Shown: positions 1 through 64,000 of the stretch, one piece after another | How positions within the stretch are numbered: the stretch's first letter is position 1 | Layout of the letters: each line of letters begins with the position of its first letter | NCBI GenBank assembly: GCA_027483945.1 | Contig: JAIXTM010000018.1 | Location: 62,001 to 126,000 of the forward strand | Length of the DNA stretch: 64,000 nt | Direction: 5' to 3' | DNA from: Hyphomicrobiales bacterium | Lineage (GTDB): Bacteria; Pseudomonadota; Alphaproteobacteria; Rhizobiales; Beijerinckiaceae | Position numbers and translations under genes: made by a program | Notes under the pieces: generated by a model | Database searches by the model: none | What the model was told of the DNA's origin: nothing | The model's input: only the letters and a program-made list of their open reading frames with translations

Positions 1-271
1 GCTCTGAACTCGAATCCGGGAGGGTGCACATATTGATTTCGACCCCTCCCAAACCGGCGCCGGGGGCGCCTGGAGCGAGCGCCGCTTTATGCGTGCACTC
101 GCCCTGCGCGCATCACATGCGAAGTTCCACACATGGTCAAGCGAACGTTTTGGTCGCAGGCTGTTGCTTTATTCAGCACAAACCCCGGAATCTGCTAGGT
201 GTTTTCGGCCTCGTCGCCAGATCGGGGCAAATCCGGCGCCCGCGCGCCTATGCATCGGAGTGATCTTTTCT
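1..271. other. Upstream region of the metC-like gene
   Basis: No convincing gene is visible here; the reading frames that cross it have no ribosome-binding site and no recognisable domain. The only signal I see is a weak GGAG at 257-260, eleven bases before the chosen ATG at 272. I looked for a SAM-type riboswitch, which would be plausible before a methionine gene, and did not recognise one. Confidence 0.4.
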
Positions 272-1459
272 ATGCAAAATTTCGATGGTAAGCCCGGATC
301 CCAACGCGGTTTGCGCACCCGGCTGGCGCATGCAGGGCGCAAGACCAGCGAGCAGTTCGGCTTCATCAACACGCCGATCTATCGGGGTTCGACCGTGCTC
401 CACCCGGACACGCGGTCCCTCGAGACCCGGAACGCGCCGTATATCTACGGCACGAAGGGCACGCCGACGATACGCGCGCTGGAGGAGGCCTGGACCGAGC
501 TGAGCGGCGCCGCGGGCAGCGTGGTGACCCCCTCGGGTCTCTCCGCCATCACCGTCGCGATCCTCTCGGTCGTCAAGGCCGGCGACCACATCCTTGTGAC
601 CGACAGCGCCTATCGGCCAACCCGGATGTTCTGCGAGGGCGTCCTCAAGCGCCTCGGCGTTGAGACCGAGTATTACGATCCCGCCATAGGGGCCGGCATC
701 GCCTCCCTGATGCGTGACCGGACGAGCCTCGTTCTGACCGAGGCGCCGGGCTCGCAATCCTTCGAGATGCAGGACATCCCCGCCATCGCGGAAGTCGCCC
801 ACGCGCGCAGCGCGCTGGTCCTCATGGACAATACCTGGGCGACGCCGATCTTCTTCCCCCCGCACGAGCGCGGCGTGGATCTCGCCGTCGAGGCCGGCAC
901 GAAATATCTCGGCGGCCATTCCGACCTGCTGCTGGGCCTGGTCTCGGCCAACGAGCGCGCCTACCCGGCATTGCGCGAGACGTTCGACCTTTTCGCCATG
1001 TGCGCCGGGCCGGAAGATGCGTTTCTCGCGTTGCGCGGCATGCGCACGATGGCGCTGCGCCTGCGCGAGGCGGAGCGGCAGGGTCTCGCTCTGGCGACCT
1101 GGCTCCAGGGCCGGCCCGAAGTGGCGCGGGTGCTGCACCCTGCCCTGCCCGACGATCCGGGCCACGCGATCTGGAAGCGCGACTTCCTGGGCTCGACAGG
1201 CCTGTTCTCGGTGATCCTGAAGCCGTTCTCGAAGAAGGCCGTGGCGGCCATGCTCGACGGGCTCGAGCTGTTCGGGCTTGGCTATTCCTGGGGTGGTTAC
1301 GAGAGCCTCGTCATCCCGTTCGACTGTGCGTCCTACCGGTCGGTGACGGCATGGGACCCGGGCGGCCCGGCCCTGCGGTTCCAGGTCGGCCTGGAGGACA
1401 TGGCCGACTTGCAGGCGGACCTGGAAGCCGGGTTCGCCCGGCTGAAGGCCGCCGATTGA
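272..1459 (+). CDS. metC: Cystathionine beta-lyase-like PLP enzyme
   Basis: Cytosolic Cys/Met-metabolism PLP enzyme of 395 residues, expected to cleave cystathionine to homocysteine, pyruvate and ammonia. The PLP-binding lysine is K211 in AGTKYLGGHSD, which matches the family signature. The protein shows the usual large PLP domain followed by a smaller C-terminal domain, and the length is normal. The frame is open upstream to position 89, but that extension is Arg-rich and resembles no family member; the ATG at 272 begins MQNFDGKPG just before the conserved part. The gene stands alone and converges with the flavoprotein gene four bases downstream. Family members differ in substrate (cystathionine, methionine, cysteine), so the exact reaction is inferred. 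Confidence 0.85.
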   Translation: MQNFDGKPGSQRGLRTRLAHAGRKTSEQFGFINTPIYRGSTVLHPDTRSLETRNAPYIYGTKGTPTIRALEEAWTELSGAAGSVVTPSGLSAITVAILSVVKAGDHILVTDSAYRPTRMFCEGVLKRLGVETEYYDPAIGAGIASLMRDRTSLVLTEAPGSQSFEMQDIPAIAEVAHARSALVLMDNTWATPIFFPPHERGVDLAVEAGTKYLGGHSDLLLGLVSANERAYPALRETFDLFAMCAGPEDAFLALRGMRTMALRLREAERQGLALATWLQGRPEVARVLHPALPDDPGHAIWKRDFLGSTGLFSVILKPFSKKAVAAMLDGLELFGLGYSWGGYESLVIPFDCASYRSVTAWDPGGPALRFQVGLEDMADLQADLEAGFARLKAAD

Positions 1460-1462
1460 GCG

Positions 1463-2056
1463 TCAGGGCGCGATCCAGCCGGCTGCGACGGGCGTCGATA
1501 CGCCCGGCGACCAGGAGAGGCGGAGCCGGCGGTGACCGCCATGGCGCAGGTGGAGCCAGTCCATGGCTTCGACCGCGATGCTGACCGCCCGGAAATGCGC
1601 CCGACCGGCGGCGATCGCCGCATCGTCCGCCGGCAGGGCGAAGGCGTCGGCGTCGGCCAGCGGGGCGCCCGGGCCCGGCTCCTGTCCGTAACAGAGGCGG
1701 CTGAGCCGGCGGGACGCTTCCCAGGCGCCATCGGCCAGCCCGTCATCGGCGTGAAGCGTCGCCCGACCCTGCACCCGGACCTGGATCGCGGCCTCTGGAT
1801 CGTAGAACAGCAGCGACACACGCGGGTCGGCAGCGATTTCGGCCACCTTGGCGGACCGGGAATCGGTATGGACGCGCAAGCTCGGTTGATGCGGATCCCA
1901 AGCGCGAAGCACGACAACGCGATGGCGCGGCGCGCCGTCGAGGCCGATCGTGGCCAAAGCCGGCGTATGGAAAGGCGACCCCCGGTCGCGCACTCCCTGC
2001 GCCAGCCGGTTGGCGATGTCGTCGAGGATAAGCGCGGGTTCCACGCCGACGCTCAT
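1463..2056 (-). CDS. Pyridoxamine 5'-phosphate oxidase-family flavoprotein
   Basis: Protein of 197 residues with the split-barrel FMN-binding fold of the pyridoxamine phosphate oxidase family. The conserved core lies near residues 30-110 (ALATIGLDGAPRHRVVVLRA, then a VHTDSRSAKV segment that lines the FMN phosphate site). The C-terminal part keeps a WLHLR motif. It is not PdxH itself, because the classical C-terminal substrate-binding signature is not obvious; an FMN- or F420-type oxidoreductase of unknown substrate is safer. The start at 2056 (MSVGVEPAL) is the last methionine before the conserved region. It lies six bases after the LAB_N gene on the same strand, so it could be the last gene of the glycosylation operon. 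Confidence 0.75.
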   Translation of the reverse strand: MSVGVEPALILDDIANRLAQGVRDRGSPFHTPALATIGLDGAPRHRVVVLRAWDPHQPSLRVHTDSRSAKVAEIAADPRVSLLFYDPEAAIQVRVQGRATLHADDGLADGAWEASRRLSRLCYGQEPGPGAPLADADAFALPADDAAIAAGRAHFRAVSIAVEAMDWLHLRHGGHRRLRLSWSPGVSTPVAAGWIAP

Positions 2057-2061
2057 GGCGT

Positions 2062-2406
2062 TCAGCCCGGCCCGGCGTCCGATTGCTCGCCGCGTGCCCT
2101 CGCGCGCAGCACGAATTGCAGGTTCCGCAGATAGACGAACAGGCCGAAGCCCTGGCCGATGATGAAGACGGGATCGCGGCGGTAGAGCGCATAGATCAGC
2201 AGCAGCGTGCCGCCTCCGATGGAGAACCACCAGAACGTCATCGGGACGACCGACCGCTTGACGCGTTCGCTGGCGACCCACTGCACGACGAAGCGCATCG
2301 TGAACAGGGCCTGGGCGACGACGCCCAGCAACACCCACCAGTCCACGTTGTTGACGAAGACATCGTGCAGGTAATCGCCGATGGCCTGCTGCAGGTCGAC
2401 CAGCAT
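2062..2406 (-). CDS. LAB_N (lipid A biosynthesis N-terminal domain) membrane protein
   Basis: Small integral membrane protein of 114 residues with about three predicted helices (roughly 22-42, 55-75 and 83-102) and the conserved QWVASER and FWWFSIGG motifs of the LAB_N family. It is a free-standing domain, not fused to LpxB. Its ATG overlaps the stop of the upstream GT2 gene as TGATG, so the two are probably translationally coupled. Genes of this family often accompany an ArnC-like GT2 and an ArnT-like transferase. By analogy with ArnE/ArnF it may help flip or present the lipid-linked sugar, which is an inference from context only. Confidence 0.8.
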   Translation of the reverse strand: MLVDLQQAIGDYLHDVFVNNVDWWVLLGVVAQALFTMRFVVQWVASERVKRSVVPMTFWWFSIGGGTLLLIYALYRRDPVFIIGQGFGLFVYLRNLQFVLRARARGEQSDAGPG

Positions 2407-3155
2407 CAGACGATCTCCCTCGCGGCCGGCACGCGCCGGCGCCGGCGGACGAGCCACCATACGCCGGCGAGGTCCAGGATGCCGACCCAAAGCCTGTCAA
2501 AGAACCCGTAATTCGAGACACCGGAATGGCGCGGCCGGTCGATGACGTCGACATGCGCGATCCCGTAGCCCTCGCGCTTGACGAGAGCCGGCATGAAGCG
2601 ATGGAGCGCGTCGAAATAGGGCAGACCGAGATAGACCTCGCGGCGGAAGCATTTTAGCCCGCAGCCGGTATCGCGGGTGCCGTCCTTCAGGATGCGGCCG
2701 CGCACCGCGTTGGCGATGCGCGATTGCAGCCGCTTGAAACCCGTGTCCTTGCGGCCGACGCGCTGGCCGGCCACCAGCCCGATGGACGGATCGGCGGACA
2801 GGGCCGCCACGAGGTCGGGGAAGAAGGCCGGGTTGTTCTGGCCGTCGCCGTCGATCGTCGCCACGATCGGCGCGCGGGCGGCGAAAACGCCGGTGCGCAC
2901 CGCGGCACTCTGCCCGCAACTCGTCTCGTGCCGGATCTGACGCAGCCATGGCCGCCCGGCACGGAGGCGCGCCAGCTCGGCCGGCGTCGCGTCGGTCGAG
3001 CCGTCGTCCACATACACGACCTCGAACGGCGCAAGCGCGGCGCAGGCCGCCTCGATCTCGGCCAGGAGCGGCGCGATGTTGCCGGCCTCGTTGCGGACGG
3101 GGACGACCACAGTGAGGCGCGGCGCGCCCGCCAGGCTGGGTTTCAGTTCGTTCAT
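2406..3155 (-). CDS. GT2 glycosyltransferase, polyprenyl-phosphate sugar synthase type
   Basis: Family 2 glycosyltransferase of 249 residues resembling dolichol-phosphate mannose synthase and ArnC. The N-terminal PVRNEAGN loop, VYVDDGSTD nucleotide-binding motif and IDGDGQNNP (DxD-like metal site) are all present, with a later RDTGCGLKCFRR acceptor-side motif. It ends with a basic tail instead of the two C-terminal transmembrane helices found in ArnC, so it is probably peripheral on the inner membrane, perhaps docked through the coupled LAB_N protein. It would transfer a sugar from a nucleotide donor to undecaprenyl phosphate for use by the ArnT-like protein encoded 35 bases upstream. Confidence 0.85.
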   Translation of the reverse strand: MNELKPSLAGAPRLTVVVPVRNEAGNIAPLLAEIEAACAALAPFEVVYVDDGSTDATPAELARLRAGRPWLRQIRHETSCGQSAAVRTGVFAARAPIVATIDGDGQNNPAFFPDLVAALSADPSIGLVAGQRVGRKDTGFKRLQSRIANAVRGRILKDGTRDTGCGLKCFRREVYLGLPYFDALHRFMPALVKREGYGIAHVDVIDRPRHSGVSNYGFFDRLWVGILDLAGVWWLVRRRRRVPAAREIV

Positions 3156-3189
3156 CGGGCCGCTCGATTACAGCAACCGCCGTATGGCG

Positions 3190-4896
3190 TCACGGGCTGA
3201 TTGCATAGACGCCGATGTCGACGCGACGCCCGCCATTGATGTTGAACCCGGCGACGCGGGTGACGAGGCGCGGCGAGACGTTCCGGCGGGCGAGTTCGGC
3301 GGCGAAGTCCGGCTCCTCGCGCTGGGTCACGAAGGCGATGCGGCAGCCATTGCCCTCGGCCAGAAGCCGCGCGGCCTCTCCGCCCGTCGCCGGCATGGCG
3401 AGGTCGGTGCGCGTCAGGAAAACAAGGCTCGGCTCGCGGTAGCCCGCGGTCGCGATGGCCGGATCGACGCAGCCAACGGAGCGCGCCGCCTCCGCGAGAC
3501 GGGGCGACAGTTTCAGGGCGCGCAGACCCGGCTGGACGAGGCCGAAGACGCCGACCGACAGGAGGGCGGAAGCCAGGATCGCGGCGACCAGGGCTCCTGC
3601 CCCGTCGCGCCGGGCATAGAGTCTCCAGGCATAGATGGCGACCAGGACCGCCAGAAGCAGGACCGGAATGCCGGCAAATGGGATTGAGCCGTCCAGCCAC
3701 CAGGCCGCCGCCGGCAACCCGACGAGCAGGCCGAGCGGCACGAACGGCACGAGAAGCGCGGTGATGGACGATCCGCGGCGCCAGAGCCCGCCGGCGATCA
3801 GCGTATGGACGGTCAGGATCGCGATGGCCGGATAGAGCGGCAGGACATAATGCGGCAGCTTGGTCGGCACCACCTCGAAAACGATCCAGCTCGGGATGAT
3901 CCAGGCCAGGCATAGGGCGATTGCCGGCTCCCGCCGCGTCTGCCAGACGAAGGGCGCGGCGATGGCCGAGAAGGCGGCCGCCGGCCAGAACGTGCCGAAG
4001 AACGCGAGAAGGTAGAAGCCGGGAGGCGCGCCATGCTTCTCCTGCGCGCTGCCGACCTTCCCGAGCATGTCCTTGCCGACCGACTCGGCAAGGAAGGCGC
4101 CGCCGGTCTTGTGCAGGATCGCCGCGAACCAGGGCAGTACGGCTATCGCGACCAGCGCAAGGCCGAGCCAGGGCCGCAGCCGGGCCGCCCAGCTTAAGGA
4201 GCGGTCCTTGATCGCAAGCACCGCGAGCGCGAGGCCGGCGACCATCAGAACGATCGGTCCCTTGACGAGAATACCGAGCGCCATGCCCGACCAGAAGGCG
4301 GCGAGCGTGCCGCGCGACAGCTCGATGCCCCGGCGCAGATAGGCTCGGGCTAGGCCGCCGAAGACGAGCGTGCAGGCGAGCGCCAGCGTGGCGTCGGTCT
4401 TCGCCAGCCGGGCCTCGACGCCAAGCAGGATCGACGCGGCCATCAGCGCGGCGGAGAGGAACGCTCCGACCGGGCCGAGGAAGGCGAGTGCGGCCCAATA
4501 TGTCGCCAGAACCGTGCCGATGGCGGCAGCGAGCGAGGGCAGCCGATAGAGGAAGATCGTGGTGCGCGCTTCGGGAACGCCGAGCGCTTCGGCAGTCGCC
4601 ACCGTGGCGCTCTGAAGCCAGTAGATGCCGACCGGTTTCTTGTGTCGGGCCTCGTCCTGGAAACGGATGTCGACGAAATCCCGGCTTTCCAGCATCTGCT
4701 TGGATGCCTGGGCGAAGCGCGGCTCGTCCCGGTCCATCGGCTGAAGCGAGGCAAAGCCTGGGATGAAGCAGGCAAGCGACAGAATGATGAGCGCTGCGAC
4801 AGCGCGGGCGCGCGTCGCGGCGAGCGCATGCAGCAGGCGGCTCGGCCAGGAAGCGGCCGGTAGAGCCGGAAAGTCCGGATTGAGCGGGGTCGGCAT
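3190..4896 (-). CDS. ArnT/PMT-like membrane glycosyltransferase (GT83-like)
   Basis: Integral membrane transferase of 568 residues with about 11-13 hydrophobic helices and a C-terminal periplasmic domain. The first periplasmic loop carries MDRDEPRFAQ, the acidic catalytic motif of ArnT/PMT enzymes, followed by the KKPVGIYWLQ motif. It should move a sugar from a polyprenyl phosphate carrier onto an envelope acceptor, possibly lipid A or LPS core; neither sugar nor acceptor can be read from sequence. I chose ATG 4896 (MPTPLNPDF); the longer frame to 5214 runs into the opposing promoter region and is Arg/Ser-rich without family likeness. First gene of the operon with the GT2 and LAB_N genes. Confidence 0.85.
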   Translation of the reverse strand: MPTPLNPDFPALPAASWPSRLLHALAATRARAVAALIILSLACFIPGFASLQPMDRDEPRFAQASKQMLESRDFVDIRFQDEARHKKPVGIYWLQSATVATAEALGVPEARTTIFLYRLPSLAAAIGTVLATYWAALAFLGPVGAFLSAALMAASILLGVEARLAKTDATLALACTLVFGGLARAYLRRGIELSRGTLAAFWSGMALGILVKGPIVLMVAGLALAVLAIKDRSLSWAARLRPWLGLALVAIAVLPWFAAILHKTGGAFLAESVGKDMLGKVGSAQEKHGAPPGFYLLAFFGTFWPAAAFSAIAAPFVWQTRREPAIALCLAWIIPSWIVFEVVPTKLPHYVLPLYPAIAILTVHTLIAGGLWRRGSSITALLVPFVPLGLLVGLPAAAWWLDGSIPFAGIPVLLLAVLVAIYAWRLYARRDGAGALVAAILASALLSVGVFGLVQPGLRALKLSPRLAEAARSVGCVDPAIATAGYREPSLVFLTRTDLAMPATGGEAARLLAEGNGCRIAFVTQREEPDFAAELARRNVSPRLVTRVAGFNINGGRRVDIGVYAISP

Positions 4897-4976
4897 GGAT
4901 GCAGTCCAGGGCTGGCGGCGGGAGAGGTGCGGGTTTTCGAACCCGAAGTCAAACCGCGACGTTGGCGCAGCCGATG

Positions 4977-5001
4977 GGAACCGCAGCCGCCACCAGACGT
5001 T
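4977..5001 (+). promoter_or_regulatory. Candidate EcfG-type general stress promoter
   Basis: GGAAC at 4977-4981 and CGTT at 4998-5001 are separated by 16 bases, which is the EcfG consensus of alphaproteobacteria. It lies 34 bases before the start of the DUF1236 gene, a sensible leader length. Confidence 0.65.
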
Positions 5002-5035
5002 CGTCGCCGGGGGCCTCGAACCATGGAGAGACGCC

Positions 5036-6124
5036 ATGAAGGTCACCCTCACCCACTCGGTTGCCGCAGCGGCGTTGCTGCTCGGCGCCTCCACCGCCAT
5101 CGCGCAGACCAGCGCGCCGACCGCCGAGCCGCCGCGCCGCGCGATCGAAAGCAACGACACGACCGCGCCGGGCCGCTCGGGCACCGCTCCAGGGCAGACC
5201 CGCCCGGAGGCCAATACAGCAGCACCGGGTCGCTCCGAGGCGGCGCCGGGTCAGAACCGCCCCGCGGCCACCACTGCCGAGCCCGGCAAGTCGGAGGCCG
5301 CTCCCGGCCAGACGCGCGAGCGCACCGGCACGACCGAGCAGCCCGCCTCCCGCACGAACAACCAGCGCGCCGAGCCGCCGGCTTCCGCCAATCCGCAGCG
5401 CAGCGGACAGGGCGCCACGCGGGAGGCTGCGCCCGCCCAGACCAACGAACGGACCGGCACCACGTCCAACCGCACGGCCAATCCGGATGACAGCGGCAAC
5501 GTCCAGCGCCGCTCGACCGAGACGCAACCGACGACCGGCACGACGCAGCGCTCGACCGAGCGCGAGAGCTCCGACACGCTGTCCACCGGCTCGCTCAACG
5601 CCACCGCCGACCTCAGCACCGAGCAGCGGACCCGCGTGACCTCTACGCTGGTGAGCAGGGCCGAGCCGGTCACCAACGTGAACTTCTCCGTGTCAGTCGG
5701 CACCGCGGTGCCGGACCGGGTCCGGCTCTACGAGGTGCCGTCCGAGATCGTGACGATCGTCCCGAAATATCGCGGCTACAGCTATTTCGTGGTCCGTGAG
5801 GAGATCGTGATCGTCGAGCCGCGCACCAAGAAGATCGTCGAGGTGATCCGCCGCTCCGGCGATCGCCGCGCCTCGACCACGCTGACGATCTCCCGCGACA
5901 AGGCGGCGCTGATCAAGCGCGAGCTGAAGCCGACCCGCACGGTGCAGCGCGAAGTCACGATCCAGACAGGAACCGCCGTTCCGGAGGTGATCGAGCTCCA
6001 GACGGTGCCGACCGCCATCGTCACGGAAGTGCCGGAGCTGCGCGACTATCGCTTCTTCGTGAAGGACGACGAGATCGTGTTCGTCGAACCGGAAAGCCGG
6101 CGCATCGTCGAAGTGATCCGCTGA
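5036..6124 (+). CDS. Secreted protein with two DUF1236 domains and Pro/Thr-rich repeats
   Basis: Protein of 362 residues with a clear signal peptide (cleavage after TAIAQ near residue 23). Residues about 30-200 are low complexity, rich in Pro, Thr, Ser, Gly and Arg, and include three 19-residue repeats. The C-terminal part contains two tandem DUF1236 units (about 218-280 and 302-362), each with a GTAVP start, a VP.xIVT core and an EIVxVEP..KIVEVI end. DUF1236 proteins are common in Rhizobiales and probably sit in the periplasm or at the cell surface; no activity is known to me. ATG 5036 is preceded by GGAG and starts the signal peptide; the in-frame extension to 4763 is antisense to the ArnT-like gene. 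An EcfG-type promoter lies just upstream. Confidence 0.85.
   Translation: MKVTLTHSVAAAALLLGASTAIAQTSAPTAEPPRRAIESNDTTAPGRSGTAPGQTRPEANTAAPGRSEAAPGQNRPAATTAEPGKSEAAPGQTRERTGTTEQPASRTNNQRAEPPASANPQRSGQGATREAAPAQTNERTGTTSNRTANPDDSGNVQRRSTETQPTTGTTQRSTERESSDTLSTGSLNATADLSTEQRTRVTSTLVSRAEPVTNVNFSVSVGTAVPDRVRLYEVPSEIVTIVPKYRGYSYFVVREEIVIVEPRTKKIVEVIRRSGDRRASTTLTISRDKAALIKRELKPTRTVQREVTIQTGTAVPEVIELQTVPTAIVTEVPELRDYRFFVKDDEIVFVEPESRRIVEVIR
5168..5338 (+). repeat. Three 57-bp (19-residue) tandem repeats within the DUF1236 gene
   Basis: Units start at 5168, 5225 and 5282 and are in frame. Each encodes PG(R/K)S..APGQ followed by an Arg-containing linker. Units 1 and 2 are closest; unit 3 diverges after APGQTRE. 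Confidence 0.8.
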
Positions 6125-6130
6125 TGCGAA

Positions 6131-6159
6131 AAGGGCCCCGTGGATGCCACGGGGCCCTT
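6131..6159. terminator. Bidirectional intrinsic terminator
   Basis: A perfect 13-bp stem (6131-6143 with 6147-6159) and a 3-base loop. It sits seven bases after the DUF1236 stop, and on the minus strand just after tRNA-Arg, where it is followed by a short T tract (CTTTTC). It can serve both converging transcripts. Confidence 0.85.
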
Positions 6160-6166
6160 GATCTCA

Positions 6167-6244
6167 TGGCGACCCCGGCAGGGCTCGAACCTGCGACCTG
6201 CCGCTTAGAAGGCGGCTGCTCTGATCCAGCTGAGCTACGGGGCC
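6167..6244 (-). tRNA. tRNA-Arg (TCT anticodon)
   Basis: A complete cloverleaf reads on the minus strand: acceptor GGCCCCG paired with CGGGGTC (one G-T pair), anticodon stem GCCGC/GCGGC with loop CTTCTAA, and a normal T arm with TTCGAGC. The anticodon is TCT, which reads AGA and AGG. The CCA end is encoded (6167-6169). Confidence 0.95.
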
Positions 6245-6254
6245 TTGCCGGCGG

Positions 6255-6560
6255 TCAGTGGGTCCACGGACCGACGCGGTTGAACTTGAAATTGTCCGAA
6301 TAGGCCATGGTGCGCGTCGCGACGGGCTTGGGCTCCTCGACGCGATAGGCGATGGCGTTCCGCTCGGCATAGGCGACCGCTTCCTCCTTGGTCGCGAAGC
6401 GCAGGCGCACCTGCTGCTTCATGTCCCGGGAGCTCGTCCAGCCCATGAGGGGCTCCACCGAACGCGGCACTTCCTGCTCATATTCGAGCAGCCAGAGCTT
6501 TGCCCGGTTCTTGCCGGACTGCATGGCGCTGCGGGTGGGCTTGTAGATTCTCGCGGTCAT
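6255..6560 (-). CDS. NDUFS4-like accessory subunit of respiratory complex I
   Basis: Protein of 101 residues of the ETC complex I conserved-region family (bacterial relative of mitochondrial NDUFS4). Recognisable parts are an N-terminal [14 protein letters not shown] segment, the WLLEYE strand, the central [18 protein letters not shown] core, and the C-terminal [11 protein letters not shown] end. In alphaproteobacteria this supernumerary subunit stabilises the hydrophilic arm of NADH:quinone oxidoreductase on the cytoplasmic side. Length is normal. The gene lies alone between tRNA-Pro upstream and tRNA-Arg downstream, away from the nuo operon, which is usual for this family. Confidence 0.9.
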
Positions 6561-6598
6561 CGCTCGATCGTCCTCGGCTCGCCGACGTCCAAACCATG

Positions 6599-6675
<77 letters not shown>

Positions 6676-6799
6676 ACGCCCGTAACGCCATGCCATCATT
6701 ACGCTTTTCTTCAGCGCGACGGCACCACGCCCGGATCGGCGAAGGCAATAGCACTCACCGGCACACTTGGGAACATAAATGTCCCGACGGCCCGATGGT

Positions 6800-8083
6800 T
6801 CACGCCTGGTCCAGCGCCTGGGCGATGTCGGCGACAAGGTCGTCCGGATGCTCGATGCCGATGGAGAGGCGGACCGTGCTATCGAGCACGCCGATCCGGT
6901 CCCGCACCTCCAGCGGCACGCCGGAATGGGTCGTCGAGGCCGGGTGGCTTGCCAGCGATTCGGTGCCCCCCAAGCTCACCGCCAGCTTCAGGACCTGCAG
7001 CGCATTGAGGAAGCTGAATGCGGCCGGCTGACCGCCTTCGATATCGAAGGAGAAGGTCGAGCCGGCGCCCGTCGCCTGGCGGTCGTGTACCCGCCGGGTC
7101 GGCGAGCCTTCCGGGAGGAAGCCGAGATAGTGGACATGGCGCACCTTGGGATGCTCGCGCAGGAACTCGGCCACGATGCGCGCATTGCGGTCGGCGCGCT
7201 CGAACCGCACGCCCAGCGTCTCGAGGGACCGGCCGAGCATCCAGCAGGAATGAGGGTCGAGTTGCGTGCCGATGGCGCCGCGCAGCATCCGGATCGTCTG
7301 CGCATGCGGCTGCCGCGCCAAAGCCGCGCCGGCGATGAGATCCGAATGTCCGCCGACATATTTCGTCAGCGAATAGAGCGAGACGTCGGCGCCGTGCTCC
7401 AGCGGGCGCTGGAAGACCGGTCCGAGCAGGGTGTTGTCGCAGGCGACCAGCGGCCGGTGGCCCTGCGCCGTCCCGATCTCGTCCGCGATACGGGCGACCA
7501 ATGGGATATCGATCAACGTATTCAGCGGATTGGACGGCGTTTCTATGAGAATGAGCGAGACTCGGCCCTTCGCGCGGGCAGCGTCTGCGGCTGTACGGAT
7601 CGCGCTTTCGGAGATGCCGTCGGAGAACGGAACCGCGCCGATGCCCATGGATGCCATGAAGCGGCTGAGCAGCGTCTCCGTCCCGCCGTAGAGCGGCTGG
7701 GAATGGAGGATGACGTCGCCCGGCCGGGCGAAGGCGAGCAGGGTCGTCGCGATGGCCGACATGCCGGACGAGAACAGGATGCAGGATTCGGCGCCTTCGA
7801 AGACGGCGATCCGGTCCTCGACGATCTCGCTGTTGGGATGGTTGAAGCGGGAATAGACGAGGCCCGCTCCCTCACCCGCCGGCGGCTTGCGCCGCCCGGC
7901 CGTGTAATCGAAGAAGTCCTTCCCCTCCTCGGCCGAGCGGAAGATGAAGGTCGAGGTGAGGAAGACTGGCGGCTTGACCGCACCCTCCGACAGGAGCGGA
8001 TCGTAGCCGTAACCCAACATCAGCGTCTCGGGATGGAGCGGATGGTTCCCGATATGGGTTCGCGAGGGTTTCGGTGCGGTCAT
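6800..8083 (-). CDS. Cystathionine gamma-synthase / methionine gamma-lyase-family enzyme
   Basis: Cytosolic Cys/Met-metabolism PLP enzyme of 427 residues. The PLP lysine is K241 in [12 protein letters not shown]; other family signatures are [22 protein letters not shown] and IETPSNPLN. The C-terminal [16 protein letters not shown] matches gamma-synthase and gamma-lyase members. It may act in transsulfuration, direct sulfhydrylation or methionine breakdown; the sequence does not decide. The start at 8083 has a strong GAGGAGG ribosome-binding site. The frame upstream to 8146 lacks one. The gene is monocistronic, with tRNA-Pro about 125 bases after its stop. Confidence 0.85.
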
Positions 8084-8190
8084 GGCGTCCTCCTCGTGCG
8101 GATTTGACGCCATCCTAGCGGGGTTCGGCCGGGCGGTAAGGGGCATGCCCGCACGCGCGGGCGAGCACGGACGGACCGATCAGCAGACGA

Positions 8191-8643
8191 TCAGCGCTTG
8201 AAAAGCGGATGGGCGACCCGGTCGCCGGCCTTGATGCCGAGCTTCGCGCTCGTGCCGGCATTGAGTTCCAGCACGGCCAGGACCGGCTCGCCGGACGGGA
8301 TCGTGCGGGTTGAGAGCGGTTCGGTGTGCTCCTCGATCCGCGCGATCGTGCCGTCGGCGCGGATGAAGAGCATGTCGAGCGGGATATAGGTGTTCTGCAT
8401 CCACATCGCGACAGGCGCGACCTGCTTGAAGTCGAACAGCATGCCCCGGTCCTCGGGCATGTAGCGGCGATACATCAGGCCCTTGGCCCGTTCCGCGTCG
8501 GTACGCATGACCTCGACGGAGAAGACCCGCTCGCCGGCCGATGTCGCGATGGTCAGCCGCTCGACCCCTTGGGACGCCGCCGGCGGCGCGTAGAGGCAAA
8601 CGACGAAAAACAGATGCGCGAGGCAGGCCAGAAGGCGGCGCAT
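8191..8643 (-). CDS. Secreted DUF192 protein
   Basis: Protein of 150 residues with an N-terminal signal peptide (MRRLLACLAHLF, ending near PPAASQ at residue 25) followed by one DUF192 domain. Conserved DUF192 features are RAKGLMYRRYMPEDRGMLF, the MWMQNTYIPLDM core and ELNAG. Its function is not established. It begins 15 bases after the tandem cold-shock-domain gene and is probably co-transcribed with it, an arrangement I associate with rhizobial genomes. The start at 8643 begins the signal peptide. Confidence 0.85.
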   Translation of the reverse strand: MRRLLACLAHLFFVVCLYAPPAASQGVERLTIATSAGERVFSVEVMRTDAERAKGLMYRRYMPEDRGMLFDFKQVAPVAMWMQNTYIPLDMLFIRADGTIARIEEHTEPLSTRTIPSGEPVLAVLELNAGTSAKLGIKAGDRVAHPLFKR

Positions 8644-8657
8644 GGGCCGGCGGCCGA

Positions 8658-9263
8658 TCAGTGGGAGAACGGCGTGGAGCTGGCGTCCACGGGCCGGATC
8701 TCGGCCGCCATCAGGCCCTTCGGCCCGTCGCCGTAGCGCACGAGCACTTCCTGGCCGGGCTTGAGTTCGGCGAAGCCGTAGCGGCGCATCGTCTCCATAT
8801 GGACGAAGATGTCCGGCTGCCCTTCGCCGGTCGTCACGAAGCCGAAGCCGCGCAGGCGGTTGAACCATTTCACCACCGCCCGCTCGAGCCCGCTGGACGG
8901 CGTGACCGTGACATGGGTGCGCGGCGCCTGCAGTTCGGAGACGTGAAGGGCGGTCGTGTTGTCCAGCGAGAGGATGCGGAACACCTGGAGCCCGCGCGGG
9001 CGCTGCTGCGCCTGGCAGACGATCCGCGCGCCTTCGTTCGCCGTCTCGAAGCCTTCCTTGCGAAGGCAGGTGACGTGCAGGAGCACATCAGGCAGGCCGT
9101 TGTCAGGAACGATGAACCCGTAGCCCTTGGCGACGTCGAACCACTTGATGCGGCCGGACAGCTCGATGAGGTCGGATGGCGCTTCGGATGCCCGCTCGCG
9201 CTCGACCGGAGAGCCGATCTCGTCTGCCCTGACCTCTGGTCCGTGAAGGGCGTCGTCAGACAT
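8658..9263 (-). CDS. Tandem cold-shock-domain protein
   Basis: Protein of 201 residues with two cold-shock domains, at about 35-100 and 128-190. Both keep the nucleic-acid-binding RNP1-like patch: [18 protein letters not shown] in the first and [16 protein letters not shown] in the second. The linker has no obvious structure and the N-terminus (about 30 residues) is acidic. The two-domain form is typical of alphaproteobacteria, where such proteins act as RNA chaperones or regulators. It is first in a pair with the DUF192 gene. Confidence 0.9.
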
Positions 9264-9325
9264 CTGTACTCATCCGAATCGCGCGGGCGTCCTGTGCGCA
9301 GGATAGCACTGCCCGAAGACGCGCA

Positions 9326-9344
9326 AAGGGCCTGCGAGGCCCTT
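9326..9344 (-). terminator. Probable terminator of the SGNH hydrolase gene
   Basis: An 8-bp perfect stem (AAGGGCCT / AGGCCCTT) with a 3-base loop lies about 37 bases beyond the SGNH stop codon on the minus strand. The T tract after it is short (TTT). Confidence 0.5.
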
Positions 9345-9380
9345 CTCCACATAGCAGCCGCGGGGGCGGCCGTAGCCGGT

Positions 9381-10232
9381 TCAGGGTCGTCCGATGACGG
9401 GGCGATCAGGATCCCGCTCGCGCTTGGGACCGCGCGCGACCAGGGGCACCCGGTCGAGCGCCACGAGCTCGTCCGCCAGTAGCGCGGCGACACAGGCATA
9501 GCCCCGGTCGCTCATGTGGAACCGGTCTGCGGCGAGCATGGCGGGGAAGTCGCCCGGCGCTTTCAATGCCCACGACTGCATCGCCCGGTAGCGCTGGAAG
9601 ACCGGCACCCCGCGATCGGCCGCCACCTCGCCCAGAATGTCCACGTAGCGCTCGTAGCGTGCGGGATCGCGGACGGCGGGGAAGAACTGCTGGTCCATGA
9701 GCAGCAGATCGGAGCCGCGGTCGAGGACCGCGTCGATGCCCGCCGTCAGCAGGTTGCGGAAGCCGGCCTCGTCCACGCCGCGCACCGCGTCGTTTGTGCC
9801 GACCTGCCAGATGACGAGGTCGAAATGCCGCTCACGGGTAAGCCGAGTCAGCCGCTCGATGGTCTGGGAGGCCGTCTCGCCGCCGATGCCGGCATTGACC
9901 AGCGTGACGTCCGCGCGGCCGAGCCGAGCCGCGAGCAGGCGCTGGAGCGTCTGCGGATAGGCCTGGTAGGGCGAGGACGCTCCGGCGCCCTCTGTGGAAG
10001 AGGAGCCGATGGCGAGGATCGAGAGTGCTTGCTTCTGCCGCAGCTTGGCGCCGGTCAAGAGCAGCGTATCCCGCAATCCCGCGGTCGGGACACCGGTGCA
10101 GGCTTGGTCTGCGGGCGCCCCGCCCTCGGCCTTGGCCGGAGGCACCGCCAGCGCGACGACAAACGAAGCCGCAAGCCCGAGGGCGCGCAAGGCGGAAGCG
10201 GTGGACACGCCACCGAGACTGAACCTGATCAT
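9381..10232 (-). CDS. Secreted SGNH/GDSL-family hydrolase
   Basis: Protein of 283 residues with a signal peptide (cleavage near PPAKAEG, residue 35). All four SGNH blocks are visible: AIGSSSTEG with the nucleophile serine in block I, the glycine in NAGIGGE (II), GTNDAV with Asn (III), and DRFHMSDRGY with the Asp-His pair (V). It should hydrolyse ester bonds in the periplasm; lipid, acyl-sugar and acetylated polysaccharide substrates are all possible. It is divergent from the DUF1624 acyltransferase gene across about 208 bases, so the two may be functionally paired as adding and removing an acyl group, which is speculation. Confidence 0.85.
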   Translation of the reverse strand: MIRFSLGGVSTASALRALGLAASFVVALAVPPAKAEGGAPADQACTGVPTAGLRDTLLLTGAKLRQKQALSILAIGSSSTEGAGASSPYQAYPQTLQRLLAARLGRADVTLVNAGIGGETASQTIERLTRLTRERHFDLVIWQVGTNDAVRGVDEAGFRNLLTAGIDAVLDRGSDLLLMDQQFFPAVRDPARYERYVDILGEVAADRGVPVFQRYRAMQSWALKAPGDFPAMLAADRFHMSDRGYACVAALLADELVALDRVPLVARGPKRERDPDRPVIGRP

Positions 10233-10440
10233 GTAGCGGGTTCTGGTCCGGAACGAAGAGCGTTGCGGCGATCCCTATCACAGCCGCGTGATGATCGCCA
10301 TCCGGGCCGCTTCGCGGATGGATGCGGCATCCGCGCCCAAGCGGCAGAAGCCCCGGCTTTCGCCGGGCGCGGACCCCGTGCTACGCGTCGGGCCCGGTAT
10401 TCCGCCGCGATTTCGCCCGTTAAGGGCCGGCCAGGTGACG

Positions 10441-11442
10441 ATGACCCTCCCCTTCGATCCACCCGCACCGCCGTCGCCTGCGAGACGAAGGCTTCCCGGC
10501 CTGGATTTCGCACGCGGCGCGGCCGTCCTGGCCATGATCGTCTACCACTTCGCCTGGGACCTGCAGTACTTCGCCCTCACCACGATCGACGTCGTGGGCG
10601 AGCCGGGCTGGCGCTGGTTCGCCCGCGCCATCGCCGGCAGCTTCCTTGGCCTCGTCGGGTTCAGCCTCGTCCTCGCGCATGGCGAGCGGTTCCGGCGCGA
10701 TGCCTTCCTGCGGCGGCTGGCGGTGATCGCGGGTGCCGCTGCGCTCGTCACTGCGGGCACCTACGTGGCGATGCCGGAGGGCACGATCTGGTTCGGCATC
10801 CTGCATTGCATCGCGCTCTCCAGCGTCGTCGCCCTGCCCTTTCTGCGCGCGCCATGGCCGTTGCTTGTCGTCGTGGGCGCAGCCGCTCTCGCCGCGCCAT
10901 CCTTCCTCGCCGCGGATGTCTTCAATCATCCGGCCGCCTATTGGCTGGGGCTCGGCACGGTGGAGCCGCGCACCAACGATTACGTCCCGCTCCTGCCCTG
11001 GTTCGGCTGCGTGCTCCTGGGCATGGCGGCGGCCCGGCTGATCCTGTCGCGCGCCGGCAGCGGCGAAGGGGCCCGGGACTGGCCGCGCGCTGCCGCCCCC
11101 GTCGCATTCCTCGGCCGCCACAGCCTGCCGATCTACCTCCTCCACCAACCGGTGCTGGTCGGCCTGCTCTATCTCTTCGTCACCCTATCGGGCGGCAGCG
11201 GCGACCTCGCGGTCACCCGCGAGTTTCGCCAGGGATGCCGGGCGCAATGCGAGGCCACCGGCGGCGATATCGCCATGTGCCGGCGGTTCTGTGCCTGCGC
11301 GGAGGGGGAGCTGAAGCAGGCCGGCCTGTGGACCGCCGTGACAACCAACGACAACGATGCCGGCGTCCAGGCCCGGATCGCCGGCATCGTCAACATGTGC
11401 AGCCGCAGGGAAGCGCCGGAAGGCGCGGCGCCGGCGCCCTGA
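10441..11442 (+). CDS. DUF1624/HGSNAT-like membrane acyltransferase
   Basis: Integral membrane protein of 333 residues with roughly seven helices, related to heparan-alpha-glucosaminide N-acetyltransferase. The N-terminal LDFARGAAVLAMIVYHFAWD carries the family histidine, and FGILHCIALSSVV and the LGRHSLPIYLLHQP motif follow. The last 75 residues form a Cys-rich tail with six cysteines (QGCRAQC, MCRRFCAC and MCSR) that is not membrane-embedded. ATG 10441 has AGGTG upstream and precedes the first conserved helix; the frame open from 10288 adds 51 residues of unlikely composition. Its stop abuts efp on the other strand. Likely role: acylation of an envelope glycan, unproven. Confidence 0.75.
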   Translation: MTLPFDPPAPPSPARRRLPGLDFARGAAVLAMIVYHFAWDLQYFALTTIDVVGEPGWRWFARAIAGSFLGLVGFSLVLAHGERFRRDAFLRRLAVIAGAAALVTAGTYVAMPEGTIWFGILHCIALSSVVALPFLRAPWPLLVVVGAAALAAPSFLAADVFNHPAAYWLGLGTVEPRTNDYVPLLPWFGCVLLGMAAARLILSRAGSGEGARDWPRAAAPVAFLGRHSLPIYLLHQPVLVGLLYLFVTLSGGSGDLAVTREFRQGCRAQCEATGGDIAMCRRFCACAEGELKQAGLWTAVTTNDNDAGVQARIAGIVNMCSRREAPEGAAPAP

Positions 11443-12012
11443 TCAGTCCTTGGCGCGTTCCACGTAAGAACCGTCCGCCGTCATGATGACGACGCGGGTC
11501 CCGGTCGCGATGTGCGGCGGGACGGAAGTGCGCAGGCCGTTGGAGAGGACGGCGGGCTTGTACGAGGAAGAGGCCGTCTGGCCCTTCACCGTCGGCTCGG
11601 TGTCGACGATCTCGAGCACCACGCGGGCCGGCAGCTCGATGGAGACGGGCACGCCTTGGTGCAGGCTGAGCGTCACGGTCATGTTCTCGGCGAGGTAGAC
11701 CGACTGGTCGCCGACGACGTCGGCGGGAACCGTGACCTGGTCGTAGGTCTCCTGGTTCATGAACGTGTAGCCGTCGCCGTCCTGGTAGAGATAGGTGAAC
11801 TCGCGATCCTCGATATAGGCGCGCTCCACCTGCTCGGTCGTCTTGTAGCGCTCGGAGACCTTCACTCCGTCGCTGATGCGGCGCATGTCGACCTGGGTCG
11901 TCGGCGTACCCTTGCCCGGATGGAAGCTTTCGGCGCTGAGGACGACGTAGAGCCGGCCATCGATGTCAACGACGTTGCCCTTGCGCAGCGAGCTGGCGAT
12001 AACCTTGGCCAC
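11443..12012 (-). CDS. efp: Translation elongation factor P
   Basis: EF-P of 189 residues with three OB-like domains, which relieves ribosomes stalled at polyproline stretches. The tip loop HPGKGTP places the modified lysine at K34, as in E. coli. The C-terminal signature [13 protein letters not shown] is intact. The divergent neighbours epmA and epmB encode the enzymes that add (R)-beta-lysine to this lysine. Only 47 bases separate the efp and epmA starts, so their promoters must lie in or overlap this gap. Confidence 0.97.
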
Positions 12013-12059
12013 GAATTGCCTCTCGGTCTTGATGCGCGAGGCCGGAAGCCGTCGCGGGA

Positions 12060-13181
12060 ATGATCTCGCGGCGCTACATAGACGCCGCCGCCGCCGCGGC
12101 CAAGCTCTTTCGCCCGGAGCGTTCCTTGTCGAACCCCTCCCCCTCGCCCTGGTGGCGGCCGGACGTCCATGCCGACCGGCGCCCCTTCCTTCTCGCGCGC
12201 AACCGCGTCGCCTCGGCGATCCGCGGCCACTTCGATAGTGCCGGGTTCATCGAGGTCGAAACGTCGGCGCTACAGGTCTCGCCGGGGAACGAGGCCCATC
12301 TCCACGGCCTGCCGGTCCTTCTCCAGGCGACCGACGGGCGCGGGGCCCAATTGTGGCTGCATACTTCGCCGGAATTCGCCTGCAAGAAGCTGTTGGCAGC
12401 GGGCGAGCAGCGGATCTTCACGCTCGCGCCCGTCTTCCGGAACCGGGAGCGCGGCGCGCTGCACCATCCGGCCTTCACGATGCTGGAATGGTACCGCGCC
12501 GGCGTGCCCTACGAAACATTGATGGACGATTGCGCCCAGCTGCTGCGGGTGGCCGCGGATGCGGGCGGGAACCGGACATTCCGCTGGCGCGGCCGGGAGA
12601 TGGACGCGCATCTCGAGCCGGAGCGCCTGACGGTCGCGGAGGCGTTCGAGGGCCATGCCGGGATCGACCTCATGGCCACCCTGCCCGGCGGTGAGCCGGA
12701 TGCCGAAGCGCTGCTGGCTCAGGTGCAGGGAATTGGATTGCGCACAGCGCCGGACGATGGCTGGAGCGACCTGTTCAGCCGCGTCCTGAGCGAGCGGATC
12801 GAACCGAAGCTCGGCATCGGGCGCGCCACGGTCCTGATGGAGTATCCCGCCTGCGAAGCGGCGCTCGCGCGGCGCAAGGAGGGCGACAGTCGCGTCAGCG
12901 AGCGGTTCGAGCTGTATGCCTGCGGCGTCGAGCTCGCCAATGCCTTCGGGGAGCTGAGGGATGCGGACGAGCAGCGCCGCCGCTTCGAGGCAGAGATGGC
13001 CGAGAAGGCCCGCGTCTATGGCGAGACCTATCCGATCGACGAGGATTTCCTCGACGCGCTGACGCTGATGCCCGCGGCGAGCGGCGCCGCGCTTGGGCTC
13101 GACCGGCTGGCCATGCTGGCGTCCGGGGCGACACGGATCGAGCAGGTGCTCTGGGCGCCGGCGCCCGACCCTTTCGCGTGA
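12060..13181 (+). CDS. epmA: EF-P (R)-beta-lysine ligase EpmA
   Basis: Class II aminoacyl-tRNA synthetase-like protein of 373 residues, a LysRS catalytic core without the anticodon-binding domain. Motif 2 is visible as [20 protein letters not shown], motif 3 as [10 protein letters not shown] near the end, and the substrate-pocket region has the [12 protein letters not shown] stretch. It activates (R)-beta-lysine and attaches it to the conserved lysine of EF-P. The protein is somewhat longer than E. coli EpmA (325), partly through an N-terminal extension. The gene is divergent from efp and 41 bases ahead of epmB. Confidence 0.92.
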
Positions 13182-13222
13182 TCGGACTGGCGCGCGCGGC
13201 TCCTCGGCCTTAACGACAGGAC

Positions 13223-14254
13223 ATGGCGACACAGACGCTCCGGACCCTGGCGGACCTCGAGGCGGCGGGCATGCCGGTGGATCCGGCGGACCCGGCGCTG
13301 GTGGCCGTCGCGGGGCGCTACGCGATCGCGGTGACGCCGGCGGTCGCGCGCCTCGTCGACCCTGCCGACCCGTCCGACCCGATCGCGCGGCAATACCTGC
13401 CGCAGGCCGCCGAGCTGGACAGCCGGCCCGGCGAGCGGGCCGATCCGATCGGCGACGACGTGCACAGCCCGGTGCCGGGCATCGTGCACCGCTATCCCGA
13501 CCGGGTGCTGCTGAAGCCCGTTCACGTCTGCCCGGTTTATTGCCGCTTCTGCTTCCGGCGGGAGATGGTCGGGCCGAAGGGCCGGCCGGCCCTGTCCGAC
13601 ACCGAACTCCGTGCCGCGCTCGCCTATGTGGCCGAGCGGCCCGGCATCCGCGAGATCATCGTGACCGGCGGCGACCCGTTCGTCCTGTCACCGCGCAGGA
13701 TGCGGGCCATAGCCGCGGCCGCATCGGCCATGAACCACGTGGAGGTGCTGCGCTGGCATACGCGGGTGCCGGTGGCGGCGCCGGAGCGTGTGACACCGGC
13801 GCTGGTGCGGGCGCTGCGATCCTTCCGCGGCGCCACCTATGTCGCCGTTCATGCCAACCATCCACGCGAATTGACGGACGAAGCCCGGGCAGGCCTCGCG
13901 CTGATGGCGGATGCGGGCATCGTGTTGCTCAGCCAGACCGTCCTGTTGAAGGGCGTCAACGACGACGTGGAGACGCTGGCAGCCCTGATGCGCGGATTCG
14001 TGGCGAACCGGGTCCGGCCCTATTACCTGCACCATGCCGACATGGCGCCGGGCACCGGCCATTTCCGCACGAGCGTCGCCGAGGGGCGCGCCCTGGTCGC
14101 TGCCCTGCGCGGGCGGCTGTCTGGCCTGTGCCAGCCGACCTACGTGCTCGATATTCCCGGCGGATTCGGCAAGTCGCCCATCGGCCCCGATTACTGGGAC
14201 GAGGACGGCGTGCGGGACTTTCAGGGCAGCGCCCACGCCTACCCTCCGGAATGA
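13223..14254 (+). CDS. epmB: EF-P lysine 2,3-aminomutase EpmB
   Basis: Radical-SAM enzyme of 343 residues with the CxxxCxxC cluster motif at C103, C107 and C110 (CPVYCRFC). The GGDPF motif contacts SAM, and a PLP-binding region lies toward the C-terminus. It converts L-lysine to (R)-beta-lysine, the substrate of EpmA. Length agrees with EpmB (about 342) rather than the longer clostridial lysine 2,3-aminomutases. It follows epmA by 41 bases and is closed by a strong terminator five bases after the stop. I see no epmC hydroxylase gene nearby. Confidence 0.92.
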   Translation: MATQTLRTLADLEAAGMPVDPADPALVAVAGRYAIAVTPAVARLVDPADPSDPIARQYLPQAAELDSRPGERADPIGDDVHSPVPGIVHRYPDRVLLKPVHVCPVYCRFCFRREMVGPKGRPALSDTELRAALAYVAERPGIREIIVTGGDPFVLSPRRMRAIAAAASAMNHVEVLRWHTRVPVAAPERVTPALVRALRSFRGATYVAVHANHPRELTDEARAGLALMADAGIVLLSQTVLLKGVNDDVETLAALMRGFVANRVRPYYLHHADMAPGTGHFRTSVAEGRALVAALRGRLSGLCQPTYVLDIPGGFGKSPIGPDYWDEDGVRDFQGSAHAYPPE

Positions 14255-14258
14255 GGAT

Positions 14259-14286
14259 GGGGCCCGCTCCTGCCGGAACGGGCCCC
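14259..14286. terminator. Intrinsic terminator between epmB and the DUF892 gene
   Basis: An 8-bp GC-only stem, GGGGCCCG at 14259-14266 and CGGGCCCC at 14279-14286, followed by AATCTTGT. It can serve epmB and the convergent DUF892 gene. Confidence 0.75.
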
Positions 14287-14314
14287 AATCTTGTCAATCG
14301 GACCGGATCGCGTG

Positions 14315-14818
14315 TTACGCGGCGCGGCGGTTGATCTTGCGCTCGGCAAGCTCGGTGAGCTTCTTGTCCGTGGCGCGCTCCTCGGCGAGCGTTTCCTCGA
14401 ACAGGCGGGCGCACTCGGTGTGGCCGAGCTGCGTGGCCCAGGCGGCCAGCGTGCCGTAGCGGGTGATCTCGTAATGCTCGACGGCCTGGGCGGCGGCGAT
14501 CAAGGCGGCGTCCAGCACCTCCTTGTCGCCGACCTCGCCCGCGATCTCGTTGGCTTCCTCGATGATGCCGTCGATGGCAGGACAGTCGACGCCCTTGGGC
14601 TCCTGGCCGATGCTCTGGAACGCCTGGCGCAGGCGCTCGACCTGACGCTCGGTCTCGGCGAGGTGAGTCTGGAAGCCCTGCTTGAGCTCCGGATCGGTCG
14701 CCTTCTCGATCATGTCGGGCAGCGCCTTCAGGATCTGCTTCTCGGCATAATAGATGTCCTGCAGCTGGTGCTTGAACAGGTCTTCCATCGTTTCGATGTC
14801 GGGGGAGAACAGGCCCAT
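14315..14818 (-). CDS. Ferritin-like DUF892 (YciE-type) stress protein
   Basis: All-helical protein of 167 residues of the DUF892 family, a four-helix ferritin-like bundle. The first helix contains LFKHQLQDIYYAEKQIL, and the later helices keep the metal-ligand-type acidic/His positions (THLAETERQVERL, AVEHYEI, EETLAEERATD). E. coli YciE and YciF belong here and respond to osmotic and general stress; the function in rhizobia is unknown, with iron binding or DNA protection proposed. The start at 14818 has a GAGAGG site. A near-consensus EcfG promoter lies 35 bases upstream. Confidence 0.88.
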   Translation of the reverse strand: MGLFSPDIETMEDLFKHQLQDIYYAEKQILKALPDMIEKATDPELKQGFQTHLAETERQVERLRQAFQSIGQEPKGVDCPAIDGIIEEANEIAGEVGDKEVLDAALIAAAQAVEHYEITRYGTLAAWATQLGHTECARLFEETLAEERATDKKLTELAERKINRRAA

Positions 14819-14852
14819 GACGTATCCTCTCGTTCGCGGGGGGTAGCGCTCG

Positions 14853-14878
14853 GACGGCCCCGCGCAAAAGCGCGTTCC
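14853..14878 (-). promoter_or_regulatory. Near-consensus EcfG-type promoter of the DUF892 gene
   Basis: On the minus strand GGAAC (14878-14874) is followed after 17 bases by CGTC (14856-14853). The -10 differs from the CGTT consensus in its last base. The position 35 bases before the start codon and the stress-type product support it. Confidence 0.45.
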
Positions 14879-14942
14879 GTCTTCGACCGACCAACGTGCG
14901 AACCGGCAGGATGTTTCGTCGCGACCTTCGCCGAAACAGGAA

Positions 14943-14966
14943 ACGGCCGGCGTTTCCGCCGGCCGT
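14943..14966 (-). terminator. Terminator of the HU gene
   Basis: A perfect 10-bp stem (14943-14952 with 14957-14966) and a 4-base loop, about 68 bases beyond the HU stop. On the minus strand it is followed by TTTCCTGTTTC. Confidence 0.7.
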
Positions 14967-15033
14967 CGCCCCGCGATCGGAATGGTGCGTCAGGCCCGGA
15001 GCCGGCTGGAAACCGCCTCCGCGCGCGCAAAGC

Positions 15034-15300
15034 TCAGAGCGAGTCGCGCAGAGCCTTCGCCGCCGTGAAGCCGAGCTTCTTGGAAGCGGCGATCTTGATG
15101 GTCTCGCCGGTACGCGGGTTACGGCCGGTGCGGGCCGGACGCGACGTGACCTTGAACTTGCCGAAGCCCGGGAGGCTGACCTCGCCCTTCTTCGCGCCAG
15201 CGGCGATGGAGGCGAGGACCGTGTCGACGACGCTGCGCGCCTCGGTCTTGGTCAGCTTGTGGTCGGCAGCGACCTTATCGACGACGTCTTGAATGCTCAT
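15034..15300 (-). CDS. hup: DNA-binding protein HU
   Basis: Nucleoid protein of 88 residues, the standard HU length. It shows the HU signature GFGKFKVTSRPARTGRNP, the DNA-intercalating beta-arm region, and a KKLGFTAAKAL C-terminus. HU homodimers bend and compact DNA. Two starts are possible: a GTG two codons upstream at 15306 and the ATG at 15300. The AAGGGGG ribosome-binding site overlaps the GTG and sits five bases before the ATG, which decides for the ATG. It stands alone with its own terminator. Confidence 0.95.
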   Translation of the reverse strand: MSIQDVVDKVAADHKLTKTEARSVVDTVLASIAAGAKKGEVSLPGFGKFKVTSRPARTGRNPRTGETIKIAASKKLGFTAAKALRDSL

Positions 15301-15489
15301 GGGCACCCCCTTGTTTGAGAGAGCGCAGACGCTACGCCAAGCGGCTCGCGGATCAAGCGCAGATCGACCGAAATGCGTCGATTACGGTGAAGAAACCTCT
15401 TTTCCGCCCAATTTGCCGTCTCGCTTCGGGGCAAGCTCGACCGCGACGGGACCGGTTGACCCCGAATCGCTTGCCGCTTCGGTCGAGAA

Positions 15490-16401
15490 TCACCCGCTCG
15501 ACTGCGCGGCGCGCTCGCTGAGGACCGACCAGAGGCGACGGACCGAAGGCTTGTCATTGGAGCGCTCCCGGAAGGCGAGCGTCGAAAGCGGCAAAGTCCA
15601 GCCCGCACCGCCGAGCGGCACGAGGTCGTCGCGGCCCGACGCCGCGACGGTGCTGTCGGAGAGCCAGGCGATGCCGTAGCCGCGCACGGCCATGTCGCGC
15701 AGCACGTCGGACATGTCGCTTTCCATGACCTTCGTGCCGACGATCTTCTCCGGCGCGGCCTCGAAGATCAGGTCGACCAGGCGAGCCGCGTAGACGCCCG
15801 AGGAATACATGAGCAGCGGCAAAGGCCGGTTCTCCCGCCCTGGAAAGGCGTAGCGCTCCCGGGCCAGCAGGTCGCGGCTGATATAGGGCCGCAGCGTGTC
15901 GGTCTCGATGCGCAGGCGCTCGTAGCGGTCGGGATCGAGATGGATCGGCTGCTGCGCGTTGTGGAAGCAGATCATCAGATCGACGTTGCCCGATACTAGC
16001 GCGGTGACGATGTCGTGGACGTTTCCAAGCACGAGCGACGAACTGAGTCGGCGTCCCTTGGTCCAGTCGGCCCACCAGTCGGGCAGGCGCGCGGTCGCGA
16101 GCGTATAGGGCAGCGCGATGCGGATATGCTCAGGACGCTGGGTCGGCTTGCCGCTGAGCTCGGTGCGGGCGTCCACGACCTGCCGCAGGATCTCGCTGGC
16201 ATAGGTGCGGAACTGCTCGCCCTCCGGCGTGAGCCGCGTCGGGAAGATCGAGCGGTCCAGGAGCGGGGCGCCGAGCCAGGCCTCAAGGGACTGGATGCGG
16301 CGGCTGAACGCCGCCTGGGACGCGTTGCGCATGGCCGCGGCGCGGGTGAAGTTGCGGGTCTCGGCCAGGGTGAGGAAGTCCTGAAGCCAGCGAACGTCCA
16401 C
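15490..16401 (-). CDS. LysR-family regulator divergent from dgcN-dgcA
   Basis: LysR-type regulator of 303 residues. The N-terminal winged helix-turn-helix is visible (FLTLAETRNFTRAAAMRN, then AAFSRRIQSLEAWLGAPLLDR) and a periplasmic-binding-like effector domain follows from about 90. The start is GTG 16401 (VDVRWLQDF), fixed by AGGAGG with a five-base gap; the ATG at 16500 would add 33 residues that do not resemble LysR proteins. Divergent placement and shared palindromes in the 212-base gap suggest it controls dgcN-dgcA, in the role of DgcR described in marine bacteria. That assignment is inferred from position. Confidence 0.85.
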   Translation of the reverse strand: MDVRWLQDFLTLAETRNFTRAAAMRNASQAAFSRRIQSLEAWLGAPLLDRSIFPTRLTPEGEQFRTYASEILRQVVDARTELSGKPTQRPEHIRIALPYTLATARLPDWWADWTKGRRLSSSLVLGNVHDIVTALVSGNVDLMICFHNAQQPIHLDPDRYERLRIETDTLRPYISRDLLARERYAFPGRENRPLPLLMYSSGVYAARLVDLIFEAAPEKIVGTKVMESDMSDVLRDMAVRGYGIAWLSDSTVAASGRDDLVPLGGAGWTLPLSTLAFRERSNDKPSVRRLWSVLSERAAQSSG

Positions 16402-16469
16402 GGAAACCTCCTGATGCGGCCGGGCATCGAGCGCAGCGGCAATGCTACGCCTGCATGAACGCCGAATGC

Positions 16470-16488
16470 CAATGCAAAAAAAGCATTG
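16470..16488. promoter_or_regulatory. Candidate LysR operator 1
   Basis: A perfect palindrome, CAATGC-(A)7-GCATTG, between the LysR gene and dgcN. Its right half overlaps TTGAC at 16486-16490, which could be a -35 element toward dgcN. Confidence 0.5.
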
Positions 16489-16543
16489 ACTACCTTTCAT
16501 CCCATTGAAACCATTTGTTTAAATGTTGCCCCCGATGCGTGTC

Positions 16544-16558
16544 ATGCACAACGTGCAT
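16544..16558. promoter_or_regulatory. Candidate LysR operator 2
   Basis: A perfect palindrome ATGCAC-AAC-GTGCAT 56 bases before the dgcN start. It ends in GCATTG (16555-16560), the same half-site as operator 1, about 72 bases (roughly seven helical turns) away. Confidence 0.5.
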
Positions 16559-16613
16559 TGGAATCTCGGTCGAGAAGCGGGCAGCTTGCGCTCACGATCG
16601 ACGGAGAGCGGCC

Positions 16614-17648
16614 ATGCAGATCAATCCCCCTTACCTGATGTTCCTCGGTGACGTGCCCGATCAGCTGGCCGCGAAGACCGCCTCGGGCATCGTGGACTGG
16701 CGCAGGGACTGGTGCATCGGCCAGCTTCGCCTGGCGGGCTGCAAGGCGGATCTGAAAATCGCCGACATGTCCGTCGCGGAGGCCGCGAAGGCGGGCGCGA
16801 AGACGATGATCGTCGGCGTGGCCAATGCCGGCGGGGTCCTGCCCGACCATTGGGTCCGCACCATCGTCGAGGCGCTCGACGCCGGCATGGACGTGGCCAG
16901 CGGCCTTCATACGCGCCTCGGCTCGAAGGTGGAGATCGCCGACGCGGCCCGCCGCAACGGCCGTCAGCTCTTCGACGTGCGCCATTCCGACATGCGGTTC
17001 GACACCGGCAAGGGCGACAAGCGGCCGGGCATGCGCCTGCTGACCGTCGGCACCGATTGTTCGGCCGGCAAGAAGTACACGGCGCTGGCGCTGGAAAAGG
17101 CGATGCGGGCGCGCGGCTTCGACGCCGATTTCCGCGCCACCGGCCAGACCGGCATCTTCATCTCCGGCCGGGGCGTCGCCATCGACGCCGTCGTGGCCGA
17201 CTTCATATCGGGCGCCGTGGAGTGGATCTCCCCGGCTGCCGACGCCAACCACTGGGACCTGATCGAGGGTCAAGGCTCGCTCTATCACCCGTCCTTTGCC
17301 GGCGTGTCGCTCGGCCTGCTTCACGGCGCGCAGCCGGACGCCTTCGTGGTCTGCCATGAGCCGACCCGCACCAACATGCGCGGCGTGAAGACCCCGTTGC
17401 CGATGATCCAGCAGGTCATCGACCTCACCATCGCCACCGGCCAGCTTACGAATCCTGCCATCCGCCCCGTTGGCATCGCGGTGAATACCCAGGCGCTGGG
17501 CGAGGACGAGGCGCGTGCCTATCTGGCCAAGGTCTCGGCGGAGCACAACCTGCCGGCCAGCGACCCGATCCGCTACGGCGTCGACGTGATCGTCGACCGC
17601 ATCGCCGCCGATTATCCGCAGACGCTGCGGACCAAGGCCGCGAGCTGA
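16614..17648 (+). CDS. dgcN: D-glutamate N-acetyltransferase DgcN (DUF1611)
   Basis: Protein of 344 residues of the DUF1611 family. In Pseudoalteromonas DgcN acetylates D-glutamate to N-acetyl-D-glutamate with acetyl-CoA, the first step of a D-glutamate catabolic route. The N-terminal half is a Rossmann-like region (IVGVANAGGVLPDHW); the central VGTDCSAGKKYTALALEKAM resembles a dethiobiotin-synthetase P-loop, and VVCHEPTRTNMRGV follows. ATG 16614 has GGAGAG seven bases upstream; the earlier in-frame ATG at 16515 lies within the regulatory gap. The gene runs five bases before dgcA, so the two are one operon. The assignment rests on family recognition plus this gene order. Confidence 0.82.
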   Translation: MQINPPYLMFLGDVPDQLAAKTASGIVDWRRDWCIGQLRLAGCKADLKIADMSVAEAAKAGAKTMIVGVANAGGVLPDHWVRTIVEALDAGMDVASGLHTRLGSKVEIADAARRNGRQLFDVRHSDMRFDTGKGDKRPGMRLLTVGTDCSAGKKYTALALEKAMRARGFDADFRATGQTGIFISGRGVAIDAVVADFISGAVEWISPAADANHWDLIEGQGSLYHPSFAGVSLGLLHGAQPDAFVVCHEPTRTNMRGVKTPLPMIQQVIDLTIATGQLTNPAIRPVGIAVNTQALGEDEARAYLAKVSAEHNLPASDPIRYGVDVIVDRIAADYPQTLRTKAAS

Positions 17649-17653
17649 CGACC

Positions 17654-18634
17654 ATGCGCCGCCTCTCCGTCGCGATCGAGACGTTCCCCATCGCGGGCAA
17701 GTTCACCATTTCCCGCGGCAGCCGCACCGAGGCGGTCGTCGTCACCGCGACGATCAGCGAGGACGGCACCGTGGGACGCGGCGAATGCGTGCCCTATGCT
17801 CGCTACGGCGAGACGGTGGAAGGCGTGCGCGACCTCATCGCGGAGCAGGCCGAGCGCATCGCCTGGGGCTGCACCCGCACGGAACTGCTGGCCCGGATGA
17901 AGCCCGGCGCTGCGCGCAACGCCATCGATTGTGCGCTATGGGACTTCGAGGCGAAGCGGACCGGCGCCGGCGTTGCGGAGATCGCCGAGATTGCCGCGCC
18001 CCGGCCTGCGACGACCTGCTACACGATCAGTCTCGGCGATCCCGAGACCATGGAGGCAGCCGCCCGCGCGGCTGCCGCACGACCTATCCTCAAGGTCAAG
18101 CTTGGCGGCGCGGGAGACGCGGCCAGGATCGCGGCGGTGCGTCGGGGGGCGCCCGCCGCGATCCTCGTTGTCGATGCCAACGAGGCCTGGGATGCTTCGA
18201 CCATCGGCGACAACCTCAAGGCCTGCCGCGACGCCGACGTGAAGCTGATCGAGCAGCCGCTGCCGGCGGGCAAGGACGAGTTGCTGGCCGATATCGAGCG
18301 CGTGATCCCGATCTGCGCCGACGAGAGCATGCACGACCGCAAGAGCCTGCCGGACGTGGCGCGCCGCTACGACGCGATCAACATCAAGCTGGACAAGACC
18401 GGCGGCCTCACCGAGGCGCTTCTGGTCGCCCGCGACGCGCGCGCTCTGGGGCTACAGATCATGGTCGGCTGCATGGTGGGCACCTCCCTCGCGATGGCGC
18501 CGGCCATGTATCTGACGCCGGGCGCCGCTTTCGTCGATCTCGACGGACCGCTCCTGCTGGCCAGAGATCGCGATCCCGGCCTCCTCTTCGAAGGTAGCAC
18601 CGTTCATCCTCCGCAGGGCGCGCTCTGGGGCTGA
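17654..18634 (+). CDS. dgcA: N-acetyl-D-glutamate racemase DgcA (enolase superfamily)
   Basis: Enolase-superfamily protein of 326 residues, of the muconate-cycloisomerase / dipeptide-epimerase subgroup. Metal ligands are D174 (VVDANE), E200 (LIEQPLP) and D223 (CADES). The flanking catalytic lysines are K149 in the KVK motif and K245 or K248 in NIKLDKTGG. Alone it would be called a dipeptide epimerase; next to dgcN the better call is DgcA, which racemises N-acetyl-D-glutamate to N-acetyl-L-glutamate. It ends 11 bases from the convergent GMC oxidoreductase gene. Confidence 0.8.
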   Translation: MRRLSVAIETFPIAGKFTISRGSRTEAVVVTATISEDGTVGRGECVPYARYGETVEGVRDLIAEQAERIAWGCTRTELLARMKPGAARNAIDCALWDFEAKRTGAGVAEIAEIAAPRPATTCYTISLGDPETMEAAARAAAARPILKVKLGGAGDAARIAAVRRGAPAAILVVDANEAWDASTIGDNLKACRDADVKLIEQPLPAGKDELLADIERVIPICADESMHDRKSLPDVARRYDAINIKLDKTGGLTEALLVARDARALGLQIMVGCMVGTSLAMAPAMYLTPGAAFVDLDGPLLLARDRDPGLLFEGSTVHPPQGALWG

Positions 18635-18644
18635 TAGGCGGCGG

Positions 18645-20267
18645 CTAACGCCTTTCCTCTAGGATCATGGCGCTCGCCTTCTCCGCGATCATGATCGTCG
18701 GCGAGTTGGTGTTGCCGGACGTGATCGTCGGCATGATCGAGGCATCCGCGACGCGCAGGCCCTCCAGCCCCCGCACCTTGAGGCGCGCGTCCAGCACTGC
18801 GCCCGGATCGCCGTCCGCGCCCATCCGGGCGGTGCCAACCGGGTGGAAGATCGTGGTGCCAAGATCGCCCGCGGCCTGGACCAGGCCCGCATCGTCCACG
18901 ATGTCCGCGCCGGGCCGGTATTCCTGCGGGCTGAATCTCGCCAGCGGCGGCTGGGCGACGATGCGACGCGTGAGCCGGATCGAGTCGACAGCGACGCGGC
19001 GGTCCTCGTCGGTCGACAGATAGTTCGGACGGATGGACGGAGCGCCGCTTTCCCGGTCCTTCAGATGGACGGAGCCGCGGCTGGTCGGGCGTAGGTTGCA
19101 CACGCTCGCGGTGAAAGCCGGGAACGGATGCAGCGCGTCGCCGAACTTGTCGAGCGACAGCGGCTGGAAGTGGAACTGCAGGTTCGGCGTCGCGTAGTCC
19201 GGCGACGAGCGGGCGAAGGCGCCGAGCTGGGACGGCGCCATGGTGAGCGGGCCGCGCCGGCGAAGCGCATAATCCAGCGCCATGAGCGCGCGCTTGAGCG
19301 GCACCGCATAGTCCGCGTTCAGCGTCCGCACGCCGGACACCTTGTAGACCGGGCGGAGCTGGAGATGATCCTGCAGGTTCTCGCCGACGCCCCGGCTCTC
19401 CACGATGAGCGGGATGCCGTGGGAGGCGAGCACGTCCGGCCGGCCGATGCCCGACATTTCCAGCAGAACGGGCGTGCCGATGGCTCCGGCCGCCAGCACC
19501 ACCTCGCCGCCGGCCCGTGCGGTGAAACGCTCATCGCCGCGCCGATAGGCCACGCCGACCGCCCTGCCCGCCTCGACCATGACGCGGTCGACCGTGACGC
19601 CGGTCTCCAGCCGCAGGTTCGGGCGGCCCAGCGCCGGGCGCAGGAAGCCGCGCGCCGCGCTCCAGCGCCTTCCGCGCCTCTGGTTGACCTGAAAATAGGC
19701 CACGCCGGAATTGTCGCCCGTGTTAAAATCCTCGACGCGCGGGATGCCGGCCGAGACCGCCGCATCGCGGATCGCGTCCAGGATGTCCCAGCGCACGCGG
19801 GGCAGCTCGACCCGCCACTCGCCCCCGCCGCGATGCACCCCGTCCACCGGAACCATATGGTCCTGGTGGCGCAGGAAGTACGGCAGGACGTCGTCCCAGC
19901 CCCACCCGGCAAGACCGCGCTGGCGCCACCCATCGTAGTCGGCCGCCTGGCCGCGCATGTAGATCATCGCGTTGATCGCGGATGAGCCGCCGATGACCTT
20001 GCCGCGGGGATAGGCCAGATCGCGCCCGTTGAGGCCCGGCTCCGGCTCGGTCCTGAACATCCAGTCGGCGCGCGGATTGCCGATGGCGAACAGGTAGCCG
20101 ACGGGGATGTGGAACCAGATCCAATTGTCGCGCCCGCCTGCCTCCAGCAGGAGGACGCGGTTGCGCGGATCGGCAGAGAGCCGGTTCGCCAGCACGCAGC
20201 CGGCAGAGCCCGCCCCGACCACGATGTAATCGTATTCGCCCTCAGGCCTGCCTTCGTCACCCGCCAT
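18645..20267 (-). CDS. GMC-family FAD-dependent oxidoreductase
   Basis: Protein of 540 residues, the length of choline dehydrogenase-like GMC enzymes. The N-terminal FAD dinucleotide site is [20 protein letters not shown], followed by GMC signature 1 ([20 protein letters not shown]) and signature 2 ([15 protein letters not shown]). The C-terminal active site has the catalytic His in [12 protein letters not shown] and Asn in [10 protein letters not shown]. It should oxidise an alcohol to an aldehyde; choline is one option, but there is no betB or betI beside it, so the substrate is open. Confidence 0.85.
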
Positions 20268-20425
20268 GGTCGATCCGCGTCTCGCTTGCCGGCCGATCCT
20301 GCGTCAGGCGCGCGCGGCGCGCCACGGGCATCCCAACGCATCCGGTGTCGCCGGAACGTCACGGGCGTCGCGGCACCGCGAGCGTGCGGCGTCGGTACGC
20401 GAGAACCGCCGGCCCTTGCCCCGTC

Positions 20426-21844
20426 TCAGCCCACCGACATATCCAGCGGCGGCTCCACCTCCGGCGGCAGGGGCGTCGCGTAGGGCGTGCGCGCGGTGCG
20501 GGCCGCGAGATCGGCCTTGGCCTCGGCGATCAGGGCCGGGTTCTCGAGAGCGCGGACGGCGAGGGTCGCCATGGCCTTGGCCACGTGCACCATGGCCTTG
20601 TGCGCGGCCGGCGCCTTGCCTTGGGCGACAACCTGCCAGGTATGGAGCGGCGTGCCGACCGCCATGGTCGGGGCATGGGCCTGGACTGTCGGCACGACCC
20701 AGCTGACGTCGCCCAGATCGGTGGAGCCCAGCATGGTCTGGCGCGGCGTGTCGAAGGGCACGGTGAAGTCCGCGAGCGGCACGTCGCGCGGCGCCATGCC
20801 GATGGCGCGATAGACCGCCTCGATGTCGCCCTGCGTGAGGGTCGCCTGGATGCGGCGCGCGAAGTCGCGGTCGGCCTCGTCGAAGGACGGTGGTCCAAGT
20901 TCCTCCAGGATCCCGTGCAGCGCCTTTTCCAGCGGCGCATTGCCCACGATGTTGGAGACCGCGCTGACGATGCGCATCTCCATGCGCGTCTCGGTCATGA
21001 GGGCGGCGCCCTCCGCGACCTTCTTCACGCGCTCCACCAGTTCGAGCATGCCGGGAAGGTCGCGGGCGCGGATGGAATAGCGGACGCGGGCTTTCGCCTG
21101 CACGACGTTGGGCGCGATGCCGCCCGTCTCCAGGATCGCATAATGGATGCGCGCGTCGCTCGGCATGTGCTCGCGCATGTAATTGACGCCGACGCTCATC
21201 AGCTCGACCGCGTCGAGCGCGGATCGGCCCAGATGCGGCGAGGCCGCCGCGTGGGAGGCGCGGCCGAAGAAGGTGAAGTCGGCCCGCGTGTTGGCGAGCG
21301 ACACCGGCGGCGTCACTTCCCAGAAGCTGTAGGGATGCCAGGAGATCGCGATGTCCGCGTCGTCGAAGGCCCCGGCGCGGACCATGAAGGCCTTGGCCGC
21401 GCCGCCCTCCTCCGCCGGGCAGCCGTAATAGCGCACGCGACCCGGACGGCCCGTCGCCTCGAGCCAGGCCTTCGTCGCGGAGGCGGCGAGCAAGGCCGCC
21501 GAACCGAGAAGATTATGGCCGCAGCCATGGCCGTGCCCGCCGGCTTCGACGGGACTGTGACGGTCGAGTCCCGCTTCCTGCGAAAGGCCCGGCAGCGCAT
21601 CGTATTCGCCGAGGAAGGCGATGACGGGTCCGCCCTCGCCGGTTTCGCCGATCAGCGCGGTCGGGATGCCGGCGACGTTGTCGGTGACGCGGAAGCCCTG
21701 CTCCAGGAGCGCCGCGCGATGCTCGGCGGCCGAGCGCGCCTCGGTGTAGCAGACCTCGGGGGTCGCCCACACCGCGTCGGCCAGCGCGACGAAACGATCC
21801 GCCAATGCATCCACGTGCCGCCAGGGCGGGCTCATATTGTCCAT
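20426..21844 (-). CDS. M20-family amidohydrolase, AbgB-like
   Basis: Zinc-dependent amidohydrolase of 472 residues, close in layout to AbgB (p-aminobenzoyl-glutamate hydrolase subunit B). Metal-site motifs are visible: AGGHGHGCGHNLLG, the Glu pair in CPAEEGGAAK, and a histidine in ISWHPYSFW. The dimerisation domain (about 190-310) begins FFGRASHAAASPHLG. The start at 21844 is set by AGGAGG five bases upstream. It hydrolyses an N-acyl amino acid or related amide. Because it lies near dgcN-dgcA it is a candidate for the missing N-acetyl-L-glutamate deacylation step, though it is on the other strand and separated by the GMC gene. Confidence 0.8.
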   Translation of the reverse strand: MDNMSPPWRHVDALADRFVALADAVWATPEVCYTEARSAAEHRAALLEQGFRVTDNVAGIPTALIGETGEGGPVIAFLGEYDALPGLSQEAGLDRHSPVEAGGHGHGCGHNLLGSAALLAASATKAWLEATGRPGRVRYYGCPAEEGGAAKAFMVRAGAFDDADIAISWHPYSFWEVTPPVSLANTRADFTFFGRASHAAASPHLGRSALDAVELMSVGVNYMREHMPSDARIHYAILETGGIAPNVVQAKARVRYSIRARDLPGMLELVERVKKVAEGAALMTETRMEMRIVSAVSNIVGNAPLEKALHGILEELGPPSFDEADRDFARRIQATLTQGDIEAVYRAIGMAPRDVPLADFTVPFDTPRQTMLGSTDLGDVSWVVPTVQAHAPTMAVGTPLHTWQVVAQGKAPAAHKAMVHVAKAMATLAVRALENPALIAEAKADLAARTARTPYATPLPPEVEPPLDMSVG

Positions 21845-22048
21845 CGCGTCCTCCTGAGAGGGCTTGTTGAACACCCGTGGGCAAGGCGGCGTCCAGCCCC
21901 AACGCGCGGGGCCCGGACCAGACCCGTATGGGCGTTCGCGCCGTTGCGCGGACATGTCCCGGATGGGCCTCAGGCCGACTCTGCCTGCAAAAGAGGCGGT
22001 TGGCGCGCATCGCGGCGCCGTCCGGGCCGGTCTGCCGACCATTTCGTC
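21845..22048. other. Intergenic region upstream of the amidohydrolase gene and candidate sRNA
   Basis: This 204-base stretch must hold the promoter of the M20 gene (minus strand). Reading frames that cross it are Arg-rich with no ribosome-binding site. I see no gene in it. Confidence 0.4.
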
Positions 22049-22082
22049 TTGAGCCGAGTCGGGGCCGGGGCTACCGTTGCGT

Positions 22083-22178
22083 CATGGAAGGCCGATTGGC
22101 GTCGGCGTTCTTGCCCTTCGCGGGGCGTTTCCTCCTTGGACTTCGGACCGCCGCTTCCCGCGCGCGGTCCTTTTTCTG
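22083..22178 (+). ncRNA. Candidate small regulatory RNA with an anti-Shine-Dalgarno segment
   Basis: No protein gene on this strand ends nearby, yet a strong terminator is present. Reading from a possible promoter (TTGAGC at 22049, 16-base spacer, CTACCG at 22071), the transcript would hold hairpin 1 (GCCGA/TCGGC, 22091-22106), hairpin 2 (GCCC/GGGC, 22113-22126), an unpaired TTTCCTCCTT (22128-22137), then the terminator. The exposed UCCUCC can pair with Shine-Dalgarno sequences, as in several rhizobial sRNAs. The 5' end is a guess. Confidence 0.4.
22145..22175 (+). terminator. Orphan intrinsic terminator, plus strand
   Basis: GGACCGC (22145-22151) pairs with GCGGTCC (22164-22170), with an inner 3-bp extension and a TTCCC loop, followed directly by five T (22171-22175). 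The nearest plus-strand gene ends 3.5 kb upstream, so it must end another transcript, the candidate sRNA. Confidence 0.75.
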
Positions 22179-22268
22179 TCCGGCGCCTCGACCCGAATCA
22201 CAAGCCAGGGCAACGGCTTGCGCGGCGGAGCTGGCACATCGAATCAGATCATGTCTCGAAGAGGGGCG

Positions 22269-22343
22269 TGGCGCGGTCTACGGGAATCGAACCCGTCTTC
22301 CCAGCGTGAAAGGCTGGTGTCCTAACCGATAGACGAAGACCGC
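22269..22343 (-). tRNA. tRNA-Glu (TTC anticodon)
   Basis: On the minus strand acceptor GCGGTCT pairs perfectly with AGACCGC. The anticodon stem CCAGC/GCTGG encloses CTTTCAC, giving anticodon TTC. The T loop is TTCGATT. Discriminator G is followed by an encoded CCA (22269-22271). Confidence 0.95.
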
Positions 22344-22403
22344 ATCCGGTGCGCGGGGTCCCTATAGATGGCTTCGCCGCGCGGGGCAAGCGAGCTTCAC
22401 CGC

Positions 22404-24194
22404 TCATCCGCGCAGGGTCGCCGCGGCGTCGGCGACGCGCAGGTCCACGCGTTCCGCGCCGCCCCAGCGATCGAGCGACAGGTTGCCCGCCAGATGCACG
22501 CGCTGGCCTCGGGACGCCAGCAGGAAGCGGCCAAGATCGCTCTCGGCTGACCGGAAGGCGACGAAGCCGGCGGTCACTCCGTCGCCCGACCGGACGCGCC
22601 CGCGGACATGGCCCTGCCCGACGACCGAGACATCCGTGAGAACGTGGTCGGCCAGGACGAAGACCGGCTCCGGGTTGCCTTGCCCGTAAGGCCCGGCGCG
22701 ATCCAGCGTCGCGACGAGGGACGGCTCCAGGGCTGCGGCGGCCAGCGTCCCGTCCACGGGGAAATCGTTGACCGCGACCCTGTCGGCCATGGCCTGCCGC
22801 AGGCGGGCGTCAATAAAGGCGGCGAAGGTCGGCAGGCCGCCCGCCGGCACGGTGATGCCGGCCGCCATGGCATGGCCCCCGCCCTTCACGGCGACGCCCT
22901 CCGCGACGGCGGCCCGCACCGCTGCGCCGAGATCGATGCCGGGCACGGACCGTCCGGACCCCGTACCGCCGCCAACGGCGTCCAGCGCGAAGGCGAAGGC
23001 GGGGCGCCCGGTGCGCTCCTTGATGCGCGACGCAATGAGCCCGACGACGCCCGGGTGCCAATCCGGATCGCCGAAGACGAGGGCACCGAGGCCAGGATCG
23101 TCGTGCAATGCGCGCTGGGCCAGCGCTTCGGCCTCCACGACAGCGGCCTGTTCGACGACCTGCCGCTCGCGGTTAAGCCGGTCGAGTTCGGCAGCGATGG
23201 GCGCGGCGAGCAACGGATCGGCAGTGGTCATCAGCCGCGCGCCAAGCGCGGCGTCGCCGATCCGGCCGCCGGCATTGATGCGCGGGCCGATCAGGAAGCC
23301 GAGATGCCAGGCCTGGGGCGGCCCGCTGAGCGCGGCCATGTCCAGGAGGGCGTTGAGGCCCGGCCGGCGGCGCTGCGCCATCACGGCGAGGCCCTGACGG
23401 ACGAAGGCGCGGTTGAGACCGACCAGCGGCACGACGTCGGCGACGGTGGCGAGCGCGACGAGATCGAGGGCGTCGCTGAGGTCGCGGCGGGGAAAGCCCC
23501 GTTCGGCCAGCGCGCGGTTCAGCGCCACCACCGTGAGGAAGACGACACCCGCGGCGCAGAGATGGCCAAGGCCGGAAAGGTCGTCCTGCCGGTTCGGGTT
23601 CACGATGGCCAATGCCGGCGGCAGCGTCTCGGGCGCCTGGTGGTGGTCGAGGACCAGCGTGTCCATACCGAGCCGCATCGCCTCGGCGATCGGCTCCTGG
23701 CTTGCCGTGCCGCAATCGACCGTGACGAGGAGATCCGCGCCCTCCTCGCGCAACTGGCGGATGGCGGGAACGTTGGGACCATAGCCTTCCGTGATCCGGT
23801 CTGGGATGCGGATGACGGCCTCGAGCCCGTGGTCCCGCAGGAAGCCTGCAAGGACAGCGGCGCTCGTCGCCCCGTCGACGTCGTAGTCGCCGAAGATCGC
23901 GACGCGCTCGCGGCGCTCCACCGCCTGGACCAGCCGCGCGACGGCCGGCTCCATGTCGCGCAGGACAACCGGATCGGGCAGCAGGTCCCGCAGCTTCGGC
24001 TCCAGATGGCCCGGCAGCGCATCGGCGCGGATGCCGCGCCCGGCAAGGACCCGGGCGAGCACGTCGCCGGTGCCGTGCAGCTGGGCGATGGCGAGGGCCT
24101 CCACCTCGGCCCGCGCATCGCAGCGGGCCACCCAGCGGCGGCCCAGCGCCGAACGTTCGACGCCGAGCAGGGAGCGCGGGGACGAGGCTTCCAC
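22404..24194 (-). CDS. recJ: Single-strand-specific 5'-3' exonuclease RecJ
   Basis: DHH-family exonuclease of 596 residues, slightly longer than E. coli RecJ (577). Motif I is GDYDVDGATSAAV, and the DHH motif that gives the family its name is LDHHQAP near residue 185. The DHHA1 part shows GGGHAMAAGI near residue 440, and an OB domain follows to the C-terminus. RecJ acts in recombinational and mismatch repair in the cytosol. It lies downstream of the GNAT, glpX and hom genes on one strand; hom-glpX-recJ is a conserved rhizobial order. Confidence 0.95.
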   Translation of the reverse strand: MEASSPRSLLGVERSALGRRWVARCDARAEVEALAIAQLHGTGDVLARVLAGRGIRADALPGHLEPKLRDLLPDPVVLRDMEPAVARLVQAVERRERVAIFGDYDVDGATSAAVLAGFLRDHGLEAVIRIPDRITEGYGPNVPAIRQLREEGADLLVTVDCGTASQEPIAEAMRLGMDTLVLDHHQAPETLPPALAIVNPNRQDDLSGLGHLCAAGVVFLTVVALNRALAERGFPRRDLSDALDLVALATVADVVPLVGLNRAFVRQGLAVMAQRRRPGLNALLDMAALSGPPQAWHLGFLIGPRINAGGRIGDAALGARLMTTADPLLAAPIAAELDRLNRERQVVEQAAVVEAEALAQRALHDDPGLGALVFGDPDWHPGVVGLIASRIKERTGRPAFAFALDAVGGGTGSGRSVPGIDLGAAVRAAVAEGVAVKGGGHAMAAGITVPAGGLPTFAAFIDARLRQAMADRVAVNDFPVDGTLAAAALEPSLVATLDRAGPYGQGNPEPVFVLADHVLTDVSVVGQGHVRGRVRSGDGVTAGFVAFRSAESDLGRFLLASRGQRVHLAGNLSLDRWGGAERVDLRVADAAATLRG

Positions 24195-24201
24195 GGCGCC
24201 C

Positions 24202-24654
24202 TCAGAGCATCTTGCGGTACTGGATGAAGCCGGACCGCGTCGCGACGCGGTCGTACAGCGCGCGCGCCGTGTGGTTGTGCTCCTGGGTCAGCCAGTAGAC
24301 GCGGCTCGCGCCGGCCGAGCGGGCTGCTTCCTCGACCGATGCGATCAGCGCCCGCGCGATGCCGCCGCCCCGCGCCGCCTCGTCGACATAGAGGTCCTGG
24401 AGGTAGCAATAGGGCCCGCGCTTCCAGGTAGACGGGTGGTAGAGAAAATGGACGAGGCCGACGGGAGAACCGTCCGCCTCGGCCACAAAGCCGTGGATTT
24501 CGCCGTCGGGTTCCATCAGGCGCGACCAGGTATGGTCGGTGACGTCGGCCGGCACGCTCGCTTCGTAGAAGGTCAGGTAGCCCTGCCACAGCCGCTCCCA
24601 GGCCGCTCGGTCGCCGGGCCACAGGGGGCGGATGACGGGCGCCGCGCCGGCCAT
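24202..24654 (-). CDS. GNAT-family N-acetyltransferase
   Basis: Single-domain GNAT of 150 residues. The acetyl-CoA binding motif A appears as LYVDEAARGGGIARALI, preceded by strand 4 (PYCYLQD) and followed by a C-terminal region with EHNHTARALYDRV. Substrate unknown. Its ATG overlaps the glpX stop as TGATG, so it is translationally coupled to glpX, and seven bases separate its stop from recJ. The GNAT is an insertion in the otherwise conserved glpX-recJ pair. Confidence 0.85.
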   Translation of the reverse strand: MAGAAPVIRPLWPGDRAAWERLWQGYLTFYEASVPADVTDHTWSRLMEPDGEIHGFVAEADGSPVGLVHFLYHPSTWKRGPYCYLQDLYVDEAARGGGIARALIASVEEAARSAGASRVYWLTQEHNHTARALYDRVATRSGFIQYRKML

Positions 24655-25652
24655 CAATCGAGGCTGAACTTGCTCAGCTCGCGATGCTCGCCGCGAATGC
24701 GGCGCACCGTGCCGGTGACGGACCGGTACACGACGGTCTCGGTCTCGATCACGTCGCCGCGGAACTTCACGCCGGACAGGAGCGCGCCGTCGGTGACGCC
24801 CGTCGCCGCGACGACCACGTCGCCGGAGGCGAGCTCCTTCATGTCGTATTTCTTGTTGGGGTCCTTGACGCCCATCGCGTAGGCGCGGGTGCGGCGCTCT
24901 TCGGTGTCGAGGATCAGCCGGCCCTGCATCTGGCCGCCGACGCAGCGGAGCGCGCCGGCCGCCAGCACGCCCTCGGGCGCCGCGCCGATGCCGAGATAGA
25001 TGTCGATGCCGGTCTCTTCCGGCATGGTGGTGAAGATCACGCCGGCGACGTCGCCGTCGGTGATGAGACGGACGCCGGCGCCGGTGGCGCGCACCGCCGC
25101 GATAAGGTCCTGGTGCCGGGGGCGGTCGAGGATCAGCGCGGTGATCTCGCTCGGCTTCACGCCCTTGGCCTTGGCCAGCGCATGGATGTTGTCGGCAGGC
25201 GAGGCGTCGAGGTCGACGACGCCCTTCGGATAGCCCGGCCCGACGGCGATCTTGTGCATGTAGACGTCCGGCGCGGCGAGCAGCGTGCCGGACTCGGCCA
25301 TGGCCATGACGGCGATGGAGCCGGGGATGTCCTTGGCGCAGAGCGTCGTGCCTTCCAGCGGGTCGACGGCGATGTCCACCTTGGGGCCGGCCTGGTTGCC
25401 GACGCGCTCGCCGATGAACAGCATCGGTGCCTCGTCGCGCTCGCCTTCGCCGATCACGACCGTGCCGTCGATGGGCAGGCGATTGAGCTCGCGGCGCATG
25501 GCGTCGACCGCCGCCTGGTCGGCGGCCTTCTCGTTGCCGCGGCCGCGCCAGCGTGCGGAGGCGACGGCGGCCCGCTCGGTGACGCGCACCAGCTCCATCG
25601 AGAGAACGCGCTCGATGAGCTGTTCGGGCATCACGGTGAGCTGCTTGGTCAT
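24654..25652 (-). CDS. glpX: Class II fructose-1,6-bisphosphatase
   Basis: Metal-dependent phosphatase of 332 residues, normal for GlpX. Active-site motifs are VIGEGERDEAPML, the DPLEGTT signature and GAAPEGVLAAGAL. It removes the 1-phosphate of fructose 1,6-bisphosphate in gluconeogenesis; in methylotrophs and autotrophs the class II enzyme may also cleave sedoheptulose bisphosphate. It is cotranscribed with the overlapping GNAT and follows hom by 74 bases. Confidence 0.95.
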   Translation of the reverse strand: MTKQLTVMPEQLIERVLSMELVRVTERAAVASARWRGRGNEKAADQAAVDAMRRELNRLPIDGTVVIGEGERDEAPMLFIGERVGNQAGPKVDIAVDPLEGTTLCAKDIPGSIAVMAMAESGTLLAAPDVYMHKIAVGPGYPKGVVDLDASPADNIHALAKAKGVKPSEITALILDRPRHQDLIAAVRATGAGVRLITDGDVAGVIFTTMPEETGIDIYLGIGAAPEGVLAAGALRCVGGQMQGRLILDTEERRTRAYAMGVKDPNKKYDMKELASGDVVVAATGVTDGALLSGVKFRGDVIETETVVYRSVTGTVRRIRGEHRELSKFSLD

Positions 25653-25726
25653 CGTCTCTCTCGCTCCTCAAGTCCGGGCGGTCCGGCGCCCGGCCCTTGT
25701 AGCGCGCTTGTAGGGGGTGTGAAGCC

Positions 25727-27043
25727 CTATTCGCGTTCGATGCGGATGAGCTGGGGGGCTTCCGCGATATGGCCGTCGGCGATGACCTTCTCGAGCGCGG
25801 CGCGGATCGCGGTCTCGGACGTGGCGTAGGTCGTCAGCACGACGGGGACGGCGCGGTGCGAGCGTTGCTCGGGATCGTCGTTCGGCGTCTCCGCCCGGCG
25901 CTGGACGATGCTCTCGAGGGAAATGTCCGCCTGGGCGAGGCGCGTCGCGATGGCGGCCGCGGCGCCCGGCCGGTCGAGCACCGACAGACGGACGTAATAG
26001 CCGCCCTCGTGGCGCTGCATCGGCGCGCGCTTGAGCTTGTCGAGCCGCGCGGTCGGCAGGCCGAATGGCGCTCCGACGCGGCCGCGCGCCACGTCGGAAA
26101 TGTCGGCAACAACCGCGGAGGCGGTGGCGTCACCGCCGGCGCCGGGGCCGACGAGCGTGATCTCGCCGACGGCATCGGCGTCGATCGTCACCGCGTTGGT
26201 GACCCCCATGACCTGCGCGATCGCCGAATCCTTCGGCACCATCGTCGGATGGACCCGCTGCTCGATGCCGCTCTTGCTACGTTCGGCGACGCCGAGGAGC
26301 TTGATGCGAAAGCCGAGATCGTCGGCCATCTTCAGGTCGAGCGGCGTGATGGAGGAGATGCCCTCCACATAGATCGCGTCAGCGTCGATCTCGGTCCCGA
26401 AGGCGAGGCTCGCCAGGATCGAGAGCTTGTGGGCGGTATCGAAGCCGCCGACATCGAAGGTCGGGTCGGCCTCCGCATAGCCGAGGCGCTGGGCGTCGGC
26501 GAGGCAGTCCGCGAAGGACAGGCCCTCCTGCTCCATCCGCGACAGGATGTAGTTGCAAGTGCCGTTGAGGATGCCGGACACGCGAATGATCTCGTTGCCG
26601 GCCAGCGCTTCCCGCAGGGTCTTCACGACCGGGATGCCGCCTGCCGCCGAGGCCTCGAACGCCAAAGCCACGCCGCGCTTCTCGGCGAGCTTCGCCAGGT
26701 CCAGCCCGTGGGCGGCCAGCAGCGCCTTGTTGGCGGTGACGACGTGTTTGCCGGCATCGAGCGCGGCTTCCACGGCGGCCTTGGCGACGCCGTCGGACCC
26801 TCCGATCAGCTCGACGAAGCAGTCGAGGTCCTGCGACCTCGCCATGGCCACCGGATCGTCGAACCAGGCGCAGCGGTCGATGTCGATCCCGCGGTCCCGG
26901 TTCCGGGTGCGCGAGGAGACGCCGACGAGGCGAATGCCACGGCCGCCGCGGCCGAGCGCGTTCTCACGCCGCGAGAGGATGCGCACGACCGATGCGCCCA
27001 CGGTCCCGAGGCCGGCGACGCCGACCCGTAGCGGCTGATCCAT
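25727..27043 (-). CDS. hom: Homoserine dehydrogenase
   Basis: Enzyme of 438 residues that reduces aspartate semialdehyde to homoserine for threonine and methionine synthesis. The NAD(P) fold begins with VGVAGLGTVGASVV, the catalytic domain contains GILNGTCNYILSRM, and a C-terminal ACT domain (about 355-435, RLSVLDRPGAAAAIATRLA) suggests feedback control by an amino acid, normally threonine. It follows the AlaC-like aminotransferase gene by 27 bases, probably as one operon. Confidence 0.96.
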   Translation of the reverse strand: MDQPLRVGVAGLGTVGASVVRILSRRENALGRGGRGIRLVGVSSRTRNRDRGIDIDRCAWFDDPVAMARSQDLDCFVELIGGSDGVAKAAVEAALDAGKHVVTANKALLAAHGLDLAKLAEKRGVALAFEASAAGGIPVVKTLREALAGNEIIRVSGILNGTCNYILSRMEQEGLSFADCLADAQRLGYAEADPTFDVGGFDTAHKLSILASLAFGTEIDADAIYVEGISSITPLDLKMADDLGFRIKLLGVAERSKSGIEQRVHPTMVPKDSAIAQVMGVTNAVTIDADAVGEITLVGPGAGGDATASAVVADISDVARGRVGAPFGLPTARLDKLKRAPMQRHEGGYYVRLSVLDRPGAAAAIATRLAQADISLESIVQRRAETPNDDPEQRSHRAVPVVLTTYATSETAIRAALEKVIADGHIAEAPQLIRIERE

Positions 27044-27070
27044 GAAACCTTCCCGTGAACGGACGGGGCG

Positions 27071-28288
27071 TCAGCCCCTGGCTTGAAGCGGGACGACGTT
27101 GTGCAACGTATCCTCGGCCGTTTCAAGGAAGCGGCGGATGTTGCGCGCGGCCTGGCGGATGCGCTGCTCGTTCTCCACCATGGCGATGCGGACATACTCG
27201 TCGCCGTACTCGCCAAAGCCGATGCCGGGGGCGACCGCGACGTCGGACTTCTCCAGCAGGAGCTTGGAGAATTCGAGGCTGCCCATCTGGCGGAACGGCT
27301 CGGGGATCTTCGCCCAGGCGAACATGGAGGCGGAGGGCGACGGGACCTGGAAGCCGGCGCGGCTGAAGCTCTCCACCAGCGCGTCGCGGCGCTTGCGGTA
27401 GATGTCGCGCATCTCGCGGATGCAATCGTCCGGCCCGTTGAGCGCCGCCGTCGCGGCGACCTGGATCGGCGTGTAGGCGCCATAATCGAGATACGACTTC
27501 ACGCGGGTCAGCGCCGCGAGCAGCCGCTCGTTGCCGACCGCGAAGCCCATGCGCCAGCCGGCCATGGAGAAGGTCTTCGACATGGAGGTGAACTCCACCG
27601 TGACGTCGAAGGCGCCAGGCACCTGGAGCACGGACGGCGGCGGTTCGTCGTCGAAATAGACCTCGGCATAGGCGAGGTCCGACAGGACGATCAGCTCGTG
27701 CTTCTTCGCGAAGGCGATGAGGTCCCTGTAGAAATCCAGCGAAGCGACATAGGCCGTCGGGTTGGCCGGATAGCAGGTGACGACCGCGATCGGCTTGGGG
27801 ATGGAGTGGGCGACCGCCTTCTCCATCGCCCGGAAGAAGTCCTCGTTCGGCTCGGCCGGAACCGAGCGGATCACGCCGCCCGCCATCAGGAAGCCGAAGG
27901 CGTGGATCGGGTAGCTCGGATTGGGCACGATCACCACGTCGCCGGGCGCGGTGATGGCCTGCGCCATGTTGGCGAAGCCTTCCTTGGATCCGAGCGTCGC
28001 GACGACCTGGGTGTCCGGGTTCAGCTTCACGCCGAAGCGGCGCTCGTAATAGCCGGCCTGGGCGCGGCGCAGGCCGCCGATGCCCTTGGACGCGGAATAA
28101 CGGTCGGTCCGCGCCTTTCCGGCGGTCTCGACAAGCTTCTCGATGACGTGCTTGGGCGCCTGGAGGTCCGGGTTGCCCATGCCGAGGTCGATGATGTCGG
28201 CTCCCCGAGCTCGCGCGGCCGCCTTGATGCGATTGACCTGCTCAAAGACATACGGCGGCAGACGCTTGATTCGGTGGAAGTCGCTCAT
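27071..28288 (-). CDS. Class I/II aminotransferase, AlaC-like
   Basis: PLP aminotransferase of 405 residues. The PLP lysine is in TSMSKTFSMAGWRMG; CYPANPTAYVA and DLAYAEVYFD mark the aromatic/PLP pocket. It resembles glutamate-pyruvate aminotransferase AlaC and the LL-diaminopimelate aminotransferase group. Its place directly before hom is typical of Rhizobiales and fits a role in aspartate-family or alanine metabolism. Substrate specificity is not decided by sequence. Confidence 0.85.
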   Translation of the reverse strand: MSDFHRIKRLPPYVFEQVNRIKAAARARGADIIDLGMGNPDLQAPKHVIEKLVETAGKARTDRYSASKGIGGLRRAQAGYYERRFGVKLNPDTQVVATLGSKEGFANMAQAITAPGDVVIVPNPSYPIHAFGFLMAGGVIRSVPAEPNEDFFRAMEKAVAHSIPKPIAVVTCYPANPTAYVASLDFYRDLIAFAKKHELIVLSDLAYAEVYFDDEPPPSVLQVPGAFDVTVEFTSMSKTFSMAGWRMGFAVGNERLLAALTRVKSYLDYGAYTPIQVAATAALNGPDDCIREMRDIYRKRRDALVESFSRAGFQVPSPSASMFAWAKIPEPFRQMGSLEFSKLLLEKSDVAVAPGIGFGEYGDEYVRIAMVENEQRIRQAARNIRRFLETAEDTLHNVVPLQARG

Positions 28289-28411
28289 GGTCCTCGTTCC
28301 TCGGCCCTATGGCGGGGCGCCGGAACGTACCACAACGGCACCCCGGCGGCTAATGGCAGCGCTCTAGCGCGTCCTTCCGGACGGCGCCACGGACAAAAGG
28401 CGGTTCCCGCC

Positions 28412-28705
28412 TCAGTTCGTCGGCGTCTTGGCCCGCGGCGCGGCACCGGCCTGGGCGGCGTGGCGCTTGCGCAGCGCCTCCAGCTCGGCCTCGGCGCGCT
28501 TCACCTCGTCGGCGGTCTTGGGCTTGGTCCGCTCGGGCGCGGCCGTCCCGACCGGAACGTATTCCAGCGTCGCGGGCCGCGTCTGCGCGATGAAGTCGGG
28601 TCGCTGGGGCGCTTCGGTGGCGAATCCGGTGGACCGTGCCACGGACTGGCACCCCGCGAGCGCCCCGGCGGCGACCGCCATCGAAATGACCGTATGCAGT
28701 TTCAC
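28412..28705 (-). CDS. Small predicted lipoprotein
   Basis: Protein of 97 residues starting at GTG 28705. A lipobox L-A-G-C at residues 16-19 follows a short basic and hydrophobic leader, so the mature protein should be anchored by a lipidated Cys19. The rest is an unstructured Pro/Thr stretch and a charged helix (ADEVKRAEAELEALRKRH). Start choice: no ATG fits before the lipobox except M9, which would make the signal too short. Function unknown. It is divergent from phaC. Confidence 0.65.
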   Translation of the reverse strand: MKLHTVISMAVAAGALAGCQSVARSTGFATEAPQRPDFIAQTRPATLEYVPVGTAAPERTKPKTADEVKRAEAELEALRKRHAAQAGAAPRAKTPTN

Positions 28706-28827
28706 AGCATGCCCACCATGCAAAAGCGTTGCGGCCAGGATAGGCCTTCGGTTCAATGAACGCATCCGCCGATTGCGGGTTTCATTCGCAGGCCGGATTC
28801 GGTCAAGACGGCGGCAGGGAGACAACG

Positions 28828-30660
28828 ATGGCCGACAGGCCCGCCAGGGAAACGCCAGGCCAGCAGGCGCCGGACCCGGAGACGCCTGCGCCGGACATGC
28901 CGGACTTCGAGCGGCTGTCGCAGAACGCGTCGCGCCTCGTCGAGGAGGCGACCAAGGCGACGATCGCCTATCTGAAGCCGATCCAGGACGGCCAGGCGAC
29001 CGGCGGCATGGCCGACGAGGTGGGCGAGATCGTCAAGACGCTCGGCCATGTGGCGGAAAGCTGGATGATCGATCCGGCCCGCTCGATCGAGGCCCAGAAG
29101 ACGCTGGCGACCGGCTTTATCGACCTGTGGTCGTCGACCTTGCGGAAGATGCAGGGCGAGGAGGTCGACCCCGTCGCGCCGCCCGAGCCGCGAGACAACC
29201 GGTTCAAGGACCCGGAATGGTCGGCGAACCCCGTCTTCGACTTCCTGAAACAGGCCTATCTCTTCACCTCGCGCTGGGCCGAGGACATGGTGGACCGCGC
29301 CGAGGGCGTCGACGAGCACACGCGCCAGAAGGCACGCTTCTACGTCCGCCAGATATCCAGCGCGGTCTCGCCGTCGAACTTCGTCGCCACCAATCCCGAG
29401 CTGCTGCGGGAGACGTTCAAGGAGAACGGCGAGAACCTCGTGCGCGGTATGGCGATGCTCGCCGAGGACATCGAGGCCGGCGGCGGCGAGCTGAAGCTGC
29501 GCCAGTCCGACCCGTCCAAGTTCGAGATCGGCCGCAACATCGCGACGACACCGGGCAAGGTCGTCTTCCGCAACGAGCTGATCGAGCTGCTGCAATACGC
29601 GCCGACGACGGAGAGCGTTCTAAAGCGGCCGCTGCTCATCGTGCCGCCCTGGATCAACAAGTTCTACATCCTCGATCTCAACCCCGAGAAGAGCTTCATC
29701 AAGTGGGCCGTGGACCAGGGTCTCACGGTGTTCTGCATCTCCTGGGTGAACCCGGACGAGCGGCACGCGGAGATGGGGTTCGAGGAATATATGCGCCTCG
29801 GCATCTTCGCGGCGCTCGAGGCGATCGAGAAGGCGACGGGCGAGAAGTCGGTCTCGGCCATCGGCTATTGCGTCGGCGGCACGCTGCTGGCCGTCACCCT
29901 CGCCTATATGGCGGCGAAGAAGGACAAGCGGATCGAGAGCGCGACCTTCTTCACCACGCAGGTCGACTTCACCCATGCGGGCGATCTGAAGGTCTTCGTC
30001 GACGAGGAGCAGATCAAGGCGGTCGAGGAGATGATGCAGGCCCGGGGCTTCCTGCCCGGCGGGCGCATGGCCAAGGCCTTCAACATGCTCAGGCCGAACG
30101 ACCTGATCTGGCCCTACGTGGTCAACGTCTATCTCAAGGGCCAGGCGCCCTTCCCGTTCGACCTGCTCTACTGGAACGCTGATTCCACCCGGATGCCGGC
30201 GCGGAACCATTCGTTCTACCTGCGCAATTGCTACCTCGATAACCGCCTGACCCAGGGCCAGATGGTCATCGACAACACGCAACTCGACCTGAAGAAGGTG
30301 AAGATCCCGATCTACAACCTGGCAACGCGCGAGGACCATATCGCGCCTGCGCGCTCGGTCCTGGTCGGCTCGCAGGCTTTCGGCGGGCCGGTGGAATATG
30401 TGCTGGCGGGGTCCGGCCATATCGCGGGCGTCGTCAACCCGCCGGACAAGAAGAAATACCAGTACTGGACCGGCGGCGCCGGCCAGGACGTGGAGACCTG
30501 GCTGAAGAGCGCCACGGAAAATCCCGGCTCGTGGTGGCCGCACTGGTTCGCCTGGATCGAGGCGCAGGCGCCCGAACGGGTGAAGCCGCGCGTTCCCGGC
30601 AAGGGCAAGCTCAAGCCCTTGGGCGACGCGCCGGGAACTTATGTGAAGATCAAGGCGTAA
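28828..30660 (+). CDS. phaC: Class I poly(3-hydroxyalkanoate) synthase
   Basis: Polymerase of 610 residues that builds PHA from (R)-3-hydroxyacyl-CoA on granule surfaces. The lipase-like box is GYCVGG with nucleophile C348; D503 (TREDHIAP) and H531 ([12 protein letters not shown]) complete the triad. The N-terminal domain, about residues 1-200, contains the SNFVATNPE segment. Length matches class I enzymes. ATG 28828 has AGGGAG upstream; the frame from 28756 adds 24 residues without family likeness. phaA, phaB, phaR and phasin genes are not in this window. Confidence 0.95.
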
Positions 30661-30700
30661 AGCCCGGCCGGTCCAACCGTTTTTCAGTCTCGAAAGCAAG

Positions 30701-30724
30701 AAGGCCGCCCCGGAGGGCGGCCTT
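30701..30724. terminator. Terminator between phaC and the fadL-like gene
   Basis: A perfect 10-bp stem (30701-30710 with 30715-30724) and CGGA loop, extended by T residues on the plus strand (CCTTTTC). It lies 40 bases after the phaC stop and can also serve the convergent porin gene. Confidence 0.85.
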
Positions 30725-30748
30725 TTCGCAATCGGCATGGCCGGATCG

Positions 30749-32089
30749 TCAGCCCTTGGTGACGAGGGCCGGGATCGGGCGCTTGGGATCGTCCCAGCGA
30801 TACTTGAGGCCGAAGGAGATCACGTCGATCTCGGGCTTGGCCTCGCCCTGGTAGACGATGCCGCGGAAGTCGATGTGGCCGGGAACGATATTGACCGGCG
30901 CGGTCTCGACGAAGAGGTGGCTGTAGCCGAAGTCGAACTGCAGCTTCTCCGAGACCTTGTAGCTGAAGCCGATCGACGTCCAGATCCGGTCGGCGTCGGA
31001 GATGCGCAGGCCGCGCACGTCGTCGGAAACCGGCGACTTGTCGTAGCCGAGGCCGGCGCGGAACGTCCAATTGTCGTTCCACATGTACTCGGCGCCGATG
31101 GCGAAGTGGTAGCTGTCCTTGTAGGCGAAGTTCAGCGAGGTCAGCGGCGCGCCGTTCAGCTGCGAGACGACCGGAATGAAGCCGAAGCGGCTCCAGTTCT
31201 GCCATTCGGCCGTGAAGTGCAGCTGCAGGCGGTCGCCGATCTTCTGCGAGATGCCCAGATTCACGACTTCCGGCAGGTTGAGGTTCGCCTTGATGGGGAT
31301 GTCGACCACCGGCTGGAGCGGGCTCGGCGTCGTGTTGACGAGATTGCCCTCGAGCTGATGGAAGATGGCCGAGCGGAAACCGAGACCGATCGTGGTGGTC
31401 GAAGTCGGCTGGAAGGTGACACCAAGGCGGTAGCCGAAGGCGATGTCGTCGCCCTTGAGCTGCGCGGACGGGGCGGTCGGCAGCGTGGCCGAAGCCGCAT
31501 AGGCGGCGCCGGATCCCCCGATGCCGGTGGCCTGCTTCAGGTCCGCCTTGAAGTACTGGATCTGCAGCGCCGCGCCGACCGACACCCAGTCGGTGATCTT
31601 GAAGCCGACGGTGGGAGCCACGTTGATCGACCGGGCGGTCGAGGAGCGGCCGTAGATCTGGCCGGCATAGGCCTGGTTCTCCGGCTTGGAGCGCAGGCCG
31701 TAAGGCGCATTGGTCGTCAGGCCGATCCAGAGCCGGTCCGACAGCTGCCAGGAGTTGAAGGACGAGGGCAGGACGGCGCCATCGAGACCGATCTCACCCG
31801 TGCCGACGCGGACGGGGGAATTGGTGTTGATCAGCGAATAGGACGCGCTGGGGATCGTCGCCGTCAGGTTCCACTCGCTGCGACGGCCCTCCATGAGGGT
31901 GATCGTCGCCGGATTGAAGAACATCGAGCCGCCGCTGATCGACCCGGAGGCCGCGCCGGCGAAGGCCATGCCGGTTCCTTCCGCGTTCTGGGAACGCAGC
32001 GCGAAAGACTGCGCAAAGGCCGGCGCCGTCGCCAGCAGGGCGGCGGTCGAAACCGCGCCGAGGATCGTGGAACGCATGGAGAGCCGCAT
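30749..32089 (-). CDS. FadL/OmpP1-family outer-membrane transporter
   Basis: Outer-membrane beta-barrel protein of 446 residues with a signal peptide (cleaved near APAFAQ, residue 27). The mature N-terminus carries the family hatch region: SQNAEGTGMAFAGAA and the MFFNPAT motif. Alternating strands rich in aromatic residues continue to the C-terminal GLKYRW segment. FadL proteins admit long-chain fatty acids or other hydrophobic compounds. The start at 32089 (MRLSMRST) follows a GGGGCGGA site; the alternative ATG four codons later has no site. The neighbouring phaC gives a loose link to fatty-acid carbon storage. Confidence 0.9.
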   Translation of the reverse strand: MRLSMRSTILGAVSTAALLATAPAFAQSFALRSQNAEGTGMAFAGAASGSISGGSMFFNPATITLMEGRRSEWNLTATIPSASYSLINTNSPVRVGTGEIGLDGAVLPSSFNSWQLSDRLWIGLTTNAPYGLRSKPENQAYAGQIYGRSSTARSINVAPTVGFKITDWVSVGAALQIQYFKADLKQATGIGGSGAAYAASATLPTAPSAQLKGDDIAFGYRLGVTFQPTSTTTIGLGFRSAIFHQLEGNLVNTTPSPLQPVVDIPIKANLNLPEVVNLGISQKIGDRLQLHFTAEWQNWSRFGFIPVVSQLNGAPLTSLNFAYKDSYHFAIGAEYMWNDNWTFRAGLGYDKSPVSDDVRGLRISDADRIWTSIGFSYKVSEKLQFDFGYSHLFVETAPVNIVPGHIDFRGIVYQGEAKPEIDVISFGLKYRWDDPKRPIPALVTKG

Positions 32090-32512
32090 GGAAATCCGCC
32101 CCGAAAGCTTCTTGTCGCAAGGGGCGTGCGCCCCGGTTGAACAGCATCCTGCCAAGCCGATTCCTGCGCCGCAATACCGCCATGAAACCGCTCCGCTTGT
32201 GGCGAACGGGGCTTGTGCGGCGCAAAAAGACCTTAAAATCACGCCTTTTCGCGGCAGGAGCCCATGTTTCCAGGCGAAGAAGGATGGTTCATATCGAAAC
32301 CATCCCGTTTCAGCCCTTTTTGCCGTTACGCTTGCCAGGGCTTGGCGAAGCGCGAGGCGGCGCGATTTCACCTATGCGTTGCATCGGCGCCACAATCGCA
32401 ACGGGCTTGGACGCCGCCCGGCGGCCGGAGACGCTGCTTCGCTAAAATGCGACTCAATCGGACAACCGGTTCTTGCCGGCGGCGATGGCATGCAGGCGGA
32501 AAGGAGATTTCC
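32090..32512. other. Long intergenic region upstream of the fadL-like gene
   Basis: This 423-base gap is richer in A and T than its surroundings and carries T and A tracts on both strands. Frames crossing it have no ribosome-binding site or domain. It holds a 22-base inverted repeat at 32283-32304 and presumably the promoters of the porin (minus) and of the small secreted protein (plus). Confidence 0.5.
32283..32304. promoter_or_regulatory. Inverted repeat, possible operator
   Basis: GATGGTT (32283-32289) and AACCATC (32298-32304) form a perfect 7-bp inverted repeat around an 8-base AT-rich centre. It lies about 195 bases upstream of the fadL-like start. It has the form of a TetR or GntR operator but could also be a small hairpin. 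Confidence 0.35.
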
Positions 32513-32749
32513 ATGCGCCTGTTCCCGCTTATCGCCTTCCTGGCCGTCTTCTCGCCTCTCCCGCTCTTCGCCCAGGGCCAGCCGGCCATGCCGACCGACC
32601 TGTCGCGATTCTCGGCGCAGGACGCGGCCAAATGGAATGCCCTGGTCGCCGGCGCCAGCGGCGAGGACCGCAAGAAGCTGGAGGAACTGGAGCGGCAGAT
32701 CCGCAAGGAAAGCCCGGCCGCGGCCAAGCTCCTCGACGCCGCCCGCTGA
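32513..32749 (+). CDS. Small secreted helical protein
   Basis: Protein of 78 residues with a signal peptide (MRLFPLIAFLAVF, cleavage after LFAQG near residue 21). The mature 57 residues are charged and mostly helical, with DRKKLEELERQIRKESP. AAAGGAG six bases before ATG 32513 is a strong ribosome-binding site and marks it as a real gene. No family recognised. It is convergent with the GNAT gene seven bases beyond. Confidence 0.65.
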   Translation: MRLFPLIAFLAVFSPLPLFAQGQPAMPTDLSRFSAQDAAKWNALVAGASGEDRKKLEELERQIRKESPAAAKLLDAAR

Positions 32750-32756
32750 ACCGGCA

Positions 32757-33224
32757 TCAGGGCGGCGAGAGCTTCTTCTTGAAGCCCGCATGCGTGCGGG
32801 CATAGCCCAGCCGCTCGTAGAATCGATGCGCGTCCGGTCGTGACAGGTTTGAGGTCAGTTCGAGCACAGGCGCGCCACGGCGCCTGGCTTCGGCCTCGGC
32901 GGCGGCGACCATGCGCGCGCCGATCCCGCCCGATCGGCGGTCTTCCCGGACCTGCACGGCGCGCAGGACGGCCCGGATGGCGCCTCGCGCCGTGATTCCG
33001 GGCATCATCGACAGCAGGAACGTTCCGACCACCTCGCCGTCCAGCTCGGCGACGAAGAGCGCGTGGGAATCGGATGCCGCGATCGCGCGGAATGCCGCTT
33101 CATAGGCGGGCCGCGCGGAAGGATCGGTCGTATCGCCGTGGCCACCCTTGTCGTCGGCCGCATGGAGGGCGACGACGGCATCGAGATCGCTGGCCTCGGC
33201 AAGGCGGATGACCGGTTCGCTCAT
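32757..33224 (-). CDS. GNAT-family N-acetyltransferase
   Basis: Single GNAT domain of 155 residues. Strand 4 and motif A are AIRAVLRAVQVREDRRSGGIGARMV; the C-terminal part ELTSNLSRPDAHRFYERLGY is typical of GNATs acting on small molecules or amino groups. Its ATG overlaps the stop of the double-GNAT gene by four bases (ATGA), so translation is coupled. Third gene in the gatB string. Confidence 0.88.
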   Translation of the reverse strand: MSEPVIRLAEASDLDAVVALHAADDKGGHGDTTDPSARPAYEAAFRAIAASDSHALFVAELDGEVVGTFLLSMMPGITARGAIRAVLRAVQVREDRRSGGIGARMVAAAEAEARRRGAPVLELTSNLSRPDAHRFYERLGYARTHAGFKKKLSPP

Positions 33225-34192
33225 GACAATGCCTTGGTGAAGAAGGCCTCCCGCGAGGCCGAGATGTCGCCGAGGTCGCGCTCGGCGCCGGTGCGCTCGT
33301 AGCCGAGCTGTTCGTACAGCCGATGGGCATTGGTGAAGCGCGTATCGGACCAGAGCCGGATGACCGGGCATCCCCATCCCCTCGCCTCCCGCTCGGCGAG
33401 CGCGACGAGGCGGCGGCCCAGCCCCGTCCCGCGGCGGTCGGGCCGGACATAGAGCCGGTGCAGTTCGGCGATGCCGGGCTCCGGTCTGTCGACGGCGACG
33501 CAGGCGCAGATTCGCCCCTCGCCGTCCTCGACGACGAAGAACAGCCCTTCCGTCGCCGCGAAGGCGAGGTGCGGCGCCAGCAGGTCGGGCAGGTCGTCGT
33601 GCGGATCGACGAAGCAGCCGGGATATTCCGCGAAACACAGGGCGAGGAGCCCGTACAGGTCCTGGCCGTCCCCCGGCTCGGCGCGGCGCAGGACGGCGTC
33701 GCGGCGCAGATGCCGGCGCATGATCGTCGCCGGGATATTGCTGTCGCCGCCGCAGCTGGCTGTCCGGTCCACGGCGCGGAAGCCCTGCGCCGCATAGAAG
33801 GCGATGGCGGGCGCGTTGCGCGGCTCGACCTCCAGGCGGATCTCCGCCGCCTGCGGGAAGCGCCGCGTCACCGCGGCGAGCAGCCGCGCGCCGATGCGCT
33901 GGCCCTGGAACGCCGGATCGACATAGAGCCTGTGGAGGTTGACGGTGCCGGCCGGAGCCTCGCTCGCCAGGGCCGTGCCGGCCAGCGCCCCGTCGGTCTC
34001 GGCCACGAGGAAGGCAGGGCCGCCGATATCGCGCGACAGCGCTTCCGGATTGTGCCATCGGGCGATGGTCTCGGTGACGACTTCCGGACCGAGGATCGCG
34101 TCATAGGTCGCGTGCCACGTCCGCGCGAGCAGCGCGCGGACGGCTTCGATATCCGCCGGCCCCGCGTCGCGGATCGTGACGAGCGCGCTCAT
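33221..34192 (-). CDS. Tandem (two-domain) GNAT acetyltransferase
   Basis: Protein of 323 residues made of two fused GNAT domains. Domain 1 (about 1-155) has [20 protein letters not shown] and ends [10 protein letters not shown]; domain 2 (about 165-323) has [20 protein letters not shown] and ends [10 protein letters not shown]. Both keep the acetyl-CoA loop (Q/R-x-x-G-x-G/A), so both may be active. Its ATG overlaps the gatB stop by four bases and its stop overlaps the next GNAT. Substrates unknown. Confidence 0.88.
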
Positions 34193-35661
34193 TCGATGCC
34201 GAGCTTGGCCTTCAACAGCGCGTTGACGGCCTGCGGGTTCGCCTTGCCGCCGGTGGCCTTCATCACCTGGCCGACGAACCAGCCCAGCAGCGTCGGCTTC
34301 TCCCGCGCCTGCTCCACCTTGTCGGGATTGGCCGCGATGATGTCGTCCACCGCCTTCTCGATGGCGCCGGTATCGGTGACCTGCTTGAGGCCGCGCTCCT
34401 CGACGAGCCGGCGCGGATCGCCGCCCTCGGTCCAGACGATCTCGAACAGGTCCTTGGCGATCTTGCCCGAGATGGTCCCCTCGCCGATCAGGTCGACAAT
34501 CGCGCCGAGCTGGTCGGCGGAGACGGGCGACGCCTCGATCCCGACGCCCTGCTTGTTCAGCCGGCCGAAGAGCTCGTTGATGACCCAGTTCGCGGCGGCC
34601 TTGCCGTCGCGGCCCTTGGCGACGGTCTCGAAGAAGTCGGCCGAGCTGCGCTCGGCGACGAGGACGCCGGCATCGTAGGGCGACAGGCCGTACTGCGCGA
34701 TGAACCGCGCCTTCTTGGCGTCGGGCAGTTCCGGCAGGCCTGCGGCCAGCGCATCGACATAGGCCTGGTCGAATTGCAGCGGGAGCAGATCCGGATCGGG
34801 GAAGTAGCGGTAATCGTGCGCCTCCTCCTTGGAGCGCATGGACCGGGTTTCGCCCTTGCCGGGATCGAAGAGCCGCGTCTCCTGGTCGATCCTGCCGCCA
34901 TCCTCCAGGATGCCGATCTGCCGCCGGGCCTCGACCTCGATGGCCTGGCCGATGAAGCGGATCGAATTGACGTTCTTGATCTCGCAGCGCGTGCCCAGCG
35001 GCTCGCCGGGGCGGCGGACCGAGACGTTGACGTCGGCGCGCAGGTTGCCCTTCTCCATGTCGCCGTCGCAGGTGCCGAGATAGCGCAGGATCGTGCGCAG
35101 CTTCGTGACGTAGGCCTTGGCCTCCTCGGACGAGCGCAGGTCCGGCCGCGAGACGATCTCCATCAGCGCGACGCCGGAGCGGTTGAGATCGACGAAGCTC
35201 ATGGTCGGGTGCTGGTCGTGCAGCGACTTGCCGGCATCCTGCTCCAGGTGCAGGCGCTCGATCCCCACGACGATCTGCTCCTCGGGGCCGACATCGACCA
35301 CGACCTCGCCCTCGCCGACGATCGGGCTCTTGTACTGGCTGATCTGGTAGCCCTGCGGCAGGTCCGGATAGAAGTAGTTCTTCCGGTCGAAGACGCTGCG
35401 CAGGTTGATCTGCGCATTGAGACCCAGGCCCGTGCGGATGGCCTGGCGGACGCATTCCTCGTTGATGACCGGCAGCATGCCCGGCATCGCCGCGTCGACG
35501 AAGGACACGTGGTCATTGGCCTCGCCGCCGAACGCGGTCGCGGCGCCGGAGAACAGCTTCGCCTCCGAAGTGACCTGGGCGTGGATCTCCATGCCGATCA
35601 CGACCTCCCAGTCGCCCGTGGCGCCCTTGATCAGCTTGGAGGGTTTGGCGTGCGCGTTCAT
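34189..35661 (-). CDS. gatB: Asp-tRNA(Asn)/Glu-tRNA(Gln) amidotransferase subunit B
   Basis: Protein of 490 residues, normal for GatB. The N-terminal [20 protein letters not shown] and the PGMLPVIN segment identify the family; the kinase-like core follows and the last 140 residues form the helical tail domain that holds tRNA. With GatA and GatC it converts misacylated Glu-tRNA(Gln) (and Asp-tRNA(Asn)) to the correct amide form. gatC-gatA lie 1.1 kb upstream on the same strand, separated by two plus-strand genes. The 3' end overlaps the double-GNAT start. Confidence 0.96.
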
Positions 35662-35772
35662 CGTCGTCCCGCATTGATCCTGACGGCCCGCCCGGCGGCG
35701 GCGGTCGCGCCTTGGGTAGTGGACGGGAGCGCCATCATCAAGCGCGACGTGACCGAGTGTGGCGGTCGCAAG

Positions 35773-35798
35773 GGAACCCTGACGCGGAATAACGCGTT
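35773..35798 (+). promoter_or_regulatory. Candidate EcfG-type general stress promoter
   Basis: GGAAC (35773-35777), 17 bases, then CGTT (35795-35798), an exact match to the EcfG consensus. The start codon of the 106-residue membrane protein is 40 bases downstream. Confidence 0.7.
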
Positions 35799-35837
35799 CC
35801 CGCTTCGACCTAACCGTGAGCGATAAGGAGTTTCGCC

Positions 35838-36158
35838 ATGACTCTCGACCCGCGCGATCCCATCGATCGCCAGCCCCTGAACCGCGACCCGGTGCGTAAC
35901 GACACCAACGTCTACACGTCCGACCGCGGATCGAGCATGATGCCGATCCTGATCGGCGCGCTGGTGGTCGTCGCCGGCATCATCGCCTTCCTGATGTATG
36001 GCGGCAGCGACAACGACACGATGACGACCGGCACGGTCGACCGGCCGGCGCCGACGGCCCCGGCCAATCCGGCCCCGGCCTCGCCGCCCACCGTCCCGGC
36101 CCCGTCGGGCCCGGCGGGCTCGCCCGCCCCGGCCCCGGCTCCCTCGGGCCAGCAGTAA
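35838..36158 (+). CDS. Small single-pass membrane protein with a Pro/Ala tail
   Basis: Protein of 106 residues with a charged N-terminus (about 1-33), one transmembrane helix ([20 protein letters not shown], about 34-53) and a low-complexity tail of Pro, Ala, Ser and Gly. The positive side suggests the N-terminus stays in the cytoplasm and the tail in the periplasm. AAGGAG seven bases before the ATG is a strong ribosome-binding site. It has an EcfG-type promoter and its own terminator, so it is a real single-gene unit. Function unknown; a stress-induced envelope protein is the inference. Confidence 0.75.
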
Positions 36159-36168
36159 GCGTTTGACA

Positions 36169-36201
36169 GGACCGCGGGCCCAACGGCCCGCGGTCCTTCT
36201 T
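36169..36201 (+). terminator. Intrinsic terminator
   Basis: A perfect 12-bp stem (36169-36180 with 36185-36196), CAAC loop and TTCTT tail, ten bases after the stop of the small membrane protein. Confidence 0.9.
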
Positions 36202-36221
36202 CGTGCAGGGGGCATGAAGCG

Positions 36222-36746
36222 ATGAAGAACGGTTTCTTCGATTCCTTTGCCAGCAGGGTGGCCCATTACGGCGGCCATCCGATCACGTTCTGCCTGGCCT
36301 TCGCCGCGGTCCTGCTCTGGGCCGTTTCCGGTCCCTTCGCGGGATTCTCGGAGGTCTGGCAGCTCACGATCAACACGGGAACGACGATCATCACGTTCCT
36401 CATGGTGTTCATCATCCAGAACACGCAGAACCGCGACACGGCGGCGATGCAGTTGAAGCTCGACGAGCTCATCCGCTCCCACGAGGGCGCCAAGAATTCC
36501 GTGATCGATTTCGAGAACCTTCCCGAGGAGACGCTGGAGCGCCTGCGGAAGGAATATGCCAAGCTCGCCCGCGAGGCGCGGGAGGAAGGCTCGGAGGCCT
36601 GCACCGACGAGGAAGAGCGGATCAAGGAATCCAAGCGCAACAAGGCCGACAGGCGCGCCGCCAAGGATGCCAAGCGCGACGGCGGCAAACGCGCCGAAGT
36701 CTCGCGCGCCTCCGGCGAAGCCAGCCGCCGGAAGGTCAGGGCCTAG
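36222..36746 (+). CDS. Low-affinity iron permease-family membrane protein
   Basis: Protein of 174 residues. The first about 90 residues match the low-affinity iron permease family: two transmembrane helices (about 22-40 and 52-70), the FASRVAHYGGHP start and the IIQNTQNRDTAAMQLKLDEL motif after helix 2. The remaining 80 residues are a highly charged Lys/Arg/Glu helix that is cytoplasmic. Iron transport by the bacterial members is assumed from the fungal relative Fet4 and is not well proven. An AGGGGG site precedes ATG 36222. Confidence 0.8.
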   Translation: MKNGFFDSFASRVAHYGGHPITFCLAFAAVLLWAVSGPFAGFSEVWQLTINTGTTIITFLMVFIIQNTQNRDTAAMQLKLDELIRSHEGAKNSVIDFENLPEETLERLRKEYAKLAREAREEGSEACTDEEERIKESKRNKADRRAAKDAKRDGGKRAEVSRASGEASRRKVRA

Positions 36747-36753
36747 GAGCCCG

Positions 36754-38235
36754 TCACGCCCACCAGGCGTCCGGCAGGCGCACGCGTCCCGCCGCCTGCT
36801 CGACGATCCCGGCCGCCGCGAACAGCGTCTCCTCGTCGAACGGACGCCCGATGAGCTGGAGGCCGAGCGGCAATCCGGAGGCGTCCGTGCCGGCGGGAAC
36901 CGATATGCCGGGCAGCCCAGCCATGTTCACCGTCACCGTGAAGACGTCGTTGAGATACATCTCCACCGGAGACGCGGTCGACATCTCGGCGAGCCCGAAG
37001 GCGGCGGACGGGGTCGCAGGCGTCAGGATCGCATCGACGCCGGCGGCGTAGACCTCCTCGAAGTCGCGCTTGATCAGCGTGCGGATCTTCTGCGCCCGGA
37101 CGTAATAGGCGTCGTAATAGCCGGCCGAGAGGACGTAGGTGCCGATCATGATGCGGCGCCTGACCTCCTTGCCGAAGCCCTCGGCGCGGGTCTTCTCGTA
37201 CATCTCCACGATGTCCTTGCCCGGCACGCGCAGGCCGTAGCGGACGCCGTCATAGCGCGCGAGGTTGGAGGACGCTTCCGCGGGCGCCACGATGTAATAG
37301 GCCGGCAGCGCGTAGTGGGTGTGGGGCAGCGAGACCTCGACGATCTCGGCTCCCGCATCGCGCAGCCAGGCCGCGCCCTCAGACCAGAGGCGCTCGATCT
37401 CCGCGGGCATGCCCTCGACGCGGTATTCCTTCGGGATGCCGATCTTCAGGCCCTTCACGCCGCGCGAGACGGCGGCCTCGAAGTCCGGCACCGCGATGTC
37501 GGCGGAGGTCGTGTCCTTCGGATCATGGCCCGCCATGGAGCGCAGCATGATGGCGGCGTCCTGCACCGTGCGGGCGATCGGCCCCGCCTGATCGAGGGAC
37601 GAGGCGAAGGCGACGACACCCCAGCGCGAGCAGCGGCCATAGGTCGGCTTGATGCCGACCGTGCCGGTGAAGGCCGCCGGCTGGCGGATCGAGCCGCCGG
37701 TATCGGTGGCGGTGGCACCCAGACACAGCCGCGCGGCGACCGCCGCCGCCGAGCCGCCTGACGAGCCGCCGGGAACGAGATCGGCGTTCGAGCCGGGACG
37801 CCGCCAGGGCGACTTCACCGGGCCGAAGGCCGAGGTCTCGTTGGACGAACCCATGGCGAATTCGTCGAGGTTCAGCTTCCCGAGCATGACAGCGCCGTCG
37901 CGCCAGAGCTGCGAGGTGACGGTGGATTCGTATTCCGGGACGAAGCCCTTGAGGATGCGGCTGCCGGCCGTGGTCTGCGTGCCCTTGGTGCAGAACAGGT
38001 CCTTGATGCCGAGCGGGACGCCCTCCAGAGGGCCGCCCTGCCCGGCGCCGAGCCGCGCGTCGGAGGCCTTGGCCATGGCGCGGGCGACGTCCGGCGTCTC
38101 GGCGATGAACGCGTTGAGCGCGCGCGCCTTCTCGATGGCGGCGAGGTGCGCCTCGGTGATCTCCAGCGAGGAGAAACTGCGCTTCTTCAGGCCGTCGCGC
38201 GCCTCGGCGAGCGTCAGGGCGGTCAGATCGGTCAT
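36754..38235 (-). CDS. gatA: Asp-tRNA(Asn)/Glu-tRNA(Gln) amidotransferase subunit A
   Basis: Amidase-signature protein of 493 residues that frees ammonia from glutamine for the GatCAB complex. The Ser-cisSer-Lys triad region is visible: [15 protein letters not shown] with the lysine, then [14 protein letters not shown] and [11 protein letters not shown]. The start at 38235 (MTDLTALTL) is the normal GatA N-terminus; the frame to 38340 overlaps gatC. It lies 22 bases after gatC. Confidence 0.96.
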
Positions 38236-38257
38236 GTGGGCTACCCTTCCGTCCGCT

Positions 38258-38545
38258 TCACTCGACGACTTTCGGGACCATGAAATAGCGGTCCTCGGAG
38301 AGGGGCGCGTTGGCGACGATGGCCGCCGCGATGCCGCCATCCGTGACGCCGTCCTGGCGCTTCTTCATCGCCATCGGAACGACGGAGGTCATGGGCTCCA
38401 CGCCCTCGACGTCGACCTTCTCCAGCGTCTCCACGAAATCGAGGATCGCGTTGATCTCCGACTGGAGATGGGGAACCTCGGCATCCGTGACGGCGATGCG
38501 CGCCAGATGCGCGATGCGCTTCACGGTCTTCTCGTCGACGGACAT
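38258..38545 (-). CDS. gatC: Asp-tRNA(Asn)/Glu-tRNA(Gln) amidotransferase subunit C
   Basis: Protein of 95 residues, the normal GatC length. The N-terminal helix [20 protein letters not shown] and the central [21 protein letters not shown] are diagnostic. It wraps around GatA and links it to GatB. First gene of gatC-gatA. Confidence 0.95.
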
Positions 38546-38616
38546 GGCCTACCTGCTGGCTGGAGTCGGTGGCCTATATCACCCGGCTGTTTCGCGCCGC
38601 AACCGCTCCGGCGGCG

Positions 38617-39531
38617 TCAGCGCCACCGCGCCAGCCCGTCGGCCAACGCTTCGCTCAGCGCGGCTGCCAGCCGGCCAGCGGGTTCGGGCAACCAGCCCTG
38701 CAGGGCGGCGCCCACGAGGCCGCCGAAGATCGCAAGGCCGACGAGGAAGGCCCAGCCCCATCCGAGAGCCTGGCGACGCGGCGCCGGATCGGCCGGGACG
38801 GTCTGCCCGGCGGCCGCATCGTCGGCGCGACTGTCCGGCGCCGCGGCGGTGTCCACGGCGCGGTCTTCGACCTCGGCGGTCGTGGCCTCGGGCGGCTCCG
38901 CCTCCACGTCCGGCTCCGCCGCGGCCGGCGGCGGTTCGGGCGCCGCCGGGACGGGAACGCGGGGCGCGACGCCCAGGTCGCGGAGCCGATGCGGGCGTTC
39001 CGCGATCTCGCCGAGCCGGCGCTCCAGCACGTCGGCGATGCGCTGCAGGCTGCGGTCGATGGAGGTCAGGTCGAGCCGCCGCGGCGGGACCATGTCGGCA
39101 TCGGCGAAGACGACGGCCTGTGCCGGGCCTTGCGGCCCGCGCTCCGGCTCGTCGGGCCGCTCCGGTTCAGCCGGGATCGCAGTCCCGGCCACCGATTCCG
39201 GGCCGGTCTCTTCAAGCGTCTCGACCGGAAACGCGGCCTCGGGCTGCGCCATGCCTTCCGGCTGGGCTATCCCTTCCGGCTGGGCCATGTCTTCGGGCCC
39301 GGGTCCTTCGGCAGGCGTCACGGCGGCCGGCGGCGGCCGATGGGCGATGGGCCGGAAGGTCGCGAAGCCGGGCAAAGCGGCGGCGCGGCGAAGGATGTCG
39401 GCGTCGACGCCGAACGGCGAGACGGACGCGGCCGGCGCGCGCAGAGGCTCCGCCGCATTCCCCTCGCGGGCCGGCCGATCGGGCGCCGAGCCTGGCTCGT
39501 CGCGCCGGAGCTTGTGCGCCTCGTCGATCAT
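38617..39531 (-). CDS. Unknown single-pass membrane protein with an acidic Pro-rich region
   Basis: Protein of 304 residues with no family I recognise. Residues 1-140 are Pro/Ala/Glu-rich and include a repeated (M/I)AQPEG motif. Residues about 150-185 form a probable coiled coil ([20 protein letters not shown]). A second acidic Pro-rich stretch follows, then one transmembrane helix near the C-terminus ([20 protein letters not shown], about 258-277). It is probably a cytoplasmic protein anchored by its tail. Its ATG overlaps the stop of the UPF0173 hydrolase gene by four bases (ATGA), so the two are coupled. Confidence 0.65.
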
Positions 39532-40226
39532 AGCGTGAAGGGCTTGCCTTTCTCGGGGACCAGGACCTTCGTCCTGGAGCCGGCCATGGCGCGTACGAAC
39601 GGGTCCGCATCCTTCCGGACGAGGTCGAACGAGCCGTAATGGCAGGGGATGACCGTGTCGAACGCGAAGAAGCGGTTGACGGCGAGCGCGGCGACCTCGG
39701 GCCCCATCGTGAACCGGTCGCCGACCGGGACGAGCCCGACCTGCGGCTTGTGGATCTCGGCGATGAGGGCCATGTCGCCGAAAATGTCGGTATCGCCCAT
39801 ATGGTAGACGACCGGGCCGTCCTTGGGCTTCAGGACGAGGCCGTTAGCGCTCCCAATGGGCTGCTGGACGCCGGCCTCGCCCATGCCCGCCGAATGGTCC
39901 GCGCGGACCATGGACACGGCGAAGGCGCCGCAATCGACGGTGCCGCCCGTGTTCATCGGCTCCAGCGAGGCGACGCCCTGCGATCCGAGCCACATGGCAA
40001 GATCATAGTTGGCGACGACCTTGGCCCCGGTGGCCTTGGCGATGGCGACCGTGTCGCCGACATGGTCGCCATGCCCGTGGGTCAGGAGGATATGCGTGGC
40101 GCCGGCGGACACGGCGGCCACGTCGCCCGAAAAGGCCGGGTTGCCGGTGAAGAACGGGTCGATGAGGACGATCGCGCCGCCGGTCTCGAAGCGGAACGCC
40201 GAGTGGCCGAACCAGAACGCCTTCAT
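39528..40226 (-). CDS. UPF0173 metal-dependent hydrolase
   Basis: Metallo-beta-lactamase-fold protein of 232 residues. The signature [10 protein letters not shown] carries the metal-binding His-x-His-x-Asp-His; further ligands are in [16 protein letters not shown] and IPCHYG. UPF0173 proteins relate to RNase Z-like and lactonase-like hydrolases; the substrate is unknown. The start at 40226 has GGAG seven bases upstream. It is first in a two-gene unit with the unknown membrane protein. Confidence 0.88.
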
Positions 40227-40342
40227 GAACAGCTCCCGTGGTCGCGCCGGCGAACGGCCCGGCGCCCTTGCCATTCCCATGGCGCAAGCTTCAAGAATGG
40301 GTTAGCGGCCGCCGGCTTTCAACAGGCTGCCCCGGAGGCATC

Positions 40343-40813
40343 ATGCCCATCGTCGACAGCGTCCACGACCTTCTGGCGGGGCTCGGCCGCAACGAGCGCC
40401 TGCTCGGTCTCGATCTCGGCACCAAGACGATCGGTCTTGCCCTGTCCGACGTGGAGCGCCGCATCGCGACGCCGCTGGAGACGATCCAGCGCACCAAGTT
40501 CACCGCCGATGCGATCAAGCTGGAGGCGGTGATCGACCGGCACGGCGTCACCGGGCTCGTCATCGGCCTGCCGCTCAACATGGACGGGACCGAGGGGCCG
40601 CGCAGCCAGTCGACCCGCAGCTTCGTGAGGACCTTCGGCCAGCGGCGCGCCCTTCCGGTGCTGCTCTGGGACGAGCGCCTGTCCACCGCCGCCGTCACGC
40701 GGTCGCTGATCGAGGCGGATGCCTCGCGGAAGCGGCGCGCCGAGGTCGTGGACCGGATGGCGGCCGCCTACATCCTGCAGAGTGCCCTGGACGCGGGAAC
40801 GGCCCGCGAATAG
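40343..40813 (+). CDS. ruvX: Putative pre-16S rRNA nuclease RuvX (YqgF)
   Basis: RNase H-fold protein of 156 residues, standard YqgF length. Conserved acidic motifs are [28 protein letters not shown] and [11 protein letters not shown], with [10 protein letters not shown] near the end. It matures the 5' end of 16S rRNA in E. coli; older names called it a Holliday junction resolvase. GGAGG five bases before ATG 40343 fixes the start. Its stop lies in the loop of a terminator hairpin. Confidence 0.93.
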
Positions 40814-40821
40814 CGGGCCGT
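40799..40821. terminator. Terminator overlapping the ruvX stop codon
   Basis: A 9-bp stem (40799-40807 with 40813-40821) with the TAG stop of ruvX in and beside the loop. It can also serve the convergent Tyr-rich protein gene. Confidence 0.6.
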
Positions 40822-40848
40822 CCCTTGATTCCGATCGGCTTGTCGCGA

Positions 40849-41262
40849 TCACTTGTCGGAATTGTTCCGGGCGGGATCGAACGTGCCGTTCATGCTGCGG
40901 CGGCTGCCGGGATAGTAGTAGCGCGGCGCCGGAGCATAATCGTAGCTGTAGGCGTAGCCCTCGTCGTAATATCGCGGGCCGTCGTCATAGACATAGACCG
41001 GCGCCGGAGCGGCCGCATAGCCGTCGTAGTAATAGCCGCCATAGGGACGCGAATTCGCGGCGGCGATGGCGCCGACGGCGCCGAGGGCCACGGCACCGCC
41101 GATGATGGCGGCACGGCGGCCGTCACGGACCTGCACCACCGGCGCCTCGGTCGTGGCGTTCACGGCGGTGCCGGCGCTCAGGGGCATGGCGCCCGCGGAC
41201 GCCGAAAAGCCGGCAACGGCCAGGGCAGACGCCAGGGCGATCGAAACGGTCTTGGTCGTCAT
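40849..41262 (-). CDS. Secreted Tyr/Gly-rich small protein
   Basis: Protein of 137 residues with a signal peptide (cleavage near SAGAMP, residue 25). A Gly/Ala-rich hydrophobic stretch (AAIIGGAVALGAVGAIAAAN, about 52-71) resembles a glycine-zipper segment, followed by a Tyr-rich tail with YYYDGY and RYYYPG. Such proteins are common in rhizobia and probably sit in the envelope. Three in-frame starts exist; AAGGAG lies six bases before ATG 41262 and overlaps the others, so 41262 is preferred. Function unknown. Confidence 0.75.
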   Translation of the reverse strand: MTTKTVSIALASALAVAGFSASAGAMPLSAGTAVNATTEAPVVQVRDGRRAAIIGGAVALGAVGAIAAANSRPYGGYYYDGYAAAPAPVYVYDDGPRYYDEGYAYSYDYAPAPRYYYPGSRRSMNGTFDPARNNSDK

Positions 41263-41408
41263 CGTCATCTCCTTCGTCATTCGCGCACCGACGCATGGGC
41301 GTGGAACGCGGTTGCGAATGCAGGCTCGGGTTGCCAGAAGCGATCGGGCGGACCATCAGGGACCGCCGGGCTCCGGGTTCGCCGGGCCGTGCATGTCTTC
41401 GCAAGACA

Positions 41409-41433
41409 AACGGCATCCGCCGCCCTGTGTTCC
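41409..41433 (-). promoter_or_regulatory. Candidate EcfG-type general stress promoter
   Basis: On the minus strand GGAAC (41433-41429), 16 bases, CGTT (41412-41409). It lies 146 bases before the start of the Tyr-rich protein, a longer leader than the other matches, so chance is more likely here. Confidence 0.4.
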
Positions 41434-41456
41434 GCGCCGCTTCCCCAAGGATCGCG

Positions 41457-42389
41457 ATGATCGTCTTCACAAGCTTGCTACCGATCTTCCTCGTCATCGC
41501 GACAGGCTGGGCGCTGAGGACGGGCGGAATCATTCGTGAAGCTCATTGGGAAGGGCTGGAGCGCATCGCGTACCTAGTGTTCTTCCCGGCGGTGATCGTG
41601 AAGACGCTGGCGACGGCGGATCTGCGCGGCGCGCCGATCGGGCCGCTGGCGCTCACCATGGTCTGCGCGATCCTCACGATGACCGCGCTGCTTCTTGGCG
41701 GACGCGCCGCGCTGGCCCGGCGCCGGACCGTGGACGGCCCGGCCTTCACCTCCCTGTTCCAGGGCTCCGTCCGGTGGAACACCTATGTCGGGCTGGCGCT
41801 GGCCCTGACGATGCTGGGACCCTCCGGCGTCAGTCTCATGGCGATCTCGCTCGCCGCCATGGTGCCCCTGCTGAACACGATCTCGGTGCTGGTCCTGTCG
41901 CGCCATGCGACGAACGATCCGGCAAGGCGGCCGGGATTGCGGGCGACGCTGGCGGCCCTCGCCCGCAACCCGTTCATCTGGTCCTGCGCGCTGGGCGTCC
42001 TGCTGAACGCGCTTGGCCTGCCCCTTCCCGCCTGGCTCGTCGACTATGCCGGGATGCTGGGCGGCGGCGCCATCGGCGGCGGCTTGCTCGTCGTCGGCGC
42101 AGCGCTCGACCTGCGCCGGCTGGCGCGGCTGCGCCCGGCGGCGGTCTTGTCCACGGCGCTGAAACTCGTCGGCATGCCCCTCCTGGTGGCGGCCTATGCC
42201 GTGCTGTTCGGCCTGTCGGGCCAGGCGCTGCTTGTGGCGATCATCGCCGGCTCGGTGCCGACCGCCAGCGCCGCCTATATCCTGGCGCGCCAGATGGGCG
42301 GGGACGCGCCGCTGATGGCGGACATCCTGACGGTCCAGACCTTGCTCGCCGCCCTCACGATGCCGATCATGCTCACGCTCCTGACCTGA
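41457..42389 (+). CDS. AEC-family (auxin efflux carrier-like) transporter
   Basis: Membrane protein of 310 residues with about ten helices in two inverted halves, typical of bacterial AEC transporters. Conserved family features include the N-terminal PIFLVIATGWALRTGG, the FFPAVIVKTL helix, and the C-terminal GSVPTASAAYILARQMGG. Members move carboxylates such as malate or malonate, or other small anions; the substrate here is unknown. AAGGA six bases before ATG 41457 decides the start. Confidence 0.88.
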   Translation: MIVFTSLLPIFLVIATGWALRTGGIIREAHWEGLERIAYLVFFPAVIVKTLATADLRGAPIGPLALTMVCAILTMTALLLGGRAALARRRTVDGPAFTSLFQGSVRWNTYVGLALALTMLGPSGVSLMAISLAAMVPLLNTISVLVLSRHATNDPARRPGLRATLAALARNPFIWSCALGVLLNALGLPLPAWLVDYAGMLGGGAIGGGLLVVGAALDLRRLARLRPAAVLSTALKLVGMPLLVAAYAVLFGLSGQALLVAIIAGSVPTASAAYILARQMGGDAPLMADILTVQTLLAALTMPIMLTLLT

Positions 42390-42410
42390 CGGCAGTTCGC
42401 GCCAGGCGGG

Positions 42411-42438
42411 TTGATTGCCCCTATAAGTTGTGTACACT
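42411..42438 (+). promoter_or_regulatory. Candidate housekeeping promoter of the 88-residue protein
   Basis: TTGATT (42411-42416), a 16-base spacer, and TACACT (42433-42438) in a locally AT-rich stretch, 39 bases before the start codon. Confidence 0.5.
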
Positions 42439-42477
42439 CATGATCATTGCTGATGATTCATTGTTCGAGGTTCGGTT

Positions 42478-42744
42478 ATGGCTCCGTCCGCGCTTCCCAG
42501 GCGGCCGGCCGCGATGGGTGACGCCAGCGCGAGGCTGATGCGTCACTGCCCGGCTTTCGCAGACCCGCTGCCGCGGGACGACGTCCTGCACTACATCACG
42601 CAGATGACCGCCGAGCTGTCGGTGCTCGCCCGCAGCGCGCGCCTCGACGTCCTGGCCTATTTCCTCGATATGGCGCGAGTCGAAGCGGCCGCGACGGCGG
42701 TCGAAGAGGCGGCCTCGCACGATCAGGACGACAGCGACACCTGA
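42478..42744 (+). CDS. Small helical protein of unknown function
   Basis: Protein of 88 residues. The core (about 38-72) is helical: VLHYITQMTAELSVLARSAR then LDVLAYFLDMARVEAAA, a pattern I associate with small conserved alphaproteobacterial proteins without assigned function. The ends are disordered and the C-terminus is acidic. A promoter-like element and GAGG upstream support expression. Its last 22 bases overlap the 3' end of dprA on the opposite strand. Confidence 0.65.
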   Translation: MAPSALPRRPAAMGDASARLMRHCPAFADPLPRDDVLHYITQMTAELSVLARSARLDVLAYFLDMARVEAAATAVEEAASHDQDDSDT

Positions 42745-43931
42745 TTGCCGCCGATCCGCTCTAGCCGGCCTGTCAGTTCCAGATCGAGCAATGCGGCCTG
42801 GACCTCGCGCGGCGGCAGGCCGCTCTCGCGGACGAGGTCGTCGATGCTGGACGGCGCCGGCCCCAGCAGCGGCATCAGCCGCTCCATGGCGCTCCCGGCC
42901 GAGGCCAACGGCGCCCCCTCCACAACCTGAACGTGCTGTTCGGCGAGGCCTGCATGCTCCGCCTCCGGCGGCGCCTGTATCGCGAGCCCGAGCGCCGACA
43001 GGTCGAGTTCGTCCCACAGGGGCTCGGACGGCACCGCTTCCTCGATGTCCAGCAAAGGCTGGATGCTCCGTTCGGCGCCGGCCCGCAGGGCGTCGATCAC
43101 GTCGGCGGCACCGGTGCACAGCGTGGCGCCCTGCCGGATGAGATCGTTGGTGCCCTCGGCGCGCGGGTCCAGCGGCGAGCCCGGGACGGCGAAGACCTCG
43201 CGGCCCTGCTCCAGCGCGAAACGCGCGGTGATGAGCGAGCCCGAGCGACGGGCCGCCTCGACGATGACCACGCCCGATGACAGGCCCGACACGATGCGGT
43301 TGCGCCGCGGGAAGTCGCGGGCCCGCGGCTCCCAGCCGACCGGCATCTCGGAGACGGCCGCGCCGCCACGGGTGACGATCTCCTCCAGCAGCGGCACGTT
43401 CTCCTGCGGATAGACGCGCTCGTGCCCGCCGGCGAGAACCGCCACCGTGCCGGCGGCGAGGCTCGCCTTGTGAGCGGCGGTGTCGATGCCGCGCGCCAGC
43501 CCGGACACGATGGTGAAGCCGGCATCGCCGAGGTCGCGGGCCAGCGCCTCGGTGAAGCGGCGGCCGGCGGAGGACGCGTTCCGCGAGCCGACGATGGCGA
43601 CCATCGGGCGGTCCAAAGCCGCGCCGTCACCCCGGACGGCGATCAGCGGCGGGGCGGTCTCGGCTGCGGCGAGCGCCTTCGGATAGCCGGTCTCGCCCAT
43701 GGCGACGAAGCGGATGCCGAGGCGCGACGCACGCGCCATCTCGGCCTCCGCATCGGCGCGGGAACAGGGCGTGACGGGCTTGCCCGTCCGGCGGGCGATG
43801 TCGGGCAGGGCTTCAAGCGCGCCGGCCGCGCCGCCGAAGCGGTTGACCAAGGCGCGGAAAGTCCGGGGCCCGATCCCGTCCGTCCGGATCAGCCGCAGCC
43901 AGTCGAGGCGCTGATCGTCGGACAGGCGCAT
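42723..43931 (-). CDS. dprA: DNA-processing protein DprA
   Basis: Protein of 402 residues that loads RecA on incoming single-stranded DNA in transformation. The Rossmann core (about 70-290) has MVAIVGSRNASSAGRRF, SGLARGIDTAAH, GGHERVYPQEN and RRNRIVSGLS. A C-terminal winged-helix domain (about 335-395, SIDDLVRESGLPPREVQAAL) matches DprA_WH. Rhizobia commonly carry dprA between plsY and topA whether or not they are known to be competent. The start at 43931 (MRLSDDQRL) lies seven bases after plsY. Confidence 0.94.
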   Translation of the reverse strand: MRLSDDQRLDWLRLIRTDGIGPRTFRALVNRFGGAAGALEALPDIARRTGKPVTPCSRADAEAEMARASRLGIRFVAMGETGYPKALAAAETAPPLIAVRGDGAALDRPMVAIVGSRNASSAGRRFTEALARDLGDAGFTIVSGLARGIDTAAHKASLAAGTVAVLAGGHERVYPQENVPLLEEIVTRGGAAVSEMPVGWEPRARDFPRRNRIVSGLSSGVVIVEAARRSGSLITARFALEQGREVFAVPGSPLDPRAEGTNDLIRQGATLCTGAADVIDALRAGAERSIQPLLDIEEAVPSEPLWDELDLSALGLAIQAPPEAEHAGLAEQHVQVVEGAPLASAGSAMERLMPLLGPAPSSIDDLVRESGLPPREVQAALLDLELTGRLERIGGNQVSLSS

Positions 43932-43938
43932 GGGCGGC

Positions 43939-44544
43939 TCAGCCTTTCTGCCCGATCTTGCCCTCGGTGCCGGCGAGCAGGCGCTGGATGTTCTGGGCGT
44001 GCTTGATCCAGAGCAGGATGGCCAGCACCGCGAGCAAGGCCGCCAGGACCGGCTGGCCGAAGCCGAGCCACGCGACGAAAGGCACGACGAGCGAGGCGGT
44101 GAGCGCCGACAGGGACGAGTAGCGCAGGGCGAAGGCCATGCCGAGCCAGATCGCCGCGAAGACAAGCGCCAGCCGCCAGTCGAGCCCGATCAGGCAGCCG
44201 AGGAAGGTCGCGACGCCCTTGCCGCCCTTGAAAGCCAGCCAGACCGGCGCGATGTGGCCGAGAAAGGCGCCGAGTGCCGCCGCTAGGGCCGCGTTCGGCC
44301 CCCAGACGGCGCCGGCGACGAGGATCGCGACCGTGCCCTTCAGCGCGTCGCCGACGAGCGTCGCCGCGGCGAGCGCCTTGTTGCCGGTGCGCAGGACATT
44401 CGTGGCGCCGATATTGCCGGACCCGATGGCGCGGATGTCGCCCATTCCGGCGAGCCGGGTCAGGATCAGGCCGAAGGGGATCGAGCCGAGGAGATAGCCG
44501 AAGGCGAGCGGCAGCAGGAGAGCGGCGAGCGTGCCGAATGTCAT
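43939..44544 (-). CDS. plsY: Glycerol-3-phosphate acyltransferase PlsY
   Basis: Integral membrane enzyme of 201 residues with about five helices. The three PlsY motifs are present: [23 protein letters not shown] and the C-terminal [10 protein letters not shown] (usual form is RH.NI). It transfers an acyl group from acyl phosphate to glycerol 3-phosphate, the first step of phospholipid synthesis. It lies between the pyrC-like gene and dprA on the same strand. Confidence 0.95.
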
Positions 44545-44597
44545 GAGGCCCCTTCCCCGTCGTTCTGCCGGTTTTTCCGGCGCCTTGTGAGCGAACC

Positions 44598-45896
44598 CTA
44601 GCCGTGGACCACGCGGCCGGCAACGAGGGTCTTCTTCACGCGGCCCTGCAGCCGGGCCTCGTCGAAGGGCGTGTTCTTGGCGCGCGAGCGCAGGTCGGCC
44701 TTGTCGAGGACGTAGGGCTCGTCGGGATCGAAGAGGATGAGGTCCGCCGGGGCGCCCACAGCCAGGCGGCCGGCCTCGATGCCGAGGATCGCGGCAGGCG
44801 CCGAGGTCATGGCGGCGAGGAGCCGCGGCAGCGCGATCTGCCCGGCCTCCACCAGCCGCAGCCCCGCGGAGAGCAGCGTCTCCAGGCCCACCGCGCCGTT
44901 CTCGGCTTCCGCGAAAGGCAGGCGCTTGGTCTCCACGTCCTGCGGGTCGTGGTCGGACACGACGACGTCGATCAAGCCTTCCGAAAGCGCGGCGACGACC
45001 GCGAGGCGCTCGTCCTCCGCGCGCAAAGGCGGCGCCACTTTCAGGAAGGTCCGGTAATCGCCGATATCGTTCTCGTTCAGCGTCAGGCTGTTGATCGAGA
45101 CGCCGGCCGTGATCGGCAGGCCCGCCGCCCTGGCGCGGCGGAGGACATCCAGCGATTCCGTGCAGGAGATCTTGGCGGCGTGATAGCGGGCGCCGGTCAG
45201 GCCGACGAGGCGGATGTCGCGCTCCAGCACGACCGTCTCCGCCGCGTGCGGGATGCCGTGGAGGCCGAGGCGCGAGGCGCGCTCGCCCTCGTTCATCACG
45301 CCGGGACCGACAAGGTCCGGATCCTCGACGTGGTGGACGATGAGGCCGCCAATGTCGCGGGCATAGGTGAGCGCGCGGCGCATCACCATGGCGTTGGTCA
45401 CCGAGCGGTCGCCGTCGCTGAAGGCGATGGCGCCGGCCTCGCGTAGCAGGCCGAACTCGGTCATCTCCTGCCCTGCCCGCCCCTTGGTGAGCGCGGCGGC
45501 GGGCAGCACGTTGACGATGGCGGTGTCCCGCGCCCGGCGGCGGATGAAATCGACGATGGCGGGATCGTCCACCGGCGGGTTGGTCTGCGGCATGGCGACG
45601 AGGGTCGTCACGCCGCCCGCGGCGGCGGCCTCGCTGGCGCTCTTCAGCGTCTCACGATGCTCGGCGCCGGGCTCGCCCGCGAAGGCATGCATGTCGATGA
45701 GGCCCGGCGACAGGACGAGGCCCGTGCCGTCGATCCGCTCCGCGCCCTCGGGGGCATCCGGAGCGGCGCCCCAGGCGACATCCGCGATCCGCCCGTCGCG
45801 CACCAGCACGGCGCCGTGGCCCTCGCGGCCGGAGGCCGGATCGATCATCCGCGCGCCGGCGATGACGAGGGAGCGGTCTTTCATGGCCGTGCTCAT
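44598..45896 (-). CDS. Dihydroorotase-like protein lacking metal ligands (PyrC'/PyrX type)
   Basis: Amidohydrolase-superfamily protein of 432 residues, coupled to pyrB by a four-base ATGA overlap. Active dihydroorotases have D-x-H-x-H-x-R near residue 70. Here the motif reads [10 protein letters not shown], so the second histidine is F72 and the arginine is G74. The later metal histidine of the HVCHIST motif is K242 (YHAAKISC). H70, H189 and the VSDHD aspartate remain. Loss of two ligands suggests it is not catalytic; in Pseudomonas an inactive PyrC' is a structural part of aspartate transcarbamoylase. A separate active pyrC is expected elsewhere in the genome. Confidence 0.85.
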
Positions 45897-46834
45897 CGGT
45901 TCGGCAGGTGGCTGGCGAGCGCTTCCAGCACCGCCATGCGGACCGCGACGCCCATCTCGACCTGCTCGCGGATCAGGGACTGGGCGCCGTCCGCGACGTC
46001 GGTCGCGATCTCCACGCCCCGGTTCATCGGACCTGGATGCATGACGAGCGCGTCGGCCTTCGCGAAGCCGAGCTTCTCCTGGTCGAGCCCGTAATAGCGG
46101 AAATATTCCTTCACCGAGGGGACGAAGGAGCCGTTCATCCGCTCGCGCTGGAGGCGCAGCATCATGACGATGTCGGCGTCCTTCAGTCCCTCGCGCATGT
46201 CGCGGCGGACCTCGACGCCGAACCGGTCGATGCCCGGCGGCAGGAGGCTGGTCGGCGCCACCACCCTCACCCGCGCGCCGAGCGCGTTGAGCAGGATGAT
46301 GTTGGAGCGCGCCACGCGGGAATGGAGGATGTCACCGCAGATGGCGACGACCAGCCCCTCGATCCGGCCCTTGTTGCGGCGGATCGTGAGCGCGTCCAGC
46401 AAGGCCTGCGTCGGGTGCTCGTGGGCGCCGTCACCGGCATTGACCACGGAACATTCCACCTTCTGCGCCAGAAGGTGGACGGCACCGGCGGCGTGATGGC
46501 GCACGACGATGATGTCGGGGCGCATGGCGTTCAGCGTGGTCGCCGTGTCGATGAGCGTCTCGCCCTTCTTCACCGAGGAATTGCCGACCGACATGTTCAT
46601 GACGTCGGCGCCGAGGCGCTTGCCCGCGAGCTCGAACGAGGCCTGGGTGCGGGTGGAAGCCTCGAAGAACAGGTTGATCTGCGTGCGGCCGCGCAGCGTC
46701 GCCTTCTTCTTCTCCACCTGCCGGCTGACGTCGATGGCGTCCTCGGCCATGTCGAGAAGATGGCCTATCTCGAGGTGGTTCAACCCCTCGATGCCCAAAA
46801 GGTGCTTCTGGTTGAAGGCTGTGCGGGCGTTCAT
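45893..46834 (-). CDS. pyrB: Aspartate carbamoyltransferase catalytic subunit
   Basis: Enzyme of 313 residues that joins carbamoyl phosphate and aspartate in pyrimidine synthesis. Carbamoyl-phosphate motif [12 protein letters not shown], and the HPTQAL and PGPMNRGVE signatures are intact. No pyrI regulatory gene is near. Its stop overlaps the pyrC-like gene start, matching the pyrB-pyrC' class in which the PyrC-like protein supports assembly. Divergent from topA across 166 bases. Confidence 0.96.
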
Positions 46835-47000
46835 CGAGGCTTGCGATTACGGCCGTTTCGGCGCGGCGGCAAGGGCGCGATGACGCGGCGTTTGACTTAG
46901 GCACAGGCTTGCATGAAGTTCGCCGCCCGCTAAACAACGCCTCGCCTGACGCCGGGCGCTTCCCTAAAGCCGCCCGCATCCCGGACATCGAGGACCCAGC

Positions 47001-49661
47001 ATGAAGGTCGTTATCGTCGAGTCTCCCGCCAAGGCGAAGACGATCAACAAATATCTCGGCCGGGACTACGAGGTGCTGGCCTCGTTCGGCCATATCCGCG
47101 ACCTGCCCCCGAAGGACGGCTCGGTCGATCCGGACGCCGACTTCACCATGATCTGGGAGCTGGAGGACCGGGGCGCCAAGCGCGTCGCGGAGATCGCGCG
47201 GGCGGTCAAGGGCGCTTCCAAGCTGATCCTCGCCACCGACCCGGACCGGGAGGGCGAGGCCATCTCCTGGCACGTTCTGGAGGCGCTGAACCAGAAGCGC
47301 GTCCTGAAGGACGTGCCGGTGGAGCGCGTCACGTTCAACGCCATCACCAAGGAATCGGTTCAGACGGCGATGGCCAATCCGCGCGCCATCGACCAGGCGC
47401 TGGTGGATGCCTATCTCGCCCGCCGGGCGCTCGATTACCTCGTCGGCTTCCGGCTCTCGCCGGTCCTGTGGCGCAAGCTGCCCGGCGCCAAGTCGGCGGG
47501 GCGCGTTCAATCCGTGGCGCTGCGGCTCGTCTGCGACCGCGAGCGCGAGATCGAGACCTTCCGGCGCAAGGAATATTGGTCGCTGGTCGCCACGCTGGCG
47601 ACCGATGCCGGCGCGGAATTCGAGGCGCGGCTCGTCGGCGCCGACGGCAGGAAGATCAACCGGCTCGATGTCGGGTCCGGCGCCGAGGCTGAGGCCTTCA
47701 AGCGCGATCTGGAGCTCGCGACCTTCCAGGTCGCGGCGGTAGAGGCCAAGCCCGCCAAGCGCCACCCGCAGCCGCCCTTCACCACCTCGACCCTGCAGCA
47801 GGAGGCCTCGCGCAAGCTCGGCTTCGCGCCGGCCATCACGATGCGCCTGGCGCAGCGGCTCTACGAGGGCGTCGAGATCGGCGGCGAGACGGTCGGCCTC
47901 ATCACCTATATGCGGACCGACGGCGTCGACATGGCGCCCGAAGCGGTGCGCGAGGTGCGCTCCGTCGTCTCCCGCGAGTTCGGCGACCGCTATTGCCCGG
48001 ACGTTCCGCGCCGCTACTCGGTGAAGCACAAGAACGCGCAGGAGGCCCACGAGGCCATCCGCCCGACCGACCCTTCGCGCCACCCCAAGCAGATGGCGCG
48101 GTACCTGGAAGCGGACCAGGCGCGGCTCTACGACCTCATCTGGCGCCGCACGCTGGCGAGCCAGATGGAATCGGCGCAGCTGGAGCGCACCACGGCCGAT
48201 ATCCTGGCCCAGGTCGGCCCGCGCCGGCTGGACCTGCGCGCCACCGGCCAGGTCGTCATCTTCGACGGCTTCCTGACGCTCTACCAGGAAGGCCGCGACG
48301 ACGAGGAGGACGAGGAGAACCGTCGCCTCCCGCCGATGAAGGAAGGCGAGGCGCTGGAGCGCCGCGCCATCGCCGCCAGCCAGCACTTCACCGAGCCGCC
48401 GCCGCGCTATTCGGAGGCAAGCCTCGTCAAGAAGATGGAGGAGCTCGGCATCGGGCGGCCCTCCACCTACGCGTCCATCCTCCAGGTGCTGCGCGACCGC
48501 GATTATGTGCGGCTGGAGAAGAAGCGGCTGGTGCCGGACGACAAGGGCCGCATCGTCACCGCCTTCCTGGAACGCTTCTTCGACCGCTACGTGGAGTACG
48601 ATTTCACGGCCGGGCTCGAGGAGAAGCTCGACCAGGTGGCGAGCGACGAGATCGACTGGAAGCAGGTTCTCCGGGACTTCTGGCAGGACTTCTCCGCCGC
48701 CATCGAGGGCACCAAGGAATTGCGGATGAGCGAGGTCGTGGACCAGCTCAACGACGCGCTGGCCCCGCACATCTTCCCCGAGAAGGGCGACGGCTCCAAT
48801 CCGCGCGCCTGCCCCAATTGCGGGTCCGGGATGCTGTCGCTCAAGCTCGGCAAGTTCGGCTCGTTCATCGGCTGCTCGAACTATCCCGAATGCCGCTACA
48901 CGCGGCAGCTCGCGGCGCCCGCCGCCGACGGCGAGGGCGACGGGTCCAATCCGGACGGCGGCACGCCGGGCGTGAAGGTCCTGGGCGACGATCCCGAAAC
49001 CGGGCTGCAGGTGACGCTGCGCGACGGGCGCTTCGGCGCCTATGTCCAGCTCGGCGAGGGCGAGAAGCCGAAGCGGACCTCGCTGCCCAAGGGCATGAAG
49101 AGCGCGGACCTGGAGACGGCGCTCAAGCTCCTGTCCCTGCCCCGCCGGGTCGCGACGCATCCGGAAAGCGGCGAGCCGATCCTGGCCAATATCGGCCGCT
49201 ACGGGCCTTACGTGCAGCACGGCAAGGTCTACGCCAATCTCGGCAAGGACGACGACGTGCTGGAGATCGGCCCGAATCGCGCGATCGACCTGATCGTCGC
49301 CAAGGAGACCGGCGGCGGGCGGCGCTTCGGCAACGGCGCGGCGGCCGATCCCGGCCGGGCGCTCGGCGCCGATCCGGACAGCGGCAAGCCCGTCGTGGTG
49401 AAGGCCGGGCGCTACGGGCCCTATGTCACCGACGGCGAGACCAACGCCACCCTGCCCAAGGGAACGTCGGCGGACCTCGTCAACCTCGACGAGGCGCTGG
49501 TCCTGCTGCGGGCCCGGCGCGAGGCCGGCGGCGGCAAGACCAAGGGCCGGAAGGCGCCGGCGCGCAAAGCGGCAACGGCCAAGAAGGCGGCTGCGCCCAA
49601 GGCCAAGGCTGCCAGTCCGAAAGCCGCGTCAAAGCCCAAGGCGGCGCCGAAGAACGCCTGA
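47001..49661 (+). CDS. topA: DNA topoisomerase I
   Basis: Type IA topoisomerase of 886 residues that relaxes negative supercoils. The Toprim domain begins MKVVIVESPAKAKTINKYLG with LATDPDREGEAISWH. The catalytic tyrosine is Y303 in ITYMRTDGVDM. One four-cysteine zinc ribbon follows (CPNCGSG and GCSNYPECRYT), then three repeated C-terminal modules with GRYGPYV-type motifs and a Lys/Ala-rich tail of about 50 residues. That modular C-terminus is the alphaproteobacterial form. A TTGACT at 46892 may be a -35 element, but I find no good -10. Confidence 0.97.
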   Translation: MKVVIVESPAKAKTINKYLGRDYEVLASFGHIRDLPPKDGSVDPDADFTMIWELEDRGAKRVAEIARAVKGASKLILATDPDREGEAISWHVLEALNQKRVLKDVPVERVTFNAITKESVQTAMANPRAIDQALVDAYLARRALDYLVGFRLSPVLWRKLPGAKSAGRVQSVALRLVCDREREIETFRRKEYWSLVATLATDAGAEFEARLVGADGRKINRLDVGSGAEAEAFKRDLELATFQVAAVEAKPAKRHPQPPFTTSTLQQEASRKLGFAPAITMRLAQRLYEGVEIGGETVGLITYMRTDGVDMAPEAVREVRSVVSREFGDRYCPDVPRRYSVKHKNAQEAHEAIRPTDPSRHPKQMARYLEADQARLYDLIWRRTLASQMESAQLERTTADILAQVGPRRLDLRATGQVVIFDGFLTLYQEGRDDEEDEENRRLPPMKEGEALERRAIAASQHFTEPPPRYSEASLVKKMEELGIGRPSTYASILQVLRDRDYVRLEKKRLVPDDKGRIVTAFLERFFDRYVEYDFTAGLEEKLDQVASDEIDWKQVLRDFWQDFSAAIEGTKELRMSEVVDQLNDALAPHIFPEKGDGSNPRACPNCGSGMLSLKLGKFGSFIGCSNYPECRYTRQLAAPAADGEGDGSNPDGGTPGVKVLGDDPETGLQVTLRDGRFGAYVQLGEGEKPKRTSLPKGMKSADLETALKLLSLPRRVATHPESGEPILANIGRYGPYVQHGKVYANLGKDDDVLEIGPNRAIDLIVAKETGGGRRFGNGAAADPGRALGADPDSGKPVVVKAGRYGPYVTDGETNATLPKGTSADLVNLDEALVLLRARREAGGGKTKGRKAPARKAATAKKAAAPKAKAASPKAASKPKAAPKNA

Positions 49662-49665
49662 CATA

Positions 49666-50241
49666 TCAGGCGCTTGCGAGGCTTCGCTCAAGCGCGGCGA
49701 TGACGCGCGGATCTTCGGGGCGGACCTGCGTGCCGAAGACGGCGACGATCTGCCCGTCGCGGCCGATCAGGTATTTGTGGAAGTTCCAGCGCGGCAGGTC
49801 GTCGGGGCGCTCCGACGCCGCCCAGCGGAAGAACGGATGGGCCTGCGGGCCGACGACATTCTGCTTCGCCGTGAGCGGGAACCCGATCCCGTATTGCTGC
49901 TGCGTGAAGGCGGCGATCTCCGCCTCGGTGTCGAGTTCCTGCCCGCCGAAATCGTCCGACGGCACGCCGACAAGGCCGAAGCCGCGGGCGCGGTAGCGCA
50001 CGAACAGGCGCTGAAGGCCCTCGAATTGCGGGGTGTAGCCGCACTGGCAGGCCGTGTTGACGACCATGAGCGGACGGCCGCGATAGGCGGCGAGGTCGAC
50101 GGTTCCGCCAGTAAGGCCGGGAAAGCTGAACGAATGGGCGCTGACCCGGCTCATGGCGGGCGTGCTGGCCGCCGGCGCCTGTGCCACCGCGCGGGTCGCG
50201 GCTAGCGCCAGGCCGAGGCCGACGAATGCGCGGCGATCCAT
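49666..50241 (-). CDS. Exported glutathione peroxidase-family thiol peroxidase
   Basis: Protein of 191 residues. The N-terminus MDRRAFVGLGLALAATRAVA looks like a twin-arginine (Tat) signal. The mature part is a GPx fold: the peroxidatic Cys lies in VVNTACQCGYTPQFEGL, with the usual Gln of TAKQNVVG and the WNFHKYL block. There is an extra Cys two residues before the usual one. Most bacterial GPx homologues are thioredoxin-dependent and cytosolic; export is the unusual point. The start at 50241 begins the signal. Convergent with topA. Confidence 0.85.
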   Translation of the reverse strand: MDRRAFVGLGLALAATRAVAQAPAASTPAMSRVSAHSFSFPGLTGGTVDLAAYRGRPLMVVNTACQCGYTPQFEGLQRLFVRYRARGFGLVGVPSDDFGGQELDTEAEIAAFTQQQYGIGFPLTAKQNVVGPQAHPFFRWAASERPDDLPRWNFHKYLIGRDGQIVAVFGTQVRPEDPRVIAALERSLASA

Positions 50242-50280
50242 GTGGCCCTCCCCGATCCTTGCGGACGAGTCTAGGCGCAA

Positions 50281-50307
50281 GCCGGGCGGCGTCCAGCGCC
50301 GCCCGGC
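50281..50307 (-). terminator. Terminator of the cyclophilin gene
   Basis: A perfect 11-bp GC-rich stem (50281-50291 with 50297-50307) with a 5-base loop, 20 bases beyond the cyclophilin stop. The T tract is weak (TTG), so a Rho-assisted end is possible. Confidence 0.6.
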
Positions 50308-50326
50308 TCAAAGATGCGTGACGGCG

Positions 50327-50797
50327 TCAGGCCGCGTCGGCCTGGACCTTCATCGAGACGATGGAATCGGGATCGCGCACGGGCTCGCCGCGCTTGATCT
50401 GGTCGACATTCTCCATGCCCTCCACGACCTTGCCCCAGACCGTGTACTGCTTGTCGAGGAAGCGGGCGTCCTCGAAGCAGATGAAGAACTGGGAATTGGC
50501 CGAGTTCGGGTTCTGGGCACGGGCCATGGAGCACACGCCGCGCACATGCGGCTCGGCGTTGAACTCCGCCGGCAGGTTGGGCAGGTCGGAGCCGCCCGTG
50601 CCGGTGCCATGGGGGCAGCCGGTCTGGGCCATGAAACCGTCGATCACCCGGTGGAAGACGATGCCGTCATAGAAGCCCTTGCGGGCGAGCGTCTTGATAC
50701 GCTCGACATGCTTGGGCGCGAGGTCGGGGCGCAGCTCGATGACGACACGACCCTTGGTCGTCTCCATCACGAGGGTGTTCTCGGGATCGGTGGCCAT
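50327..50797 (-). CDS. ppiB: Cyclophilin-type peptidyl-prolyl isomerase, cytosolic
   Basis: PpiB-like protein of 156 residues without a signal peptide. Active-site segments are VFHRVIDGFMAQTGCPHGTG, SMARAQNPNSANSQFFI and LDKQYTVWGKVVEGM. It speeds proline cis-trans isomerisation in protein folding. It sits 33 bases after the exported paralogue in the same strand, so the two probably form one operon with coaD upstream. Confidence 0.93.
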   Translation of the reverse strand: MATDPENTLVMETTKGRVVIELRPDLAPKHVERIKTLARKGFYDGIVFHRVIDGFMAQTGCPHGTGTGGSDLPNLPAEFNAEPHVRGVCSMARAQNPNSANSQFFICFEDARFLDKQYTVWGKVVEGMENVDQIKRGEPVRDPDSIVSMKVQADAA

Positions 50798-50830
50798 GGC
50801 GGCTCCTTCTTGATGTTGTGAGGCTGGTCG

Positions 50831-51385
50831 TCAGCGCGCGTCGGACGCCATCTGCATCTTGACGATGCGGTCGGGCGCCGTGACTCGGCCATTGTCGTTG
50901 GGATCGCCCTTCTTGATGCGATCGACGAACTCCATTCCGGAGACGACCTCGCCGACGACCGTGTACTGGCCGTTCAGGAAGGAGCCGTCGCCGAACATGA
51001 TGAAGAACTGCGAATTGGCGGAGTTCGGGCTCTGCGAGCGGGCCATGCCCACCGTGCCGCGCTTGAACGGCTCCTTGGAGAACTCGGCCGGGATGTTGGG
51101 CAGGTCGGAGCCGCCGGTGCCGTCGCCCTTGGGGTCGCCGGTCTGGGCCATGAAGCCCGCGATGACGCGGTGGAAGACGACGTTGTCGTAGAAGCCGCGC
51201 TTCACCAGCGTGCGGATCTGCTCCGCGTGCTTGGGCGCGATGTCCGGGCGCAGGCGGATGACCACGCGGCCGTCCTTGGTCTGCAGATAGACCGTGTTGG
51301 CGGCGTCGCTCTGGTTGGACTGGGCGAAGGCCGGCGCGGCCATGAGGCCGAGCGCCATGAATGCGGCGGCAAAAAGCGTCTTCAT
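50831..51385 (-). CDS. Cyclophilin-type peptidyl-prolyl isomerase, exported
   Basis: Cyclophilin of 184 residues with a signal peptide (MKTLFAAAFMALGLMA, cleavage near PAFAQS, residue 22), so it should act in the periplasm. Core motifs: VFHRVIAGFMAQTGDPKGDG and GMARSQSPNSANSQFFIMFG. It is a duplicate of the neighbouring cytosolic enzyme, giving one isomerase for each compartment. It lies 28 bases after coaD. Confidence 0.93.
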   Translation of the reverse strand: MKTLFAAAFMALGLMAAPAFAQSNQSDAANTVYLQTKDGRVVIRLRPDIAPKHAEQIRTLVKRGFYDNVVFHRVIAGFMAQTGDPKGDGTGGSDLPNIPAEFSKEPFKRGTVGMARSQSPNSANSQFFIMFGDGSFLNGQYTVVGEVVSGMEFVDRIKKGDPNDNGRVTAPDRIVKMQMASDAR

Positions 51386-51413
51386 CGGGTCGTGAACTCC
51401 ATGGATCAGGGCT

Positions 51414-51914
51414 TCAGCGGCCGGCGAAACGGTCCTTCAGCCTCCGCGCCACGCTCGGCGGCACGAAGCGGGACACGTCGCCGCCCATCGCGGCGATCTG
51501 CCTGACGAGCGTGGCGGTGATGGGGCGGACCGTGGGGGATGCCGGCAGAAAGATGGTCTGCACGTCCGGCGCCATCGTCTCGTTCATGCCGGCGATCTGC
51601 ATCTCGTAGTCGAGGTCGGTGCCGTCGCGCAGGCCGCGGATGAAGATGGCGGCGCCGGCGCGGGCCGCCGCCTGGACGGCGAGGTCGTCGAAGGTCACCA
51701 CGTCGAGCGCCGTGCCGAGCTCCGCCGCCACGGGCCCGCAGACCTCGCGCAGCATCGCCTCGCGCTCCTCCACGGAGAAGAGCGGCGCCTTGCCGGGATG
51801 GATGCCGATGGCGATGACGAGCCGGTCCACCAGCCGGCACGCGCCGCGCACCACGTCCAGATGGCCGTTGGTGACGGGGTCGAACGAGCCGGCATAGAGG
51901 GCGGTGCGCGTCAT
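51414..51914 (-). CDS. coaD: Phosphopantetheine adenylyltransferase
   Basis: Nucleotidyltransferase of 166 residues that makes dephospho-CoA, the fourth step from pantothenate. The adenylylation motif is [16 protein letters not shown] (T/HxGH type) and the C-terminal [19 protein letters not shown] corresponds to the family ISS-type block. First gene of a run coaD, exported cyclophilin, cytosolic cyclophilin. It is divergent from ppk2. Confidence 0.96.
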
Positions 51915-52020
51915 GGCTGAGCGTTAGCTTGGCGCGCGGCGGGCCGCAAGCGGGGCCGGCCGCCGATTGCGGGCGCGCACGCGCGCTCCTACGATGCGGG
52001 CCCGACATCAGGCGCCACGC

Positions 52021-52902
52021 ATGAAGCTCCCCGACAAGATCCTCAAGGCCACCCGCATCCGCGACGGCAAGGGCTTCTCCCTGGCGAAGCACAAGCCCGA
52101 CGAGGGCTTCGGGCTGAAGCTCAAGAAGGCGGACGCCAAGGAGCTGCTGGCGCAGGGCAAGGAGCAGCTCTCCGCCATGCAGGAGCGGCTCTATGCCGAC
52201 GACCGCTGGTCGTTGCTCCTCGTCTTCCAGGCCATGGACGCGGCGGGCAAGGATTCCACCATCGAGCACGTCATGTCCGGGGTGAACCCGCAGGGCTGCG
52301 AGGTTCATTCCTTCAAGGCGCCCTCGGCGGAGGAGCTCGACCACGATTTCCTGTGGCGCACGACCTGCCGCCTCCCCCAGCGCGGACGGATCGGCATCTT
52401 CAACCGCTCGTATTACGAGGAGGTGCTCGTGGTGCGGGTGCACCCCGCCTTCCTCGAAGGCCAGCGCCTGCCGCCCTCGCCCCATGACGGCTCGCTGTGG
52501 GAGCAGCGCTTCGATTCGATCCGCGACTTCGAGCGCCACATGGCGCGCAACGGGACGCGCATCCTGAAGTTCTTCCTGCATGTCTCCAAGGACGAGCAGA
52601 AGAGGCGGCAGCTGGAGCGGATCGACAATCCGGACAAGAACTGGAAGTTCAACGCCAGGGACGTGGAGGAGCGCGCCCATTGGGACCGCTACATGGCGGC
52701 CTACGAGGACGCGATTCGCGAAACCGCCCGGCCCCATGCGCCCTGGTATGTGGTTCCGGCCGACGACAAATGGCTCATGCGCGTCATCGTGCTCAAAGCC
52801 ATCGTGGCCGAGCTTCAGGAGCTGGGCCTGACCTTCCCGCAGGTCGACGACGAGGCGAAGGCCCGCATCGCCGCCGCGCGGGCCGCGCTGGAGGCAAGCT
52901 GA
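52021..52902 (+). CDS. ppk2: Polyphosphate kinase 2-family protein
   Basis: PPK2-family enzyme of 293 residues. The Walker A loop is MDAAGKDSTIEHVMSG, the lid is near CRLPQRGRIGIFNRSYYEEV with the Walker B-like part. It transfers phosphate between polyphosphate and nucleoside mono- or diphosphates; the one-domain form with short ends belongs to classes I or III. The exact direction and nucleotide are not set by the sequence. ATG 52021 starts the conserved MKLPDKILKATRI. Its stop overlaps the ankyrin protein start (TGATG). Confidence 0.9.
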   Translation: MKLPDKILKATRIRDGKGFSLAKHKPDEGFGLKLKKADAKELLAQGKEQLSAMQERLYADDRWSLLLVFQAMDAAGKDSTIEHVMSGVNPQGCEVHSFKAPSAEELDHDFLWRTTCRLPQRGRIGIFNRSYYEEVLVVRVHPAFLEGQRLPPSPHDGSLWEQRFDSIRDFERHMARNGTRILKFFLHVSKDEQKRRQLERIDNPDKNWKFNARDVEERAHWDRYMAAYEDAIRETARPHAPWYVVPADDKWLMRVIVLKAIVAELQELGLTFPQVDDEAKARIAAARAALEAS

Positions 52903-53585
52903 TGCGCACCCCACCGTTCATCCGCGCGTTCGTGCTGGCGCTCGCCGCCTGGGCCGCGCCCGCTTCGGCGCAGGTGCCGCCGACCGAGACCGAGATCGCC
53001 TCCTATACGGGGCTGCACGCCGCCGCTTCCGCCGGCGACCTCGCCGCCATCGCGCGGCTGTCCGCCGACAAGGCGGCGCTGGAGGCACGGGACGCGCAGG
53101 GGCGCACGCCGCTCCATGTGGCGACGTTCCGCAGGCAGCGGCCGGCGATCCTCGCGCTGATCCGCGCCGGCGCCGACCCGAATGCGATGGAGCGCCAGGC
53201 CTACGACCCGGTGACCATCGCCTCGGTTGCCGACGACGTGGAGACGCTGGACCTGCTGCTGGCCAACGGGACGAAGGCGACGAACATCACCAGCCCCTAT
53301 GACGGCACAGCGCTCATCGCGGCGGCCCATCTCGGCCATGACGGCGTCGTGCGCTCGCTGATCCGCGCCGGCGCGCCGCTCGACCATGTCAACAACCTGC
53401 ACTGGACCGCGCTCATCGAAGCGGTCGTGCTCGGCAATGGCGGCCCGCGCCACCAGGCATGCGTCCGGGCGCTGGTTGAGGCCGGGGCGCGGCTCGACCT
53501 GAAGGACCGGGAGGGGCGGACCGCGCGGGACCTTGCCGTCGCCCGCGGCTATGACGCCATGGTCCGGATCATGGATCGGCGGTGA
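52902..53585 (+). CDS. Exported ankyrin-repeat protein
   Basis: Protein of 227 residues with a signal peptide (cleavage near PASAQV, residue 25) and about five ankyrin repeats across residues 36-225. Clear units are GLHAAASAGDLAAIARL, GRTPLHVATFRRQRPAILAL and GTALIAAAHLGHDGVVRSLI. Ankyrin arrays bind proteins, so this is a periplasmic binding or scaffolding protein with an unknown partner. It is translationally coupled to ppk2 before it and to the GNAT after it (GTGA overlap). Confidence 0.85.
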   Translation: MRTPPFIRAFVLALAAWAAPASAQVPPTETEIASYTGLHAAASAGDLAAIARLSADKAALEARDAQGRTPLHVATFRRQRPAILALIRAGADPNAMERQAYDPVTIASVADDVETLDLLLANGTKATNITSPYDGTALIAAAHLGHDGVVRSLIRAGAPLDHVNNLHWTALIEAVVLGNGGPRHQACVRALVEAGARLDLKDREGRTARDLAVARGYDAMVRIMDRR

Positions 53586-54079
53586 GCCGGCCGTCCTGGC
53601 GGGCGATGGTTCCCGGCGATATTCCGGGCGTCGCCCGCGTCGCCGCCGAGGTTCATCCGGCGTTTCCCGAGCGTGACGCGGTCCTCGCCTCGAAGCAGGC
53701 CCTGTTTCCGGCCGGCTGCTTGGCGCTGGAGCAGGACGGCGCGATCCTCGGCTATGCCCTGTCGCATCCGTGGATCGATGGACCGGTTCCGAAGCTCGAC
53801 ACGGAATTGGGCGCCCTGCCCCGCGAGCCGACACTCCTCTACCTGCACGACCTCGCCTTGTCCCGGCCGGCGCAGGGCATGGGCCTCGCCGCCGAGGGCG
53901 CCGAACGCGTCGTGCGGGCGGCGCTGGAGGCCGGGTTCCGGCGGATCGCCCTGGTCGCGGTCAACGGCTCAGCGCCGTTCTGGACGCGGCTCGGCTTCGA
54001 GGATGCGCCGGCGCCTGCCGGCCTTGCCGCGAGCTATGGGGAGGACGCGCGCTACATGCGGCGCGGCCTTCGCCCATAG
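53582..54079 (+). CDS. GNAT-family N-acetyltransferase
   Basis: Single GNAT domain of 165 residues starting at GTG 53582, four bases inside the ankyrin gene. Motif A region is LHDLALSRPAQGMGLAAEGA, with a C-terminal APFWTRLGFEDA block typical of the fold. No substrate hint. The three genes ppk2, ankyrin and GNAT form a tightly coupled unit that ends 12 bases before the convergent gyrA. Confidence 0.8.
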   Translation: MSRPSWRAMVPGDIPGVARVAAEVHPAFPERDAVLASKQALFPAGCLALEQDGAILGYALSHPWIDGPVPKLDTELGALPREPTLLYLHDLALSRPAQGMGLAAEGAERVVRAALEAGFRRIALVAVNGSAPFWTRLGFEDAPAPAGLAASYGEDARYMRRGLRP

Positions 54080-54091
54080 CCACCGTCCGGA

Positions 54092-56869
<2,778 letters not shown>

Positions 56870-57097
56870 AACCGCGATTTCCGTTCTTTTTTCCGATGGT
56901 TAGGTCTAGCAAATCCGCGTGCGCGGCGCCACCTTGCTCCGGTCCGTCCACCGCTAAATTTCACGTTGCTTATCAGCTACTTAGCGTGCCCGATCCGCCG
57001 GCAGGCGCGGCAAATGCCCACGGCGGCGAGAACCGGGCGGACAGCGCGATTCGGGGGGGCGGTGGCGGCAAGCCTTTCCTGTGCTAGCAATCGCCTC

Positions 57098-57718
57098 ATG
57101 AACGACTTCGTCTCGTCCGCCTTGGTGACGCTGCTCGTCACGCTGGACCCTCCGGGCCTGGCGCCGATCTTCCTTGCCGTGACGCGGGGCATGAACCGGG
57201 ACGAGCGGCGGCAGGTCGCCATCCGCGCCTGCATCATCGCGTTCGCGATCCTCGCCTTCTTCGGCATCGGCGGGGAATGGCTGCTGCGGCTGCTCGGCGT
57301 CGGGCTCCCCGCCTTCCGCATCGCGGGCGGCCTGCTGCTGTTCTGGATCGCCTTCGAGATGATCTTCGAGCTGCGCACGCAGCGCAAGAAGCAGACGGCC
57401 GAGACGGCCATCACCGAGGACCACATCAAGAACGTCGCCGCCTTCCCTCTCGCCATACCGCTGATGGCCGGGCCAGGCGCCATCACGGCGGCGATCCTCA
57501 TCGCCGGACGGGCCGAGGGCGACGTCACCCGCATCGCCATCCTGCTCGGCCTCACGGCGTTCGTTCTCGTCCTGTGCCTGCTCGTGTTTCTCGCCGCGCA
57601 CCCGGTGGCGCGACTGCTCGGCGTAACCGGCAACATCGTTCTGACCCGCCTGCTCGGGGTGATCCTCGCGGCGCTGGCGGTGCAGTTCATCATCGACGGG
57701 GTGCGCGCCGTCGTGTGA
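57098..57718 (+). CDS. MarC-family integral membrane protein
   Basis: Protein of 206 residues with six predicted helices. MarC features are the N-terminal LVTLDPPGLAPIFLAVTRGM, the RIAGGLLLFWIAFEMI helix and the PLAIPLMAGPGAITAAI motif. The family was once thought to give multidrug resistance, which was not upheld; its role is unknown. ATG 57098 precedes the first helix; the long frame upstream is antisense to gyrA. Convergent with the DUF4142 gene. Confidence 0.9.
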   Translation: MNDFVSSALVTLLVTLDPPGLAPIFLAVTRGMNRDERRQVAIRACIIAFAILAFFGIGGEWLLRLLGVGLPAFRIAGGLLLFWIAFEMIFELRTQRKKQTAETAITEDHIKNVAAFPLAIPLMAGPGAITAAILIAGRAEGDVTRIAILLGLTAFVLVLCLLVFLAAHPVARLLGVTGNIVLTRLLGVILAALAVQFIIDGVRAVV

Positions 57719-57734
57719 CGGCGCGCGCCTCCCG

Positions 57735-58376
57735 TCAGGTCGGAGCGGCGAGCTTCTTCACCTGCTCCAGATGGGTCTCGAGCGTCGGCAAGGTCTCGGT
57801 TGCGAACGCCTTCAGTTTTGGGTCGTCGCCCGTCTGGGAGTAATTCCGGAACAGGGTTACGGCCTCCTCGTGGGCCTTGGTCTGCATGTCGATGTAGACG
57901 CGGTCGAATTCCATGCCCTCGGCCCGCTGCAGTTCACCGATCATCTGACGATGCGGCGGATCGAGCTGCGTCATCGACGCGGTCGGCATATCCTGGACGG
58001 CGTTCGAGCCGCGCAGCGCCGTGCGAAACTTCTCGCCGGCCTTGGTGTGATCGTCCACCATCATCCGCGCAAACTTCTTCACTTCGGCAGAGCGGGCCTT
58101 GTCGGCGGCAATTCTACTCGATTCAATCTCGAACTGGTTCGACATCGCCGCCTTCTGGGCGAACATGCTGGCGCTGAGCGAGCCGGCAGCGCGCTGGTTC
58201 GTCGTGTCGGGCGCGGCACCGGCACCTGCGGCGGACGGGGTCTGGGCCGGGGTGCCCTGAGCGGGTGCCGATTGCGGATTTCCGCCGGTCGGGTTGGCAG
58301 AGGTCTGCGCGAGTGCTCCGGTCACGGCAAAGGCCGTGATGGCGGCACCGGCGACAAGCTTCGTTCTGATGGTCAT
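57735..58376 (-). CDS. Secreted DUF4142 (ferritin-like) protein
   Basis: Protein of 213 residues with a signal peptide (cleavage near GALAQT, residue 24), a Pro/Ala/Gly-rich linker to about residue 60 and a four-helix DUF4142 domain (about 65-210). Domain landmarks: FAQKAAMSNQFEIESSRIA, FARMMVDDHTKAGEKF and YIDMQTKAHEEAVTLF. DUF4142 proteins are ferritin-like envelope proteins, often stress-induced, with no proven activity. AGGAGG before ATG 58376 fixes the start, and an exact EcfG promoter lies 55 bases upstream. Confidence 0.88.
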   Translation of the reverse strand: MTIRTKLVAGAAITAFAVTGALAQTSANPTGGNPQSAPAQGTPAQTPSAAGAGAAPDTTNQRAAGSLSASMFAQKAAMSNQFEIESSRIAADKARSAEVKKFARMMVDDHTKAGEKFRTALRGSNAVQDMPTASMTQLDPPHRQMIGELQRAEGMEFDRVYIDMQTKAHEEAVTLFRNYSQTGDDPKLKAFATETLPTLETHLEQVKKLAAPT

Positions 58377-58430
58377 GGACGTCCTCCTGAGCTGGAGGGC
58401 GGGCGCCGCAGCGCCCACGCCTCTCAGGAG

Positions 58431-58455
58431 AACGTCCCGCGGAATCGGGTGTTCC
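58431..58455 (-). promoter_or_regulatory. Candidate EcfG-type general stress promoter
   Basis: On the minus strand GGAAC (58455-58451), 16 bases, CGTT (58434-58431), exact consensus, 55 bases before the DUF4142 start. Confidence 0.7.
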
Positions 58456-58486
58456 GGTCAGTGTCGTCCGCGGAACGTTCCGCTGG

Positions 58487-59611
58487 TCAGACCAGGGTCT
58501 CGATCAGCCGCGAGACGAGAAGCGCGCGCGGCTGCAGCGAGGAGACGAGCCCGTGCTCGTGGAGCGTATGGGCACCGTCGCCGTCGATCCCGAGGCCATC
58601 GAGCGTCGGGACGCCGAGGGCTGCCGTGAAATTGCCGTCGGCGCCGCCGCCGGTGACGGGCACCTCCTCCAGCGGCTGGCCGAGATCGGCCGCCACATTG
58701 CGCGCATGGTCGTAGAGCGCCGCGATCCCCGCGCTCTTCCCGTAGGGCGGGCGGTTCATCTCGCCGGTCACATGGACCTTCACGTCCGGGTCGTAGGGCT
58801 GGAGGCCGAGGATGCGCTGGCTCATCGTGATCCCATCCTCAGGCGTCAGCACGCGCAGATCGACGGTGAACCGGGCTTCCCGCGGCACGACGTTGACCGC
58901 AGACCCGCCGTTCATCATGCCGACCGTGGTGGTGATGCCACGCGAATAGTCGGTCATCGCCTCGATGGCGAGGATCTGGCGCGCCGCCTCGCGGATCGCC
59001 GACCGTCCGTCCTCGTGCCGCGATCCGGCATGAGAGGGCCGGCCCTCCACCGCCACCTCGAAGCGGCCCACGCCCTTGCGGGCGGTGACCACCTTGCCAC
59101 CCGGCCGGCATGGCTCGGTCACGAGCACATAGGCGGCATCGCGGGCGAAATCCTCGATGATGCCGCGCGTCGTCGGGCTGCCGATCTCCTCATCCGGCGT
59201 GAAGAGGAAAACGATCGGCCGGGGCGCCGTCTCGCGGCGCAGGACGTCCCGCACGGCATCGAGCACGAGATAGGCGCCGCCCTTCATGTCGTAGACGCCG
59301 GGCCCATAGAGCCGGTCGCCCTCAACCCGGATCGGCAGATCATGCTCCAGTGTTCCAACGGGATGCACGGTATCGACATGGGACAGGATCAGGATAGCCT
59401 TCGCGCCGGTCTGCGGACCGCCGCGCATGACAAGCGTGTCGCCGAGCCCGTCCCGTCCGGCGATCCGGTCGAGCGTCGCGGGGATGCCGACGCACTCGGC
59501 CGAGACGAGGTCCTGCATGCGGTTGACGGCAGCCGCGTCATGCGTCGGGCTTTCGCAGGCCGCCCATCGGGAAACGCCGGCCACCATCGCGCTCGTATCG
59601 AACCTGTCCAT
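58487..59611 (-). CDS. M20-family metallopeptidase, carboxypeptidase G2-like
   Basis: Di-zinc peptidase of 374 residues. Metal and catalytic residues are visible: LSHVDTVHPVG (His, then catalytic Asp), GVYDMKGG (bridging Asp), TPDEEIGS (catalytic and metal Glu) and HTLHEHG (C-terminal His). The dimerisation domain runs about 180-290. The closest layout is glutamate carboxypeptidase (CPG2), so C-terminal glutamate or another N-acyl amino acid is a likely target. GGAAGAGG before ATG 59611 favours this start over ATG 59635, which has no site. Confidence 0.85.
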   Translation of the reverse strand: MDRFDTSAMVAGVSRWAACESPTHDAAAVNRMQDLVSAECVGIPATLDRIAGRDGLGDTLVMRGGPQTGAKAILILSHVDTVHPVGTLEHDLPIRVEGDRLYGPGVYDMKGGAYLVLDAVRDVLRRETAPRPIVFLFTPDEEIGSPTTRGIIEDFARDAAYVLVTEPCRPGGKVVTARKGVGRFEVAVEGRPSHAGSRHEDGRSAIREAARQILAIEAMTDYSRGITTTVGMMNGGSAVNVVPREARFTVDLRVLTPEDGITMSQRILGLQPYDPDVKVHVTGEMNRPPYGKSAGIAALYDHARNVAADLGQPLEEVPVTGGGADGNFTAALGVPTLDGLGIDGDGAHTLHEHGLVSSLQPRALLVSRLIETLV

Positions 59612-59643
59612 CGCCTCTTCCGATCTCCATCGCATGCCTGGAT

Positions 59644-60498
59644 TCAACCGATCCGCATCATCACGATCCCCGCGACGATGAGAAGCCCTGCCGCCAGGCG
59701 CGAATAACCGATCCGCTCGCCCAGGAATGCCCATCCGATGAGGATCGCGAAGAGGACCGAGGTCTCCCGAAGCGCGGCGATGACGCCGATCGGCGCCCGG
59801 GTCATGGCCCAGAGCGCGATGGCGTAGCCGAAGGTCGCGATGACGCCGCCCGCCGCTCCGCGCCAGAGATGCGCGCGATTGGCGGCCGGCACACCGCGCC
59901 GCAGGGCGGCGGCGACGACGGGCAGGATGAGCAGGCCGGAAACGATGTTCGTCCACGCCACATAGGTCAGCGGCGCTCCGGAAATGCGAGCGCCGCGCCC
60001 GTCGATCAGCGTGTAGAGCGCGATGATGACGACCATGACCGCGATGACCAGCCCGGTACCCCGGTCGATGCCCCGCGTCAGGATCGCCCCGGCGGCCAGC
60101 CCGACGATCCCGGCGCATACGAGCAGGACGCCGGAGAACTGGCCGCCGGTCATGGCGTCACCCAGGAGGAACTGTCCCGCCAGGGCGGTGAGGACCGGCG
60201 CGGTTCCTCGCATGAGCGGATAGGCGACGGAGAGATCGGCGGTGCGATAGGCCCGGCCGATCACCAGATAATAGGCCATGTGGATGATGCCGGATGCCGC
60301 CACGTGCGGCCAGCTCTCGGCAGGCGGCAGCGGGGTCAGCGCGACGATGGGGATGCCCGCGGCCATGCAGCCCATCCCGACCGCGAGCGAGGCGAGCTGC
60401 GGGTCGCGGCCGCCTTTGAGGAGCGCGTTCCAGGTCGCGTGAAGCGCCGCGGCGGCGAGCACTGCCAGGAGCACGTCGAAGGTCAGGCTGGCGGACAA
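59644..60498 (-). CDS. EamA-family (DMT) transporter
   Basis: Membrane protein of about 284 residues with ten helices in two EamA halves, each ending near a conserved Gly/Pro-containing helix (LVIGRAYRTADLSVAYPLMRG in the first, AIGVIAAL-type in the second). EamA members export amino acids or metabolites. The best start is TTG 60498, preceded by GAGG, because it begins eight residues before the first helix as in relatives. An ATG at 60639 would add 47 basic residues and run into the opposing promoter. Confidence 0.75.
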   Translation of the reverse strand: MSASLTFDVLLAVLAAAALHATWNALLKGGRDPQLASLAVGMGCMAAGIPIVALTPLPPAESWPHVAASGIIHMAYYLVIGRAYRTADLSVAYPLMRGTAPVLTALAGQFLLGDAMTGGQFSGVLLVCAGIVGLAAGAILTRGIDRGTGLVIAVMVVIIALYTLIDGRGARISGAPLTYVAWTNIVSGLLILPVVAAALRRGVPAANRAHLWRGAAGGVIATFGYAIALWAMTRAPIGVIAALRETSVLFAILIGWAFLGERIGYSRLAAGLLIVAGIVMMRIG

Positions 60499-60649
60499 GG
60501 CGGCCTCAAAGGGGGACGGGTGAAAACCCGGTTTGCGCCCGCGAGGCGGTATACGCAACGGCTTCCCGCGGGGCTTCGACCAAAAACGTGCTTGATGCAG
60601 CGCAGCAAACGTCGTGCTGTGCGAACCCGCCCCCGTCACGAGGCCGCCG

Positions 60650-61690
60650 ATGAGTGCCGTTCCCCGCCGCTTCTACCAGCCTCTCGCCCTGGGCGCGCCC
60701 GCACCCCTGCACGACCTGCCCGTGCGGCTGGAGCGGATGGTCCATTTCGTGCCACCCCATGTGGAGAAGGTCCGCGCCCGGGTTCCGGAGATCGCCAGCC
60801 AGGTGGACGTGGTGCTGGGCAACCTGGAGGACGCCGTCCCCGTCGAGGCTAAGGCGGCTGCCCGCGCCGGCATGATCGCCATGGGCGGCATGGACCTGGG
60901 CGGTGCGGGCCTCTGGACGCGCGTCAATGCCCTCGACAGCCCCTGGTTCCTCGACGACGTGACCGAGATCGTCGGCGCGGTCGGCGACCGGCTGGACGTC
61001 GTGATGCTGCCCAAGGTCGAAGGGCCGGAGGACATCCACTATATCGACCGGCTGCTGGCGCAGCTGGAGGCAAGGCATCGGCTGCAGCGGCCGATCCTGG
61101 TTCATGCGATCCTGGAGACGGCGCGGGGCGTGGCATCCGTCGAGGCGATCGCGGCCGCTTCCCCGCGCCTCCACGGCATGAGCCTCGGCCCGGCGGATCT
61201 TGCCGCCTCGCGCGGCATGAAGACGACGCGCGTCGGCGGCGGCCATCCGGATTACAGGGTCCTGGCCGATGCGGCCGATGGCACGGCGCCGCGCGGCTTC
61301 GCCCAGCAGGACCTCTGGCACTACACGATCGCGCGCATGGTCGATGCCTGCGCCGCGAACGGGCTGAAGGCCTTCTACGGGCCGTTCGGCGACTTCTCGG
61401 ATGCGCAGGCGTGCGAGGCGCAGTTCCGCAACGCCTTCCTGATGGGCTGCGCCGGGGCGTGGACGCTCCATCCGAGCCAGATCGACATCGCCAAGCGGGT
61501 GTTCAGCCCGGCGCCTGCGGAGGTCGCCTTCGCGCGGCGCATCCTCGAGGCGATGCCGGACGGCTCGGGCGCCGTCATGATCGACGGCAAGATGCAGGAT
61601 GACGCGACCTGGAAGCAGGCGCGGGTCATCGCCGACCTCGCCGACCTCGTGATCGCCAAGGATCCGTCGCTGGCCGGGCTCTACCGGTGA
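60650..61690 (+). CDS. HpcH/HpaI-family CoA-ester lyase (malyl-CoA lyase-like)
   Basis: TIM-barrel lyase of 346 residues. It has the CitE/malyl-CoA lyase features: metal-site Glu in LGNLEDAVP, Arg in TRVNALD, Glu in [10 protein letters not shown], the [16 protein letters not shown] stretch, and the adenine-side loop [11 protein letters not shown]. It would split L-malyl-CoA, beta-methylmalyl-CoA or citramalyl-CoA to glyoxylate or pyruvate plus an acyl-CoA. The N- and C-termini are longer than in Rhodobacter Mcl1 (318). The ethylmalonyl-CoA pathway uses such a lyase, but no other gene of it is here. Confidence 0.82.
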
Positions 61691-61712
61691 CAGAGCTGTG
61701 AAGCTCGCTCGA

Positions 61713-61740
61713 TTGACTCGCTTTCCGGCGGGAATATATC
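61713..61740 (+). promoter_or_regulatory. Candidate promoter of hspQ
   Basis: TTGACT (61713-61718), a 16-base spacer, and TATATC (61735-61740). It is the best housekeeping- or RpoH-like promoter match in this window. The -10 ends only six bases before the first hspQ ATG. Confidence 0.55.
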
Positions 61741-61746
61741 AGCGGC

Positions 61747-62094
61747 ATGAGCGACATGGCTGACAATAGCCTCCGGGAAGCGAAGTTCGCCATCGGCCAG
61801 GTGGTGCGCCACCGGATCTTTCCGTTCCGGGGCGTGATCTTCGACGTCGATCCCGTCTTCGCCAATACCGAGGAATGGTGGCTTGCGATCCCGGAGGAAA
61901 TCCGGCCGCGCAAGGACCAGCCCTATTACCACCTCCTCGCCGAGAACGACGAGACGGAGTACACGGCCTACGTCTCCGAGCAGAACCTCCTGCCCGACGA
62001 AACGGGCCTGCCGGTCCGCCATCCGCAGGTGCCGGACATTTTCGAGATCGGCGACGACGGGCATTACCGCATCCGCAACGCCCTGCCGAACTGA
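61747..62094 (+). CDS. hspQ: Heat shock protein HspQ
   Basis: Protein of 115 residues of the HspQ/YccV family, a small beta-barrel. Landmarks are KFAIGQVVRHRIFPFRGVIF, the ANTEEWWLAIPEE stretch and FYHLL-type YYHLLAENDETEYTAYVSEQ. In E. coli HspQ enhances Lon and affects DnaA stability. Two ATGs are possible, 61747 and 61756; neither has a good ribosome-binding site. The promoter-like element ends just before the first, so a leaderless mRNA or use of the second start is possible. Confidence 0.92.
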   Translation: MSDMADNSLREAKFAIGQVVRHRIFPFRGVIFDVDPVFANTEEWWLAIPEEIRPRKDQPYYHLLAENDETEYTAYVSEQNLLPDETGLPVRHPQVPDIFEIGDDGHYRIRNALPN

Positions 62095-62117
62095 GCACTC
62101 CGCGCATTCGGACAAGA

Positions 62118-62145
62118 AAAAGCCGGGCTCGATGGCCCGGCTTTT
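62118..62145 (+). terminator. Intrinsic terminator of hspQ
   Basis: An 11-bp stem (62118-62128 with 62135-62145) with A-tract before and T-tract after, so it works in both directions. It lies 24 bases after the hspQ stop and also faces the convergent IalB gene. Confidence 0.9.
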
Positions 62146-62169
62146 AACGTTGGTGCCGCGGCGGCCCGG

Positions 62170-62958
62170 TCAGGGGCGCGCGGGCTGGCCGGGCTGGGCG
62201 GCCGGCGGCGTGACGGGGACGACCGCGCCCGGCGCCTGGTTCTGCAGCTGGTTGCGCATCTGTTCCTGCTGGCGCATGGCCTCCTCGGCCTGGCGCTGCT
62301 GCTCCTGCAGCACGGCCGGGTCGATCGGCGCGCCGTCGAAGGCCTTGCCGAAATCGGCCAGCGGCAGCTGGAACGTGACCTCGCGGCCGACCTGGTTCTG
62401 CACGGACACGTTCAGCGTGTTGCCGCGCTTGAACGCGTTGATGATGTCGTCCTTGATCGCGGCCTCGGCGAAGCAGCCGTTGGGCAGGCAGATCGCGAAG
62501 ACACCCGGCGTCGGCTGGTTCTGGTCCGCCGCGAAGCGGATGCCGGGGGCGAGCATGAGGCCCAGCGGCAGGATGAAGCGCACCATCTTGTTCGGGTCGC
62601 CCTTCACGTCATAGACGGCGATGGCGACGACCGGCTGGTTCTGGTCCGACACGAAGTCGCGGGTCGTGTAGCAGATCTCGCGGTTGGACGCCTGGTCGCG
62701 GCCGCAGACCTTGGTCCAGGCCTGCTGCTCGTTGGCCTTCAGCTTGACCACGAGCGGGCCTTCCTGCCCGGCGGGCGCCGCCGGCTGGGCGGGCTGCTGG
62801 GCCGGAGCCTGGGCGGGGCGCTGCGGCTGGGCCGCCGGACGCTGCGGCTGGGCGGCCGGTCGCTGCGGCTGGTTCGGCTGCGCGGGAGCCTGGGCGAAGG
62901 CCCCGAAAGCGATGCCGGTCAGCGCCGCACCCACTGCAACGGTCCTCAGGACGTTCAT
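62170..62958 (-). CDS. Invasion-associated locus B (IalB)-family secreted protein
   Basis: Protein of 262 residues with a signal peptide (cleavage near GAFAQA, residue 23). A Pro/Gln/Ala-rich linker (about 24-65) contains three PQRPAAQ-type units. The IalB domain (about 68-205) has WTKVCGRDQASNREICYT with its two cysteines, LPLGLMLAPGIR, and the CLPNGCFAEA pair. A Gln-rich C-terminus follows. IalB was named in Bartonella, but homologues are widespread in non-pathogenic rhizobia, so no virulence role should be inferred. AAGGAAG before ATG 62958 fixes the start. Confidence 0.88.
   Translation of the reverse strand: MNVLRTVAVGAALTGIAFGAFAQAPAQPNQPQRPAAQPQRPAAQPQRPAQAPAQQPAQPAAPAGQEGPLVVKLKANEQQAWTKVCGRDQASNREICYTTRDFVSDQNQPVVAIAVYDVKGDPNKMVRFILPLGLMLAPGIRFAADQNQPTPGVFAICLPNGCFAEAAIKDDIINAFKRGNTLNVSVQNQVGREVTFQLPLADFGKAFDGAPIDPAVLQEQQRQAEEAMRQQEQMRNQLQNQAPGAVVPVTPPAAQPGQPARP
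62819..62881 (-). repeat. Three 21-bp tandem repeats in the IalB gene linker
   Basis: Units begin at 62819, 62840 and 62861 and share CGCTGCGGCTGG, encoding repeated PQRPAAQ; the third unit is diverged at its end. Confidence 0.8.
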
Positions 62959-63092
62959 CTCGTCTTCCTTTTCAAGCCTCGTTCGGCGGGCCATCCCGCG
63001 ACGCTCGCCTCCGGGCGACCGGACCGAACGGAAACGGGCGGGTCATTCAGCGCCGAATGAGGCGACAGCATGACGCGCGCCTCCTTTACCGG

Positions 63093-63119
63093 GAAGACGC
63101 GCGGGATTCCAGCGTCTTC
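63093..63119. repeat. Inverted repeat upstream of the AMP-binding gene
   Basis: GAAGACGC (63093-63100) and GCGTCTTC (63112-63119) are perfect inverted copies around 11 bases. It may be an operator in the gap between the IalB and AMP-binding genes; no T tract follows on either strand. Confidence 0.35.
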
Positions 63120-63218
63120 GCGCGGCCGGCCATATGGCGGCGCCCCGGCTCTTCGGGCATCCTTTTTTCGAACGATTCGTGCGCCCGTCGGCGCAAACCG
63201 GCCTGCAGGGGAGCAGCC

Positions 63219-64000
63219 ATGAGCGTCTCGACCGTCCTGAAGCCCGCGGCCGGCACCCCGGCGGCCAGGACCCGGCTCGACCTCCCCACCCTGCTGGACG
63301 GCGCCGCCCAGGCCTTCCCGAATCGCCCGGCGGTCGGCGACGCCGCTCCCCGCCGGGAGCTCGACGGGGCGGAGCCGCGCCGCCTGACGCTGGGCGAGCT
63401 GCGCCGCGAGGCGGAAAGGCTCGCGGGGCTTTTCGGCCAGTTCCGGCTCTCGCCGGGGGCCAGCGTCGCGATCCAGCTGCCGAATGTGCCCGAGGCGATG
63501 CTCGCCATCATGGGCGTGCTGCGTGCGGGCCTGTGCCCCCTGCTCCTGCCTGCCGGCCTGTCGCGCATCGCCGCAACCCGCGCCATCGCGGACGGGCAGT
63601 GCGAGGGGATCGTGACGGCAACGCGCGCCGGATCGCTGAAGCCGGGCGAGGTCATGCGCGACATCGCCGGCGGCAACCTCACGATCCGATTCGTGACCGC
63701 CTTCGGCGAGGACCTGCCGGACGGCCTGATCGGGCTCGACCGGCTGCCCTGGTCGCTCGCGGACGCGGCCGCGCCGCTCGACCGCGACCACGGCCCCGAT
63801 TACGGGCTCGTCGCCACGCTGGACGAAGCGTCCGGCCAGATCTTCGCGCGCTCCTGCGAGAGCCTGATCGCCACCGGCCTCGGCATCGTGGCGGCGGCGC
63901 GGATGCGGCCCGGCCACCGGGTGCTGAGCCTGCTGCCGCCGGACGATCTCGCGGGCCTGGCCGCCGGATTGCTGCCGAGCCTCGCGGCCGGCGTTCCGCT
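63219..64000 (+). CDS. AMP-binding (acyl-CoA synthetase-like) protein, 3' end outside the window
   Basis: The frame is open from ATG 63219 to the window end (260 codons). AGGGGAG lies five bases before the start. The N-terminal part matches acyl-CoA synthetases: a LTLGELRREAERLAGLF helix, then SVAIQLPNVPEAMLAIMGVL and ATRAIADGQCEGIVT. The usual A3 phosphate-binding loop (T/S-S-G-T-T-G-x-P-K-G) should fall near residues 198-215, but the sequence there is VATLDEASGQIFARS, without the Ser/Thr/Gly run or lysine. It may be a catalytically altered member. Substrate unknown, C-terminus unseen. Confidence 0.7.
   Translation, partial: MSVSTVLKPAAGTPAARTRLDLPTLLDGAAQAFPNRPAVGDAAPRRELDGAEPRRLTLGELRREAERLAGLFGQFRLSPGASVAIQLPNVPEAMLAIMGVLRAGLCPLLLPAGLSRIAATRAIADGQCEGIVTATRAGSLKPGEVMRDIAGGNLTIRFVTAFGEDLPDGLIGLDRLPWSLADAAAPLDRDHGPDYGLVATLDEASGQIFARSCESLIATGLGIVAAARMRPGHRVLSLLPPDDLAGLAAGLLPSLAAGVP

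Follow-up and report, generated by a model that had tools for sequence, protein, structure and literature searches.

Locus layout and putative promoter

Does the plus strand between an M20-family peptidase/amidohydrolase gene and a tRNA gene in this Hyphomicrobiales genome carry a small RNA gene that escaped annotation, and if so, of which kind and with which likely role? A preliminary description of the window (the whole 64,000-nucleotide stretch of DNA that was analyzed) had proposed such a gene at this place: an unannotated, rhizobial-type trans-acting sRNA with an exposed anti-Shine-Dalgarno segment, preceded by a weak promoter and closed by a strong intrinsic terminator. We found this plus-strand terminator at 22145-22175, with a GGACCGC...GCGGTCC stem and a U-run in both the predicted fold and the RF00519 alignment, while a simple terminator scan did not pick it up. 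The isolation claimed for it, with no plus-strand gene upstream for 3.5 kb, agreed with the ORF list, on which (no gene calling being involved) the last plus-strand ORF taken for a gene before the sRNA ends at 18634, and two long minus-strand ORFs lie between this position and the sRNA. The M20-family gene (20426-21844, minus strand) is the 5' neighbor and divergent from the sRNA; its start is not fixed, as the ORF as listed opens at 22042. The 3' neighbor is tRNA-Glu (TTC) at 22269-22343, also on the minus strand and convergent with the sRNA.

The putative -35 box TTGAGC (22049-22054) and the putative -10 box TACCGT (22072-22077) lie 17 nt apart on the plus strand. This promoter-like pair is as weak by consensus as originally described, and a simple promoter scan of positions 17000-27000 listed no promoter-like site. 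In the genus mate, each box was kept bar one base (TTGAGA and TACCCT) at the same spacing, with 6/7 positions kept in the -35 region (22048-22054) and 7/8 in the -10 region (22071-22078), while the stretch between the boxes had changed more (11/18 columns). Given that boxes and spacing are kept, we infer a start near 22084, which would yield an sRNA of ~94 nt (22084-22177, plus strand), close to the ~95 nt proposed earlier.

The predicted fold contains the two small hairpins that had been read from the letters ahead of the pairing core: the 5' hairpin SL1 (22086-22111) and hairpin SL2 (GCCCTTCGCGGGGC, 22113-22126), the latter also present in the Rfam structure line. The folding z-score of 22083-22178 was -2.96 on the sRNA strand and -2.51 on the opposite strand; by itself, folding energy is a weak argument for an RNA gene.

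Family assignment

The covariance model RF00519 (suhB, mmgR, Makes More Granules Regulator RNA), which represents the alpha-r8 family, matched 22106-22184 on the plus strand over its whole length (model positions 1-77 of 77), scoring 50.7 bits, above the gathering threshold of 41, with an E-value of 1.8e-07 for the 64 kb window. No other sRNA family exceeded its gathering threshold in the 64 kb, where the remaining matches over threshold were three tRNAs, and the Betaproteobacteria toxic sRNA RF02278 stayed at 19.7 bits, under its gathering score of 50. The comparison with alphaproteobacterial sRNA families in Rfam, proposed as a check in the preliminary description, was thus positive. Given the full-length Rfam match, the folding z-score, and a conservation far above that of the flanks, the locus represents more than a chance arrangement, and both the candidate sRNA and its rhizobial type with an anti-Shine-Dalgarno core gained support. 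From its sequence, the locus looks like a real sRNA gene of the already described alpha-r8/RF00519 family and no new kind. This MmgR/SisA family occurs across alphaproteobacteria and has been linked to the storage and use of carbon. Among the titles and abstract openings listed for MmgR, alpha-r8, and RF00519, none concerns this locus.

The Rfam model opens at 22106, leaving SL1 outside of it. The sequence of this 5' hairpin varies among alpha-r8 copies. When 56 of them were aligned and folded together, SL2 and the terminator were recovered as consensus pairing, SL1 was not. When the 40 nt before SL2 were folded singly, however, z was below -2 in 50/88 copies vs. 7/88 for a control stretch further upstream (z was -1.26 in the window copy and -1.5 in its genus-mate orthologue). 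Members of the alpha-r8 family commonly have a 5' hairpin.

Conservation and spread of copies

The sRNA locus of the genus mate lies between the same two neighbors, a relative of the M20 gene with 88% identity and tRNA-Glu. Between both genomes, 86 of the 94 positions of 22084-22177 (91%) were identical and aligned without gaps, compared to 121/202 columns (60%) in the 5' flank and 52/101 (51%) in the 3' flank. The preliminary description had made its case depend on close relatives keeping both the hairpins and the TCCTCC segment, and neither was lost in the genus mate: all 16 positions of 22112-22127, which contain SL2, and the core were identical, while 25/28 positions were kept in the SL1 stretch (22084-22111) and 29/34 in the terminator stretch.

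Sixty genomes were searched for further copies, including the genome of the window, and 55 had an RF00519 match at E <=0.001, with 49 over the cut-off. These 49 genomes held 93 over-cut-off copies, with one copy in 25 genomes, two in 15, three in six, four in two, and twelve in one. Two copies over the cut-off were present in the genome of the window (63.2 and 50.7 bits), the window copy being the weaker. Besides the window copy, only that of the genus mate had tRNA-Glu as a neighbor among the 93. Two of the 49 genomes in which a copy exceeded the cut-off had the extra copy at this place.

Multiplication of alpha-r8 copies took other forms elsewhere. The twelve copies belong to a relative of the same family (G014; loci L023, L071, L075, L077, L078, L081, L082, L083, L085, L091, L092, and L095), and two of them have identical sequence on different contigs. 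In five relatives (L040, L028, L021, L017, and L086), alpha-r8 copies adjoin each other on the same strand, with starts 200-310 nt apart.

The pairing core

The pairing core TTTCCTCCTT (22128-22137, plus strand) sits just 3' of SL2, the place expected for the family. It carries the anti-Shine-Dalgarno motif and agrees in nine of ten bases with the published 10-nt core UUUCCUCCCU (family consensus TTTCCTCCCT; PMC12559287), the one change being a U at position 9. Most over-cut-off copies (81/93) had UUUCCUCCCU exactly. Core variants occurred in eight, of which two, the window copy and the orthologous copy of the genus mate, had UUUCCUCCUU and six differed otherwise. The remaining four gave no core reading: three are matches from a single genome, and the fourth is a copy whose upstream sequence runs off the contig, which led to a script misreading. 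An exact scan for GCGTTTCCTCCTTGGACTT in a genome collection, from which our own and very near genomes were possibly excluded, returned three records: the genus mate, a Bradyrhizobium MAG (RF00519, 41.8 bits), and a Verrucomicrobia record without a match to the family. At L084 and L094 in genome G058, three RF00519 matches start with AGCTGTTCCCCTCTGGAGG and are without the usual core, with a TTTCCTCCC stretch ~25 nt upstream of two of the three; these may represent another RNA scoring by accident, or a diverged branch.

The core had been described as unpaired, and this stood for seven of its ten bases, which had an unpaired probability of at least 0.98 in the predicted fold of the window copy. 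It did not stand for the other three: 22130-22132 (UCC) are predicted to pair weakly with 22138-22140 (GGA) around a loop, forming a 3-bp mini-hairpin.

The sibling copy and PhaR-type sites

The higher-scoring sibling in the same genome (C8, 63.2 bits) is located tail-to-tail with an N-formylglutamate amidohydrolase (FGase) gene (PF05013, 252.2 bits), a linkage missing at the window copy. An alpha-r8 copy beside the FGase gene is reported for most species (PMC12559287). Given that Caulobacter SisB-D are also located elsewhere, the absence of this linkage is no bar to family membership. The window copy and C8 have the SL1 sequence GATTGGCGT and a GGACCGC/GCGGTCC terminator stem in common, which suggests that the window copy may have arisen by duplication in its own lineage; this terminator stem was also found in two further genera (G004 and G006).

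In Sinorhizobium meliloti, PhaR was reported to shift an mmgR promoter fragment (PMC12542648), and we took the PhaR motif core YGCRNYGCR from that work. This motif was present within 80 nt upstream of the RF00519 match in 66/88 copies, vs. 2.0 expected from letter shuffles; this count replaced an earlier one with the motif TGC-N3-GCA (50/88 vs. 2.8 expected). Among copies with FGase within 1.5 kb, 42/46 had the dyad, compared to 24/42 of the others (Fisher p 0.0004, uncorrected for relatedness), which hints that storage-polymer control may be the older state and may often have been lost in dispersed copies. While C8 had two YGCRNYGCR sites upstream, neither the window copy nor its genus-mate orthologue had any in the 80 nt that precede the Rfam match. 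One site further upstream, at 22006, lies 43 nt before the -35 box and, judged by eye from the alignment, was not preserved by the genus mate. Given that a PhaR-type dyad is missing within 80 nt, the window copy is probably expressed under conditions other than those of its sibling.

Readings of the locus

We are highly confident that the window locus is a trans-acting alpha-r8 sRNA gene, an extra dispersed paralogue that was seen at this place in a single genus, besides the FGase-adjacent copy. Several of the observations above could also be expected of a decaying duplicate. In this reading, duplication produced a second alpha-r8 copy, its PhaR-linked promoter was lost, and the sequence now drifts, having hardly any function or none: the score is below that of the sibling (50.7 vs. 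63.2 bits), the core has one change, a PhaR-type dyad is missing near the promoter, and, of all copies examined, those at this place come from a single genus. Decay nevertheless seems improbable to us, as the RNA is 91% identical and gapless between flanks of 51-60% identity, SL2 and core are identical, and the promoter boxes are kept bar one base each.

Two further readings are far less probable still. In the first, there would be no free-standing sRNA gene: the locus would serve a longer transcript as its terminator or as a 3'-UTR element, or would belong to a small protein gene of the plus strand, where ORFs of 654, 151, and 82 codons cross the region; however, these ORFs pass through the terminator into tRNA antisense, the flanks that they cover are full of gaps relative to the genus mate, the nearest upstream plus-strand ORF taken for a gene ends 3.5 kb away, and the match to an RNA family is full length, so that we give this reading hardly any weight. 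In the other, the locus would belong to another sRNA family with an anti-Shine-Dalgarno motif, for example alpha-r15/AbcR or alpha-r14/NfeR1, and resemble alpha-r8 through convergence on CCUCC. Several alphaproteobacterial sRNAs have such motifs, AbcR sRNAs are described as partly homologous to RF00519 (PMC7143759), and one overlapping, lower-scoring match of a shared clan was dropped by the search tool. As predicted for the window copy, AbcR1/2 (alpha-r15) and NfeR1 (alpha-r14) are described in this source as trans-acting sRNAs with anti-Shine-Dalgarno motifs, but they have two or three of these motifs, and AbcR1/2 are 120 and 114 nt long. The window copy, with one core and a predicted length of ~94 nt, has neither the two CU-rich motifs nor the 114-120 nt of alpha-r15, and its best reported match is RF00519, over the cut-off, which makes convergence from another family a negligible prospect.

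Candidate targets

Genes for Hfq, PhaR, PhaC, and two phasins are present in the genome of the window. In published work on the family, the core pairs with ribosome-binding sites with the help of Hfq and thereby reduces translation of target mRNAs, and MmgR is reported to restrict storage-polymer granules and the phasins, either directly or indirectly (PMC12559287, PMC7143759). At the first phasin leader, the core duplex energy was equaled by 64 of 300 shuffled seeds with the window seed and by 257/300 with the canonical seed; at the second, the corresponding counts were 249/300 and 300/300. We rejected the phasins as direct targets because this pairing was not clearly better than that of shuffled seeds. 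The phaC leader was rejected as well, as 202-297 of 300 shuffles were as good at six of nine listed candidate starts. The PHB synthase gene phaC (PhaC_N, PF07167, 271 bits) is itself found in the window at 28828-30660 on the plus strand, ~6.6 kb downstream of the sRNA, with an uncertain start codon (28756 or 28828).

Searches with the core sequences were extended to the whole genome. The 12-mer CCAAGGAGGAAA, complementary to the window core and its neighboring bases, occurred genome-wide at the sRNA locus only, and no leader in the genome had a site matching the changed seed (AAGGAGGAA-N2-8-ATG, ATG starts only). For the canonical seed, there were five leader sites of the form AGGGAGGAA-N2-8-ATG, where AGGGAGGAA is a 9-nt exact complement to part of the canonical core. 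Three of these precede genes with a Pfam family, encoding an ETF-ubiquinone oxidoreductase (L099), an acyl-CoA dehydrogenase (L100), and a DctP-type binding protein (L103). For ETF-ubiquinone oxidoreductase and acyl-CoA dehydrogenase, the genus-mate leaders still had 7 and 8 nt of this complement. Among 27 leaders of other relatives, 26 kept 6 nt or fewer and one (L130) kept 8 nt; leaders were taken from 19/20 ETF loci (three without an ATG start) and 15/20 acyl-CoA dehydrogenase loci (five lower-ranking ones omitted). As the complement was hardly kept beyond the genus mate, we claim no target. The target prediction that the preliminary description had called for therefore returned no supported target, with no clear pairing excess in the phasin and phaC leaders.

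Discussion

The window locus is closest to MmgR of S. meliloti (RF00519), with which it has in common the full covariance model, the terminator, and the core with one change, in a genome with Hfq, PhaR, PhaC, and phasin genes. MmgR is reported to be 77 nt long, with a dyad between -35 and -10, and to be repressed by PhaR/AniA and activated by NtrC (PMC7143759, PMC8401924, PMC12542648). In contrast, the window copy has a predicted length of ~94 nt and no YGCRNYGCR in the 80 nt ahead of the RF00519 match. Similar to SisA-D of Caulobacter crescentus, which are described as several dispersed copies with unrelated promoters, one of them beside the FGase gene (PMC12559287), the alpha-r8 copies of this genome are dispersed, with one beside an FGase gene. 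SisA-D have UUUCCUCCCU in common, but the window copy has UUUCCUCCUU.

SisA was found to lower target reporters via pairing of its core with 5' UTRs, an effect abolished by a core point mutant, while the same paper states that no direct base-pairing was identified for MmgR itself (PMC12559287). We consider the window sRNA most likely to be a trans-acting repressor that would pair through its core with ribosome-binding sites, probably assisted by Hfq. In this mechanism, transcription would run from ~22084 to ~22177, Hfq would be bound by the U-rich end of the sRNA, UUUCCUCCUU would pair with GGAGG of ribosome-binding sites, and this pairing would block the translation of a set of carbon-metabolism mRNAs.

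What is new about this locus is small: an extra paralogue whose core differs in one base and whose upstream stretch has no PhaR dyad. It is conceivable, although we consider it unlikely, that these features mark a rewired sibling, which would be out of PhaR (carbon-storage) control and whose core changed to contain CCUCCUU, partly in the mini-hairpin loop. Such a sibling could repress strong ribosome-binding sites more generally and with different timing, or be bound less well by a CrfA-type sponge. CCUCCUU is the anti-Shine-Dalgarno run of 16S rRNA; a search with the 16S 3' end pattern gave no matches.

The unaided reading of raw sequence was able to pick out an sRNA gene of a known kind. Across the order, the stretches upstream of alpha-r8 copies are strongly enriched in PhaR-type sites, and more so in FGase-linked copies. 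In this genome, the window copy and its FGase-adjacent counterpart form a natural alpha-r8 sibling pair that differs in promoter and one core base, which would be useful for asking why alpha-r8 is so often duplicated, and whether siblings split their work by timing or by targets.
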